Of a stretch of DNA of 49,186 bases, positions 1-49,186 are shown one piece after another. The notes under the pieces were generated by a model. It ran no database searches and was not told the DNA's origin. It saw only the letters and a program-made list of their open reading frames with translations. Within the stretch, counting starts at the first letter, position 1, and each line of letters opens with the position of its first letter. The DNA is taken from positions 1 to 49,186 of the forward strand of contig CAIJXH010000017.1 in NCBI GenBank assembly GCA_903824595.1, given 5' to 3'. The position numbers were made by a program, and so were the translations under genes. This DNA is from an uncultured bacterium (GTDB taxonomy: Bacteria > Patescibacteriota > Minisyncoccia > Phycocordibacterales > UBA2100).

Positions 1-927
1 TATTACGTCACCAAACAGGTGGCTGCTGCAAATGGGCATATGACATATACACCATATGTCCCAGGATCATACGCGTTTACCTTGACGTGTAGTTCTGGGG
101 GTAAAGACGGTTCGCCCACTGCACAGAATCAGGTAACCGTGGATGTCAACAATGGTACGACCCAGCAGGTGTTTCAGACAATCTCCACATCCAAGGCTTC
201 CTACGTTCAAGGTGAACCAATCGCCGTTACGTGGAGAGGATTTGAGAAATCTCACTCGAATGATTCCATTGCTCTTGTGATCGATGGTAAGGCATGGTCT
301 GATTACACTGGTCCTACTGCGAATATGTGGTTCTATACCAAGGATGTGGATAATGGTAGTGGCACCGTCGTAGCTCCATCGCCCGGTACATACGAAGTCG
401 TGTACTTCACCAGAGATGGTTCGTCGGAAGTAGTTCGAAGTTCTCCCATTACGGTTACTGCTGCACCGGTGATTCCTCCGACCATCTCCACCGCCAAAAC
501 CTCTTATGTCCAAGGTGAACCAATCGCCGTTACCATCTCAAATCCCAATCAATCGCTCTACAACGATTGGATCGCGTTCTACGATCCAAACGAAAAAAAC
601 AATGGTGATTACAGTATCAATACGTGGAAAGGCGATTGGGTAACCACCAACGGCACCAAGGTATACAACACGGGATCCGTTGCCTCAAGTGTTACCCTCC
701 AAAGCACGTCTCTCGCTCCTGGTGCCTACCAAATCCGTCTTGTTGATTGCAATTCCAAAGCAACGGTCGCTACGGCATCGGTGACGATTGCGGCGCCTGT
801 TTCTGCAGCCAGTGCGGGGAGTAATCTCGCGGCTGTTGGTGGTTCTGTCGATCTTGCACGTATTCAGTCGACACTCAAATCGTTGCAAGCCGCTCTTGAA
901 GCTATTGCTGCACAAAGAGGACAGTAA
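1..927 (+). CDS. Surface/secreted protein with repeated Ig-like modules, 5'-truncated by window edge
   Basis: Frame open from base 1 (YYVTKQVAAANGH...). Two similar modules: ISTSKASYVQGEPIAVTW and ISTAKTSYVQGEPIAVTI. Confidence 0.7.
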   Translation, partial: YYVTKQVAAANGHMTYTPYVPGSYAFTLTCSSGGKDGSPTAQNQVTVDVNNGTTQQVFQTISTSKASYVQGEPIAVTWRGFEKSHSNDSIALVIDGKAWSDYTGPTANMWFYTKDVDNGSGTVVAPSPGTYEVVYFTRDGSSEVVRSSPITVTAAPVIPPTISTAKTSYVQGEPIAVTISNPNQSLYNDWIAFYDPNEKNNGDYSINTWKGDWVTTNGTKVYNTGSVASSVTLQSTSLAPGAYQIRLVDCNSKATVATASVTIAAPVSAASAGSNLAAVGGSVDLARIQSTLKSLQAALEAIAAQRGQ

Positions 928-950
928 ATGCAGGGTGAGTATGTATGGAG

Positions 951-981
951 AGGCGATGACCGTTGCGTGTCATCGCCTTTC
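951..981. terminator. Putative bidirectional terminator between convergent genes
   Basis: AGGCGATGAC-CGTTGCGT-GTCATCGCCT, 10-bp perfect stem between convergent CDS ends. Confidence 0.6.
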
Positions 982-986
982 TCAAT

Positions 987-1970
987 TTAGATTTTCACAC
1001 ACGCGATGGTGTTGGCGATTGCCATTGCGTTGGCTGGAGCGACGCGAGTTATGTGTGGTGCGGCGTCGACGGCGGCGGTGGCGATGATGGGAAGCCCTGC
1101 TTCAGCGGCTTCAAGGAGAACGTAGGGCGCACCTTCTTTGAGAGAGGGGAGAAGAAATATATCGAACGCCTTCAGGTATGTGGCGGCATCGGGGACGAAA
1201 CCAAGGAAGTGGACGCGATCGGCGACGCCGCACTCCTTTGCTTTGCATTGGAGCGCGACTCTTTCTTCTCCGTCACCCATGATGAAATACTCGACGCACG
1301 TGCCGCGTTCTTTGAGAATCGCGACTGCCTCAATCGCGTAGCGGATGCCTTTGTTGGGCGTGAGTTCGGCGATGGTGATGATGCGTGGCGCCGATGTGTT
1401 GAGAGAAAGTATGAAAGATGATTTTTCTCGTGTGAGGAATGCTGGGGGTTCAATCGCAAGGGGAATGTAGCGCGCCCTTCGTCCGACAAGCCACATCTTC
1501 TTGCCGATCTCCTCGTCCTTTTTTGAAATGACGATCACTTCATGCGCGAGGAGCGCTGTTGCCCAGCTGATCGCGTAGATTGCGCATCGGGTGAATGCGC
1601 TACGCGGCTCTTTGAACGGCCATCCGTGTGCGGTGAACACGATCTTTTTGACGCCACACATACGTCCTGCGAGTGCGCCAAGCGCGGCAGCTTTGGAGCT
1701 GTTGAGATGCAGTACGTCTGGCCTTATCGTACGGATGCAGCGCACTATTTCTAAAAAACTCTTTATGTCGGACAGAGTGGATACATCGCGCACCAGCGAG
1801 GGAATAGCGTACGTTTCGATTCCGTCTTTGGCGAGCATCTCCGAAAGTCGCCCTGCAGTACCGTAAGCAACGACGGGCACCACTCCTTCAGGGGCACGGG
1901 TCGTCATGTCCCATACATAGCGTTGCGCACCGCCCCACGTGGCTTTGGTGATGAGGTATAGAATCTTCAT
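987..1970 (-). CDS. Glycosyltransferase family 4 protein
   Basis: MKILYLITKATWGGAQRYVWDM...; C-terminal FLLPSLKEGAPYVLLEAAEAGLPIIAT typical of GT4. ORF track start is upstream; ATG at 1970 preferred. Confidence 0.85.
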   Translation of the reverse strand: MKILYLITKATWGGAQRYVWDMTTRAPEGVVPVVAYGTAGRLSEMLAKDGIETYAIPSLVRDVSTLSDIKSFLEIVRCIRTIRPDVLHLNSSKAAALGALAGRMCGVKKIVFTAHGWPFKEPRSAFTRCAIYAISWATALLAHEVIVISKKDEEIGKKMWLVGRRARYIPLAIEPPAFLTREKSSFILSLNTSAPRIITIAELTPNKGIRYAIEAVAILKERGTCVEYFIMGDGEERVALQCKAKECGVADRVHFLGFVPDAATYLKAFDIFLLPSLKEGAPYVLLEAAEAGLPIIATAAVDAAPHITRVAPANAMAIANTIACVKI

Positions 1971-2012
1971 GCTTGTGGCTGATCGTGTTTTGTGGCACGA
2001 TTGCCTCATTGT

Positions 2013-3374
2013 ATGACGCTTGTTCCTCAGAGGGAATACCTTGTTCTCTTGATTGGTGATGCGTGTGTGTTTGTGGCGACGCTGTGGATTGCGCTTGCAC
2101 TCCGTGCGTTTACGTTTCCTGCGTGGGATGTGTTCGTGCGGCACCTTGTTCCGTTCTCAATACTGTTCATTGCGTGGGCGCTTGTGTTTTTTGTCGCGGG
2201 ATTGTATGGGAGACACACGCGGTTGTTTCGGAGTGCGCTGCCGTCAAAGATTCTCTATGCGCTTTTGTGCAATATCTTGCTCGCGGCACTCTTTTTCTTT
2301 TTCGTTCCCGTGGGGCTTGCGCCGAAAACAATTCTCGTACTGTATTTGTGCGTCGCGTTTCCGTTGATTTATGTATGGCGAGTTATTGTGTTTACTCGAT
2401 TGCCGCGCTCATTCTCTGGCAAGAAACTTCGCGGAATTCTCATTGCATCTGGTCCCGATGCACGAGAGCTCTCTGAAGAAGTGGCGAGCGACGCACGGTA
2501 TCCATTCGCGTTTGAATATGTGATAGACACGGCGCATACGCCTTCGCATGAAATCATCGAACGTTCGTGTCGTCTTGCGCAGGAAGATGATATGACGTTT
2601 CTTGTGGTTGATTTTTCTGATAAAGCGTTTGTTGCGGCGCAGCCGATTATTTACGATGCGGCATTTCGCAAGCGCAGGTTTGCGATCATTGATATCGTGG
2701 AGTTGTACCAAGAAGTGTTTGAGCGTGTGCCGCTCTCACTCGTCCAATATGAATGGATTCTGTCGCGCGTATCATCTTCTCGCGTGTATGGAGCGCTCAA
2801 GCGCGTTATAGACGTCGTGGGCGCCTTGCTTATTGGCGCGTGTTCTTTGCCCCTGTATCCATTGGTTATGCTTTTCATTTGGGTCGATGATCGCGGCGAG
2901 TATTTCATCGTGCAAAAGCGCGTTGGTCGCTACGAACGTCCGATGAGTATTGTGAAATTCCGTACCATGACAGGTAATGATATGGGCAATTATGGCGCGG
3001 ACGGAAAATCAAAATTGCGTGTGACGCGCGTGGGCAAATGGCTACGCATGCTTCGCATCGACGAATTGCCACAGGTGTGGAACGTGCTCAAGGGAGATTT
3101 GTCGCTGGTCGGACCTCGACCTGAATTGCCGTCGCTCGCGCGCGAATATAGTGCTCATATCCCTTACTACAACGCGCGATATCTCATTACGCCCGGGCTT
3201 ATGGGGTGGGCGCAGCTCAAGCACGACCGAGATCCGCATCACGGCACTGATATTGTTGAAACGAGGAACAAGCTCGCGCACGATCTCTTCTATCTTCGTC
3301 ATCGCTCGCTTCTTCTTGATGTGTATATTATCCTTCAAACAATCCGTGTTGTCCTTTCGGCGCGCGGATCGTGA
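2013..3374 (+). CDS. Polyprenyl-phosphate sugar phosphotransferase (exopolysaccharide initiating transferase)
   Basis: N-terminal TM segments; KRVIDVVGALLIGACSLPLYPLVMLFIWVDD, KFRTMT, RIDELPQVWNVLKGDLSLVGPRPELP. Confidence 0.9.
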   Translation: MTLVPQREYLVLLIGDACVFVATLWIALALRAFTFPAWDVFVRHLVPFSILFIAWALVFFVAGLYGRHTRLFRSALPSKILYALLCNILLAALFFFFVPVGLAPKTILVLYLCVAFPLIYVWRVIVFTRLPRSFSGKKLRGILIASGPDARELSEEVASDARYPFAFEYVIDTAHTPSHEIIERSCRLAQEDDMTFLVVDFSDKAFVAAQPIIYDAAFRKRRFAIIDIVELYQEVFERVPLSLVQYEWILSRVSSSRVYGALKRVIDVVGALLIGACSLPLYPLVMLFIWVDDRGEYFIVQKRVGRYERPMSIVKFRTMTGNDMGNYGADGKSKLRVTRVGKWLRMLRIDELPQVWNVLKGDLSLVGPRPELPSLAREYSAHIPYYNARYLITPGLMGWAQLKHDRDPHHGTDIVETRNKLAHDLFYLRHRSLLLDVYIILQTIRVVLSARGS

Positions 3375-3477
3375 TGTTACGAGCATAGACGACACTTCTT
3401 GAATTCTTCGGTCTCTCGTTCTCCAAAATCCCCACATCCGCCAATGGGGGCGGTAGAAATGCGATATACTAATCAGC

Positions 3478-3639
3478 ATGCAATGGCTTGTCACTGGTCT
3501 GTTTGCGATACCGATCTCCATCGGCGTGTTCGCGGGAGCGATGCCGCTGCTGTATCATGCTGTGCTACAAGGTAGCAACAGTCAGCAAGTCGCGGCGGCT
3601 TCGGAATTCAAAAATCCTGCGGGGGGGGGCGACTCATAG
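3478..3639 (+). CDS. Short signal-anchor ORF, likely the N-terminus of the downstream surface protein, separated by a frameshift at G9
   Basis: MQWLVTGLFAIPISIGVFAGAMPLLYHAVLQGSNSQQVAAASEFKNPAGGGDS*; stop lies just past the G9 tract at 3621-3629. Confidence 0.6.
   Translation: MQWLVTGLFAIPISIGVFAGAMPLLYHAVLQGSNSQQVAAASEFKNPAGGGDS
3621..3629. repeat. Poly(G)9 homopolymer tract at reading-frame junction
   Basis: ctgc ggggggggg cgactcatag. Confidence 0.95.
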
Positions 3640-5657
3640 CATCTTCGTCTCCTGAAAAGAAATCACTCGCATTCACTTCGGCAACGACAACTCCCAAAAG
3701 CGGAGGACAGACCATTATCAACCAGTATCCCGTCATCGAACGCGTGGAACACCTCAACACCATCACCACGCAAAGCGGCGTTACGCCATCCGACCTCAAC
3801 GCGCTTGAGAACAAGATGCGCTCGCTCATCTCTCTCCAATCCTCCCAACAAGGTGCGCAGACCGCCGCCGTCTCTCAAATGGTCTCCCAATCCCAGAGAA
3901 TAGACAACTTGAGCAATACCACTATCCAAAATCCCACAATCACCGGCGGCTCCATCACGGCCGCTTCTATCGCGGGCACCATCGTCAATGCGATCAACAC
4001 CGACGCCGCGACCATCGACAATCTCACGTCCAACACCGTCACCGCCAGCAATGGCACCTTCACCTACGCCACGACCACGAATCTCGTCGCAACGAATGCA
4101 ACGACCACCAACCTCTCTGCGGTATACGCGTCTTCCGTCCTCTCCACAATCGGCACCCTGAATCTCACCAACGCACTCACACCAGGGAACGGCGGCACCG
4201 GCACCTCGACCCCCGCCTCCCTCGGCAACCTCCTCTCCTGGAACGGCACCACCTACCAAGGCGTCGCCACCTCCTCACTCTTCAACACCGCCAACACCAG
4301 CGTCTCCGGCCTCCTCTCTGCCACCGACTGGAACACCTTCAATGGGAAGCAAGCTGCCGGCTCCTACCTCACCGCTCTCACCGGCGATATCACTGCGACC
4401 GGACCTGGATCAGCGGTAGCAACCTTGGCGATGAACGTCTCCCACTGGTGGACTGCTCTGCAAAACTTCGGCAACGCCAGCACCTCCATGCTCACTGCCA
4501 CCAGTACCGTGTGGTTCACGTCGCTCGCCACTCCCACCGGCACCTTTTTGGCGGTAGATACTACAGGGAAGGTGATCGCGACCACCACGCCCGCCAACTA
4601 CTTCACCAATAGCGGCTCCAACACCTACCTCTCTACTGGCATCAATCTCCTCGTCGGCACCACCACGTCGCTCGCTCCCTTAACGATCTTCAAGACAGCC
4701 GCCTCCGCGCAAGAGCGCATCTCGTACGATGCCACCCGCTATGCCGAGCTCTATACCGACGCCTCCGGCGCGCTCAATCTCAGCGCGACCGGTGCCATCC
4801 TCAACATGCTCAACGGCAACATGTATCTCTGCGACGGCGGCGCGTGCCCGACCACGCCCGTGCAGGGCTACCCGACGTTCGCGAGCCAGGGCAATCTCGT
4901 CTTGGGCAATGCGCTCTATACAAATGCAGTAAATCCGGCTACCTGTCCCTCTGGCATGATTCCCGTACCCGCCTCGCCCGCAAATGGTCAGCAGGGATTC
5001 TGCGTGGACAAATACGAAGCGCAATCATCAAGCGGCAATGAGGTATCGGTGCAAGGCGGCTCGCCGTGGGTATCCATCGCGCAGACCAGCGCGAGAGCCG
5101 AATGCAAGCGCGCCGGCAAGCACCTCATCACGGAGAAAGAGTGGCAGGCGATTGCAAATGATGTCGAGAATGTCGGGTTCAACTGGAACGGCGGTGTCGT
5201 CGGCACCAACCAAATGAGCGACGGTCATTCCGACAACAGCCCCTCATCCGCGCTCGCGACCGCCGCCGACTCCTCGCCCTGCTCTGACACCGGCCAGACC
5301 TGCGACCTTAGTACATGGAACAGCCAACGTCGCGTGTACAAATTATCAAATGGGCAATACATCTGGGACTTCGGCGGCAATGTCTGGGAATGGGTGGATC
5401 AGACGGTTACCAATGACTATCCAATCGTCAACAGCGCGGCGGCTGGATGGCAGGCATGCTCCACAAGCGGCGACGGCGTCTGCGGCAACACGCGCACCAC
5501 CAACGACCAATGGTACCGAGGCGGTTTTGCCACCATTGCGGGCTTCATCCGCGGCGGCAATTGGAACGATGGCGCGATCGATGGTGCGTTCGCGCTGGGT
5601 CTGAACAATTCGCCGTCCGCTGTGGGCACGTCCCTTGGGTTTCGGTGCTCTCGTTGA
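3630..5657 (+). CDS. Large surface protein with C-terminal FGE-sulfatase/C-type-lectin-like domain (putative DGR target)
   Basis: Frame open from the G-tract but no ATG/GTG/TTG until GTG 3744. C-terminal GFCVDKYEAQ...GGNVWEWVDQ...FIRGGNWNDGAIDGAFALGLNNSPSAVGTSLGFRCSR. Confidence 0.75.
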   Translation, partial: RLIASSSPEKKSLAFTSATTTPKSGGQTIINQYPVIERVEHLNTITTQSGVTPSDLNALENKMRSLISLQSSQQGAQTAAVSQMVSQSQRIDNLSNTTIQNPTITGGSITAASIAGTIVNAINTDAATIDNLTSNTVTASNGTFTYATTTNLVATNATTTNLSAVYASSVLSTIGTLNLTNALTPGNGGTGTSTPASLGNLLSWNGTTYQGVATSSLFNTANTSVSGLLSATDWNTFNGKQAAGSYLTALTGDITATGPGSAVATLAMNVSHWWTALQNFGNASTSMLTATSTVWFTSLATPTGTFLAVDTTGKVIATTTPANYFTNSGSNTYLSTGINLLVGTTTSLAPLTIFKTAASAQERISYDATRYAELYTDASGALNLSATGAILNMLNGNMYLCDGGACPTTPVQGYPTFASQGNLVLGNALYTNAVNPATCPSGMIPVPASPANGQQGFCVDKYEAQSSSGNEVSVQGGSPWVSIAQTSARAECKRAGKHLITEKEWQAIANDVENVGFNWNGGVVGTNQMSDGHSDNSPSSALATAADSSPCSDTGQTCDLSTWNSQRRVYKLSNGQYIWDFGGNVWEWVDQTVTNDYPIVNSAAAGWQACSTSGDGVCGNTRTTNDQWYRGGFATIAGFIRGGNWNDGAIDGAFALGLNNSPSAVGTSLGFRCSR
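5551..5657 (+). other. Putative DGR variable region (VR)
   Basis: RGGNWN..GA..GAFAL.LNNSPS....LGFRC layout; candidate variable codons (AAT AAC GAT ATC GAT GGT TTC GGT AAC AAT TCC GCT GGC TCC) all end in T/C, as expected from AAY template codons. Confidence 0.7.
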
Positions 5658-5730
5658 AGGGGTTACTCTACAATCTTGAATCTATCAATCTATAATCTTG
5701 CATTTTGTATCTTCTTCAATCTCTTCCGCT

Positions 5731-5916
5731 ATGTTGCACGACCTCCAAATCTTCCAGAAATCGTATACATTCCTCTTCTGGATAAAACAGGTTACGCAAA
5801 AATTCGCCAAGGCGCACAAGTACGCGCTCGCCACGCGGATTCTTTCTGTCTTCGGCGATCTATGGAAAGTCGGCTCGGGCTTCCGCCCGGTAGCATTGCG
5901 TGAATATTTGACGTGA
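5731..5916 (+). pseudogene. Truncated Avd-like / four-helix-bundle (S23-like) protein
   Basis: MLHDLQIFQKSYTFLFWIKQVTQKFAKAHKYALATRI resembles the N-terminus of Avd-like proteins, then non-family sequence and stop at 61 aa. Confidence 0.6.
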
Positions 5917-5930
5917 TATAATCGGATGGT

Positions 5931-6296
5931 ATGAAAGAGAAAAGCAAACAGAAAACGGAGGTGCAGGAGTTGTTTGAGTTTATCCGCGAGCACATGCCGC
6001 TGAAAAGCGAGGTGGCGATGAAAGACGATCTTGCACGATTTGCTACGAAAGATGATCTTGTCGCCATAAAAAGCGATATTGTTGCCATGAAAAGCGATAT
6101 TGTTGCCATGAAAAGCGATCTCACTGAACAAATAGAGGACGTCAAACGATTTGTTACTGACAAACTCGAGCAGAACAAAGAAGAGATCATTGACCGTCTC
6201 ACACCGACCGAAAAAGCGGTAGACAAGGATGTCGTCATGGTCTTGGATCACGAACGCCGCATCCGCATTATCGAAAAACAGTATGCGCGGGCCTAA
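5931..6296 (+). CDS. Coiled-coil hypothetical protein
   Basis: KDDL...KSDIVAMKSDIVAMKSDL heptad-type sequence. Confidence 0.7.
   Translation: MKEKSKQKTEVQELFEFIREHMPLKSEVAMKDDLARFATKDDLVAIKSDIVAMKSDIVAMKSDLTEQIEDVKRFVTDKLEQNKEEIIDRLTPTEKAVDKDVVMVLDHERRIRIIEKQYARA
6063..6125 (+). repeat. Tandem 21-bp repeat, three units, encoding heptads
   Basis: gccataaaaagcgatattgtt / gccatgaaaagcgatattgtt / gccatgaaaagcgatctcact. Confidence 0.9.
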
Positions 6297-6308
6297 TCAT
6301 ATTGAACT

Positions 6309-7115
6309 ATGAAGAGCGAACTTATTAAACGAGCCGTTCACTTCCTCGCCTACAACAACGCGACGGTCGTCGCGCTGGGATTGGTGCTCATCGGCGGGTC
6401 GGCGTTTGCCGCGACGACTGCGTTTACGCCGGAGAACATTCCGCCGGTACCGTCCGTTTTCTCTGCGATTGCTTCCGCGTCGGAGCCGATGGACGCGAGC
6501 ATCCTACTTTCCGCCGACCTTGCCGCGTTTGATTTCGGGACGAAGATCACCGGCGTTTCGGAAACCGACGCGCAGTATGTCGTGAATTATTCTTTGCAAA
6601 CGCTCGCACCAGAAGATGGTGCATGGCGAGGAAGTGAGCGCGATGGCAGTTTCTCCGTCGGGAAAGACGCACTCGGCGATGGTGGGCTTGCTGGATACGC
6701 GCGAGAGAAACTACTGGACATCGAAAACGGCGAGCGTGCATACCTCGCGAGAGCGAAAGAAGCGGAGCAGAAGATCGCCGACGAGCGATCATCTCGTCCG
6801 GCAAATGCTTTCGCTGGTCTCGTCGGACTTTCGCTTGATCAGATTCCCGAGCCGGTCGTCGTGAAGCCCATGCCGGAGCCGGTGCCCGATGTCGCGCTTC
6901 CAATCTCCGCGCCTTCGGTTGTCATGCCAGAGTCGACTTCCGAGTCCGTTTCTGTCGAAACGACGCCCTCCGCGCTTTCGTCTACAGAAGGCGCCGCGAC
7001 GACCACACAGGATATTATTTCTGTCGCGACAACCTCGCCTTCCGATTCAGAAACTGGTTCGTCAGATGCTACGAGTTCGACTCCGCCCGAAGGCGCGACA
7101 TCCGTCACGCTGTAA
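6309..7115 (+). CDS. Hypothetical membrane-anchored/secreted protein with Pro/Ser/Thr-rich tail
   Basis: N-terminal hydrophobic segment VVALGLVLIGGSAFAATTAF, low-complexity C-terminus. Confidence 0.65.
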   Translation: MKSELIKRAVHFLAYNNATVVALGLVLIGGSAFAATTAFTPENIPPVPSVFSAIASASEPMDASILLSADLAAFDFGTKITGVSETDAQYVVNYSLQTLAPEDGAWRGSERDGSFSVGKDALGDGGLAGYAREKLLDIENGERAYLARAKEAEQKIADERSSRPANAFAGLVGLSLDQIPEPVVVKPMPEPVPDVALPISAPSVVMPESTSESVSVETTPSALSSTEGAATTTQDIISVATTSPSDSETGSSDATSSTPPEGATSVTL

Positions 7116-7165
7116 AAGAAAAACAACGCCTCGCACGTTTTCACTCCACGGGGTAGTATAGGAAG

Positions 7166-8074
7166 ATGAAGAAAGTCGTAGTAACCGGTGGGGCGGGATT
7201 TGTCGGGAGTAACTTGGTGCGCGAGCTTCTTGCGCAGGGATGGGATGTGCGCAGCGTCGACAACTATTCGGCGGGGAAAATTCCGAGTCGTTTTTTCGAC
7301 GGCGCAACCTACATCGAGGCCGATATACGCGCGACAAAAGACATTGAAAAGGTGTGTATCGGAGCCGACGTGGTGTTTCATACGGCCGCCAAGCCGCGCG
7401 TTCAGTTCTCGATAGACGAGCCGCTCGACACGACCGACAACAACATCACGGGTACCGTGTCGGTGTTGAAGGCTGCAACGGATGCGGGTGTGTCTCGCGT
7501 CGTGTATTCAAGTTCGGGTTCGGCATACGGCGCACAGGAAACGTTGCCGCTCACCGAAGACATGCCTGCCGCGCCGGTACATCCGTATGGTGTGCAAAAG
7601 TACGCCGCGGAACTGTTTGTGAGCATGTGGCCGTCTATCTACAAGCTCGAAACGGTCTCGCTTCGCTATTTCAATATCTATGGTCCTGGCCTTGATCCAA
7701 GCGGTGCATACGCGCTCGCCATCGGACGATTCATCACTGCGCGCAAAGAAGGAAAACCAATCACTATCTATGGCGACGGTACGATCACGCGCGATTTTAC
7801 TCATGTGCGTGACGTGGTGCGTGCCAATATCTTGGCAGCGGAGAGTGGGAAAGTAGGAAAGGGTGAAGTGATCAATATTGGTGCCGGGCGCAACGTTACG
7901 ATACAGAAACTTGCCGAAATGTTTGGAGGCGAGATCGTCTATGGGGCGCCGCGCATTGAAGCACATGATTCACTTGCTAATAATCAAAAGGCTAAAGAGC
8001 TCCTCGGATGGGAGCCGAAAGAAAATCTGGAAGATGGTATCGCAGAATTAAAACAATTATTTGGCATCGCATGA
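7166..8074 (+). CDS. NAD-dependent epimerase/dehydratase (UDP-glucose 4-epimerase-like)
   Basis: VTGGAGFVGSNLVREL, YGVQKYAAE, RYFNIYGPG. Confidence 0.9.
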   Translation: MKKVVVTGGAGFVGSNLVRELLAQGWDVRSVDNYSAGKIPSRFFDGATYIEADIRATKDIEKVCIGADVVFHTAAKPRVQFSIDEPLDTTDNNITGTVSVLKAATDAGVSRVVYSSSGSAYGAQETLPLTEDMPAAPVHPYGVQKYAAELFVSMWPSIYKLETVSLRYFNIYGPGLDPSGAYALAIGRFITARKEGKPITIYGDGTITRDFTHVRDVVRANILAAESGKVGKGEVINIGAGRNVTIQKLAEMFGGEIVYGAPRIEAHDSLANNQKAKELLGWEPKENLEDGIAELKQLFGIA

Positions 8075-8874
8075 TACTCGACGGCAAAGCCATAGCTGAA
8101 GACATGTATGTGGATCTCGCTCCGTGCTATGCGATGCTCGGTACATGTGTGCGGTTGGGGATTGTCGTTGTGGGGAATGATCCCGTGATTGAGTCTTTTG
8201 TGCGGATAAAATCGCGGAGCGCGGCGCGTCTCGGAGTTGATGTGGTACGCGTGAATTTGTCTGACAAGGTGCAGACGACGGAAGTGATTGCGGAAATTGA
8301 AACGTTGTCGCGTGTGGCGAACGGTATCATTGTGCAATTGCCGCTTCCTGTACCTATTGATACCAACGCGGTGCTTTCAGCGATTCCGCCAGAGAAGGAT
8401 GTAGATGCGATCAATCCACGTATAGCTGATGAAGATAGACGGGTACGTGCGCCTGTCGCGCTCGCCGTTGTCGAGTTGCTTGCACGGGGAAGTGTCGATC
8501 CGCGCGACAAACGAGTCATCGTTGCTGGTTCGGGGCGCCTCGTGGGCGCGCCTGCCGCGTCCTTGCTCGCGAGTCTCGGCGCCCGCGTATCGTTTTTCAC
8601 GCGTACTGAAGGATCGATCGATGATCTCAAGAATGCCGATATTATTGTCCTTGGCATGGGTGATCCGGCTTTTATAAAACCAGAACATCTCAAGGAGGGT
8701 GTTGCGCTTATAGATGCGGCAACGAGCGAACAGGCGGGCAAGGTTGTTGGTGACGCCGATCCTGCGTGTGCTTCAAAAACATCTCTTTTTACGCCCGTTC
8801 CCGGCGGCGTGGGACCGGTGGCGGTGGCGATGATATTCAAGAATTTGCTTGTGTTGGCGCAATGCGCATCATAA
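8071..8874 (+). CDS. folD: Bifunctional methylenetetrahydrofolate dehydrogenase/cyclohydrolase
   Basis: GIIVQLPLP, PPEKDVDAINP, VIVAGSGRLVGAP, PVPGGVGPVAVAMIFKN; ATGA overlap with upstream stop. Confidence 0.9.
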   Translation: MILDGKAIAEDMYVDLAPCYAMLGTCVRLGIVVVGNDPVIESFVRIKSRSAARLGVDVVRVNLSDKVQTTEVIAEIETLSRVANGIIVQLPLPVPIDTNAVLSAIPPEKDVDAINPRIADEDRRVRAPVALAVVELLARGSVDPRDKRVIVAGSGRLVGAPAASLLASLGARVSFFTRTEGSIDDLKNADIIVLGMGDPAFIKPEHLKEGVALIDAATSEQAGKVVGDADPACASKTSLFTPVPGGVGPVAVAMIFKNLLVLAQCAS

Positions 8875-8937
8875 CCTTCAAAAGGTGAACATGTGTCATG
8901 TGTTGCAAAAATCTCCATTTTAGGTACTCTTCTGCCC

Positions 8938-10254
8938 ATGGCTCAAAAGAGATTTGCTGCGATTTTTGTCCTGCTTGTTGGAGTGGGTGTGGGGTGGTTT
9001 GTATATAGCTCGCAAATTCACGCGACGCGCCCTTTCAAGCTCGGACTCGATCTCTCTGGGGGCACGCAGCTTGTGTATCGTGCCAAAGTGGATGCGATCA
9101 AGTCGTCGGACATTGAGGGTTCGATGGCATCTTTGCGCGATACGATCGAACGCCGAGTCAATCTTTTCGGAGTATCGGAACCAATCGTGCAGACGGAGCA
9201 GGCGAGCGCGCTCGGTGGCAATGAACATCGTCTCATCGTGGAGCTCCCCGGCGTGACAGACACGGAGAAAGCGATCGAGCTGATCGGTCAGACGCCTGTT
9301 CTTGAATTTCGTATGCTCAAGCCGAATGCTTCTGTGCCGAGCGATTTTTCCGCATCGAGCATCAGTGCTGCGTTTGAAGCCCCTGCGATCACAGGCAAGA
9401 ATCTGAAGAGTGCCGAGCTTCAATTTCAGGGCGGTATGGGACGTCTCACGCAGCCAGTGGTCGTACTGCATTTTGATTCCTCGGGTTCTTCCGCATTTGC
9501 GCTACTTACCAAGCAGAATGTGGGTCGCGTATTTGGTATTTTTCTCGATGGGCAACCGATCTCTACGCCCGTTATTCGAGAAGAGATTCCCGATGGGACT
9601 GCGGTTATTTCTGGTGGTTTTTCTGTCGAAGATGCAAAGACTCTTTCTCGCAATCTCAATTACGGCGCATTGCCTGTGCCGATCGAGCTTATTTCTACGC
9701 AGACGGTCTCTGGAACATTGGGAGATAAAGCGGTGCGCGACGGTGTGATGGCGGGCTTGTGGGGCGTGGGTGTCGTGGGGTTTTTCATGATGCTCTGGTA
9801 TCGCGTACCAGGAGTGCTCGCGGTGGTCGCTCTTGCGATGTATGTCGTCATGGTTCTTGCGTTGTTCAAACTTATCCCCGTCACGCTCACCGCCGCTGGT
9901 ATTGCCGCTTTTATTCTCTCTGTTGGTATGGCAGTGGATGCAAACATTCTTATTTTCGAGCGCGTGAAAGAAGAACGTCGCTCGGGTAAGGATATGGAGG
10001 TGGCTATTCAAGATGGTTTTGCGCGTGCATGGCCATCTATCCGCGACAGCAACATCTCTTCGCTCATCACGGCAACGATCCTCTTCTGGTTTGGTTCGTC
10101 GCTTATCAAAGGATTCGCGCTCGTCTTCGGGCTCGGTGTGATTATTTCGATGATCACGGCGATTTCGATTTCACGCACGTTTCTCTTGGCGCTCGGCGTC
10201 GGAGGAAAAAATGCGTTTACGCGATTTTTGCTCGGATCGGGCATCTCACACTAA
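8938..10254 (+). CDS. secD: Protein translocase subunit SecD
   Basis: FKLGLDLSGGTQLVYRA; LNYGALPVPIEL; GMAVDANILIFERVKEE. Confidence 0.95.
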   Translation: MAQKRFAAIFVLLVGVGVGWFVYSSQIHATRPFKLGLDLSGGTQLVYRAKVDAIKSSDIEGSMASLRDTIERRVNLFGVSEPIVQTEQASALGGNEHRLIVELPGVTDTEKAIELIGQTPVLEFRMLKPNASVPSDFSASSISAAFEAPAITGKNLKSAELQFQGGMGRLTQPVVVLHFDSSGSSAFALLTKQNVGRVFGIFLDGQPISTPVIREEIPDGTAVISGGFSVEDAKTLSRNLNYGALPVPIELISTQTVSGTLGDKAVRDGVMAGLWGVGVVGFFMMLWYRVPGVLAVVALAMYVVMVLALFKLIPVTLTAAGIAAFILSVGMAVDANILIFERVKEERRSGKDMEVAIQDGFARAWPSIRDSNISSLITATILFWFGSSLIKGFALVFGLGVIISMITAISISRTFLLALGVGGKNAFTRFLLGSGISH

Positions 10255-10260
10255 TCTCAT

Positions 10261-11172
10261 ATGATCATCGTCATCTACAGAAAATTGTTCTTCGCGATCA
10301 CAGCACTGCTTGTACTCGCTTCTGTCGCGTCGATTGCGGTGTTTGGCTTGCGTCTCGGCACCGATTTTACGGGCGGCACATTGATACAGGCGACGTATGC
10401 GGGAGGACGTCCGACACCCGAAGCGCTCCAGCGGTCGCTCGACACGGCTGGCTTCAATGGTTATTCGCTTCGCGAAGCAGGATCGAATGATTACGTGGTC
10501 CGCGCCGCCAACCTCACGGAGATCGAACGCACTGATTTGCCTCAAATTCTCTCGGTCGGCGGTATGTATCCTGCGACGATCAGCCAGCTTACCGAGGTAG
10601 GTCCTACCATCGGTGCCGAACTTCGTAGTAAAGCGCTTATCGCGCTCACGCTCGTGCTGCTCGCGATTCTTTTGTTTATCGCGTTTGCGTTTAGAAAAGT
10701 GTCGCAGCCTGTTTCATCGTGGACATACGGACTGATCGCGCTCATTACGCTCGTGCACGACGTGATCGTGCCCGTTGGTTTCTATGCCATGCTCGGACAC
10801 TTTTTCGGCGCACAGGTGGATTCGCTCTTTGTGACTGCGGTTCTCACCGTGCTCGGCTTTTCCATTCACGATACAATCGTCGTCTTCGATCGAGTACGTG
10901 AGAATTTGCGTGTGAATAAAGACAGGGGAAGGCGCGAGGATTTTGCGGAGACCGCCGGTCGTTCGCTCAATCAGACGTTTGTGCGCTCGATCAACACGTC
11001 GCTCACGGTTGTTTTCACACTCTTCGTTTTATATCACATGGGTCCGGCATCCACGCGTGACTTTTCTCTTACGCTTCTCGTGGGTATTATTGCTGGTACG
11101 TATTCATCGATCTTTCTCGCGACGCCGCTTTTGGTGAGCGCGGAGCGATATCTCGCGCGGAAGCGCGCATGA
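10261..11172 (+). CDS. secF: Protein translocase subunit SecF
   Basis: LRLGTDFTGGTLIQATY; GFSIHDTIVVFDRVREN. Confidence 0.95.
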   Translation: MIIVIYRKLFFAITALLVLASVASIAVFGLRLGTDFTGGTLIQATYAGGRPTPEALQRSLDTAGFNGYSLREAGSNDYVVRAANLTEIERTDLPQILSVGGMYPATISQLTEVGPTIGAELRSKALIALTLVLLAILLFIAFAFRKVSQPVSSWTYGLIALITLVHDVIVPVGFYAMLGHFFGAQVDSLFVTAVLTVLGFSIHDTIVVFDRVRENLRVNKDRGRREDFAETAGRSLNQTFVRSINTSLTVVFTLFVLYHMGPASTRDFSLTLLVGIIAGTYSSIFLATPLLVSAERYLARKRA

Positions 11173-11897
11173 TCCGCACGCTTGGCATAGTCGGCTACGG
11201 TGCGTTTGGCACACTGCTTTCTACGCTCGCCAAGCGTTTTGTGCCGAACATTGATGTGCGCGTGTATTCCTTGCGCAAAGAGCCTGATGGCGTCACGTTC
11301 TTTTCGCTGGCTGATACGGCGTCGTCTGATGTGGTGGTGCTTGCGGTGCCTATTCATGCGTTTGAGAACAAGCTCAAAGAAATACTGCCGCTCATGCGAA
11401 CGGACGGTATTATCGTCGACGTGGCGACGGTCAAAGCGCATACGGTCGAGGTGTTGCGGCGGCTGGCGGGCAACCGCCGCTGGATTGCAACGCATCCAAT
11501 GTGGGGTCCTGAGAGCTACAAAAAGAAACACGGTGACGTGACGGGGTTTCGCGTTGTTATAACCGAGCATACACTCGAAATACAAGACGTTGACGCGCTT
11601 TCTCGTTTCCTTTCCCTATGCGGATTCACGGTTGTTTCGATGAACGCCGATCAGCACGACATTCATCTTGCCGAGACGCTCTTTCTGACGCATTTCATCG
11701 GACAAATTATCGCGCGTTCTGGATTTGATCGTACGCCAATCGACACTGCTTCTTTTGGGTATATCATGGACGCGGTCGAGAGTGTGAAAAATGATGAAGC
11801 GTTGTTCCGCGACGTGTTTCGATACAATCCGTATTGCAAAGAGGTGCTGGAGCGGTTTGGGGAGGGGGAGGAAGCGGTGCGGAAGCTGCTGGGGTAG
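11169..11897 (+). CDS. Prephenate dehydrogenase-like (TyrA family)
   Basis: LGIVGYGAFGTLL Rossmann motif; HPMWGPES motif. Confidence 0.75.
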   Translation: MIRTLGIVGYGAFGTLLSTLAKRFVPNIDVRVYSLRKEPDGVTFFSLADTASSDVVVLAVPIHAFENKLKEILPLMRTDGIIVDVATVKAHTVEVLRRLAGNRRWIATHPMWGPESYKKKHGDVTGFRVVITEHTLEIQDVDALSRFLSLCGFTVVSMNADQHDIHLAETLFLTHFIGQIIARSGFDRTPIDTASFGYIMDAVESVKNDEALFRDVFRYNPYCKEVLERFGEGEEAVRKLLG

Positions 11898-11911
11898 CGT
11901 ACAATGTGCCT

Positions 11912-12586
11912 ATGAAGCTGAAAAAGAAGCACTCGATTGATGAACTGGTGATCTACCAGGCAAAAGACGGAGCGATTGAGCTGCGGGGCGATGTGTCGCG
12001 TGATACGATATGGGCTTCCCTTGATCAGATCGCTCAAATCTTTGGTCGTGACAGGTCGGTGATATCTCGCCACTTGAAGAACATATATAATGAAGGAGAA
12101 TTGAAAGCGACACTAACTGTTGCAAAAAATGCAACAGTTCAAATCGAAGGCAGTCGTCAAGTCGTTCGTACTATTGAATATTATAATCTCGACGCCATTC
12201 TTTCCGTCGGGTATCGGGTGAATTCCAATACCGCGACACAATTCCGTCAGTGGGCGACGCGTATCCTCCGCGAGCACATCACGTGCGGCTACACCATCAA
12301 CCGAAAACGCATTGGCAGTAATTACGATGCGTTCATGAAAGCCGTCGCCGACGTACAGACGCTGTTGCCGGAACATATCACGCTCGACCCGAAAGCGGTA
12401 CTCGATCTCTGGAATCCTAGAGGCGACACCTCTAGGATGGATTACAGATTGCGCACATATACATCGACTTTCTTGTATGACGTGAGAATAATGAGTTTGT
12501 CTCGGTGTTCACGGACGAGTGCCTGGATTTTCGGTCTTGCGGTGAAATGGCGACGGATGATGTCGAAGAAGAACAGAATCTCTTGA
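11912..12586 (+). pseudogene. RhuM-family protein, truncated; reading past ~12413 is antisense to the next gene
   Basis: RDRSVISRHLKNIYNEGEL, YYNLDAILSVGYRVNSNTATQFRQWATRILREHITCGYTINRKRI; family similarity ends at palindrome 12414-12438. Confidence 0.75.
12414..12438. repeat. Palindromic REP-like element, copy 1
   Basis: ATCCTAGAGG-CGACA-CCTCTAGGAT, perfect 10-bp arms. Confidence 0.85.
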
Positions 12587-12945
12587 CGCAACGTGAGTTC
12601 TTTGTGTCTATCGGCATATCCGATGCGCGTTGTGTGATTGATGAGTCGCCGCCAGAGGGGAATATCGAGAAAAATAATGGTATCGGCTCGTGCGGCGATT
12701 TCCGGCTGAATGCGCGAGTAGAATCCATCCGAGACCCACGATTCTTTCCCGATTGCTTCGAGTGTTTTCTCTCGGATATATGCTCGCACGTTCTCAATGT
12801 TGGGTGTGGTGCGGCTGTTTCTTTGCCCGCCCGCTTCAAACCAAAATCGATCGAGGTGAATGTGCGGTATGTCGAGCTTTTTACTGATTCTCTCCGCCAG
12901 TGTTGTCTTGCCGCTCCCTGGCATGCCGATGATGCTGATGCGCAT
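12442..12945 (-). CDS. P-loop nucleotide kinase-like protein (adenylate kinase/FlaR-type)
   Basis: MRISIIGMPGSGKTTLAERISKKLDIPHIHLDRFWF. Confidence 0.85.
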   Translation of the reverse strand: MRISIIGMPGSGKTTLAERISKKLDIPHIHLDRFWFEAGGQRNSRTTPNIENVRAYIREKTLEAIGKESWVSDGFYSRIQPEIAARADTIIFLDIPLWRRLINHTTRIGYADRHKELTLRQEILFFFDIIRRHFTARPKIQALVREHRDKLIILTSYKKVDVYVRNL

Positions 12946-13030
12946 GACGACATAATACTTGGGATTGAGAAAGAAATCGATATAGCCATGCGGCATTCGC
13001 TCATTACCCTGCCATGATATACTGCATACA

Positions 13031-14173
13031 ATGGTTTCTTTTCTCGATTCTATAACGAATGTGTTTGCGGGCTCATCGCATGAAAGCGTTGTGGGAATAG
13101 ACATAGGGGCCGCATCGGTGAAAATGGTGCAGTGCCGTGCTTCTCGAGGAAGTGCGATTCTTGAAACATATGGTGAAATAGCGCTTGGTCCGTACGCGCG
13201 CCAACCTATCGGAAAAGCAGTGCGATTGCCGCCCAACGATATGACTGAAGCGCTGCGTACGCTTATGAAAGAAGCGAATGTAACCGCGAAACATGCCAAT
13301 ATATCAATACCGTTTGCCTCAAGCCTCATATCGGTTATCGATTTTCCTGTAGTCGATTCGGCTACGTTGAAAACAATGCTTCCTATTGAGGCGCGCAAAT
13401 ATATTCCCGTTCCTATTTCCGAAGTTACGCTCGATTGGATGGTCGTACCTGAGGACGAGCAAGATGGAAGTGCGTTTGACAGAATTACGAAGGTTGCGAC
13501 GCAAAAAAATGTCAAGAAACAGCGCATTGTGTTGGTGGCGGTGCAAAACAGTACGCTGTCTGATTATCGAACCATCACCACGGCAGCAGGGCTTGACAGT
13601 GATTTTTATGAAATTGAGATATTTAGCGCTGTTCGTTCATCCAATAAACATTCGATCGCGCCAGCGCTCTTCGCCGATATAGGGGCGTCTACCACCAAGC
13701 TCTATGTGGTTGAGCGCGGTATTGTGCGTCTCGCGCATTTGGTGACGGTCGGAGGGCAGCAGATCACTGATACGCTTGCTCGATCCCTTGGGTGGGAATT
13801 TGAGAAAGCAGAGAGAATCAAGCGCGAATGCGGGCTGCATGGTTCCTCTGCGTTCTCTGTCGATGAGAATGAGAAAATAAAGATGGCATTGTTATCAACA
13901 CTCGGTCGTGTATTTTCTGAAGTGAATCGCGTATTATTGAGCTACGGGCAGCGATACAACAAGAATGTATCGCGCGTCGTCCTTACAGGCGGCGGCGCGT
14001 CGCTTCCCGGTATCGCAGATCAGGCAAAAGCCTCGTTGAATGCCGAAGTAGAGATTGCCGATCCTTTTTCACGAGTAGAGGCGCCTGCGTTTATGAGCGG
14101 TGTATTGCATGATATTGGTCCTTGTTTTGCGGTAGCTATGGGGCTTGTACTGCACGCGATGAAAGAATCATAG
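13031..14173 (+). CDS. pilM: Type IV pilus assembly protein PilM
   Basis: VVGIDIGAASVKMVQ, actin-like fold motifs, VVLTGGGASLPGI; position at start of pil cluster. Confidence 0.9.
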   Translation: MVSFLDSITNVFAGSSHESVVGIDIGAASVKMVQCRASRGSAILETYGEIALGPYARQPIGKAVRLPPNDMTEALRTLMKEANVTAKHANISIPFASSLISVIDFPVVDSATLKTMLPIEARKYIPVPISEVTLDWMVVPEDEQDGSAFDRITKVATQKNVKKQRIVLVAVQNSTLSDYRTITTAAGLDSDFYEIEIFSAVRSSNKHSIAPALFADIGASTTKLYVVERGIVRLAHLVTVGGQQITDTLARSLGWEFEKAERIKRECGLHGSSAFSVDENEKIKMALLSTLGRVFSEVNRVLLSYGQRYNKNVSRVVLTGGGASLPGIADQAKASLNAEVEIADPFSRVEAPAFMSGVLHDIGPCFAVAMGLVLHAMKES

Positions 14174-14180
14174 AAAATTT

Positions 14181-14876
14181 ATGCCAACCAACCCTATTCC
14201 AAAACCTTCGTTCATACCGCATGAGGCGCCTCAAATGCGTCCAACTGCCGATTCGGCAAGCATGGCAGATTTCTTCATGCTCATCTCGATCGTGCTCATG
14301 GTCGCTTCACTCGGATTGGGTGCGGGTGTATTTCTCTATCAGCAGTATGTGGATACCAGTAACACATCGAAACTCAAGCAATTAGGGACTGTAAAAGACG
14401 CGCTTGAACCTTCGTTTGTAGAAAAATGCACCAAGCTCGATGATCGTATGCAAGTGGCGGGAAAGCTTCTATCTCGGCACGAAGCTTTTTCATTGGTGTT
14501 TAGCGCGCTTCAACAAACGACCATCAAGACCGTCTCGTTCAAATCTCTCATGATAACAAGCGATGATGGCGGAGCAATTTCATTCAAGATGGACGGAGTG
14601 ACCAATAGCATCAACTCGATTGCGCTTCAAGCCGATTTGTTTGGCAAGACTGGTTTCATGAAAGACATTATTTTTTCAGGCATCACACGATCTTCCGATG
14701 GAGTGCATTTTTCGGTGACAGGTGAGCTCAGTCCTGCCGATATACGGTATGCACAGGTGGTGAGCGCCGCGGTGCCTGCATCAGATACGTCGAGCGGGCC
14801 GCCGCTTTCATCGCCGAGCGTGTCTTCTGGGGGTGAAGGTGGAGATTCTTCGGCAAAGTCAGCACAAACAAACTAA
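14181..14876 (+). CDS. PilN-like inner membrane pilus assembly protein
   Basis: Single TM near N-terminus; follows pilM and precedes PilO-like gene. Confidence 0.6.
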   Translation: MPTNPIPKPSFIPHEAPQMRPTADSASMADFFMLISIVLMVASLGLGAGVFLYQQYVDTSNTSKLKQLGTVKDALEPSFVEKCTKLDDRMQVAGKLLSRHEAFSLVFSALQQTTIKTVSFKSLMITSDDGGAISFKMDGVTNSINSIALQADLFGKTGFMKDIIFSGITRSSDGVHFSVTGELSPADIRYAQVVSAAVPASDTSSGPPLSSPSVSSGGEGGDSSAKSAQTN

Positions 14877-14880
14877 TTAT

Positions 14881-15453
14881 ATGGGAAAAATAATCTTTTC
14901 ATTGTGCAGTCTTGGGGTCGCGGGGGCAACGCTCTTTCTGTATACCCAGCCAACCTACGATAACGTAAAAGTCCTTGAGAATCAGAGTTCTGAATATTCA
15001 CAGGCTCTTGCTAAGGCAAGAGAATTGCAAGAATTGAAAAAAAGCCTCCTCGATCGCTACAATTCATTTGAGCCGGGAGATCTCGATCGATTGAATAGGT
15101 CGTTGCCTGATCATGTCGACAACGTGCGTCTCGTTCTCGATCTTGACAATCTTGCTTCAAAACACCGCATGTCGCTTGAAAATGTTGCGATTGGACAAGC
15201 GGCAAAAAATTCCAGCCAGAGCGCATCGGTTGGCGCCGCGCAGCCTATTGGTAAAAATGATCAGAAATACGATTCGCTCACGCTTAGTTTTACTATGCAT
15301 GGCACGTACGAGGATTTCACCGCATTTCTCAAGGATATTGAATCAAGTCTCCGTATTGTAGACGTGGTGTCTTTGGGTATTGTCCCTGATTCATCGCAAG
15401 CGGTTGGTCAGTATCAATACGATATGATGATACGCACCTATTGGCTCAAATAA
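14881..15453 (+). CDS. PilO-like pilus assembly protein
   Basis: TM, coiled coil, LPDHVDNVRLVLDLDNLASKHRMSLENV, GTYEDFTAFLKDIESSLRIVDV. Confidence 0.75.
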   Translation: MGKIIFSLCSLGVAGATLFLYTQPTYDNVKVLENQSSEYSQALAKARELQELKKSLLDRYNSFEPGDLDRLNRSLPDHVDNVRLVLDLDNLASKHRMSLENVAIGQAAKNSSQSASVGAAQPIGKNDQKYDSLTLSFTMHGTYEDFTAFLKDIESSLRIVDVVSLGIVPDSSQAVGQYQYDMMIRTYWLK

Positions 15454-15457
15454 GCAT

Positions 15458-15826
15458 ATGGAATTCTTATCTCAAAATAAAATGCTCGTGATAGGTCTGG
15501 TCGTGCTCGTTGCTGGGTGCGTGGTGTGGTTTGGAGTGCTTGGTTCTGGCGGGAATGCCCCCGCTCTTCTCACCACGGAACGCGTAGCTGATGCAAACGT
15601 GGCAACCGATGCAGATTTAGTCGCAGCTCTCAAGCGGCTTCATGCGGTAACACTGTCTGGTTCGATCTTCTCTGATCCGCTGTTTGCGAGTTTGCATGAT
15701 TTCAGCACACAAATCGTCCCAGAAGCGATAGGAAGAGATAATCCGTTTGCGCCTCTCACCGTAGTGTCGCCTGCCACGACGACACTATCTCCGAAACTGT
15801 TTTCGCCATCGCGCAAGAAGTACTAG
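15458..15826 (+). CDS. Hypothetical pil-operon membrane protein (possible PilP analogue)
   Basis: Single TM, operonic position, NPFAPL motif. Confidence 0.5.
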   Translation: MEFLSQNKMLVIGLVVLVAGCVVWFGVLGSGGNAPALLTTERVADANVATDADLVAALKRLHAVTLSGSIFSDPLFASLHDFSTQIVPEAIGRDNPFAPLTVVSPATTTLSPKLFSPSRKKY

Positions 15827-15827
15827 T

Positions 15828-17510
15828 ATGGCAGACGTACATGCTCATGATGCTCCGTTTGCGCAAGGAGACATGCGATCACTCGATGATGCGCCTGTGC
15901 CGCAAGAAGTATTGCGATACATTCCGGAAGAAACCGCGGGAAATTATCATCTCGTGCCGCTTGGTGTCGTAGACGGAGTGCTCGAGATTGGCATGGTCGA
16001 TCCGACTGATATTTCTGGATTTGACGCCCTCAATTTTATCGCGCGAACGACGGGTATGCCGTTCAAGGTGTATCAGATTTCACAAGGTGATTTTGAAAAG
16101 GTGTTTGCATCGTATCACGGTATCGGAGGTGATGTGGATAGGGCGCTCACGGAGCTAAAAACGGTGCAAGAAACAAAAAAAGATAGCAGAAACGATTTTG
16201 ATACCGAGTCGGCGCCGCTTGATCTCAATGATCCAGATGTCAAGCGGTCGTCTACCACGAAGGAGCCAGTCAACGAGATCACAGAAAATGCGCCTACTAT
16301 AAAGATGGTCTCGACAATTTTGCGATATGCAATCGATGGAAAAGCGTCCGATGTGCACATTGAACCACAAGGATCAGGCGTGCGCGTGCGCTATCGTGTT
16401 GACGGAGAGCTTCATACCAGTGTCGTACTGCCGATAGGTACTCATCGGGCTCTCGTGGCTCGTATCAAAGTGCTTGCCTCAATCCGCCTCGACGAACAGA
16501 GAAAACCTCAAGATGGGCGTTTCTCCGCATCCATAGACGGCAGATCGATTGACTTCCGTGTCTCCACATTTCCGTCGTCGTATGGAGAAAAGATCGTCAT
16601 ACGTATTTTGGATCGCGATCAGGGGTTTATCGCACTTGGTGACATTGGGTTGTCTGATCGAAATCTCGCGCTCCTGCGCTCGTCAGTCAAGCGGCCGCAC
16701 GGTCTTGTCCTTATTTCAGGTCCTACGGGATCGGGCAAGACAACAACCCTCTACTCGATGCTTTCAGAAGTAGATCGAGAAAAGAAAAACGTACTGTCTC
16801 TCGAAGACCCGATCGAATATTACATGGAGGGCGTGACACAATCTCAAATACGACCAGAAATAGATTACACGTTTGCAAGTGGTTTGCGTACCACGCTGCG
16901 CCAGGATCCTGACGTGATCATGGTGGGGGAAATTCGTGATAGTGAGACGGCAAAACTTGCCATTCAAGCGGCGCTTACTGGGCACCTTGTCCTCTCGACG
17001 ATTCACACCAACAGCGCCGTAGGGACGATTCCTCGTCTTATCGACATGGGAGTCGAGCCTTACCTTATTCCGCCTGTTTTGATAGCTTCGGTCGCGCAGC
17101 GTTTGGTGCGTACGTTTGCGGAAGGGAGTGGAGCCGAGGTTGAAATCACAGCCAGTGATCGGAAGCTTATTGAAGTGCAGATGCAGTCGTTGCCTCTTGA
17201 ACACAGGTTTCCTATTCCTGCCACTGCGTGGGAACCATCCCCGACCGATACGTCGACTACAGGTTTGCGAGGGCGAATGGCGGTGTTTGAAGTATTGGAA
17301 ATGTCCCCGAACATTGAGCGTATCGTGCTAGAAAGCCCTATCGAGTCAAAGCTCTGGACGGTGGCTCGATCGCAAGGTATGCTTACGATGCAGGAGGATG
17401 CGATGATGGCAGCGTTTGCGAAGAAAATTCCATTCTCTGAAGCAAGCAGGCTCTCGACGACCGTTGCTATGGATGAAGAGCCAGCGTCCGCACAAAAAAC
17501 AACGCTATAA
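15828..17510 (+). CDS. pilB: Type IV pilus assembly ATPase PilB (GspE family)
   Basis: SGPTGSGKTTTLYSML, EDPIEYYMEGVTQSQI, LRQDPDVIMVGEIRDSETAKLAIQAALTGHLVLSTIHTN. Confidence 0.95.
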   Translation: MADVHAHDAPFAQGDMRSLDDAPVPQEVLRYIPEETAGNYHLVPLGVVDGVLEIGMVDPTDISGFDALNFIARTTGMPFKVYQISQGDFEKVFASYHGIGGDVDRALTELKTVQETKKDSRNDFDTESAPLDLNDPDVKRSSTTKEPVNEITENAPTIKMVSTILRYAIDGKASDVHIEPQGSGVRVRYRVDGELHTSVVLPIGTHRALVARIKVLASIRLDEQRKPQDGRFSASIDGRSIDFRVSTFPSSYGEKIVIRILDRDQGFIALGDIGLSDRNLALLRSSVKRPHGLVLISGPTGSGKTTTLYSMLSEVDREKKNVLSLEDPIEYYMEGVTQSQIRPEIDYTFASGLRTTLRQDPDVIMVGEIRDSETAKLAIQAALTGHLVLSTIHTNSAVGTIPRLIDMGVEPYLIPPVLIASVAQRLVRTFAEGSGAEVEITASDRKLIEVQMQSLPLEHRFPIPATAWEPSPTDTSTTGLRGRMAVFEVLEMSPNIERIVLESPIESKLWTVARSQGMLTMQEDAMMAAFAKKIPFSEASRLSTTVAMDEEPASAQKTTL

Positions 17511-17518
17511 TACGCATT

Positions 17519-17926
17519 ATGGAAGAATCAAAGGCACCTCTTAGCATCTTATTGCTTGATGACGACAAGTTTCTCGTCGAGATTTACGGTGAGAAATTCA
17601 CGAAAGCAGGATGTCAGGTACGTGTGTTTGTATCAGTAAAGGAAGCGCTCGATACGTTGCGCAAAGGATTCCGTGTTGACGCGGTCATATTTGACGTGCT
17701 TATGCCAGAATGTAGTGGATTAGTATTTTTGCGACAGGTTATTGATGAGCACTTAGCTCCAGGGGCAGCGCTCATTGCACTGAGTAATCAAAATGATCTT
17801 GCTGATGAGCAGCGCGCAAAAGCAATGGGCGCCGATTTCTATATCGTCAAAGCAAGTCGGATACCGGCAGAAGTCATTAGTACGGTACTCGATGCCATCA
17901 AAGAAAGGAAGCGCAAGACCTCATAA
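17519..17926 (+). CDS. CheY-like response regulator receiver protein
   Basis: ILLLDDDKFLVEIY, VIFDVLMPECSGLVFL, ALSNQ, KA. Confidence 0.85.
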   Translation: MEESKAPLSILLLDDDKFLVEIYGEKFTKAGCQVRVFVSVKEALDTLRKGFRVDAVIFDVLMPECSGLVFLRQVIDEHLAPGAALIALSNQNDLADEQRAKAMGADFYIVKASRIPAEVISTVLDAIKERKRKTS

Positions 17927-17927
17927 C

Positions 17928-18074
17928 TCACGCGTGGATAGTCGGGTACGTATCCCATCACGACACGATTCTCCGAGGTCGGGATTTTTCTGCTGAAAAA
18001 TCCCTCTGTTTCGCGCCGTCGCGCTGCAAAGACCTCGTCGAACATGTCGTGAGGGGATACGCGTGGATAGTCGC
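17928..18074. repeat. MITE-like element: imperfect inverted arms, central perfect hairpin, flanking direct repeats
   Basis: GTATCCCATCACGACA...CGAGGTC (17950-17980) vs reverse complement of 18031-18060; hairpin GGGATTTTTC-TGCT-GAAAAATCCC (17981-18004); GCGTGGATAGTCG at 17932 and 18061. Confidence 0.75.
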
Positions 18075-18123
18075 TTGTGGATAGTCGCCCCATGACGCGG
18101 GTAGACGCGGTACAATACACGCA

Positions 18124-19185
18124 ATGGATTATACAGCTGTGTTGAAGAAATATGTGAACGTGCTCGTGCACGAAGGTGGGTCGGATCTCCATTTTTCTGC
18201 GGGTGCTCATCCTACCATCCGAGTGGCGGGCGCACTCATGCCAATGCTTAGGGAGCCCATTTTGACACGCGAAGATACGCTCGGATTTTCGAAGGCGCTC
18301 ATGACGTCAGATCAGGAGAAGCGTTTTTTGGAGAATCAGGAGGCGGATTTCGCCTATGAGAGTGAAGACAAGCTGCGTTTTCGTGGCAATGCTTTCTTTG
18401 AACGGGGTTCGGTCGCTGTGGCGCTTCGACTCATTTCAAATGACATCAAAACATTCCAGGAATTGAATCTTCCAGACATCCTTGCGACATTTGCTCGCAA
18501 ATCACAGGGGTTTTTCCTTGTGGTTGGTCCGGTGGGACAGGGCAAGACGACCACGCTTGCGTCTATGGTCGAGCTCATCAATGCCGAGCGCGCGGAACAC
18601 ATTGTGACCATTGAGGATCCTATCGAATATATCTTTGAGCCGAAACAATCACTCATTGATCAACGCGAAGTACGCATCGACACAAAAGATTTTCCGACCG
18701 CACTCATGTCTGCGTTTCGACAAGACATCGACGTGCTTTTTGTGGGAGAAATGCGTGGACCAGAAACAATGGCAGCTGCGGTGACTGCTGCCGAAACGGG
18801 GCATTTGGTTTTCTCAACCATGCATACCAACGACGCCGCCCAGACAGTTGATCGAATTATTGATACGTTTCCTTCTGCACAACAAGATCAAATACGACTT
18901 CAGCTCGCGGCTTCTCTTTCGGGTATATTCAGTCAACGTCTTGTCCCACGCATCTCTGGCGGACTCATCCCGACGTATGAATTACTCATCAACACAAAAG
19001 CAGTCGCCAACCTTATTCGTGAGAAACGAACGCACGAGATTCCTACGGTCATTGAAACGGGTATGTCCGAGGGCATGATCGATATGAATCGCACGCTTGC
19101 CGAATTGGCGACACGGGGCGATATTTCTATAGAGAGTGCCTACCAGTACTCGCTCAATCCAAACGCGCTCCAGCGTCTTCTGTAA
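18124..19185 (+). CDS. pilT: Type IV pilus twitching motility ATPase PilT
   Basis: SDLHFSAGAHPTIRVAG, GPVGQGKTTTLASM, AFRQDIDVLFVGEMRGPETMAAAVTAAETGHLVFSTMHTNDAAQTVDRIIDTFP. Confidence 0.93.
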   Translation: MDYTAVLKKYVNVLVHEGGSDLHFSAGAHPTIRVAGALMPMLREPILTREDTLGFSKALMTSDQEKRFLENQEADFAYESEDKLRFRGNAFFERGSVAVALRLISNDIKTFQELNLPDILATFARKSQGFFLVVGPVGQGKTTTLASMVELINAERAEHIVTIEDPIEYIFEPKQSLIDQREVRIDTKDFPTALMSAFRQDIDVLFVGEMRGPETMAAAVTAAETGHLVFSTMHTNDAAQTVDRIIDTFPSAQQDQIRLQLAASLSGIFSQRLVPRISGGLIPTYELLINTKAVANLIREKRTHEIPTVIETGMSEGMIDMNRTLAELATRGDISIESAYQYSLNPNALQRLL

Positions 19186-19192
19186 TCGAGTT

Positions 19193-20404
19193 ATGGCAAT
19201 CTTCACCTACCAAGCTATTGATTCCGACGGGAGCAAACGAGAAGGCTCTATCGAGGCTGTTTCGATAGACGTTGCGATCACGGCGCTTCAGCGTCGAGGG
19301 CTGGTCATATCGACCATCAATCCAGAGAAGCCGAAAGCAGCCAATTTCTCAATGAACATTCGTTGGTTTGAGAGTGTAAAAAACGAAGATGTTGTCATAC
19401 TTTCACGTCAGATAACGACCCTTTTTGAAGCACAAGTATCGGCGTTGCGTGCGTTTCAGCTGCTTTCGAGTGAAGCACGTACGCCATTGCTTGGAGAAAA
19501 GCTCTCTGCTATCGCTGGTGATATACAGAACGGTCTTTCAATATCGGTCGCGCTGTCTCATCATCCTGATGTGTTTACGCCGTTTTATGTCAACATGGTG
19601 AAAGCGGGTGAAGAAACAGGTAAGCTCGACGAAACATTCGCATTCTTGGCGGATTACCTCGATCGAAACTACGAAATCACAAAAAAAGCGAAGAACGCGC
19701 TCATCTATCCCGTATTTGTCCTCCTCACGTTTGGTATTGTGATGGTGCTGATGATGACACTCGTTATCCCGAAACTCGCCGACATGCTCGATTCTGCGGG
19801 GCAAGATATCCCCATCTACACAAAAGTGGTTATAGGATTGAGTCAGTTTATGACTCATTACATGGTGCTTTTTATTCTCTTGATTGTGATTAGTGGATTC
19901 TTCATATACCGATTGGCGCGTACGGAGCGCGGGTATGAATTGTTTTCTCGAGGGCGACTCGGAATACCTGTGGTGGGTGGCATCTATCAAAAATTGTTCC
20001 TTTCGCGTATTGCCGACAATCTCTCAACCATGCTGCGTAGTGGCGTGCAAATTATGCGCGGACTAGAAATCACTACCGAAGTAGTGGGTGATCCTGTGTA
20101 TGAGCGTGTGTTGCGTGAGACGGCAGCCGATGTGCGGATAGGACAGCCGCTCTCCGAGGCATTGCGGAAACATCCTGAAATTCCGGGCATTGTGCGCGTT
20201 ATGGTAAAAATAGGCGAAGAGACGGGTAATATGGGCAACGTGCTCGACACCATGGCAAAGTTTTATCGACGCGAGGTCAACAACGCCGTCGATACTCTTG
20301 TGGGGCTTATCGAACCACTCATGATCGTTGTCTTGGCGCTTGGCGTTGGTTTTCTTATTGCTGCAGTTCTCGTCCCAATCTACAACGTCGCGGCGACGTT
20401 CTAG
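19193..20404 (+). CDS. pilC: Type IV pilus platform protein PilC (GspF family)
   Basis: FTYQAIDSDGSKREGSIEA; VNMVKAGEETGKLDETF; KIGEETGNMGNVLDTMAKFY; LIEPLMIVVLALGVGFLIAAVLVPIY. Confidence 0.95.
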   Translation: MAIFTYQAIDSDGSKREGSIEAVSIDVAITALQRRGLVISTINPEKPKAANFSMNIRWFESVKNEDVVILSRQITTLFEAQVSALRAFQLLSSEARTPLLGEKLSAIAGDIQNGLSISVALSHHPDVFTPFYVNMVKAGEETGKLDETFAFLADYLDRNYEITKKAKNALIYPVFVLLTFGIVMVLMMTLVIPKLADMLDSAGQDIPIYTKVVIGLSQFMTHYMVLFILLIVISGFFIYRLARTERGYELFSRGRLGIPVVGGIYQKLFLSRIADNLSTMLRSGVQIMRGLEITTEVVGDPVYERVLRETAADVRIGQPLSEALRKHPEIPGIVRVMVKIGEETGNMGNVLDTMAKFYRREVNNAVDTLVGLIEPLMIVVLALGVGFLIAAVLVPIYNVAATF

Positions 20405-20518
20405 GGCTTGTAGGGGCTGTGTATAACTCCTTGCGTGAAACGCACGGGTCGCTACAATACGCTAGGTAACAGTCGTATATTATTTATTTTTATTTAGCCT
20501 CACGGCACAATCATAGCT

Positions 20519-20992
20519 ATGCATACAAAAAGCTCCCGCGGTTTCACCCTGATCGAACTCTTGGTGGTGATCGCCATTATCGGTATTCTTTCGTCAGTCG
20601 TTTTGGCTTCGCTCAATAGCGCCCGCTTGAAGGGACGTGATGCAGCGATCAAGGGAGCACTCAATTCTGCTCGCAGCCAAGCAGAACTGATCGCATCAAA
20701 CAACGGCGCATATTCGTCGGCTATTTGTACCGATACGACGATGACAGGCATCATTACCAATGCGAAGTCAAACTCCACTGCAACAGCAGCGGCAGCGGCT
20801 ATAAATACTACCATAGGTACAGCAGGATCGACTAACACCGCAACGTGTCATTCCGACGCCAATGGTTGGGGTATTGAAGTGCCGCTTCCGAGTGTTTCTG
20901 CAGGATCTACGTTCTTCTGTGTTGATTCAAAAGGATACTCTGGTGTTTTGGCTGCGACGTCTCTTGGAGCAAACGACGACGATTGTAACTAA
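20519..20992 (+). CDS. Type IV pilin, copy 1
   Basis: [33 protein letters not shown] class III leader. Confidence 0.95.
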   Translation: MHTKSSRGFTLIELLVVIAIIGILSSVVLASLNSARLKGRDAAIKGALNSARSQAELIASNNGAYSSAICTDTTMTGIITNAKSNSTATAAAAAINTTIGTAGSTNTATCHSDANGWGIEVPLPSVSAGSTFFCVDSKGYSGVLAATSLGANDDDCN

Positions 20993-21007
20993 CGTCTAGT
21001 TTATGTT

Positions 21008-21041
21008 GAAAAACACAGCTTCATACGAGGCTGTGTTTTTC
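21008..21041. terminator. Intrinsic terminator downstream of pilin 1
   Basis: GAAAAACACAGC...GCTGTGTTTTTC. Confidence 0.8.
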
Positions 21042-21144
21042 GTTATCATAAAGAGTATTCACAGTCCATACTTGTTACGGTAACTAGATGCACGTATAAT
21101 TCTACCTATTAGATGTTGTTTTAAAATTTCACTCGCAAAATTGT

Positions 21145-21612
21145 ATGCATACAAAAAGCTCCCGCGGTTTCACCCTGATCGAACTCTTGGTGGTGATCGC
21201 CATTATCGGTATCCTCTCATCGGTCGTCTTGGCGTCGCTCAACAGCGCCCGCTTGAAGGGACGTGATGCAGCGATCAAGCGCTCTCTCAGCTCAGCTCGC
21301 GGCCAAGCAGAATTACTGGCATCAAACAATGGCGCATATTCGTCGGCTATTTGTACTGATGCGACACTTGTTGGTATTCTCAACAGTGCGAAATCAAATT
21401 CTGATGCAACTACTGCAGGGGCAGCAATCAATACGAGTGCGGCAGGAGGAGCGGGCAAGCTGACGTGTCATGCTGATGCGAATGGCTGGGCGATTGATGT
21501 CCCTCTGGTGAATGTGAGCGGTACGTTCTTCTGTGTTGATTCTCTTGGGAATGCGACGACTACCGTTGGATCGTTCCTCGCTTCCTCCGCTACTGACGAA
21601 GATTGCAAATAG
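21145..21612 (+). CDS. Type IV pilin, copy 2
   Basis: Same N-terminus as copy 1; conserved [25 protein letters not shown]. Confidence 0.95.
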
Positions 21613-21720
21613 CGTCTGATGATTGCTATCCACTTCTGGAAAATTGGACGCTTGTGCACGGTGGCTCTAGCAGTACAATGAATGACAGGTTATCAACATT
21701 ATTTGTAATATACATCGTCT

Positions 21721-22185
21721 ATGCATACAAAAAGCTCCCGCGGTTTCACCCTGATCGAACTCTTGGTGGTGATCGCCATTATCGGTATCTTGTCATCAGT
21801 CGTCTTGGCGTCGCTCAACGTGGCTCGCAAAAAAGGACGCGACGCTCGTCGCATTGCCGACATCAGTCAAATCAAGACCGCTCTTGAGCTGTACTACGAC
21901 GCAAACAGTCAATATCCTACGACCCTTGCGCCGCTTACGGCAAGTAATTACATCCAGGTAGTGCCAACCGATCCGAGCACAAATACCGCATACTCATATG
22001 CTGCATTGCAGGGTGGTGCTTCGTCGGTGGCGACTTGTGGAGGATATCACTTGGGTGCAACTCTCGAAGACTCGAGTAATTCCGCGCTCACCAACGATAT
22101 CGACGCACCGGCAAGCGATACAGTGTGCACAAACGGCGGCACCAACTTCTCGGGTACCGATCCTGTGTATGACGTAAAGCAGTAG
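21721..22185 (+). CDS. Type IV pilin, copy 3 (GspG-like body)
   Basis: Same N-terminus, different body: RKKGRDARRIADISQIKTALELYYDANSQYPTTLAPL. Confidence 0.95.
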   Translation: MHTKSSRGFTLIELLVVIAIIGILSSVVLASLNVARKKGRDARRIADISQIKTALELYYDANSQYPTTLAPLTASNYIQVVPTDPSTNTAYSYAALQGGASSVATCGGYHLGATLEDSSNSALTNDIDAPASDTVCTNGGTNFSGTDPVYDVKQ

Positions 22186-22209
22186 GAGGAGATAGAAATA
22201 CACAACACG

Positions 22210-22240
22210 GCACAAACCCCGCCTCGCGCGGGGTTTGTGC
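22210..22240. terminator. Strong hairpin, probable terminator between pilin 3 and prepilin peptidase
   Basis: GCACAAACCCCGC-CTCGC-GCGGGGTTTGTGC, 13-bp perfect stem. Confidence 0.65.
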
Positions 22241-22255
22241 TGATATACTGGAAGC

Positions 22256-23074
22256 ATGACGTTTGTCGCGTATGGCGTTTTTGGACTCATCATAGGAAGC
22301 TTTCTCAACGTCCTTATTCTGCGTCATGGAGAACGATCGGTCGCGGGGAGGAGCGCGTGCATGTCGTGCCACACGGATCTTGCGTGGTACGACCTCGTCC
22401 CCATTATGTCGTGGGTGGTGTTGCGCGGAAAATGCCGCATGTGTCGAGCGTCTATCTCGATACAATATCCATTAGTCGAAGCGATCACGGGAGTGGTGTT
22501 TGGGGTGATAGGGTACGCGTCGTTGCCGTTGTCTCTCACGATACTGGCGTTGCCTGTTGCGGCGCTCCTTGTTGCAATAGGCGTGTATGACATGCGTCAT
22601 TTGCTCATTCCTGACCTCTGGGCGTATGGATGCGCGGCATGTGCGTTTGCGGGTGCGTGTATGGCAGTATGGAGCGGATATGTAGCAATAGGGGTGCCCT
22701 TGCTCATGATAGAAGGTTTCGTAACCGCATTGCCGCTGTTTATTTTCTGGCTGGTCTCTCGCGGTACGTGGATGGGTTTGGGTGATGCGAAGCTCGCGTT
22801 GTCGTTTGGGTGGTTACTCGGCATACAGGCTGGTCTCTATGCGGTGTTTGCCGCGTTTGTCATAGGCGCGATAGTGAGTGTGGTGTTGCTTGGAATGTCG
22901 TCACGCGGCGGACGATGGATATGGGCGCGAATGCACATCGGATGTGTAGGTGCCGATACATCGGCGTGGACTATGCAAAGCGAGATTCCGTTTGGTCCGT
23001 TTCTCGTACTTAGCTGTTTTTTGACATGGTTTGCGATGCTCTATGGCATTGCGCTTCCTTTTTTTCCATGGTGA
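22256..23074 (+). CDS. pilD: Prepilin peptidase PilD (A24 family)
   Basis: GLIIGSFLNVLILR, CMSCHTDLAWYDLVPIMSWVVLRGKCRMC, YPLVEAITG, GLGDAKLALSFGWLLG. Confidence 0.93.
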   Translation: MTFVAYGVFGLIIGSFLNVLILRHGERSVAGRSACMSCHTDLAWYDLVPIMSWVVLRGKCRMCRASISIQYPLVEAITGVVFGVIGYASLPLSLTILALPVAALLVAIGVYDMRHLLIPDLWAYGCAACAFAGACMAVWSGYVAIGVPLLMIEGFVTALPLFIFWLVSRGTWMGLGDAKLALSFGWLLGIQAGLYAVFAAFVIGAIVSVVLLGMSSRGGRWIWARMHIGCVGADTSAWTMQSEIPFGPFLVLSCFLTWFAMLYGIALPFFPW

Positions 23075-23080
23075 CAGCTT

Positions 23081-23130
23081 GGTACATATCCACTCGCGAC
23101 ACAATGCTCCGAGATCGGGATTTGTCTGCT
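23081..23130. repeat. Diverged half-copy of the 17945-17994 repeat, overlapping pseudopilin start
   Basis: GGTACATATCCACTCGCGACACAATGCTCCGAGATCGGGATTTGTCTGCT aligns with 17945-17994 at about 42/50 by eye. Confidence 0.75.
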
Positions 23131-23730
23131 TCTTCGCGGCGTGGTTTCTCACTCGTCGAGCTTCTCGTGGTGATCGGTATATTTACTATCGTGACGTCGC
23201 TCACTTTGGCAAATTACAACCAATTTGGCGGGCACGTTGTGCTCGGTAATCTCGCGTATGACGTTGCATTGTCGGTGCGCAAAGCGCAGACGTATGGTAT
23301 TGCCGTGCGGAGGTACGGTACCGATAATTTCAATGTAGGATACGGAATGCACTTTGACAGCGCGCATCCGACATCGTATGCATTGTTTGCCGATGTCGCA
23401 GAAAGTAATAACGGCGTGGGAGATGGCATGTACGATCCTTCGACCGAATTGGTGGAAACGCGCACGTTCAATCGTGGATATGCGATTGTGAATTTGTGCG
23501 AGACGCATGATGAAAATGACAGTGAACGAGAGACATGCGGACTCTCTTCGCTTGATATTGTTTTTAGACACCCAGAATCCGACGCGTATATCAACCCGAA
23601 TCAGTCGACGTGTACGGTAGTGCGCACGGATGGATGTAGCGTACGTGCGCGCGTCGTCATTCAGTCTCCAAAGGGTGATCAAGCGAGTGTTATCATTGAT
23701 CAATCAGGGCAGATTGTCGTCCAACATTAG
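23104..23730 (+). CDS. Pseudopilin (GspH/FimT-like)
   Basis: SSRRGFSLVELLVVIGIFTIVTSLTLANYNQF. Confidence 0.85.
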   Translation: MLRDRDLSASSRRGFSLVELLVVIGIFTIVTSLTLANYNQFGGHVVLGNLAYDVALSVRKAQTYGIAVRRYGTDNFNVGYGMHFDSAHPTSYALFADVAESNNGVGDGMYDPSTELVETRTFNRGYAIVNLCETHDENDSERETCGLSSLDIVFRHPESDAYINPNQSTCTVVRTDGCSVRARVVIQSPKGDQASVIIDQSGQIVVQH

Positions 23731-23731
23731 T

Positions 23732-24331
23732 ATGATTACATCTCTTGTTGCATCACGAAATGGTTTGCAGAGTGCGGGTATGCGTGGTTTTACGCTCGTC
23801 GAAATGATTGTCGCCGTCGGTCTTTTCACGGTGGTGATGATGATCTCGATAGGGTCGCTTCTATCGCTGTTGCACGCGTCGCGTAAGGCGCAATCTATTG
23901 AAGCGGTTGTAGACAACCTCAATGTTGCGGTGGATAGTATGGCGCGCGCCATTCGTTTGGGTTCGGAATACCACTGCGGCGGAGGACTTTATTCTGTGAC
24001 GCAGGACTGCCGCGAAGGAGATAGTACGGTTGCATTTTTGCCGAATGGAAAAGACGTGTCATCTCCACGTACGGTGTATCACTACAACGCAGTGCTCAAG
24101 CGCATCGAAAGATCGGTGGATTCTGGTGTGACGTGGGTTCCTATTACCGCTTCAAACGTATCTATCACCAGCGCCGCATTCTATGTGGTTGGATCTGATC
24201 ATAGTGAAAGCGACAACGTACAGCCGAAAGTTATTATCGACATACAAGGAAGCGCGGGAATTGAGGGGGATCCAATGGCGAGTACGTTCCATGTGCAAGC
24301 TTCAGCGGTACAGCGACTTCTTGATATATGA
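23732..24331 (+). CDS. Pseudopilin (PilW/GspJ-like)
   Basis: GMRGFTLVEMIVAVGLFTVVMMISIGSLLSLLHASRKAQ. Confidence 0.85.
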   Translation: MITSLVASRNGLQSAGMRGFTLVEMIVAVGLFTVVMMISIGSLLSLLHASRKAQSIEAVVDNLNVAVDSMARAIRLGSEYHCGGGLYSVTQDCREGDSTVAFLPNGKDVSSPRTVYHYNAVLKRIERSVDSGVTWVPITASNVSITSAAFYVVGSDHSESDNVQPKVIIDIQGSAGIEGDPMASTFHVQASAVQRLLDI

Positions 24332-24852
24332 GAGGATTTACTATCGTAGAGACGTTGGTTGCTGTATCACTGCTTACGATAGCGATTGTGGTTCCTATGT
24401 CGCTTGCATCACAAAGTCTCTCGGTTTCGTATTATGCGCGCGATCAAATGATAGCGTTTCATTTGGCTCAAGAGGCGTTTGAGACGATACGAGAACAGCG
24501 CGATACTAATATTTTGAGTATTGCCCGCGGAGTCGGGAATCCTGATTTGCTTGGAGGAATTCCTGCAACCGATGATAGTCCGTTCATTGTGGATGCTCTT
24601 ACTGATGTGATGACGCCGTGCGGTGCGACGTGTCCTGCTCTTCAGACCAATGGATCGTTATATGGATATAACAGTGGATGGACAGACACTAACTTCACTC
24701 GTACCGTGCGGGCACACTATGTGGGCAGTGGTACTAATGAAGTGAAAGTCACGGTGACGGTGTCATGGCACACGGGTGCGTTTCAAACGCGTACCGTGAC
24801 AATCTCCGAGAGCTTCTTTCGATGGGTTGAAGATGGAAGCGCGGCTACATAA
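24328..24852 (+). CDS. Pseudopilin (PilV/GspI-like)
   Basis: MRGFTIVETLVAVSLLTIAIVVPMSLASQ; overlaps upstream stop. Confidence 0.85.
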   Translation: MRGFTIVETLVAVSLLTIAIVVPMSLASQSLSVSYYARDQMIAFHLAQEAFETIREQRDTNILSIARGVGNPDLLGGIPATDDSPFIVDALTDVMTPCGATCPALQTNGSLYGYNSGWTDTNFTRTVRAHYVGSGTNEVKVTVTVSWHTGAFQTRTVTISESFFRWVEDGSAAT

Positions 24853-24858
24853 TCATCT

Positions 24859-25371
24859 ATGCGTATCATAATAAAACATCACGTCGGGCAGCGAGGATTC
24901 ACACTTCTTCTTGCGGCACTCGTGTCATCGATCGTGCTTGCGATCGGAGTGTCTCTTTCTGAATTGGCGCAGAAATCAATAGTGCTCTCTTCTCTTGGAC
25001 GTGATTCGCAGGTTGCATTTGCGGCAGCTGATTCTGGATTGGAATGTGCGCTGTATTGGGATATGCGAAAAAATTTGTTCCAAATCGGAGTAGCCCCTAC
25101 GCTTGATCCAGCGCCTTCGTGCGATGGGCAAAACATCAGTGTGTCTGTAACGAATGGCGATCGGTCGACGTATCCGTACACACTTTCTTTTCAATTTGCA
25201 CCGACAAGCAATGGGGTGTCGTATTGCGCTCGCGTCTCGATAACAAAAACAACGAATATGAGTACGGGAGGAATCACAAGTGTTGTTCACAGCGATGGAT
25301 TCAGTACTGATTGCGACTCGATCTCGACATCGCAGCGCGCGTTACAGCGCAGTATTGAATTGCGTTACTGA
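24859..25371 (+). CDS. PilX-like pilus accessory protein
   Basis: QRGFTLLLAALVSSIVLAIGVSLSELAQKS; SQVAFAAADSGLECALYWD. Confidence 0.8.
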   Translation: MRIIIKHHVGQRGFTLLLAALVSSIVLAIGVSLSELAQKSIVLSSLGRDSQVAFAAADSGLECALYWDMRKNLFQIGVAPTLDPAPSCDGQNISVSVTNGDRSTYPYTLSFQFAPTSNGVSYCARVSITKTTNMSTGGITSVVHSDGFSTDCDSISTSQRALQRSIELRY

Positions 25372-25374
25372 TGA

Positions 25375-27471
<2,097 letters not shown>

Positions 27472-27546
27472 ACGATAGGACGTGATTAAGAGGTGTTGCG
27501 GTGTACTATTTTTGCGCCGCGCATGATTCCTCCGTATAATGTCCAG

Positions 27547-27855
27547 ATGAATGCGCAAATGCCCGAGTTGTCGATCAGTGATGTGAAGAAGGTTGCTGCG
27601 TTGGCGAGTTTGCCGGTGTCGGACGCGCTCGCGGAGAAATTCCGCCCGCAGTTGCTTTCGGTGCTTGGGTTTGTGGGGGAGATTGGGACGCTCGATACGG
27701 AAGGCGTGGTGGAGACATCGCAAGTGACGGGACTTGAGAATATTTACCGCGAGGATGTGGTGGAAGAATCGAGTATGTTTACACAGAAAGAAGCACTGCA
27801 AAACGCGAAGCGCACGCACAATGGGTATTTCGTGGTGAAAGCCGTCATCGAATAA
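27547..27855 (+). CDS. gatC: Asp/Glu-tRNA amidotransferase subunit C
   Basis: ISDVKKVAALASLPVS...; followed by gatA and gatB. Confidence 0.88.
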   Translation: MNAQMPELSISDVKKVAALASLPVSDALAEKFRPQLLSVLGFVGEIGTLDTEGVVETSQVTGLENIYREDVVEESSMFTQKEALQNAKRTHNGYFVVKAVIE

Positions 27856-27856
27856 T

Positions 27857-29275
27857 ATGTTGCTCGACCTTTCAATTCGGGAATTGCAGGCAGGATTGGC
27901 AGCCAAGAAATTTTCAAGCGAGGATCTCGTGCGCAAGTGCTACGAAAATATCGCCCGCGAGCAGCCGCGTACCAATGCGTTCATCACCATCGTCGACAAA
28001 GAAACAGCGCTCAAAGAAGCGAAGGAGAAAGATGCGGCGCGGACTCCGTCCGCGCCGCCCCTCTACGGCATCCCATTTGTATTGAAAGATTCGTTTGCGA
28101 CGCGCGGCATCCGCACTACCTGTGCTTCAAACGTGCTTCGCGATTTCATTCCGCCGTACGACGCGACCGTGTATCGCAGGCTCCGCGAAGCGGGTGCAAT
28201 TCTGATCGGAAAAATGAACATGGATGCGTGGGGACACGGCGGCAGTTCGGAGAACACCGACTTTGGCGCGGTGCGCAATCCGTGGGATATTGAGCGAGTG
28301 CCCGGCGGCTCGAGTGGTGGGTGTGCGGCGGGTGTCGCGGTGCGCATGGCGGCATTTGCAATCGGCGAAGACACGGGCGGCTCGATCCGCAATCCGTCGG
28401 CATGGTGCAACACCACAGGACTCAAGGTTACCTACGGTCGCGTCTCTCGCTATGGATGTGTGGCATACGCGTCGTCGTTCGATACAGTGGGTCCGATGGG
28501 GAAATCGGTGGAGGATTGTGCGGCGATATTGGAAGCGACGGCGGGGAACGATCTGCACGATGCGACGAGCGCTCCTGTACCAGTGCCTTCGTACACCGCA
28601 GAACTTGCGGGTGCGGAATCATTCATCAAAGACAAGACAATCGGCGTTCCGCGAGAATTGTTTGGCGAAGGACTCGATCCGGAGATTCGCGCAAGTATCA
28701 TGGCGAGCATTGATGTGCTGAAAGGTCTCGGCATGCAGGTAAAGGAGCTTTCTATGCCGCTTTTCGACTACGGGCTTCCGGTGTACTACCTCATTGCACC
28801 GAGCGAGACGAGCTCCAATCTTGCACGCTACGACGGTGTGCGCTACGGAGGCGATCGCAGTAATTTTACGGAAGAAACAATGCGTCGCATTATGATCGGC
28901 ACCTACGCGCTTTCCGCTGGATACTACGATGCCTATTACCGCAAGGCGCAAAAGGCGCGCACGCTTTTCATTGCAGAATACAAACGTCTCCTCTCCGAGT
29001 GTGACGTACTCGTCATGCCAGTCAATCCGACCGTCGCACCAAAAGTGGGCGAACTCATGGCAGATCCGCTTGCCAATCTTCTCGCCGACGTGTACACCGT
29101 TTCGATCAATCCTGTCGGCGTGCCATCGCTCGCGGTGCCGTCGGGATTCACCAAAGCAGGATTGCCGATTGGTATGCAGATCGTGGGGAAGATGTTTGCC
29201 GAGTCGCTGCTGTTTCAGATCGGGCACGCATTCCAATCAGAGACGGATTATCACACTCGCGCACCCAAGGTATGA
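27857..29275 (+). CDS. gatA: Asp/Glu-tRNA amidotransferase subunit A
   Basis: GIPFVLKDSFATRGIRTTCASNVL; VPGGSSGGCAAGVAVRMAAFAIGEDTGGSIRNPSAWCNTTGLK. Confidence 0.97.
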   Translation: MLLDLSIRELQAGLAAKKFSSEDLVRKCYENIAREQPRTNAFITIVDKETALKEAKEKDAARTPSAPPLYGIPFVLKDSFATRGIRTTCASNVLRDFIPPYDATVYRRLREAGAILIGKMNMDAWGHGGSSENTDFGAVRNPWDIERVPGGSSGGCAAGVAVRMAAFAIGEDTGGSIRNPSAWCNTTGLKVTYGRVSRYGCVAYASSFDTVGPMGKSVEDCAAILEATAGNDLHDATSAPVPVPSYTAELAGAESFIKDKTIGVPRELFGEGLDPEIRASIMASIDVLKGLGMQVKELSMPLFDYGLPVYYLIAPSETSSNLARYDGVRYGGDRSNFTEETMRRIMIGTYALSAGYYDAYYRKAQKARTLFIAEYKRLLSECDVLVMPVNPTVAPKVGELMADPLANLLADVYTVSINPVGVPSLAVPSGFTKAGLPIGMQIVGKMFAESLLFQIGHAFQSETDYHTRAPKV

Positions 29276-30633
29276 CCGAACAATTCCCCACACCCGTGAT
29301 CGGCATGGAAATCCATGTGGAATTGAAAACGAAATCGAAGATGTTTTGCGGGTGCAAGAACGATCCCTTCGGTGCCGACGCTCCCAATACGCACACGTGC
29401 CCGGTGTGCCTGGGGCTGCCGGGGGCTCTGCCGGTGCCAAACAGAAAAGCGGTGGAGTGGACGATTCGCCTCGCGCTCGCGCTCAACTGCTCCATCTCGA
29501 TGGAGAGTAAATTCGACCGCAAACATTACTCGTATCCCGATTTGCCAAAAGGGTACCAGATCAGCCAATACGACCAGCCGATCGGGCACGACGGGTATCT
29601 TGAAATCGGTGAAGGCGAGAAGCGCAGCAAAATCCGCATACGCCGCGTGCACCTTGAAGAAGATACGGGCAAGCTATCGCATAAGGAAATAGACGGAGAA
29701 AACGTATCTCTTATTGATTTCAACCGCTCCAGCGTCCCGCTCGTCGAGATCGTTACCGAGCCTGATATGCGCAGCGCCGAAGAAGCGAAAGAGTTTGGTA
29801 AAAAATTGCATCGCATCGTGCGCTATAGCGACGTGTCGGATGCCGACATGGAAAAAGGCTCAATGCGTCTTGAGGCAAACGTGAGTGTGTCGGAGCATAC
29901 AGAGATTACCGAAGACAATCTCCCGCCGTACAAAGTGGAACTGAAGAACATCAACTCATTTCGCTTCATGGCGCTGGCGGCAGACTACGAAATCAAGCGT
30001 CAGCGCGAAGCGCGCGCGCGCGGCGAGAAAATTCCGCAGGAGACGCGCGGCTGGGGCGAGGCGAAGAAAGCGACGCGTCTTCAGCGTGTGAAAGAAGACG
30101 CGCAAGAATATCGCTATTTTCCCGATCCTGATTTGCCGCCGATGCGATTCAAGGAAGAAATGGTCGCGTCGATCAAGAAAAGTTTGCCGCCGATGCCCGA
30201 TACCTACGCGGCGCAATTTGTTGCTGCTGGGGCATCGTACGAATCTGCCGACATTCTCACCGACGACATGGCGACGGCGCAGCTCGTTGCCGAAGCACTC
30301 CCGCTTGTATCCGACGGCAAGATTTTCATCAATTGGTTCTTGCGTAATCGCGACACAAACGCCGCGCTTTCCGCCGCCGATCTCGCGAAGCGTTTTGCTG
30401 ATGAAAAGGGGAGTAAAGTAACAGACGAGGCGGTGATCATCGAATGGGTGAAAACGGTCGTCGACGAGAATCAAAACGTGGTCGCCGAGTTCAAGGCTGG
30501 CAAGGAAAGCGTACTCATGTTCCTTGTGGGTAAAGTGCAGAAACTTGCCGCGGGCAAAGCCGATGCGCAGGTGGTGATGAGGCTGCTCCGCTCACAGATC
30601 GATCAATACACACGCTCTTCTGTGGCGCGATAG
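29272..30633 (+). CDS. gatB: Asp/Glu-tRNA amidotransferase subunit B
   Basis: VIGMEIHVELKTKSKMFCGC; CPVCLGLPGALPVPN; KHYSYPDLPKGYQISQYDQPI. Confidence 0.97.
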   Translation: MTEQFPTPVIGMEIHVELKTKSKMFCGCKNDPFGADAPNTHTCPVCLGLPGALPVPNRKAVEWTIRLALALNCSISMESKFDRKHYSYPDLPKGYQISQYDQPIGHDGYLEIGEGEKRSKIRIRRVHLEEDTGKLSHKEIDGENVSLIDFNRSSVPLVEIVTEPDMRSAEEAKEFGKKLHRIVRYSDVSDADMEKGSMRLEANVSVSEHTEITEDNLPPYKVELKNINSFRFMALAADYEIKRQREARARGEKIPQETRGWGEAKKATRLQRVKEDAQEYRYFPDPDLPPMRFKEEMVASIKKSLPPMPDTYAAQFVAAGASYESADILTDDMATAQLVAEALPLVSDGKIFINWFLRNRDTNAALSAADLAKRFADEKGSKVTDEAVIIEWVKTVVDENQNVVAEFKAGKESVLMFLVGKVQKLAAGKADAQVVMRLLRSQIDQYTRSSVAR

Positions 30634-30647
30634 CGTATAATGGATAC

Positions 30648-31325
30648 ATGGAACTCGAAGGATTTGCACAATCATTCTCGGCATCATTTTGGATGCTAAG
30701 CGATATTGTGTTTCGGTGGGTGCCTGCAAGTATCGCCTCGCTCACAACAGCAGTCCAAACGGCACAGCCTCCTGTTGCTCCCGTATCGATATGGGATGTT
30801 CCCGCACTTCTTTCAGATGCGCATGTGGGCACGTCGTATGATGTCATGCTGCATGCGTGGATGACGTTTGCGTTGTGCGCTTTTGCCGCGGCGTTGCCGT
30901 TTATAGGTATCATCGTCTACTCCATGGTTCGTGTATGGCAAATACGGCATCTCGAAAAGAAAGAGCACGAAAAAGCATATAGAGCAGCACACGATGACCC
31001 TTCAAAAAGTAAGACACGCTGGAATAGAATCACCGACCATCTTGATGGTGACAAACCTGACTCATGGCGGCTTGCCATCCTCGAGGCGGACATCATGCTC
31101 AATGAGCTTCTTGATCTCAAGGGATATAAAGGAGAAACAATGGCAGACAAAATGAAACAGATAGATAGAGCCGATTTCAATTCGATCGATCTTGCGTGGG
31201 AGGCGCACAAATATCGCAACAAAGTCGCGCACGAGACAGCAGATAATGCGCTTGAGTATCGCGAAGTTCGTCGCGTGATCGCATTATACGAACGTGTGTT
31301 TAGGGAGTTTGGGTTTATTGAATAG
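30648..31325 (+). CDS. Membrane-anchored hypothetical protein with HEPN-like C-terminal region
   Basis: TM LCAFAAALPFIGIIVYSMV; AWEAHKYRNKVAHETADNALEYREVRRVIALYERVF (RxxxxH motif). Confidence 0.6.
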   Translation: MELEGFAQSFSASFWMLSDIVFRWVPASIASLTTAVQTAQPPVAPVSIWDVPALLSDAHVGTSYDVMLHAWMTFALCAFAAALPFIGIIVYSMVRVWQIRHLEKKEHEKAYRAAHDDPSKSKTRWNRITDHLDGDKPDSWRLAILEADIMLNELLDLKGYKGETMADKMKQIDRADFNSIDLAWEAHKYRNKVAHETADNALEYREVRRVIALYERVFREFGFIE

Positions 31326-31372
31326 GGATGGGGGAGTTTGCAGTGTGTGTCTCTATGTAGTACGCTCTTGAA

Positions 31373-31444
31373 AGCGGGGTAGAGCAGTAGTAGCTCGTCA
31401 GGCTCATAACCTGAAGGTCGTGGGTGCAATTCCCACCCCCGCAA
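31373..31444 (+). tRNA. tRNA-Met (CAU), candidate initiator
   Basis: GAGC/GCTC D stem; TCAGG-CTCATAA-CCTGA anticodon arm; GTGGG-TGCAATT-CCCAC T arm; unpaired 1-72 position. Confidence 0.88.
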
Positions 31445-31446
31445 CA

Positions 31447-31488
31447 CGTAAAACGACAAAGCGCACACCAGTGCGCTTTTTCGTTACG
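31447..31488 (+). terminator. Intrinsic terminator after tRNA
   Basis: AAGCGCAC-ACCA-GTGCGCTT followed by TTT. Confidence 0.8.
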
Positions 31489-31591
31489 TGCTCGAGGGAG
31501 CGAAGCGCCTGCGCGTTGTCGTGTGTGGAATTTTGTTGCTTTTTATGAGGGCGTGAGTAGAATGCGCCCAGAATATCACAGGGAGGATTCG

Positions 31592-32365
31592 ATGGCTCTC
31601 CATGGCTTTATGAGGCGTTTTTCTTTCGATCCTTCCAAAGCCGGCTGGCTTGGAGTCGAACGAGAAGCGTTTATTCAAACTACCGACGGTGCGCTCGTAC
31701 CAGAGGCGTCGCGAGTGTTGTCGGCGCTTCGTGCTCATGATCCCAATCGGTTCGGGTTTGAGTTATCGGCGTGTCAGATCGAATCTCGTACGCGACCATG
31801 TTGTGTCGATGAGTTGCTCGATGAGCTGCGCGCTAACGACGATGCGTTGAACGTGGCATTGTCATCGCTCGGTTTGATGGCGAATCACCATGAAGTCGGA
31901 CCAGTCGACATGCCGCTCGATGTATTTCCGGATCCGACCGGGCGATACCAAAGAATCGTCGAGCAAATGTCGCCAGAGGTACGTATGGCGGCGTGCAGGA
32001 TCATTGGTACGCATGTACACGTGGGTATGCCTGATCACGAAACCGCGTTGCGGGTATATAACGATGTTGTGCAGCATGTGCCGCGACTGTGTGATCTTGG
32101 TGATGGATCAGGTGGCGAGCGGCTCGCTATCTATCGGACAGTGAATCCGGATTGTATGCCGCGACCGTATGGCTCATGGTCTGAGTTCCATGGTGTGGCG
32201 CTCGCAGAAGGATTCGCGGATGATCCGCGAAATTGCTGGACGCTCGTGCGAGTATCCAAGCACGGCACGCTGGAGTTTCGGATGTTCGGCACCACGCAAT
32301 ATGTGGAAATGGTGTACGAATGGGCGCGTGAATGTCATCGTGTGTGTATGGAAGTGATGGAATGA
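31592..32365 (+). CDS. Carboxylate-amine ligase, GCS2 (glutamate-cysteine ligase)-like
   Basis: WLGVEREAFIQTTDGALVP; FGFELSACQIESRTRPC; GTHVHVGM; RVSKHGTLEFRMFGT; SD-like GGGAGG upstream of 31592. Confidence 0.75.
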   Translation: MALHGFMRRFSFDPSKAGWLGVEREAFIQTTDGALVPEASRVLSALRAHDPNRFGFELSACQIESRTRPCCVDELLDELRANDDALNVALSSLGLMANHHEVGPVDMPLDVFPDPTGRYQRIVEQMSPEVRMAACRIIGTHVHVGMPDHETALRVYNDVVQHVPRLCDLGDGSGGERLAIYRTVNPDCMPRPYGSWSEFHGVALAEGFADDPRNCWTLVRVSKHGTLEFRMFGTTQYVEMVYEWARECHRVCMEVME

Positions 32366-32371
32366 TGCCTT

Positions 32372-32417
32372 GGGCGCGGGAGAAGTGTTGATACTTCTCC
32401 CGCGCCCTTATTTTTTA
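32372..32417 (+). terminator. Strong intrinsic terminator
   Basis: GGGCGCGGGAGAAGT-GTTGAT-ACTTCTCCCGCGCCC (15-bp perfect stem) then TTATTTTTTAT. Confidence 0.92.
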
Positions 32418-32441
32418 TGTATTGTCTGGTATTCTGACGAG

Positions 32442-33419
32442 ATGAAATTCTCAACATCAACTCACGCAGTGCGTATCAGACGTACGTTTGAGATGTTGAA
32501 ATCACAATCATACGAAGGTGTTTCCGGTGTGTTGTGTATAGACAGCGGCGTATCGGGACCTGTGGTTGGAATGACGGCATGCACGCATGGCAACGAGCCG
32601 GCAGGACTTGCGATCTTCGCCCATCTTCTCGAGGATATGGATATTTGCAACACTCTGTTGCGCGGGACGTTGTTTTTGGTGGTCAACAACGTAGGGGCGG
32701 CAAACCTGTTTTTCGATCTTACTGCGCAAGGGAAAGACACATCTGTAGCACGTTACGTGGATATCAATATGAATCGTTTGCCAAAGGATGTGTGTACGAA
32801 TGATGCGGATACTAGGTATGAAGCATGTCGTACACGCGAACTGCTTCCTCTGTGGAAGCGTTTTGACTATGGCATGGATGTGCATAGTACAACGATGGAC
32901 ATTGAGCCGATGATTATCAGTAAAGGAGACTCGTATGCACTAGAGCTTGCACGTGGATTTCCTGTACGCAAACTCGTATCGCATATTGATAGAGTCCAGC
33001 TCAATACGCCGGTGTTTGCATTCTATGGAGGCACTCATGCGCAGGTGTGTGCGATAGAAGCCGGTCAGCATGAAAAAGACACGGCATACGTCAACGCGAC
33101 CATGTGCGCCAAAGCGTTTCTCCAGAATGCGCACATGCTATCGGGCACATCGCATACACAAATCACCGAGTATCGGGAGTTCTTTATTGACGGATCGGTA
33201 GTGTTTGATGATGTGTCGTATGATTTTGTAACACTGTTCCAAGAGGAGGAGTGTGTGCGCGAGGGACAGGTGCTTGCCACCAGTAGCATCGGACTTCCGG
33301 ACGTGCGCGCGCCATTTGAGGGCGTTCTTATTATGCCTAGTACGAAAAGAGGGAGTGAAAAAATAATGGGAGAAGAGCAGTCTTTTATTTCACGCCCTAT
33401 GCGTGTGCGTAGAGTGTAG
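32442..33419 (+). CDS. Succinylglutamate desuccinylase/aspartoacylase (AstE/AspA) family hydrolase
   Basis: GMTACTHGNEPAGL zinc motif, DINMNR, MDVHST, RAPFEGVLI. Confidence 0.82.
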   Translation: MKFSTSTHAVRIRRTFEMLKSQSYEGVSGVLCIDSGVSGPVVGMTACTHGNEPAGLAIFAHLLEDMDICNTLLRGTLFLVVNNVGAANLFFDLTAQGKDTSVARYVDINMNRLPKDVCTNDADTRYEACRTRELLPLWKRFDYGMDVHSTTMDIEPMIISKGDSYALELARGFPVRKLVSHIDRVQLNTPVFAFYGGTHAQVCAIEAGQHEKDTAYVNATMCAKAFLQNAHMLSGTSHTQITEYREFFIDGSVVFDDVSYDFVTLFQEEECVREGQVLATSSIGLPDVRAPFEGVLIMPSTKRGSEKIMGEEQSFISRPMRVRRV

Positions 33420-33423
33420 GGTA

Positions 33424-33612
33424 TCAATTCGCCATGGTGCCAAGGATTGTCTCGACAGCGCAGGTGGCGATAAAGAAGGCGAATGCAAATACGCACTGCT
33501 TCCATTCGAGCGCGATGAAAAGCATGCAGAATGCGTATACCAAAAATCCGAGAGAGAATGTCCAAATGACGGAATTGAGTGTGAGAAGCAGGTTCCATGT
33601 ACGTCCGCTCAT
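33424..33612 (-). CDS. Small membrane protein (62 aa), paralogous to 39250-39441
   Basis: YAFCMLFIALEWKQCVFAFAFFIATCAVETILGTMAN. Confidence 0.65.
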   Translation of the reverse strand: MSGRTWNLLLTLNSVIWTFSLGFLVYAFCMLFIALEWKQCVFAFAFFIATCAVETILGTMAN

Positions 33613-33694
33613 GATCACGATTATACCGCGCCCTTGAAGAATGCAGGAGTGGGTGTATAGTGCGCGACGGTGCAATTGGACGGAGGAAAAGATC

Positions 33695-33883
33695 ATGTTG
33701 CGAAATGATCCAGCTGATACGTTTGTCACGGAAGACGTCATTCGTGATGAAAGTGGGCATCTACTCGTGGCGGGGACGCGAGTGGATCTCAAAAAATATA
33801 AAGCACCGCCACCTGCTCCTGCGCTGAAAGGAGGATATGCGAGCACGATTCCTCCAGTGCGAGAGGATGGTCGACCGGTTTGA
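33695..33883 (+). CDS. Small hypothetical protein
   Basis: MLRNDPADTFVTEDVIRDESGHLLVAGTRVDLKKYKAPPPAPALKGGYASTIPPVREDGRPV; SD-like GGAGG upstream. Confidence 0.6.
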   Translation: MLRNDPADTFVTEDVIRDESGHLLVAGTRVDLKKYKAPPPAPALKGGYASTIPPVREDGRPV

Positions 33884-33897
33884 TTGGTTTTGCGCGG

Positions 33898-33920
33898 GCG
33901 GGGACGCGAAGCGTCCCCGC
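33898..33920. repeat. Perfect hairpin upstream of argH
   Basis: GCGGGGACGC-GAA-GCGTCCCCGC. Confidence 0.8.
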
Positions 33921-33931
33921 ACACTATTTCT

Positions 33932-35272
33932 ATGACAACACTGTGGAATACATCAGGTAAAAAAGTCGACAAAACGGTGCAGGCGTACACCGTCGGCACC
34001 GATTATGTGTTTGATATGCATTTGCTGCCGTTTGATATCGACGGGAGCGTTGCGCATGCAAGAGGATTGCAGAAAATCGGCATTCTCACCGCGAAGGAAT
34101 TGAAAGACGTCCTTCGCGCATTTGCAGAGCTTCGCAAGGATTTCACTCTCGGGCGCATCACGATTACACCTGAAGACGAGGATTGTCATACGGTAATCGA
34201 GCACTACCTCGTGGAAAAACTCGGCGATGTGGGCAAGAAAATCCACACGGGCAGGAGCCGCAACGATCAGGTGCTCACGGCGGTGCGGTTGTACATGAAG
34301 CATCACGTTGCGCTAGTCCGCACGAAGTGTCTCGATCTTGCCGACTCGTGCGTGGAAAAAGCCGATGCGTACCAACATATCCCCATGCCGGGCTACTCGC
34401 ACACGCAGCAGGCAATGCTTTCGAGTGTGGGGCATTATATGGCGAGCATTGCGGAGAGTCTGCTCGACGACGAGTCGTTCCTCGCGAGCGTTGCCGATCA
34501 TATCGACAAAAGTCCGCTCGGCTCTGCCGCCGGATTTGGCAGCGCGATCCCGCTTGATCGTGCATACACGGCGCGCGAGCTTGGGTTTGCCGCGGTGCAG
34601 ATCAATTCACTCTACTGTCAGACGTCGCGCGGCAAATTTGAAAGCGCGGTCATGGAAGGGCTGTCGCAAGTGTCAGCGACGCTCGCGCGTTTGGCTAATG
34701 ATCTCGTGTGGTTTACCTCGCAAGAGTTTGCGTTCTTTGACGCTGACGACGCGGTGGTGACAGGCTCGAGCATTATGCCGCAAAAACGCAACCTCGATCC
34801 TCTGGAGCTTTTGCGCGGCAATGCGGCAATTATCGCGGGCAATCAGCTGGCAATCAAAGAACTCTCGAAAAATCTTCTCTCCGGCTACAACCGCGATCTT
34901 CAGCTCATGAAAAAGCCGCTCATGGAAAGCATGATGAGTGTCGAAGACGGGCTTGAGATTGCACGAGTGGTGCTCCAACATGTGCAGCCAAACGAGAAAG
35001 AGATTCGCGCACGCATTCATCCAGGTATGTTCCTTGCCGATATTGCCAATGACATGGTGCTTTCACGCGGCGTGCCGTTCCGTGATGCGTATGCGCTTGC
35101 GAAGGGAATGGAGGCGAAAGACATGGATCTCGCCAAGAATATCCGCGAAAAGCGGAGTCTTGGCGCGCCGGGTAAGCTGGGGCTCGCGACATATCGCGCG
35201 CGCATCGCGCGCGCTCGACGCAGCATGTATGGACGACATCGTTTTGCAAAAACCTCGTCGAACATGTCGTGA
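33932..35272 (+). CDS. argH: Argininosuccinate lyase
   Basis: TGRSRNDQVLTAVRLYMK; GYSHTQQAML; LGSAAGFGSAIPLDR; GSSIMPQKRNLDPLELLRG. Confidence 0.92.
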   Translation: MTTLWNTSGKKVDKTVQAYTVGTDYVFDMHLLPFDIDGSVAHARGLQKIGILTAKELKDVLRAFAELRKDFTLGRITITPEDEDCHTVIEHYLVEKLGDVGKKIHTGRSRNDQVLTAVRLYMKHHVALVRTKCLDLADSCVEKADAYQHIPMPGYSHTQQAMLSSVGHYMASIAESLLDDESFLASVADHIDKSPLGSAAGFGSAIPLDRAYTARELGFAAVQINSLYCQTSRGKFESAVMEGLSQVSATLARLANDLVWFTSQEFAFFDADDAVVTGSSIMPQKRNLDPLELLRGNAAIIAGNQLAIKELSKNLLSGYNRDLQLMKKPLMESMMSVEDGLEIARVVLQHVQPNEKEIRARIHPGMFLADIANDMVLSRGVPFRDAYALAKGMEAKDMDLAKNIREKRSLGAPGKLGLATYRARIARARRSMYGRHRFAKTSSNMS

Positions 35273-35285
35273 GGAGATACGCGTG
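35250..35285. repeat. Copy of the right arm of the 17928-18074 element, overlapping argH stop
   Basis: AACCTCGTCGAACATGTCGTGAGGAGATACGCGTG vs 18031-18065 (differences at the first base and AGG[G/A]GAT). Confidence 0.9.
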
Positions 35286-35340
35286 TGTTTATGCACATGT
35301 CGGTCTCTTTTGTACAAGAAGTCTAGTATACTTCCATAGT

Positions 35341-38300
35341 ATGCGCGTGATGTCATATGTGTTTTCAGCGCTTTTTTGTCTGTTTGTGTGTGTTCCTGTG
35401 ATGGCGCGAGCTCAATCAACCACGACTCCACCGCAAGCGATTGTTCTTGCTACCGTAAATATTCAGAATGCCCAGATAACAAAGCAAGACGGACACGCGT
35501 TCTCAATCTCGTTCGATCTCACTAATCGAGAGGGCGTGCAACATGATGTTGATTATTCTGTCGAGCTCATTCAGGATGACAACGGACAATTTGTCGCTGA
35601 TCAGAACGTGTACCTTGCGCATCTCATATTGCAGGAACACTCATCCACTCATCAGACAATAACCTACACGGCACCAGCCTCTCTGGACGGGACGTATAGG
35701 ATGTTCATCTCAAGCAAGAACGCGAGCGGGTTTCCTTTTGGTGTGGCATATGTAAAAGATGTGACGTTAGTATCGTCGAGCGACGTGCGTATTTCTCCAC
35801 ATACATGCTATCTCACGGTCAAAGAAGACAAAAAATCAAAGCACTATATGCTCACTGAAGGAGTTGATATTGCAAAGGACGAGACAATACATCTCACGTG
35901 TGTTGCGGAAAATACGAGCGATCATAGCGTATCTATAATTCCTGAATATCAAACACGTTTTCGTTCCGAGTATGGTGATAACGTGCCTCACGTAGGTGGA
36001 AGCCAAGATCCAATAGTTCTTCCGCAACACAAGACAACACAATTCACGCTTGAGCTTCCAAAGGCAACAAAACCACAGGCGTATAGTGTGAATATTTCGT
36101 TTGGGGCATCTCATGGCATTGGTTCTATTTTGGTGCATTACGTTTTGCGGGGTGCCAGCGCCACTATTCAAAACATATCACTTGATCAAAATCGCTACGC
36201 GGCAGGAGATACTGCGCTCGTGTCATTTATGTGGACACCATCCGCTGATGGGTTTCCAGATTCTCGCGCGGGTACGAGCTCGCCAAGTGTCGTATCGTTC
36301 CAAGCGATACTCACCAACCGTTCTGGTGCTGTATGTGGTGAGCTTACACAATCGCTTCCACCAACCATGGTTGTGCACGCCCCGCTTTCCATAGCGGTGA
36401 ATTGTCTCGATCCACATCTTTCTCTCGATCTGCGTGATGTGCATGGAGTATCTCTGGCGCGAGGTGTTTTGGTGGTTCAAAGCCCTGTTCGTACGTTCTG
36501 GATATATCTCATATTCATATGTATCGTGTCGATGGTGGTATTGCTATGGTTCTTGAGAAAAAAGATGCGCGCTCGTGTCATGGCGCCCATGCTCGTCATG
36601 GGTGTGATAGTTCTGTTGCCCGGATATGCAAGGGGAGACACCGTGATGTTTCCATTTGGACAAGCTTCTGGACCGGCACACCTCGCACCCATCACGTTTA
36701 CGTTCAATCTCGATAAAAGTTCTTATACTCCAGGCAGTGCTCTCACGCTCACGTCGTATGCCGAAGGGACGTTTTGTGGCAATACCGTGTTTGAAGCATA
36801 TGCATATTTTGTGGCAAATTTACAGGGAGATTGGCGGACAATTATGAATGCGATCGTTGGTCAATGGGCTCAGCCTATTGGCGGTAATGGATGGTTCGGC
36901 ATACATTCCGAATCTGATTCAGGCTACCACACTCAAATTGGTCCTTTCTCGACGGTATTTACCGCGCCCTCGTATCCAGGCACATATCCTTTGTATATTT
37001 ATGCCGCCGGTGCTCAAGCTGATTTGAGCGGTCGATGGTTCTATGACGATCGGACCGTGGCTCTTTATTTCACTGTGACGGGCAATTCTTGCTGGTTCAA
37101 TGGAACACCAATCGCACACGGCGGATCGACGTACGCATATCCTACCGCAACGAGCGTGTGTGGCGTATCAGGACAAGTACGCGTATGCAACAATGGGGTG
37201 CTTTCTGGGTCGTATCCGTATAGTTCGTGTATTTCAAATCAAGCGCCGCTGTTCTCTATAAATTCTGTTACTGCCGATAGTGCGTGTACGATCAACAAAC
37301 CCTACTATGTTGCTCTATCCGCCACCGACCCCGAGAACGATAAGGTCAGGTATGAAATTCAATGGAATGATGGATCGCCCGTCGAATCTGTGCCAAATAT
37401 ACATAATACTCCATCAGGAATAGTGGTAACGCCATGGCTTGGAGCGTGGACAGACTCTGGATCGACATTGCCTGCCGAGTTACTTGGGTCGCAAACAAGC
37501 GTCATCGGCACCTACATATATTTGTTTGGAGGACAAGACAAGAATGGCTCGGCTATTGATGCGATATATCGCGCTCCTGTGTCAAATCCAACCTCGTGGG
37601 TCGACACGGGCGCAAAATTGCCCGCTCGTATTTTTGCGTCGCAACGCGTGATCATAGGAGATTATGTATATCTATTTGGAGGTTACAACACAGGTCCTGT
37701 TTCTTCTATTTATAGGGCACCGATATCCAATCCTCTCGCGTGGGTTGATACGGGAGCGACGTTGCCCGGAGCGCCTGTTGCGTCAGAGGCGGCAATCATA
37801 GGGGATTTTGTGTATCTTTTCGGCGGATATACTGATGATATATATCGTGCTCCTGTCTCAAACCCTCTTGCGTGGGTAAAGACAGGCGCAAAATTGCCAG
37901 GGGTCATAGGGTGGTCAAGTCTCGCTGTGGTAGGCGACTACGTCTACCTCTTTGGTGGCAACACGGGAGAACCGAGATGGACAAACGTCATCTGGCGCGC
38001 TCCTGTCTCAAACCCTCTTGCATGGACGGACACTGGTGCACATATTCCAAGTACGCTTGATTGGTCGCAAGCACAAGTTATTGGCGACTACGTGTACCTT
38101 TTTGGTGGATACACTGATGCGGGTGGCTCGCAGCATGCAATGAATACGGTGTATCGTGCTCCCGTGTCGAATCCTCTTAGCTGGGCTGATACGGGGTTGG
38201 TTCTTCCTGATGGACTCGCTGGGTCGCAGGCTGTGTCTGTGGGAGGCGCGGTATATATGCTCGGCGGATTCCAAAACAATCGCGGACGTTCAAACGTCAT

Positions 38301-39219
38301 ATACACCGCGCCTCTCAAGCAGTTCGTACCTTCAGGGACCGTGGTGAGTGTTTCTCATACGTATGCAACGAGCGTCTCTCCGATCGTGAGTATGAGCGCT
38401 ATCGATATGAACGGCATGCGGAGTAATGTGGTTACCTTGAACAGAATGATATGTGCGGTTTCTATGCCGCCAACAGTTCATGCGATCGTCGGAAGTAGCT
38501 CTGGGGGCAGTGCGTGTGTCGTCAATCAGCCCTATACGCTTACCATGCAGGCGACCGACCCCGAAGGCGACCAGCTCAAATACGAGATAGATTGGGGAGA
38601 TGGGTCCGCGCACTCTTTTGCTCCACTCTCCGGGTACGTCCCTTCTGGGACAGCTCAAACTGTTTCTCATACCTATGCTGCGTACACCGCAAGCACCATC
38701 AAAGTGCACGCCATAGATACAGGCGGCAATGTCTCTGCTGAACAAGATAGCGTGTTCTCGTGCGAATGTCCGCACGTGTTTCATTGCAATAATCAGACCA
38801 TCGAAGAAACACTATCTAATTGTAGTGTGCACAGGGGAGACACGTGCGTTGCGCCAAAATTTTGTTCGGAGGGTGCGTCAGTATGTTATGCGCCACCTTC
38901 ATTCAACCAAATCCCCAATCCAAACAACCCAACGGGCGCCAATCTGACAGGACATTTGCAAGCCATACCATCGCTTGTACGCAAGGGTTCCCCGGTCAAG
39001 CTCTATTGGAGTGTTGGCAATGTCAGTCGTTGCTCCGTATCAAGCTCTGATTCTGCGGCAGCGCATGATAGGTGGAGCGATTTCGCATCGACCAACGCGG
39101 GCGTGTCTACATCTGCCATACAAAGTCAAACCATCTACACGCTGCAGTGTTCAGGGCAAGCGGGATCGTTCACCGAAACAGCGACCGTGAATCTGGCGCC
39201 TGTAACGAGCGAAAAATAA
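35341..39219 (+). CDS. Giant surface protein with internal TM region, kelch-like repeats and Ig/PKD-like domains
   Basis: N-terminal signal; TFWIYLIFICIVSMVVLLWFLRKKMRARVMAPMLVMGVIVLLPGYARG mid-protein; repeated GDYVYLFGGY...YRAPVSNPLAWVDTGA. Confidence 0.8.
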   Translation: MRVMSYVFSALFCLFVCVPVMARAQSTTTPPQAIVLATVNIQNAQITKQDGHAFSISFDLTNREGVQHDVDYSVELIQDDNGQFVADQNVYLAHLILQEHSSTHQTITYTAPASLDGTYRMFISSKNASGFPFGVAYVKDVTLVSSSDVRISPHTCYLTVKEDKKSKHYMLTEGVDIAKDETIHLTCVAENTSDHSVSIIPEYQTRFRSEYGDNVPHVGGSQDPIVLPQHKTTQFTLELPKATKPQAYSVNISFGASHGIGSILVHYVLRGASATIQNISLDQNRYAAGDTALVSFMWTPSADGFPDSRAGTSSPSVVSFQAILTNRSGAVCGELTQSLPPTMVVHAPLSIAVNCLDPHLSLDLRDVHGVSLARGVLVVQSPVRTFWIYLIFICIVSMVVLLWFLRKKMRARVMAPMLVMGVIVLLPGYARGDTVMFPFGQASGPAHLAPITFTFNLDKSSYTPGSALTLTSYAEGTFCGNTVFEAYAYFVANLQGDWRTIMNAIVGQWAQPIGGNGWFGIHSESDSGYHTQIGPFSTVFTAPSYPGTYPLYIYAAGAQADLSGRWFYDDRTVALYFTVTGNSCWFNGTPIAHGGSTYAYPTATSVCGVSGQVRVCNNGVLSGSYPYSSCISNQAPLFSINSVTADSACTINKPYYVALSATDPENDKVRYEIQWNDGSPVESVPNIHNTPSGIVVTPWLGAWTDSGSTLPAELLGSQTSVIGTYIYLFGGQDKNGSAIDAIYRAPVSNPTSWVDTGAKLPARIFASQRVIIGDYVYLFGGYNTGPVSSIYRAPISNPLAWVDTGATLPGAPVASEAAIIGDFVYLFGGYTDDIYRAPVSNPLAWVKTGAKLPGVIGWSSLAVVGDYVYLFGGNTGEPRWTNVIWRAPVSNPLAWTDTGAHIPSTLDWSQAQVIGDYVYLFGGYTDAGGSQHAMNTVYRAPVSNPLSWADTGLVLPDGLAGSQAVSVGGAVYMLGGFQNNRGRSNVIYTAPLKQFVPSGTVVSVSHTYATSVSPIVSMSAIDMNGMRSNVVTLNRMICAVSMPPTVHAIVGSSSGGSACVVNQPYTLTMQATDPEGDQLKYEIDWGDGSAHSFAPLSGYVPSGTAQTVSHTYAAYTASTIKVHAIDTGGNVSAEQDSVFSCECPHVFHCNNQTIEETLSNCSVHRGDTCVAPKFCSEGASVCYAPPSFNQIPNPNNPTGANLTGHLQAIPSLVRKGSPVKLYWSVGNVSRCSVSSSDSAAAHDRWSDFASTNAGVSTSAIQSQTIYTLQCSGQAGSFTETATVNLAPVTSEK
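37430..38320 (+). repeat. Tandem kelch-type repeats, about six units
   Basis: Recurring VIGDYVYLFGG and APVSNPLAW(V/T)DTG; near-identical DNA such as gctcctgtctcaaaccctcttgc. Confidence 0.85.
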
Positions 39220-39249
39220 CAATACGCGGAAAACGGGAACCGCAAGAAA

Positions 39250-39441
39250 CTAATTCAGCAGTGTTGCCAAGATTACCTCCACGATGGTGACGGCGATAAA
39301 GAGCGCGAATGCGAACACGCACTGACGCCAGTCAAACTCAATGAACAACATACAAACAGCGTAGGTGCAAAACCCGACACATCCTATCCATAACGCGGAA
39401 TTGCACGCAAGAACCAATCCACCGATCTTTTTCATGTACAT
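39250..39441 (-). CDS. Small membrane protein (63 aa), paralogous to 33424-33612
   Basis: YAVCMLFIEFDWRQCVFAFALFIAVTIVEVILATLLN. Confidence 0.65.
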   Translation of the reverse strand: MYMKKIGGLVLACNSALWIGCVGFCTYAVCMLFIEFDWRQCVFAFALFIAVTIVEVILATLLN

Positions 39442-39504
39442 AAGTATAGCGCATTTCGACGCATGATACCCTTTGGATACTGACCGTGAGGCGGTATACT
39501 TATC

Positions 39505-40188
39505 ATGATGATCTATTACGATAACGTAACGAAAACGTATGGCAGTGCATCGCCTGCGGTACATGCAGTTACGTTGTCTATACAACCGGGAGAATTTGTG
39601 TCGATTGTCGGCCATTCTGGAGCGGGGAAGACGACGTTATTGAAGATGTTGTTTGCAGAAGTGCGACCGACAGAAGGTGATGTTTATTTTCGCGAACATC
39701 CGATTTCAGGTTTCCGTACCGCTGAACTCTTGAAACTGCGACGCAATATAGGTACGATTTTTCAGGATTTCCGCCTTATTCCGACAAAGAACGTGTATGA
39801 GAACATAGCGTTCGCGCTTGAGGTAGCAGGAAGAAGCGACGAAGACATCGAAGCAGATGTGCCCCATGTGCTCGAGCTCGTTGGATTGCCTGATAAACTG
39901 TGGAGCTTTCCATCACAGCTCTCTGGTGGCGAACAGCAGCGCGTGGCTATTGCGCGCGCTATTGTCAATCAGCCCGATGTGCTTATTGCAGATGAGCCAA
40001 CAGGCAACCTCGATCCTATCAATGCGCACGATGTGGTGGAAATTCTAAAAAAAATCAATGATCTTGGTACGACTGTGCTTCTTACGACGCACAACAAATC
40101 AGTCGTCGATTCCATCGGGCGACGCGTCGTCACAATGGACCAAGGACGCATTATCCGTGATGATGCGCAGGGAAAATACGTTTTGTAG
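39505..40188 (+). CDS. ftsE: Cell division ATP-binding protein FtsE
   Basis: GHSGAGKTTLLKMLF, LSGGEQQRVAIARAIVNQPDVLIADEPTGNLDP; followed by ftsX. Confidence 0.93.
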   Translation: MMIYYDNVTKTYGSASPAVHAVTLSIQPGEFVSIVGHSGAGKTTLLKMLFAEVRPTEGDVYFREHPISGFRTAELLKLRRNIGTIFQDFRLIPTKNVYENIAFALEVAGRSDEDIEADVPHVLELVGLPDKLWSFPSQLSGGEQQRVAIARAIVNQPDVLIADEPTGNLDPINAHDVVEILKKINDLGTTVLLTTHNKSVVDSIGRRVVTMDQGRIIRDDAQGKYVL

Positions 40189-40200
40189 TAGAATGACACT

Positions 40201-41127
40201 ATGGCACTTTGGATAAACATACAACGGGTTGCTCGATACGGACTCATCGGATTTGTGAGAAATGCTTTCGTGTCGTTGTCGGCGGTTTTGGTAATGACGA
40301 TCACGTTATTTGTCGTCTCTGGTATTATGCTTTCAAACGCGGCACTCGAGGCAACGCTAAAACAGCTGACCGATAAAGTGGATGTGACCGTGTATTTCCA
40401 GACCGATGCTTCTCAAGATCAGATAGCGCAAGTCCAAAAGATGCTCACGGCGTTGCCTGAAGTGGCGTCGATTGCTTTTGTATCGCGCGATCAGGCGCTG
40501 GCGTTGTTTCGCGAGCGGCACAAAAGCGACCAGTTGACCCTTCAAGCGCTTGATGAACTCTCGGATAATCCGCTCGGAGCTTCGCTTGAGGTGCGAGCAA
40601 AACAAACATCACAATACGAGTCGATCGCGCAATTCCTTGAGACTCAGCAAAAGAGCGATGGTGCGGGGTCCGCGATTGATCACGTGAACTTTTTTCGGAA
40701 TAAAGGTGCTATCGATCAGCTCACGAAGGTCATTGATGCGTCCCAGCGTGTTGGTTTTGCCGTTGCGCTCGTGCTCGTACTATCGTCGCTTTTGATCGCA
40801 TTCAATACGATACGATTGGCAATCTACACGTCGCGCGATGAAATAGGCGTCATGAATCTCGTGGGAGCATCACATTGGTATGTGCGTGGACCATTTGTCA
40901 TGTCAGGCGTGTTATATGGTGTTGTCTCGAGTCTCCTTGTGTTGCTGTTGCTGTATCCTGTGACGGCATGGCTTGGCCCGGCAAGCGGTCGTTTCTTCGG
41001 TTCGTTCAACGTATTTACGTATTTTGTTGAGCATTTCCCACACTTTTTTGCTGTTATCAGCAGTTCTGGTGTAGCGCTCGGCGCGTTATCCAGTTATCTC
41101 GCTGTCCGCCGCTACTTGCGGATATGA
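40201..41127 (+). CDS. ftsX: Cell division protein FtsX
   Basis: Four-TM topology, VDVTVYFQTDASQDQIAQVQ, ISRDEIGVMNLVGAS-type segment. Confidence 0.92.
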   Translation: MALWINIQRVARYGLIGFVRNAFVSLSAVLVMTITLFVVSGIMLSNAALEATLKQLTDKVDVTVYFQTDASQDQIAQVQKMLTALPEVASIAFVSRDQALALFRERHKSDQLTLQALDELSDNPLGASLEVRAKQTSQYESIAQFLETQQKSDGAGSAIDHVNFFRNKGAIDQLTKVIDASQRVGFAVALVLVLSSLLIAFNTIRLAIYTSRDEIGVMNLVGASHWYVRGPFVMSGVLYGVVSSLLVLLLLYPVTAWLGPASGRFFGSFNVFTYFVEHFPHFFAVISSSGVALGALSSYLAVRRYLRI

Positions 41128-41140
41128 TATTGTAGTCTGT

Positions 41141-42793
41141 ATGAAGCGTGCGCGCGCCGATCACAAATATATTTTCGTCGTGGGCGGCGTCATGTCGGGT
41201 GTTGGCAAAGGCATTGCGACCGCCTCAATCGGCAAAATACTTGCGGCGCGAGGACTTTCTGTGAATCTCGTGAAAGTCGATCCATATCTCAATGTTGATG
41301 CGGGCACCATGAATCCTACCGAGCATGGCGAAGTGTTCGTGCTTGATTCTGGTTTGGAGACCGATCAGGACATGGGCAACTACGAGCGTTTTCTCGATCG
41401 TGATCTCGGACCAGAAGACTATATGACCAGTGGTATGGTGTACCAGAGTGTTATTGAGCGCGAGCGCAATTTGGGCTATGGCGGCAAGTGTGTCGAAGCG
41501 GTGCCGCATGTGCGAGGTGCGATTGTCGAGCGTTTCGAGCGCGCAGCCGCGCTCGCCAAATCTGATGTCACGGTCGTTGAAATCGGCGGTACGGTTGGTG
41601 ATTTTTCAAACGCGCTCTTTATCGACGCGGCGCGCGTGTTGAAAATGAAATATTCTGAAGACGTGCTGTTCGTTATGGTGTCGTATTTGCCGGTGCCTTC
41701 GACGATCGGAGAAATGAAGACACGCCCGACGCAGCACGCGGTAGCGGCGCTGAATTCGTATGGTGTGCAGCCTGATGTTATTGTTGCGCGCTCTACGCAT
41801 CCGCTTGATCAAAAACGCAAAGAAAAACTTGCCATCCAATGCAGTGTGGAAGCAAATTGCATCATATCCGCACCCGATGTGGATTCGGTATACGATGTGC
41901 CGCTCAATTTCGAGCGCGACAAACTTTCCGACATTTTGCTCGAGACGCTTGATCTCCAGCCGAAGCACGAGTCTGACATGAGTGATTGGAGGCGTTTCGC
42001 GGCGCATGCGCACAACGGCAAAGGTACGGTGAAAATCGGCATCGTCGGCAAATATTTCGATACGGGCGACTTCGTGCTTTCCGATGCGTACCTCTCGGTG
42101 ATTGAGGCGATCAAATATTCCGCATACGCTGCGGGTGTGAAGCCCGAGATTTCATGGCTCAATGCAAAAGAGTACCAGACCAATCCAAAAGCTGTGTCGG
42201 AGCTCGCGGCATACGACGGCATCCTCGTACCGGGCGGCTTTGGTGAGACGGGCATAGAAGGCAAGATCAATGCGATTCGCTTCGCGCGCGAACACAAGAT
42301 TCCGTACTTCGGGCTTTGCTACGGTATGCAGCTCATGACGATTGAGTATGCGCGCAACGTCGCCAATCTCGCGGGTGCACACACGACCGAAATCGATCCC
42401 AAGACATCGCATCCCGTCATCATGATTCTGCCCGATCAGGCGGAAAAATTGGCACGCAAGGATTATGGTGGTTCGATGCGCCTCGGCGCGTATCCGTGTG
42501 TGTTGAAGAAGGGGACAATCGCGCGCAGTGCGTATGGTGCGGAAGAGATCTCCGAACGCCATCGTCATCGCTACGAGGTGAATCCAGAGTATATCGAGCG
42601 CTTGGAAAAAGCCGGACTCATCTTTTCTGGCAAATCGCCCGACGGCACGCTCATGGAAATCGCCGAACTCCCGAAGAACGAACATTCTTTCATGCTTGGT
42701 GCGCAATTCCATCCCGAGCTTCGCGCCCGTCCACTCTCTCCACATCCGCTCTTCAACGCGTTTATCGCGGCGGCGATACAAAAGCGTATTTAG
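41141..42793 (+). CDS. pyrG: CTP synthase
   Basis: KYIFVVGGVMSGVGKGIATASIGKIL; KVDPYLNVDAGTMNPTEHGEVFVLDSGLETDQDMGNYERFLD; GLCYGMQLM. Confidence 0.97.
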   Translation: MKRARADHKYIFVVGGVMSGVGKGIATASIGKILAARGLSVNLVKVDPYLNVDAGTMNPTEHGEVFVLDSGLETDQDMGNYERFLDRDLGPEDYMTSGMVYQSVIERERNLGYGGKCVEAVPHVRGAIVERFERAAALAKSDVTVVEIGGTVGDFSNALFIDAARVLKMKYSEDVLFVMVSYLPVPSTIGEMKTRPTQHAVAALNSYGVQPDVIVARSTHPLDQKRKEKLAIQCSVEANCIISAPDVDSVYDVPLNFERDKLSDILLETLDLQPKHESDMSDWRRFAAHAHNGKGTVKIGIVGKYFDTGDFVLSDAYLSVIEAIKYSAYAAGVKPEISWLNAKEYQTNPKAVSELAAYDGILVPGGFGETGIEGKINAIRFAREHKIPYFGLCYGMQLMTIEYARNVANLAGAHTTEIDPKTSHPVIMILPDQAEKLARKDYGGSMRLGAYPCVLKKGTIARSAYGAEEISERHRHRYEVNPEYIERLEKAGLIFSGKSPDGTLMEIAELPKNEHSFMLGAQFHPELRARPLSPHPLFNAFIAAAIQKRI

Positions 42794-42828
42794 CCGTTAG
42801 TGCTTTTTACTCGTATTCATTTTGCAGT

Positions 42829-43323
42829 CTATTGAATCTTGAACGAGCGCGCTGCGGATTCAATGATTTTCTTCTTGTAGTGTGGGAAATGTTCCTGCAG
42901 ATGTGCTGCAATACGCTTCTCGAGTATTTTTGGGCGGTGTTCTAGCATAGGTGTCTCTGCGATAATAGAACGGTATGCTTCATGGGCGACTTGAAGAAGT
43001 GAGACCATCTCATCTTCCGTTGATTTCATAATATCATCGCCAAATATCTCTGGGTCAACACCTGCCGTGCGCAAATAATTCTGTATCTCGATCATTTCTG
43101 CTTTGTGCATATCCCACTGTTTGCGCGGCGTTTCCATGTAGAACAAGCGAGCGCGATTCCTTGCGTTCTCGATGATCTCATCTTCTTCTGTTCTAGCGTT
43201 GGATGTTTGTTCGTTATCTTCCCCGAGTCCTTCGGACGCAAGGCGCTTCTCCCACTCCGCTTGTAATGCGGCTTGTTTCTCGGCGGATAATACTTTCTTC
43301 TTCGGACCAGATTCTATGCCCAT
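42829..43323 (-). CDS. Hypothetical protein
   Basis: MGIESGPKKKVLSAEKQAALQAEWEKRLASEGLGED..., open frame between flanking genes. Confidence 0.6.
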   Translation of the reverse strand: MGIESGPKKKVLSAEKQAALQAEWEKRLASEGLGEDNEQTSNARTEEDEIIENARNRARLFYMETPRKQWDMHKAEMIEIQNYLRTAGVDPEIFGDDIMKSTEDEMVSLLQVAHEAYRSIIAETPMLEHRPKILEKRIAAHLQEHFPHYKKKIIESAARSFKIQ

Positions 43324-43397
43324 AGAATAAAAGAGTATCACACGGATATACAAAAAAGAAGTCCGGATTGTGTAATCCGGACATGAGATGCATGTTG

Positions 43398-43646
43398 CTA
43401 TTGGATATATCGCTTTCTTGTAGAGTAATTCATCTGAATTTTAAACATTTCAAACGACACTCCCTGATCTCCGTCATCTGGAGATATTCCGGCCTCTCTC
43501 CTAGCGGCTACCCATATGCGCCGCAGTCGTTTGTCCGCATCAAAAGCGAGCATCCAGCTCGCACCTCCATTTTGGATAGTCTCCACAAGAATCTCCGCGC
43601 GGAGACTCTCTTTATATACCTTATATTGGTCAAAGGTTACGGTCAT
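43398..43646 (-). CDS. Hypothetical small protein
   Basis: MTVTFDQYKVYKESLRAEILVETIQNGGASWMLAFDADKRLRRIW... Confidence 0.55.
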   Translation of the reverse strand: MTVTFDQYKVYKESLRAEILVETIQNGGASWMLAFDADKRLRRIWVAARREAGISPDDGDQGVSFEMFKIQMNYSTRKRYIQ

Positions 43647-43765
43647 TTCATGACCTCCTCTTCTCTATTTCAACGATGCTCAAACGTTGATAATACAGAT
43701 ATATTCTACATATGCAAGAGATCATCGAACGTTGCATGCAATCGTGACAAACGCTACACTAACGC

Positions 43766-44806
43766 ATGTCAAAATTCTACGAAGGGTTTACGTTTGACGA
43801 TGTGCTTATTCGCCCCGGCGAAAGCCGTATGGAGCCACGGGAGGCATCGCTTGCGACGAGGTTGGCGGGGATTGATCTCGCGCTGCCGTTCCTCTCGGCG
43901 GCGATGGATCGCGTGACAGAAAGCTCGATGGCGATTGCGCTCGGGAAGCTGGGTGCGCTCGGCGTGATACATCGCAATTGCACCGTGGAAGAGCAGGTGC
44001 GAATGGTGCGCGAAGCGAAGGCGGCAGGAGTGTCTGTGGCTGCCGCGTGCGGACCATTTCACCTGGAGCGCGCCAAGGCGCTCGACGAAGCAGGGTGCGA
44101 TGCGATCGTCGTGGATTGTGCGCATGGACACAACATGAACGTGATGGAGAGTGCGAAAAAAATCAAGAAATCGCTCAAACATGCCAAACTCATCTTCGGC
44201 AACATCGCGACCGCCGAAGCGGCAAAAGCAGCATGCGCATTTGCCGACGCAGTGAAGGTGGGTGTGGGTCCGGGAAGTATTTGCACTACGCGTATTGTCT
44301 CGGGTGTGGGCGTGCCGCAGCTTTCGGCGATACTCGATGTTGCTGCTGTGGCGGCGAAGAAAAAAGTTCCCGTCATTGCCGATGGTGGTATGCGCACCTC
44401 GGGCGACATCGCAAAAGCGCTCGCGGCAGGAGCGTCGGCTGTCATGCTTGGCAATCTCTTGGCGGGTACCGACGAGGCACCGGGCGCGATCGTGGAACGT
44501 GAAGGAAAGAAATATAAAGAATATCGCGGCATGGGATCGCAAGCGGTGATCGAGAGTGCTTCCGGTTCAGAACGCTATCTCACCAAAGGCAGAAAGGCGG
44601 TGCCAGAAGGAGTGGAAGGGCTTGTGTCGTGCAAGGGTTCGGTGAGCGAGATTGTGGCGACGCTTGCGTCGGGTGTGCAGGTGGGCATGGGATACGTGGG
44701 CGCGTGTACGATTTCTGAATTTTCAAAAAAATCCCGCTTCATCCGCATTACACACGCTTCCATTGTGGAAAGTAAGCCGCACTCGCTCGCGGGGATTACG
44801 GGGTAG
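43766..44806 (+). CDS. guaB: IMP dehydrogenase lacking CBS domains
   Basis: [73 protein letters not shown]; no CBS insert. Confidence 0.92.
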
Positions 44807-44807
44807 T
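44776..44807. repeat. 32-bp dispersed repeat overlapping the guaB 3' end
   Basis: GCCGCACTCGCTCGCGGGGATTACGGGGTAGT; 31/32 identical to 46330-46361. Confidence 0.9.
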
Positions 44808-44848
44808 GTTCTCGGATTATATAGAACAATGACCTTGTTGTGTATCAA

Positions 44849-45715
44849 TCACTCGCTTGCCCATGTACGCGTGAATATCTTGTGTCCCTGAGTATCGAAA
44901 ATAGACATCTCACCAGGATTGCATTGTGTTCTGATGCTCCATAGCGCCGTGATCGATCCAAGTACACCATTTACGTTTTTGCATTGAAGAAAAATGGTTT
45001 CTGTTGCGGATGGGTCAGGTGTCAAGGATTGATCATAGTCGATGATGTGATAGACAGTGGAACCTGTGAGATATTTTGCCTCCACAGGGAGACCAGAAAC
45101 ACCAACAACCATACCATTGGCAAACGCCATTCGTTGTATACGCGGATCAGGTGGTGGTAGCGGTCCGTCGTAATTGTCGCCGTATGTCTTCACATACGAC
45201 GTAATTTCTTGCGCGGTTGGTTGCGATATTGACGCAAGAGCCGTGATACTCCCTCTATCCTTCAAAGCGGTAGTACACCCTCGTATCATTTCTACACGTG
45301 TTCTGGGTCCGATTGCTCCTTCATCAACCTTTGTGATTGCGATATTGTGAGCTGATTGCCAGTGTTGCAATGCTCGAGAGGTCGCTGTATTCAACTGACC
45401 AGTGATCGGTTCATCATATTCGCCTTCTGCCGAGAGAAACCTTTGCAATCTCGACACTTCGCCACCTGTATCAGCATCAGTGGCATCGAGGGAGAAATCA
45501 TGGGTCACCAACAAACAATGCGCGGCTGATGTTGTGGAATGCCCCTGTTCAGTGCCTCTTTTCATCATTTGTGTCGCTTGTGTAATCGCTTGCGACGCGA
45601 CTTGTGTGGCGGAATCTCTTGCGGATTGCGGAAGTGACGGATTGGCACTCACAATCCCAAGGAGAACGAGGGCGGTTTGGAGAAGCGCAATGATCGGTGC
45701 GAAGACGGAGGACAT
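44849..45715 (-). CDS. Secreted protein with peptidoglycan-binding-like (PG_binding_1) domain
   Basis: VSRLQRFLSAEGEYDEPITGQLNTATSRALQHWQSAHNI...GAIGPRTRVEM. Confidence 0.75.
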   Translation of the reverse strand: MSSVFAPIIALLQTALVLLGIVSANPSLPQSARDSATQVASQAITQATQMMKRGTEQGHSTTSAAHCLLVTHDFSLDATDADTGGEVSRLQRFLSAEGEYDEPITGQLNTATSRALQHWQSAHNIAITKVDEGAIGPRTRVEMIRGCTTALKDRGSITALASISQPTAQEITSYVKTYGDNYDGPLPPPDPRIQRMAFANGMVVGVSGLPVEAKYLTGSTVYHIIDYDQSLTPDPSATETIFLQCKNVNGVLGSITALWSIRTQCNPGEMSIFDTQGHKIFTRTWASE

Positions 45716-45814
45716 GATAATTATGAGTTACTTGATATGGATGAAGTGAACCATGGAAAAGATCGCGGGGCAATGCGTATGATGGGGAAAATTCTGGAGC
45801 GACGCGCACTCATT

Positions 45815-46060
45815 TCAATCAGCATGCTTGCGGATGTTCAGGAGTCGGTATACGTCATTTTCGATGCGGAAATAGAATCGGACGTTCCTACTGACGCGCG
45901 CTTGCCACACATCGGTTGTCCCGCCGTATTTCTTTGCGTGCAAAGAAGGGTGTCGTATGTCGCGCACAAGATACGCAATCTGCTTTTCAAACAACATTTG
46001 CACCGACGGGGGAAATGTCTTGAATGCGCGCCTAAAACTTGGTGTGCGGACGATATTCAT
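45815..46060 (-). CDS. RelE/ParE-superfamily toxin
   Basis: MNIVRTPSFRRAFKTFPPSVQMLFEKQIAYLVRDIRHPSLHAKKYGG...WQARVSRNVRFYFRIENDVYRLLNIRKH. Confidence 0.8.
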   Translation of the reverse strand: MNIVRTPSFRRAFKTFPPSVQMLFEKQIAYLVRDIRHPSLHAKKYGGTTDVWQARVSRNVRFYFRIENDVYRLLNIRKHAD

Positions 46061-46287
46061 GCGCGAAGATCCTTCATCAATTCCTCAACGGAATGAAAAG
46101 GTCCCGCGACATCGCCCTCCGCGTCTTCCTGTATGCTCGCGCGCAACCACGCGGGGAGCTTCTTCATTGACGGTGTTTTCGCGGGTGTGTGACGGGCAAT
46201 GCGCGTCAGAGACTCATACTCCTTGCGAGAAAGTACGACGAGATCATCGTTGATCGACAGGGACTTCGGGATGGTCAAAGTAGCCAT
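46057..46287 (-). CDS. Antitoxin partner of the 45815-46060 toxin
   Basis: ATGA overlap with toxin; MATLTIPKSLSINDDLVVLSRKEYESLTRI. Confidence 0.75.
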   Translation of the reverse strand: MATLTIPKSLSINDDLVVLSRKEYESLTRIARHTPAKTPSMKKLPAWLRASIQEDAEGDVAGPFHSVEELMKDLRA

Positions 46288-46329
46288 GACGACATTGTAG
46301 CACAATGGCTGGTTTTTATAGAATGGCAC

Positions 46330-46383
46330 GCCGCACTCGCTTGCGGGGATTACGGGGTAGTCGAGCATGTGTTGACGGGATAC
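46330..46383. repeat. Composite dispersed repeat: guaB-tail repeat followed by a diverged GTCGAACATGT...GGGATAC repeat
   Basis: 46330-46361 matches 44776-44807; 46360-46383 GTCGAGCATGTGTTGACGGGATAC vs GTCGAACATGTCGTGAGGGGATAC (20/24). Confidence 0.8.
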
Positions 46384-46421
46384 ATACCAAGATAGTACAT
46401 CAGCCCGTTTTGTTTTAGAGT

Positions 46422-47360
46422 ATGTGTATGGATTTGATCGCACGGATGGTTGCTTTTTGTATGACGATTCTTGCGGGGCTGTCGCACTCGGTCACCTATG
46501 TAGCGCCTTCACAGGTGATCGCCGCTTCACCTGAGTCTGTGAGTATGGTGTTTGGTGGCGACATGATGTTTGATCGCACCGTTCGACAGGTGATGGAGAT
46601 CAAGAGTGACGACTTCATTTTTTCATGTATTGACGACGTGTTGCATAACGACGATATCACGGTTGCAAATCTTGAAGGTCCGATAACTGAACACGCATCG
46701 ATCAGCGTGGGTTCACTGCCCGGTGACGGTTCAAATTTTACGTTTACATTTGCGACGAGTACCGCAATGCTTCTGGCGCGACACCACATTACTGTCGTAA
46801 ATCTTGGCAACAACCACGTCGTAAATTTTGGTACGAGCGGTGTACGCTCGACGATTTCTTTATTGCGTGAAGCGGGGGTGGATTATTTTGGAGATCCGAT
46901 TGCGCATAGGGTGACAACGTATGCCATGCATGGTGTGAATATCGCACTTATCGCGTACAACGAATTTGATTCTGGGGGTGCATCGAACGCTGCGTCGACT
47001 ACTCGCGCGGATATTCTCTATCAGAAAGCTGCGGGATATATGCCGATCGTGTATGCGCACTGGGGCGTGGAATACGCGACGACAAGTCCTTCATACGTCA
47101 GAGAACGTGCGCACTCGTTTGTCGATGCGGGTGCGATGTTGGTCATCGGCTCACATCCGCACGTGGTCGAAGATCACGAACTGTATCGTGGTATCCCTAT
47201 TTACTATTCACTCGGTAACTTTATATTTGATCAATATTGGAACGACGCGGTGAGGAATGGACTGCTCGTCTCGGTATTGCTGAATCGCAGGGGCGTTGCA
47301 AGCGTGCGTGAAATCCCTATACAACTTGAACATGATAGACGGACGTGTATGAAAAAATGA
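46422..47360 (+). CDS. CapA-family (PGA synthesis/metallophosphatase-like) protein
   Basis: MVFGGDMMFDRTVRQ; VANLEGPIT; NLGNNHVVNFGTSGVRSTI; VIGSHPHVVED; YYSLGNFIFDQYW. Confidence 0.9.
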   Translation: MCMDLIARMVAFCMTILAGLSHSVTYVAPSQVIAASPESVSMVFGGDMMFDRTVRQVMEIKSDDFIFSCIDDVLHNDDITVANLEGPITEHASISVGSLPGDGSNFTFTFATSTAMLLARHHITVVNLGNNHVVNFGTSGVRSTISLLREAGVDYFGDPIAHRVTTYAMHGVNIALIAYNEFDSGGASNAASTTRADILYQKAAGYMPIVYAHWGVEYATTSPSYVRERAHSFVDAGAMLVIGSHPHVVEDHELYRGIPIYYSLGNFIFDQYWNDAVRNGLLVSVLLNRRGVASVREIPIQLEHDRRTCMKK

Positions 47361-47374
47361 GATACACTGTGGGG

Positions 47375-48505
47375 ATGAAATATTATGTCGTCCACATGCT
47401 CGGATGGATCTATCGGCATATTGCGGTGCATTTTTTTTTCCTGTTTGATTCGGAACCGATTCACGAGTTTATCACCGAGGGCGGCTACTACTTGGGTAAA
47501 ATACCGGGAATGCGTGCGCTTTTGCGCGCCATGATCAGGGTTACACATCCAGCGCTTCGTACTGAACTTGCAGGCATTGTGTTTGATATTCCGATCGGAC
47601 TTTCTGCTGGGTTTGATTATGAAGGTCGTTTGCCGAGGATTCTCTCCGGGTTTGGGTTTGGTTTCGAGAGCATGGGCACGGTGACCAATGGAGCGTATCA
47701 AGGCAATCCGTATCCGCGCATCAAACGACTCGTGAAGTCACGCTCGATGCTCATCAACAAAGGCTTCAAATCGAGTGGTGTGGACTCTGTCTTGCGTCGC
47801 GTGGGCACCAAATCGTTTGATATTCCCATCGGGATCTCGCTGGGGAAGACCAACACTGTTGCCATCGACACGCATGAGCAAGCGGTTGCGGACGTAGTTG
47901 AAGCATTCAAAAAAGTAGAGGCGTCGGGTGTGCCGTTTGCCTATTTCGAACTCAACATCAGCTGCCCGAATCTCATCAAAGATATTTCGTTCTACGAGCC
48001 GTCGCGCTTGCGGCAGCTGCTATCCGCGGTGTGCGGCTTGCGCCTCTCGCGACCACTCTTCATCAAGATGCCTATCGTATTGTCCAACGACGAGACACTT
48101 GCACTCGTCGATGTGGTGCGGGAATTTCCTGTTGCCGCGGTGATCATAGGCAATCTCTTGAAAGATCGCACCGATCCCGCTCTCGATCGCAAAGAGATGG
48201 AAGAGTTTGGAAAATACAAAGGCAATTGGAGTGGCGTGCCATGTCGCCGTCGATCCGACGAGCTTATTCGCCTCGTCTATCAGCGCACCGAGGGCACACT
48301 GCCGATCATCGGTGTGGGAGGTGTCTTCACCGCCGAAGATGCATACCGCAAGATTCGTCTCGGCGCATCACTTCTTGAAATGGCGACCGCACCGATTTTC
48401 GAAGGACCGCAAGTCCCTGCTGAAATCTGCGCCGATTTGCCTGCACTTTTGGAGCGTGATGGATTTTCCAGTATCAAAGAGGCGGTGGGAGTGGATGCGC
48501 GCTAA
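47375..48505 (+). CDS. pyrD: Dihydroorotate dehydrogenase, class 2-like
   Basis: PIGLSAGFDYEGRLPRIL, FESMGTVTNGAYQGNPYPRI, ELNISCPN, IIGVGGVFTAEDAYRKIRLGASLLEM. Confidence 0.88.
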   Translation: MKYYVVHMLGWIYRHIAVHFFFLFDSEPIHEFITEGGYYLGKIPGMRALLRAMIRVTHPALRTELAGIVFDIPIGLSAGFDYEGRLPRILSGFGFGFESMGTVTNGAYQGNPYPRIKRLVKSRSMLINKGFKSSGVDSVLRRVGTKSFDIPIGISLGKTNTVAIDTHEQAVADVVEAFKKVEASGVPFAYFELNISCPNLIKDISFYEPSRLRQLLSAVCGLRLSRPLFIKMPIVLSNDETLALVDVVREFPVAAVIIGNLLKDRTDPALDRKEMEEFGKYKGNWSGVPCRRRSDELIRLVYQRTEGTLPIIGVGGVFTAEDAYRKIRLGASLLEMATAPIFEGPQVPAEICADLPALLERDGFSSIKEAVGVDAR

Positions 48506-48511
48506 TGAGCA

Positions 48512-48772
48512 CTATTCATAAATATCATGTGTTCCGACTCGATAAAATCGAGCGGTGTGTTTTTTGTCTTCGAAATCGAAAATGATACGATACGAGCTAT
48601 TGATCGAAAATGCATAAAATCCTTCAAGCGCACCGGATAGTTTGTGCGTCTTGAGTCTTGGATCAAAAGGATTTTCACGAAACAGGATCTCTTTTTTCTC
48701 CGCGAGGTTTTGTATCTCCGTCGGCAGTTTCTTGTACTGTCGCGCAAAAGCGGGGAGATACAGTATGTGCAT
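48512..48772 (-). CDS. RelE/ParE-superfamily toxin
   Basis: MHILYLPAFARQYKKLPTEIQNLAEKKEILFRENPFDPRLKTHKLSGALEGFYAFSINSSYRIIFDFE. Confidence 0.88.
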   Translation of the reverse strand: MHILYLPAFARQYKKLPTEIQNLAEKKEILFRENPFDPRLKTHKLSGALEGFYAFSINSSYRIIFDFEDKKHTARFYRVGTHDIYE

Positions 48773-48774
48773 AC

Positions 48775-48990
48775 TTACCGTAAATCGCGAAGCGAACGGA
48801 GTGTCTTTCCCTTGCCTTGTGCAAATGCGCGGCGATCGGCGTGCAGTTCTTTCGCGAGCGCATCCTGTTTGTATGCGCGAAGAAGGTGGCGAAAGAATTC
48901 ACTCGTGGACGCAAACTGTCCGCGCTTGACCTCGGAGCGCATGTCTTTTGCGAGGTTTTCCGGCAGCGATATGTTTACAATGGTTCTCAT
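48775..48990 (-). CDS. Ribbon-helix-helix antitoxin
   Basis: MRTIVNISLPENLAKDMRSEVKRGQFASTSEFFRHLLRAYK. Confidence 0.88.
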   Translation of the reverse strand: MRTIVNISLPENLAKDMRSEVKRGQFASTSEFFRHLLRAYKQDALAKELHADRRAFAQGKGKTLRSLRDLR

Positions 48991-49007
48991 GTAATACAGT
49001 GTATTAC
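48991..49007. promoter_or_regulatory. Putative antitoxin operator palindrome
   Basis: GTAATACA-G-TGTATTAC, abutting the antitoxin start codon. Confidence 0.75.
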
Positions 49008-49084
49008 AGTTGTAGCGGCAACGCAATACGCAATAGGTGGGTGGTCTGACCTGCCCGCACTTCTCCCCACGTCATAAAGCCAAA

Positions 49085-49146
49085 AACAGGGACGATTCGC
49101 TAAAATAGAAGTGTCGAACTCATATTTTTAGCAAATCGTCTCTGTT
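49085..49146. repeat. Long inverted repeat, 21-bp arms
   Basis: AACAGGGACGATTCGCTAAAA (49085-49105) vs reverse complement of 49126-49146 AACAGAGACGATTTGCTAAAA, 19/21. Confidence 0.8.
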
Positions 49147-49186
49147 CTCGTATGAACATACTAACCCGCAGGCGGGAGTTTTTGCA

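Follow-up and report, generated by a model that had tools for sequence, protein, structure and literature searches.

The forward strand of the window (the whole 49,186-nucleotide stretch analysed here, contig C17) carries, between 3744 and 7115, a gene for a C-type-lectin-like protein, a truncated accessory gene, a coiled-coil ORF and a gene for a predicted membrane-anchored protein. The first gene (3744–5657) is open in frame from 3576, has its first listed start codon, GTG, at 3744 and ends at 5657. The encoded surface protein consists of a stalk-like low-complexity N-terminal part and a C-terminal FGE-sulfatase/C-type-lectin-like domain (about 4929–5654), which holds a variable region (VR) at its C terminus. 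The Pfam FGE-sulfatase model matched residues 430–609 marginally, scoring 23.1 bits where the cut-off is 23.3 (E = 6.6e-5), and the homologue at locus L025 scored above the cut-off, with 31.9 bits. An AlphaFold2 model built on four sequences was poor (pLDDT 37), and the fold assignment is sequence-based; a PDB sequence search with the target returned only insignificant matches of the formylglycine-enzyme type, and viral contigs searched with the target domain held only weak relatives, with at most 29% identity. Directly upstream of the target and in another frame lies a short ORF (3478–3640) with a hydrophobic N-terminal segment (MQWLVTGLFAIPISIGVFAGAMPLLYHAVLQ). This predicted segment (ATG at 3478), the likely anchor of the target, is out of frame with it, and the two frames meet at a run of nine G (3621–3629), the sole run of at least seven G or C in the window. 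The frame break may mean that the gene is broken, that the tract varies in length or that the assembly is wrong here. Further downstream on the contig, three direct repeats (126–291 nt, 84–94% identical, spacing 626 and 576) were observed at 20518–21845, in a region that by eye resembles one of type IV pilus genes, and are possibly duplicated pilin genes; a large predicted surface protein (35269–39219) has, at 37554–38195, five imperfect repeats in which Kelch-like motifs (YLFGG) occur.

Close homologues of the target domain were few, with 83% (L024), 70% (L025) and 66% (L151, in genome G327) identity to the window; over residues 288–637 of the window protein, the alignments gave 75% to L024 and 68% to L025. 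Within the window's own genus, the domain was found at E <= 1e-10 in one of 52 genomes, which was the window's own. L024 comes from a Lake Ikeda genome of another family of the same order ('Candidatus Nomurabacteria', Ike-100m-41; G350) and contains a complete diversity-generating retroelement (DGR), arranged as target, avd (accessory variability determinant), template repeat (TR), reverse transcriptase (RT) and a membrane-protein gene, the last being the downstream gene common to these loci. Its avd matched NCBIfam DivGenRetAVD (3e-34) and its RT matched RVT_1 (1e-15). When the L024 TR (9208–9325) was compared with the L024 VR over 118 bases, changes were seen at 17 of the 23 template adenines, at 3 of the 23 T and at none of the 72 G or C positions (p = 7e-13); 17 of the 20 mismatches were thus located at A, and codons 33–38 were identical.

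At the corresponding place in the window, a remnant of avd (5731–5913) starts 73 bp beyond the target stop codon. This short remnant, about 44 aa, matched NF033474 (DivGenRetAVD) at E = 5e-6 over model positions 1–40 of 104, and was 33% identical to the L024 avd over 46 aa (E 1.5e-9). The homology ends near codon 44–46 (about 5868) and is followed by an unrelated tail with a stop at 5914. Searching the window by tblastn with the avd and RT of L024 found only the avd N-terminus, and the remainder of avd, together with the TR and the entire RT, is missing relative to L024 at an apparent deletion scar (5869–5930, no strand assigned). A candidate TR remnant at about 5880–5895 (GGGCTTCCGCCCGG) was rejected, as its match to the end of the L024 TR was too short and it also forms a simple hairpin. 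The former place of the RT is occupied by a coiled-coil ORF with weak coiled-coil matches (5931–6296), followed by the predicted membrane-anchored protein (6309–7115). The latter served as a synteny marker, as it is present after all four homologous loci; the window copy is 51% identical to that of L024, 36% to L025 and 31% to L151, with a best identity of 35% in its own genus. The truncated avd at the former place of the core indicates that a DGR was once present and was then deleted. We therefore regard the locus, with high confidence, as a fossil DGR, in which 5547–5657 is the VR of a former target, the core was deleted and the VR was kept as its last version.

The first-pass annotation, which gave the sequence and translation of 5551–5657 correctly (the ORF ends in RGGNWNDGAIDGAFALGLNNSPSAVGTSLGFRCSR*), had read this region as the putative DGR variable region of an FGE/C-type-lectin-like target. 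The DGR-derived VR at the C terminus was borne out, but it belongs to no functioning DGR, as a genome search for a template repeat and an RT, whose absence the annotation had named as refuting, found neither. In the window genome, RVT_1 had no match and the L024 RT query had none at E <= 10; the absence of a TR rests on a genome search with the VR, which gave no hit beyond the VR's own position and a chance match of 17 bases. The accessory gene avd, which is not universal among DGRs, is represented only by the truncated remnant. The genome comprises 771 kb in 22 contigs and is estimated to be 97.6% complete. SecD, encoded 3 kb downstream on the window contig, is 73% identical to that of a congener and 56% identical to that of the L024 genome, which shows that the contig is rightly assigned to its own genome and rules out mis-binning. 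Elsewhere in the genus, RVT_1 matches were found in 18 of 52 genomes, and across the order the L024 RT query matched 137 of 397 genomes. A repeat scan tolerant of changes at A, which covered loci including L009–L023 and L035–L063, detected TR/VR pairs in 35 of 46 RT loci including L024, mostly with 0–1 non-adenine mismatches. DGRs are therefore common in the order and in some congeners, though absent in the window genome.

Continued activity of the DGR in trans, through an RT and a TR on an unassembled part of the genome that keep rewriting the VR, is improbable. Such a part could lie in the roughly 2% missing from a genome of 22 contigs, and RTs that serve targets far away from them have been described (PMC3521204, PMC4891356), but neither an RT nor a TR was found in 771 kb, and the local core is visibly deleted and avd truncated. 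In addition, no more than a few kb separate TR, VR and RT in L024 and all of the 35 paired loci, most of the scanned loci having limited flanks in which distant targets would be missed.

The fossil DGR reading was further examined in the VR itself, with the L024 TR, which comes from another family and is not the organism's own, as a proxy template. The window VR aligned with this TR without gaps. At template adenines in codon positions 1–2, the window differed at 11 of 23 sites in the VR, compared with 12 of 110 elsewhere in the domain (p = 1.5e-4), and non-A sites showed no excess (5/56 versus 31/292). With this proxy, the differences from the template are thus concentrated at adenines, and the mutated codons kept their third base, such as AAT to GGT, AAT to GCT, AAC to GGC and AAC to TCC. 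The 15 codons in 5547–5636 that match adenine codons of the L024 TR were all variable across the four homologues, compared with 6 of 24 other codons (p = 2.2e-6), and the result was unchanged when L024's own VR was omitted (p = 2.2e-6). Between the window and L024, dN/dS was 1.9 inside the VR and 0.07 outside, and the low value outside suggests that the scaffold has been constrained over the combined window and L024 branches. The conserved 3' end of the VR (5637–5657, GFRCSR and stop) corresponds to the stretch over which TR and VR do not differ in L024; its amino acids are as in L024, with third bases changed in five of six codons. The excess at A sites, the kept third bases, the variability of adenine codons and the dN/dS values together indicate past diversification of the region by a DGR, and these tests confirm that 5547–5657 is a genuine VR. 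An orphan VR can thus be recognised by borrowing the template repeat of a relative.

That this pattern arose by ordinary diversifying selection, in an FGE-like domain that was never driven by a DGR, is very improbable. A window that has no TR of its own cannot alone show adenine-templated change, and the first-pass argument that the candidate variable codons all end in C or T was dropped as non-discriminating, since C or T stands at the third position in 66% of VR codons and in 69% of the gene's remaining codons; its candidate set also omitted the G-ending VR codons (TCG, GTG, ACG, GCG). However, the differences sit on the adenine codons of the homologous TR with third bases kept, and the gene next downstream of the target is a truncated avd.

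Comparison with the other homologous loci also points to a deleted DGR. L025 (8792–9590) contains a second decayed DGR, in which avd codons 1–20 are fused to the RT from residue 77; the remaining avd codons, the TR and the N-terminal part of the RT have been lost, with breakpoints unlike those of the window. No template repeat was found within 6 kb of it, and the A-tolerant scan found no pair. In G327, the target locus (L151, reverse strand, about 765–2700 of the reverse complement) has the order target, coiled-coil ORF and downstream gene, without detectable avd, TR or RT, and no L024-type RT was found in the genome at E <= 1e-40. The coiled-coil ORF takes the place of the core in both the window and G327 and is absent there from L024. 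A complete homologous DGR thus exists in a relative (L024), and remnants of core genes persist in the window (avd) and in L025 (partial RT). As L025 keeps RT sequence absent from the window and the window keeps more of avd than L025, at least two of the losses were independent. The four loci form a small decay series (complete DGR in L024, avd and RT fragments in L025, an avd stub in the window, and none in G327) around one target domain. That the RT-less state is ancestral and L024 gained its DGR beside an existing target, as the restriction of the target to one of 52 genus genomes and the core-free order of G327 (target, coiled-coil ORF, downstream gene) could suggest, is highly unlikely, as the avd remnant of the window and the avd and RT remnants of L025 require a DGR in both ancestries.

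For the fossil DGR, a history can be proposed from the mechanism of the DGR family. In an active phase in the window lineage, an RT, with Avd, would have copied, with misincorporation at adenines, a template repeat very like that of L024; the resulting cDNA would then have replaced the 3' end of the target, altering about 15 codons on a C-type-lectin-type scaffold. A later deletion would have removed the 3' part of avd, the TR and the RT, a loss that may be irreversible. The target would have been left with its last VR version, which appears to be frozen in place, and would change further by ordinary mutation alone. The fixed protein may have remained in use, and the out-of-frame anchor counts against its current use.

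The cassette probably moved horizontally between families. Third codon positions differed between the window and L024 at 44% in the target domain, compared with 62–70% in ftsE, ftsX and pyrG. The target domain, being closer than these housekeeping genes and detected in no other member of the family at E <= 1e-10, together with a downstream gene that is more similar to that of L024 (51%) than to those of congeners (at most 35%), argues for such a transfer.

Leftover DGR target genes without RT or TR were reported in Treponema denticola isolates (PMC4891356). As in the window, their VR differs mostly at adenines from the TR of other strains, RT and TR are gone, and repeated gains and losses were inferred (PMC4891356). 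The present case differs in that it concerns a patescibacterium, that the comparison is made between families, and that a truncated avd and a partial RT mark deletions with different ends. The DiGReF survey described DGRs with inactivated RTs, which are likewise loci with lost function; in these the TR/VR pair is still intact and the RT was broken recently, whereas TR and RT are wholly absent from the window (PMC3521204). L024, whose target domain is 83% identical to the window's and whose gene order is shared, is complete with avd, TR and RT. Patescibacteria are known to have DGRs of their own, and L024 was assigned on host grounds only to the Patescibacteria-restricted clade 2 described by Roux et al. 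(2021; PMC8144416).

Targets left after DGR loss were thus already known (PMC4891356), and what the present case adds is the decay series and the test with a borrowed template. DGR surveys mostly start from the RT and therefore miss the targets of deleted DGRs. We tentatively raise the idea, which we consider doubtful at present, that this target family was repeatedly released from its DGR, with independent lineages keeping a selected VR and deleting the mutagenic core. The decay series makes it possible to test loss of the mutator after fixation of a useful binding site against simple erosion. If repeated release proved true, DGRs would serve for affinity maturation only for a time, their product being fixed afterwards.

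What the first reader, a model, noticed from the sequence alone, without database searches (positions are those of the whole stretch)
5731..5916. Avd-like fragment directly downstream of the putative DGR target, but no RT or clear template repeat in the window
MLHDLQIFQKSYTFLFWIKQVTQKFAKAHKYALATRI matches the N-terminal style of Avd-like four-helix-bundle proteins. After about 36 aa it breaks into unrelated sequence (SVFGDLWKVGSGFRPVALREYLT*). No ORF in the track shows an RT catalytic motif. The cassette may be an orphan target served in trans, or a decayed DGR. The GSGFRPV-encoding DNA (ggctcgggcttccgcccggtag) weakly resembles a DGR repeat 3' end and could mark a deletion scar.
Basis: partly seen in the sequence, partly recalled or inferred. 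Interest (0 to 1): 0.75.

Follow-up and report, generated by a model that had tools for sequence, protein, structure and literature searches.

The report
Remains of a lost mutation cassette
A small-genome CPR bacterium still carries the surface protein that a self-mutating gene cassette (a diversity-generating retroelement, DGR) once rewrote, but of the cassette's own genes only the first third of its helper gene avd is left; decayed cassettes of this kind are already known, so this is an ordinary though well-documented case.

Summary
ORF 5731-5916 starts with a genuine Avd N-terminus (NCBIfam NF033474, E 5e-6, profile positions 1-40 of 104) and then breaks off; no frame holds the missing two thirds. 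The decisive comparison is a syntenic intact relative, L064 (Ca. Nomurabacteria MAG Ike-100m-41): target domain 78% identical, order target-VR / avd / TR / RT / membrane gene on one strand, 17 of 20 TR-VR differences at TR adenines. The window has the same order with avd beyond about codon 40, TR and RT missing. L064's Avd is the closest to the fragment among those collected. No RT and no template repeat were found in the window's genome (97.6% complete); the same RT query finds RTs in genus relatives. So this is a deletion-decayed DGR with a retained target, and nothing found in the genome could serve it in trans. The 'GSGFRPV' stretch resembles the TR 3' end (shuffle p about 0.002 when aimed there, not significant over the whole cassette): a TR scar is possible but unproven. 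A second relative, G325, also lacks the cassette. Decayed DGRs are documented elsewhere.

The parts
3744..5657 (+). Former DGR target (variable protein): stalk-like repeats plus a C-terminal FGE-sulfatase/C-type-lectin-like domain ending GFRCSR. The gene probably starts at 3478, out of frame across a G9 tract at 3621-3629.
   Evidence: Pfam FGE-sulfatase E 6.6e-5; 78% identical to the target of an intact DGR, L064; ORFs
5538..5655 (+). Variable repeat (VR) region at the 3' end of the target
   Evidence: Aligns without gaps over 118 nt to L064 TR and VR; 11 of 27 differences to L064 TR lie at TR adenines, 11 are third-codon-position changes at other bases
5731..5868 (+). 5' remnant of avd: about 40 codons clearly alike, 46 in the BLAST alignment
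   Evidence: NF033474 E 5e-6; L064 Avd is the best match among the Avds collected, 24.1 bits against 17.3 for the next; blastp 33% over 46 aa
5869..5916 (+). Non-Avd tail of the ORF and probable deletion junction; 5878-5892 (GGCTTCCGCCCGGTA) resembles the TR 3' end with 5 nt missing
   Evidence: Local alignment and shuffles: suggestive only
5931..6296 (+). Small coiled-coil ORF in the place where RT lies in the intact relative; G325 also has a coiled-coil ORF in this place, homology between the two not shown
   Evidence: blastp E 1.4, not significant
6309..7115 (+). Downstream membrane/surface-associated gene (MEM), the synteny anchor
   Evidence: 51% over 195 aa to L064 8686-9639, E 2.5e-57; 31% to G325, E 3.7e-26; in 28 of 397 genomes of the order

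Best explanation
The window holds a DGR that has been inactivated by deletion. Ancestrally the locus ran target with VR, then avd, TR, RT and the membrane gene, as in L064. Error-prone reverse transcription of the TR RNA would have written adenine-directed changes into the VR (established DGR mechanism). In this genome one or more deletions removed avd from about codon 40 onward, nearly all or all of TR, and the whole RT. What is left is an in-frame but presumably non-functional 61-aa ORF whose last 15 or more residues are read from junction sequence. The target has been kept, and its variable domain is now frozen and changes only by ordinary substitution. Shown: the Avd fragment, the absence of TR and RT from the assembled genome, and the synteny with an intact relative. 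Inferred: the order and number of deletions, loss of activity, and whether 5878-5892 is the leftover TR 3' end.
For: Avd profile match limited to positions 1-40. No remaining Avd in any frame. Intact syntenic cassette in L064 with VR 6661-6778, avd 6876-7214, TR 7265-7382 and RT 7573-8676, then the same downstream gene. The fragment is closest to L064's Avd among those collected. No RT in the genome by PF00078 or by L064 RT, while the latter finds RTs at E 1e-65 or better in three genomes of the genus. No second copy of the VR 3' end in the genome. Distant homologous targets across the class have avd downstream in 8 of 17 fetched loci, 7 of them with RT and 6 with a detected TR/VR pair.
Against: The genome is a draft (22 contigs, 97.6% complete), so an RT or TR on unassembled DNA cannot be excluded. 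The 61-aa ORF is still open, so a function of a short Avd-like peptide cannot be excluded. The fragment is only 33% identical to L064 Avd while the targets are 78% identical, so avd has diverged much faster, or was replaced before it decayed.
Confidence: 0.88

Rival explanations
1. Orphan (remote) target: the VR is still diversified in trans by an RT and TR elsewhere in the genome, and the avd stub is incidental.
For: Remote targets exist in other DGR systems (PMC7517822). The VR region still looks DGR-like in sequence.
Against: No RT by two queries and no second copy of the VR 3' end in a 97.6%-complete genome. 16 of 27 differences between the VR and the related TR are not at TR adenines, against 3 of 20 in L064's own VR, which suggests ordinary drift, although the true TR of this genome is unknown.
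Confidence: 0.05
2. The 61-aa ORF is a small functional protein: a truncated Avd or four-helix-bundle (S23-like) protein with a new C-terminus.
For: The frame is open for 61 codons. Avd-like matches are common in this genus: 41 of 52 genomes match the Avd profile, many with no RT seen close by.
Against: Only about 40 residues match, less than half of the four-helix bundle. The nearest related Avds are full length (112 aa in L064). DNA 5580-5930 finds no relative in the 52 genomes searched in the genus.
Confidence: 0.04
3. Assembly artefact: an intact cassette was collapsed or mis-joined in this draft assembly.
For: Draft genome. VR and TR are near-repeats that can mislead assemblers. A G9 tract breaks the target frame nearby.
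Against: A VR/TR collapse would remove all of avd rather than cut it at codon 40. No RT-bearing contig exists elsewhere in the assembly. G325 independently lacks the cassette at the equivalent locus.
Confidence: 0.03

Closest known systems
Intact DGR of Ca. Nomurabacteria Ike-100m-41 (L064, contig CALREW010000002.1)
   Same: Target domain 78% identical, avd at the same place and strand, same downstream gene
   Different: L064 has a full avd, a TR and an RT (the RT is interrupted by a G-rich stretch and a 10-N assembly gap near its 3' end); the window has only the avd 5' part
Treponema denticola isolates with targets but no TR or RT (PMC4891356)
   Same: Targets kept after loss of TR and RT; the authors call some of these targets remnants of core DGR components
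   Different: Spirochaete, multiple targets per genome
Degraded DGR of Anabaena sp. 90 and the all3226 paralogue (PMC7517822)
   Same: Partly degraded cassette or leftover TR-VR homology
   Different: In Anabaena sp. 90 only the RT remains, the reverse of this case
Other DGRs of the same genus (L043-L062)
   Same: Same genus, RT and Avd present, adenine-biased TR/VR pairs
   Different: In the loci examined avd is antisense to RT, a different architecture from the window and L064

Membership tests
Diversity-generating retroelement (functional DGR) | DGR-type reverse transcriptase | tested here: not met
   No match to PF00078 or to L064 RT in the genome; positive hits in G003, G011, G016 and G348
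Diversity-generating retroelement (functional DGR) | Template repeat near-identical to VR with adenine-specific differences | tested here: not met
   No adenine-biased self-repeat in window 1-15000; the VR 3' end has no second copy in the genome within 1 mismatch, and the 2-3 mismatch hits are no more frequent than the control
Diversity-generating retroelement (functional DGR) | Target with C-terminal C-type-lectin/FGE-like domain and a VR at its 3' end | tested here: met
   FGE-sulfatase domain; colinear with L064 VR and TR
Diversity-generating retroelement (functional DGR) | Accessory avd gene, complete | tested here: not met
   Only positions 1-40 of 104 present, no remainder in any frame
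Avd (NF033474) | Score above the curated cut-off of 80 bits over the full length | tested here: not met
   26.8 bits, E 5e-6, N-terminal part only: homologous fragment, not a full member
23S rRNA intervening-sequence protein (S23, PF05635) | Score above the gathering cut-off of 33.8 bits | tested here: not met
   16.3 bits, E 0.012; the Avd-specific model scores higher
Decayed DGR | Recognisable remnant in the syntenic position of an intact relative | tested here: met
   L064 comparison

The most novel reading that the evidence does not exclude
After losing the retroelement, this lineage changed how it varies the same surface protein: a G9 tract (3621-3629) between the membrane/signal segment (ORF 3478-3639) and the target frame could switch the protein on and off by slippage, replacing sequence diversification with phase variation.
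Probability: 0.07. Interest if true: 0.55.

Novelty: new member of a known kind. Interest (0 to 1): 0.27.

Why it matters
It gives a clean before-and-after pair: an intact cassette in L064, and the same locus in the window with the target kept and the mutator lost. It suggests that CPR bacteria can drop the DGR machinery and keep a frozen variant. Homologous targets in the class occur both with and without a downstream cassette, so the rate of loss could be measured. It is not a new mechanism.

Tried and rejected
Orphan target in trans: no RT or TR found. RT remnants in 5600-6400: tblastn with L064 RT and its C-terminus gave only chance-level hits, best E 0.16. Avd C-terminal remnants in the tail: one weak out-of-frame alignment (FLSSAIYGKSA, E 2.9) that a family profile did not support. 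DNA of 5580-5930 in the 52 genomes searched in the genus: only the window itself. Target relatives in viral contigs: none. Inverted repeats around the window cassette like those in L064: none convincing. An Avd-like start (MFEQLPI) 81 nt after the target stop in G325: the position fits, but the 60-nt stub alone is not significant (275 of 500 shuffles); the intergenic stretch as a whole aligns to L064's spacer (0 of 200 shuffles).

Full report
Observation. The ORF lies exactly where described (ATG 5731, stop 5914-5916, 61 aa). Its residues 5-44 match the NCBIfam model for the DGR accessory protein Avd (NF033474), E 5e-6, profile positions 1-40 of 104. The two Pfam relatives (bAvd, 23S_rRNA_IVP) match only weakly, E 0.012-0.014. 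A profile built here from 52 Avd rows of related genomes (some duplicates) hits the same stretch in the same frame (18 bits) and finds nothing for the other two thirds in any of the six frames of 5650-6350.

Setting. The window belongs to a 771-kb, 22-contig genome, 97.6% complete. Upstream lies the putative target. Its C-terminal part matches FGE-sulfatase (E 6.6e-5), a domain with the C-type lectin-like fold common in DGR targets (general knowledge), and it ends in GFRCSR.

Intact relative. A scan of 84,980 genomes with the 259-aa C-terminal domain found one clear relative, L064 (Candidatus Nomurabacteria isolate Ike-100m-41), 78% identical over the whole query; in the genome search it appears as G348, of another family in the same order. 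It has target with VR 6661-6778, avd 6876-7214 (112 aa), TR 7265-7382 and RT 7573-8676, then a gene homologous to window 6309-7115 (51% over 195 aa, E 2.5e-57). TR and VR differ at 20 positions, 17 of them adenines in TR, the signature of a DGR. The RT of L064 is itself interrupted near its 3' end by a G-rich stretch and a 10-N assembly gap, so its present activity is uncertain.

What is missing here. In the window the same order appears without avd beyond codon 40-46, without TR and without RT. A 121-aa coiled-coil ORF (5931-6296) stands where RT would be. L064's Avd is the best match to the fragment among the Avds collected from the genus and order (24.1 bits; next 17.3), and at DNA level the two avd starts align over about 90 nt with 0 of 200 shuffles reaching the score. 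This links the fragment to the intact cassette independently of position.

Machinery elsewhere. PF00078 finds no RT in the genome. L064 RT finds none either at E up to 10, while it finds RTs at E 1e-65 or better in G003, G011 and G016 of the same genus. The 3' end of the VR has no second copy within 1 mismatch, and the 2-3 mismatch hits are no more frequent than in the reversed control. So no resident machinery to serve the target in trans was found, within the limits of a draft genome.

The tail and the proposed scar. Aligned to the whole L064 cassette, the best match of the tail is the TR 3' end: GGCTTCCGC-(5 nt missing)-CCGGTA. Against the TR 3' end alone, 0.2% of shuffles reach this score, and 24 of 3170 other 62-nt windows of this contig do. 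Against the whole 1.9-kb cassette, 36% of shuffles do. I rate the scar as possible, about even odds.

Drift in the VR. Against L064's TR, 16 of 27 differences in the window's VR lie at bases other than TR adenines, 11 of them at third codon positions. In L064's own VR it is 3 of 20. This fits a target no longer rewritten, but the comparison is confounded because the window's own TR is gone.

Frequency of the state. G325, of a third family, has a target 64% identical, no RT and no avd or TR/VR pair in its locus, the same downstream gene (E 3.7e-26), and an Avd-like start (MFEQLPI) 81 nt after the target stop that is not significant by itself. Of 17 class-level target loci, eight have avd downstream of the target, seven of these with an RT and six with a detected TR/VR pair; nine have no avd within the stretch fetched, one of them (L165) because the contig ends. 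Two loci without avd (L179, L180) have the target followed by the MEM gene without a cassette, while L176 has target-avd-TR-RT-MEM. DGRs with the avd gene antisense to RT occur in the window's own genus, so the window's cassette was of the other type.

Literature. Targets kept without TR or RT are reported for eight Treponema denticola isolates (PMC4891356). A degraded cassette is reported for Anabaena sp. [quoted passage not shown] A clade of cellular DGRs restricted to Patescibacteria/CPR is reported in PMC8144416. The finding is thus a further member of a known kind.

Verdict. Decayed DGR with a retained target, confidence 0.88. Interest is low to moderate. The one point that could raise it is the G9 tract that separates the signal segment from the target frame.

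Noticed in passing
window 3478-3640 and 3576-5657: A G9 tract at 3621-3629 lies between a membrane/signal-like ORF and the target frame, which has no start codon before GTG 3744; one extra G would join them. Phase variation, decay or assembly/sequencing error.
   Followed up: partly
L064 3223-3566 and 11214-11557: A 344-bp inverted repeat, 100% identical, flanks the whole target-DGR-membrane-gene cassette; possible invertible or mobile unit, or an assembly effect.
   Followed up: no
L064 8446-8535: The RT of the intact relative is interrupted by a G-rich stretch and a 10-N assembly gap near its 3' end.
   Followed up: no
L067 (G325), about 1502-1800 on the reverse complement: A second relative with the target kept and no avd, TR or RT; an ATG with MFEQLPI follows 81 nt after the target stop. 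Probably an independently decayed copy.
   Followed up: partly
L044 and L047: DGRs of the window's genus have avd antisense to RT, lying between TR and RT.
   Followed up: partly
window 6309-7115: A membrane gene found in 28 of 397 genomes of the order, in some cases beside stalk-like surface proteins or DGR parts.
   Followed up: partly
window 6040-6119: A 21-nt tandem repeat inside the small coiled-coil ORF 5931-6296.
   Followed up: no
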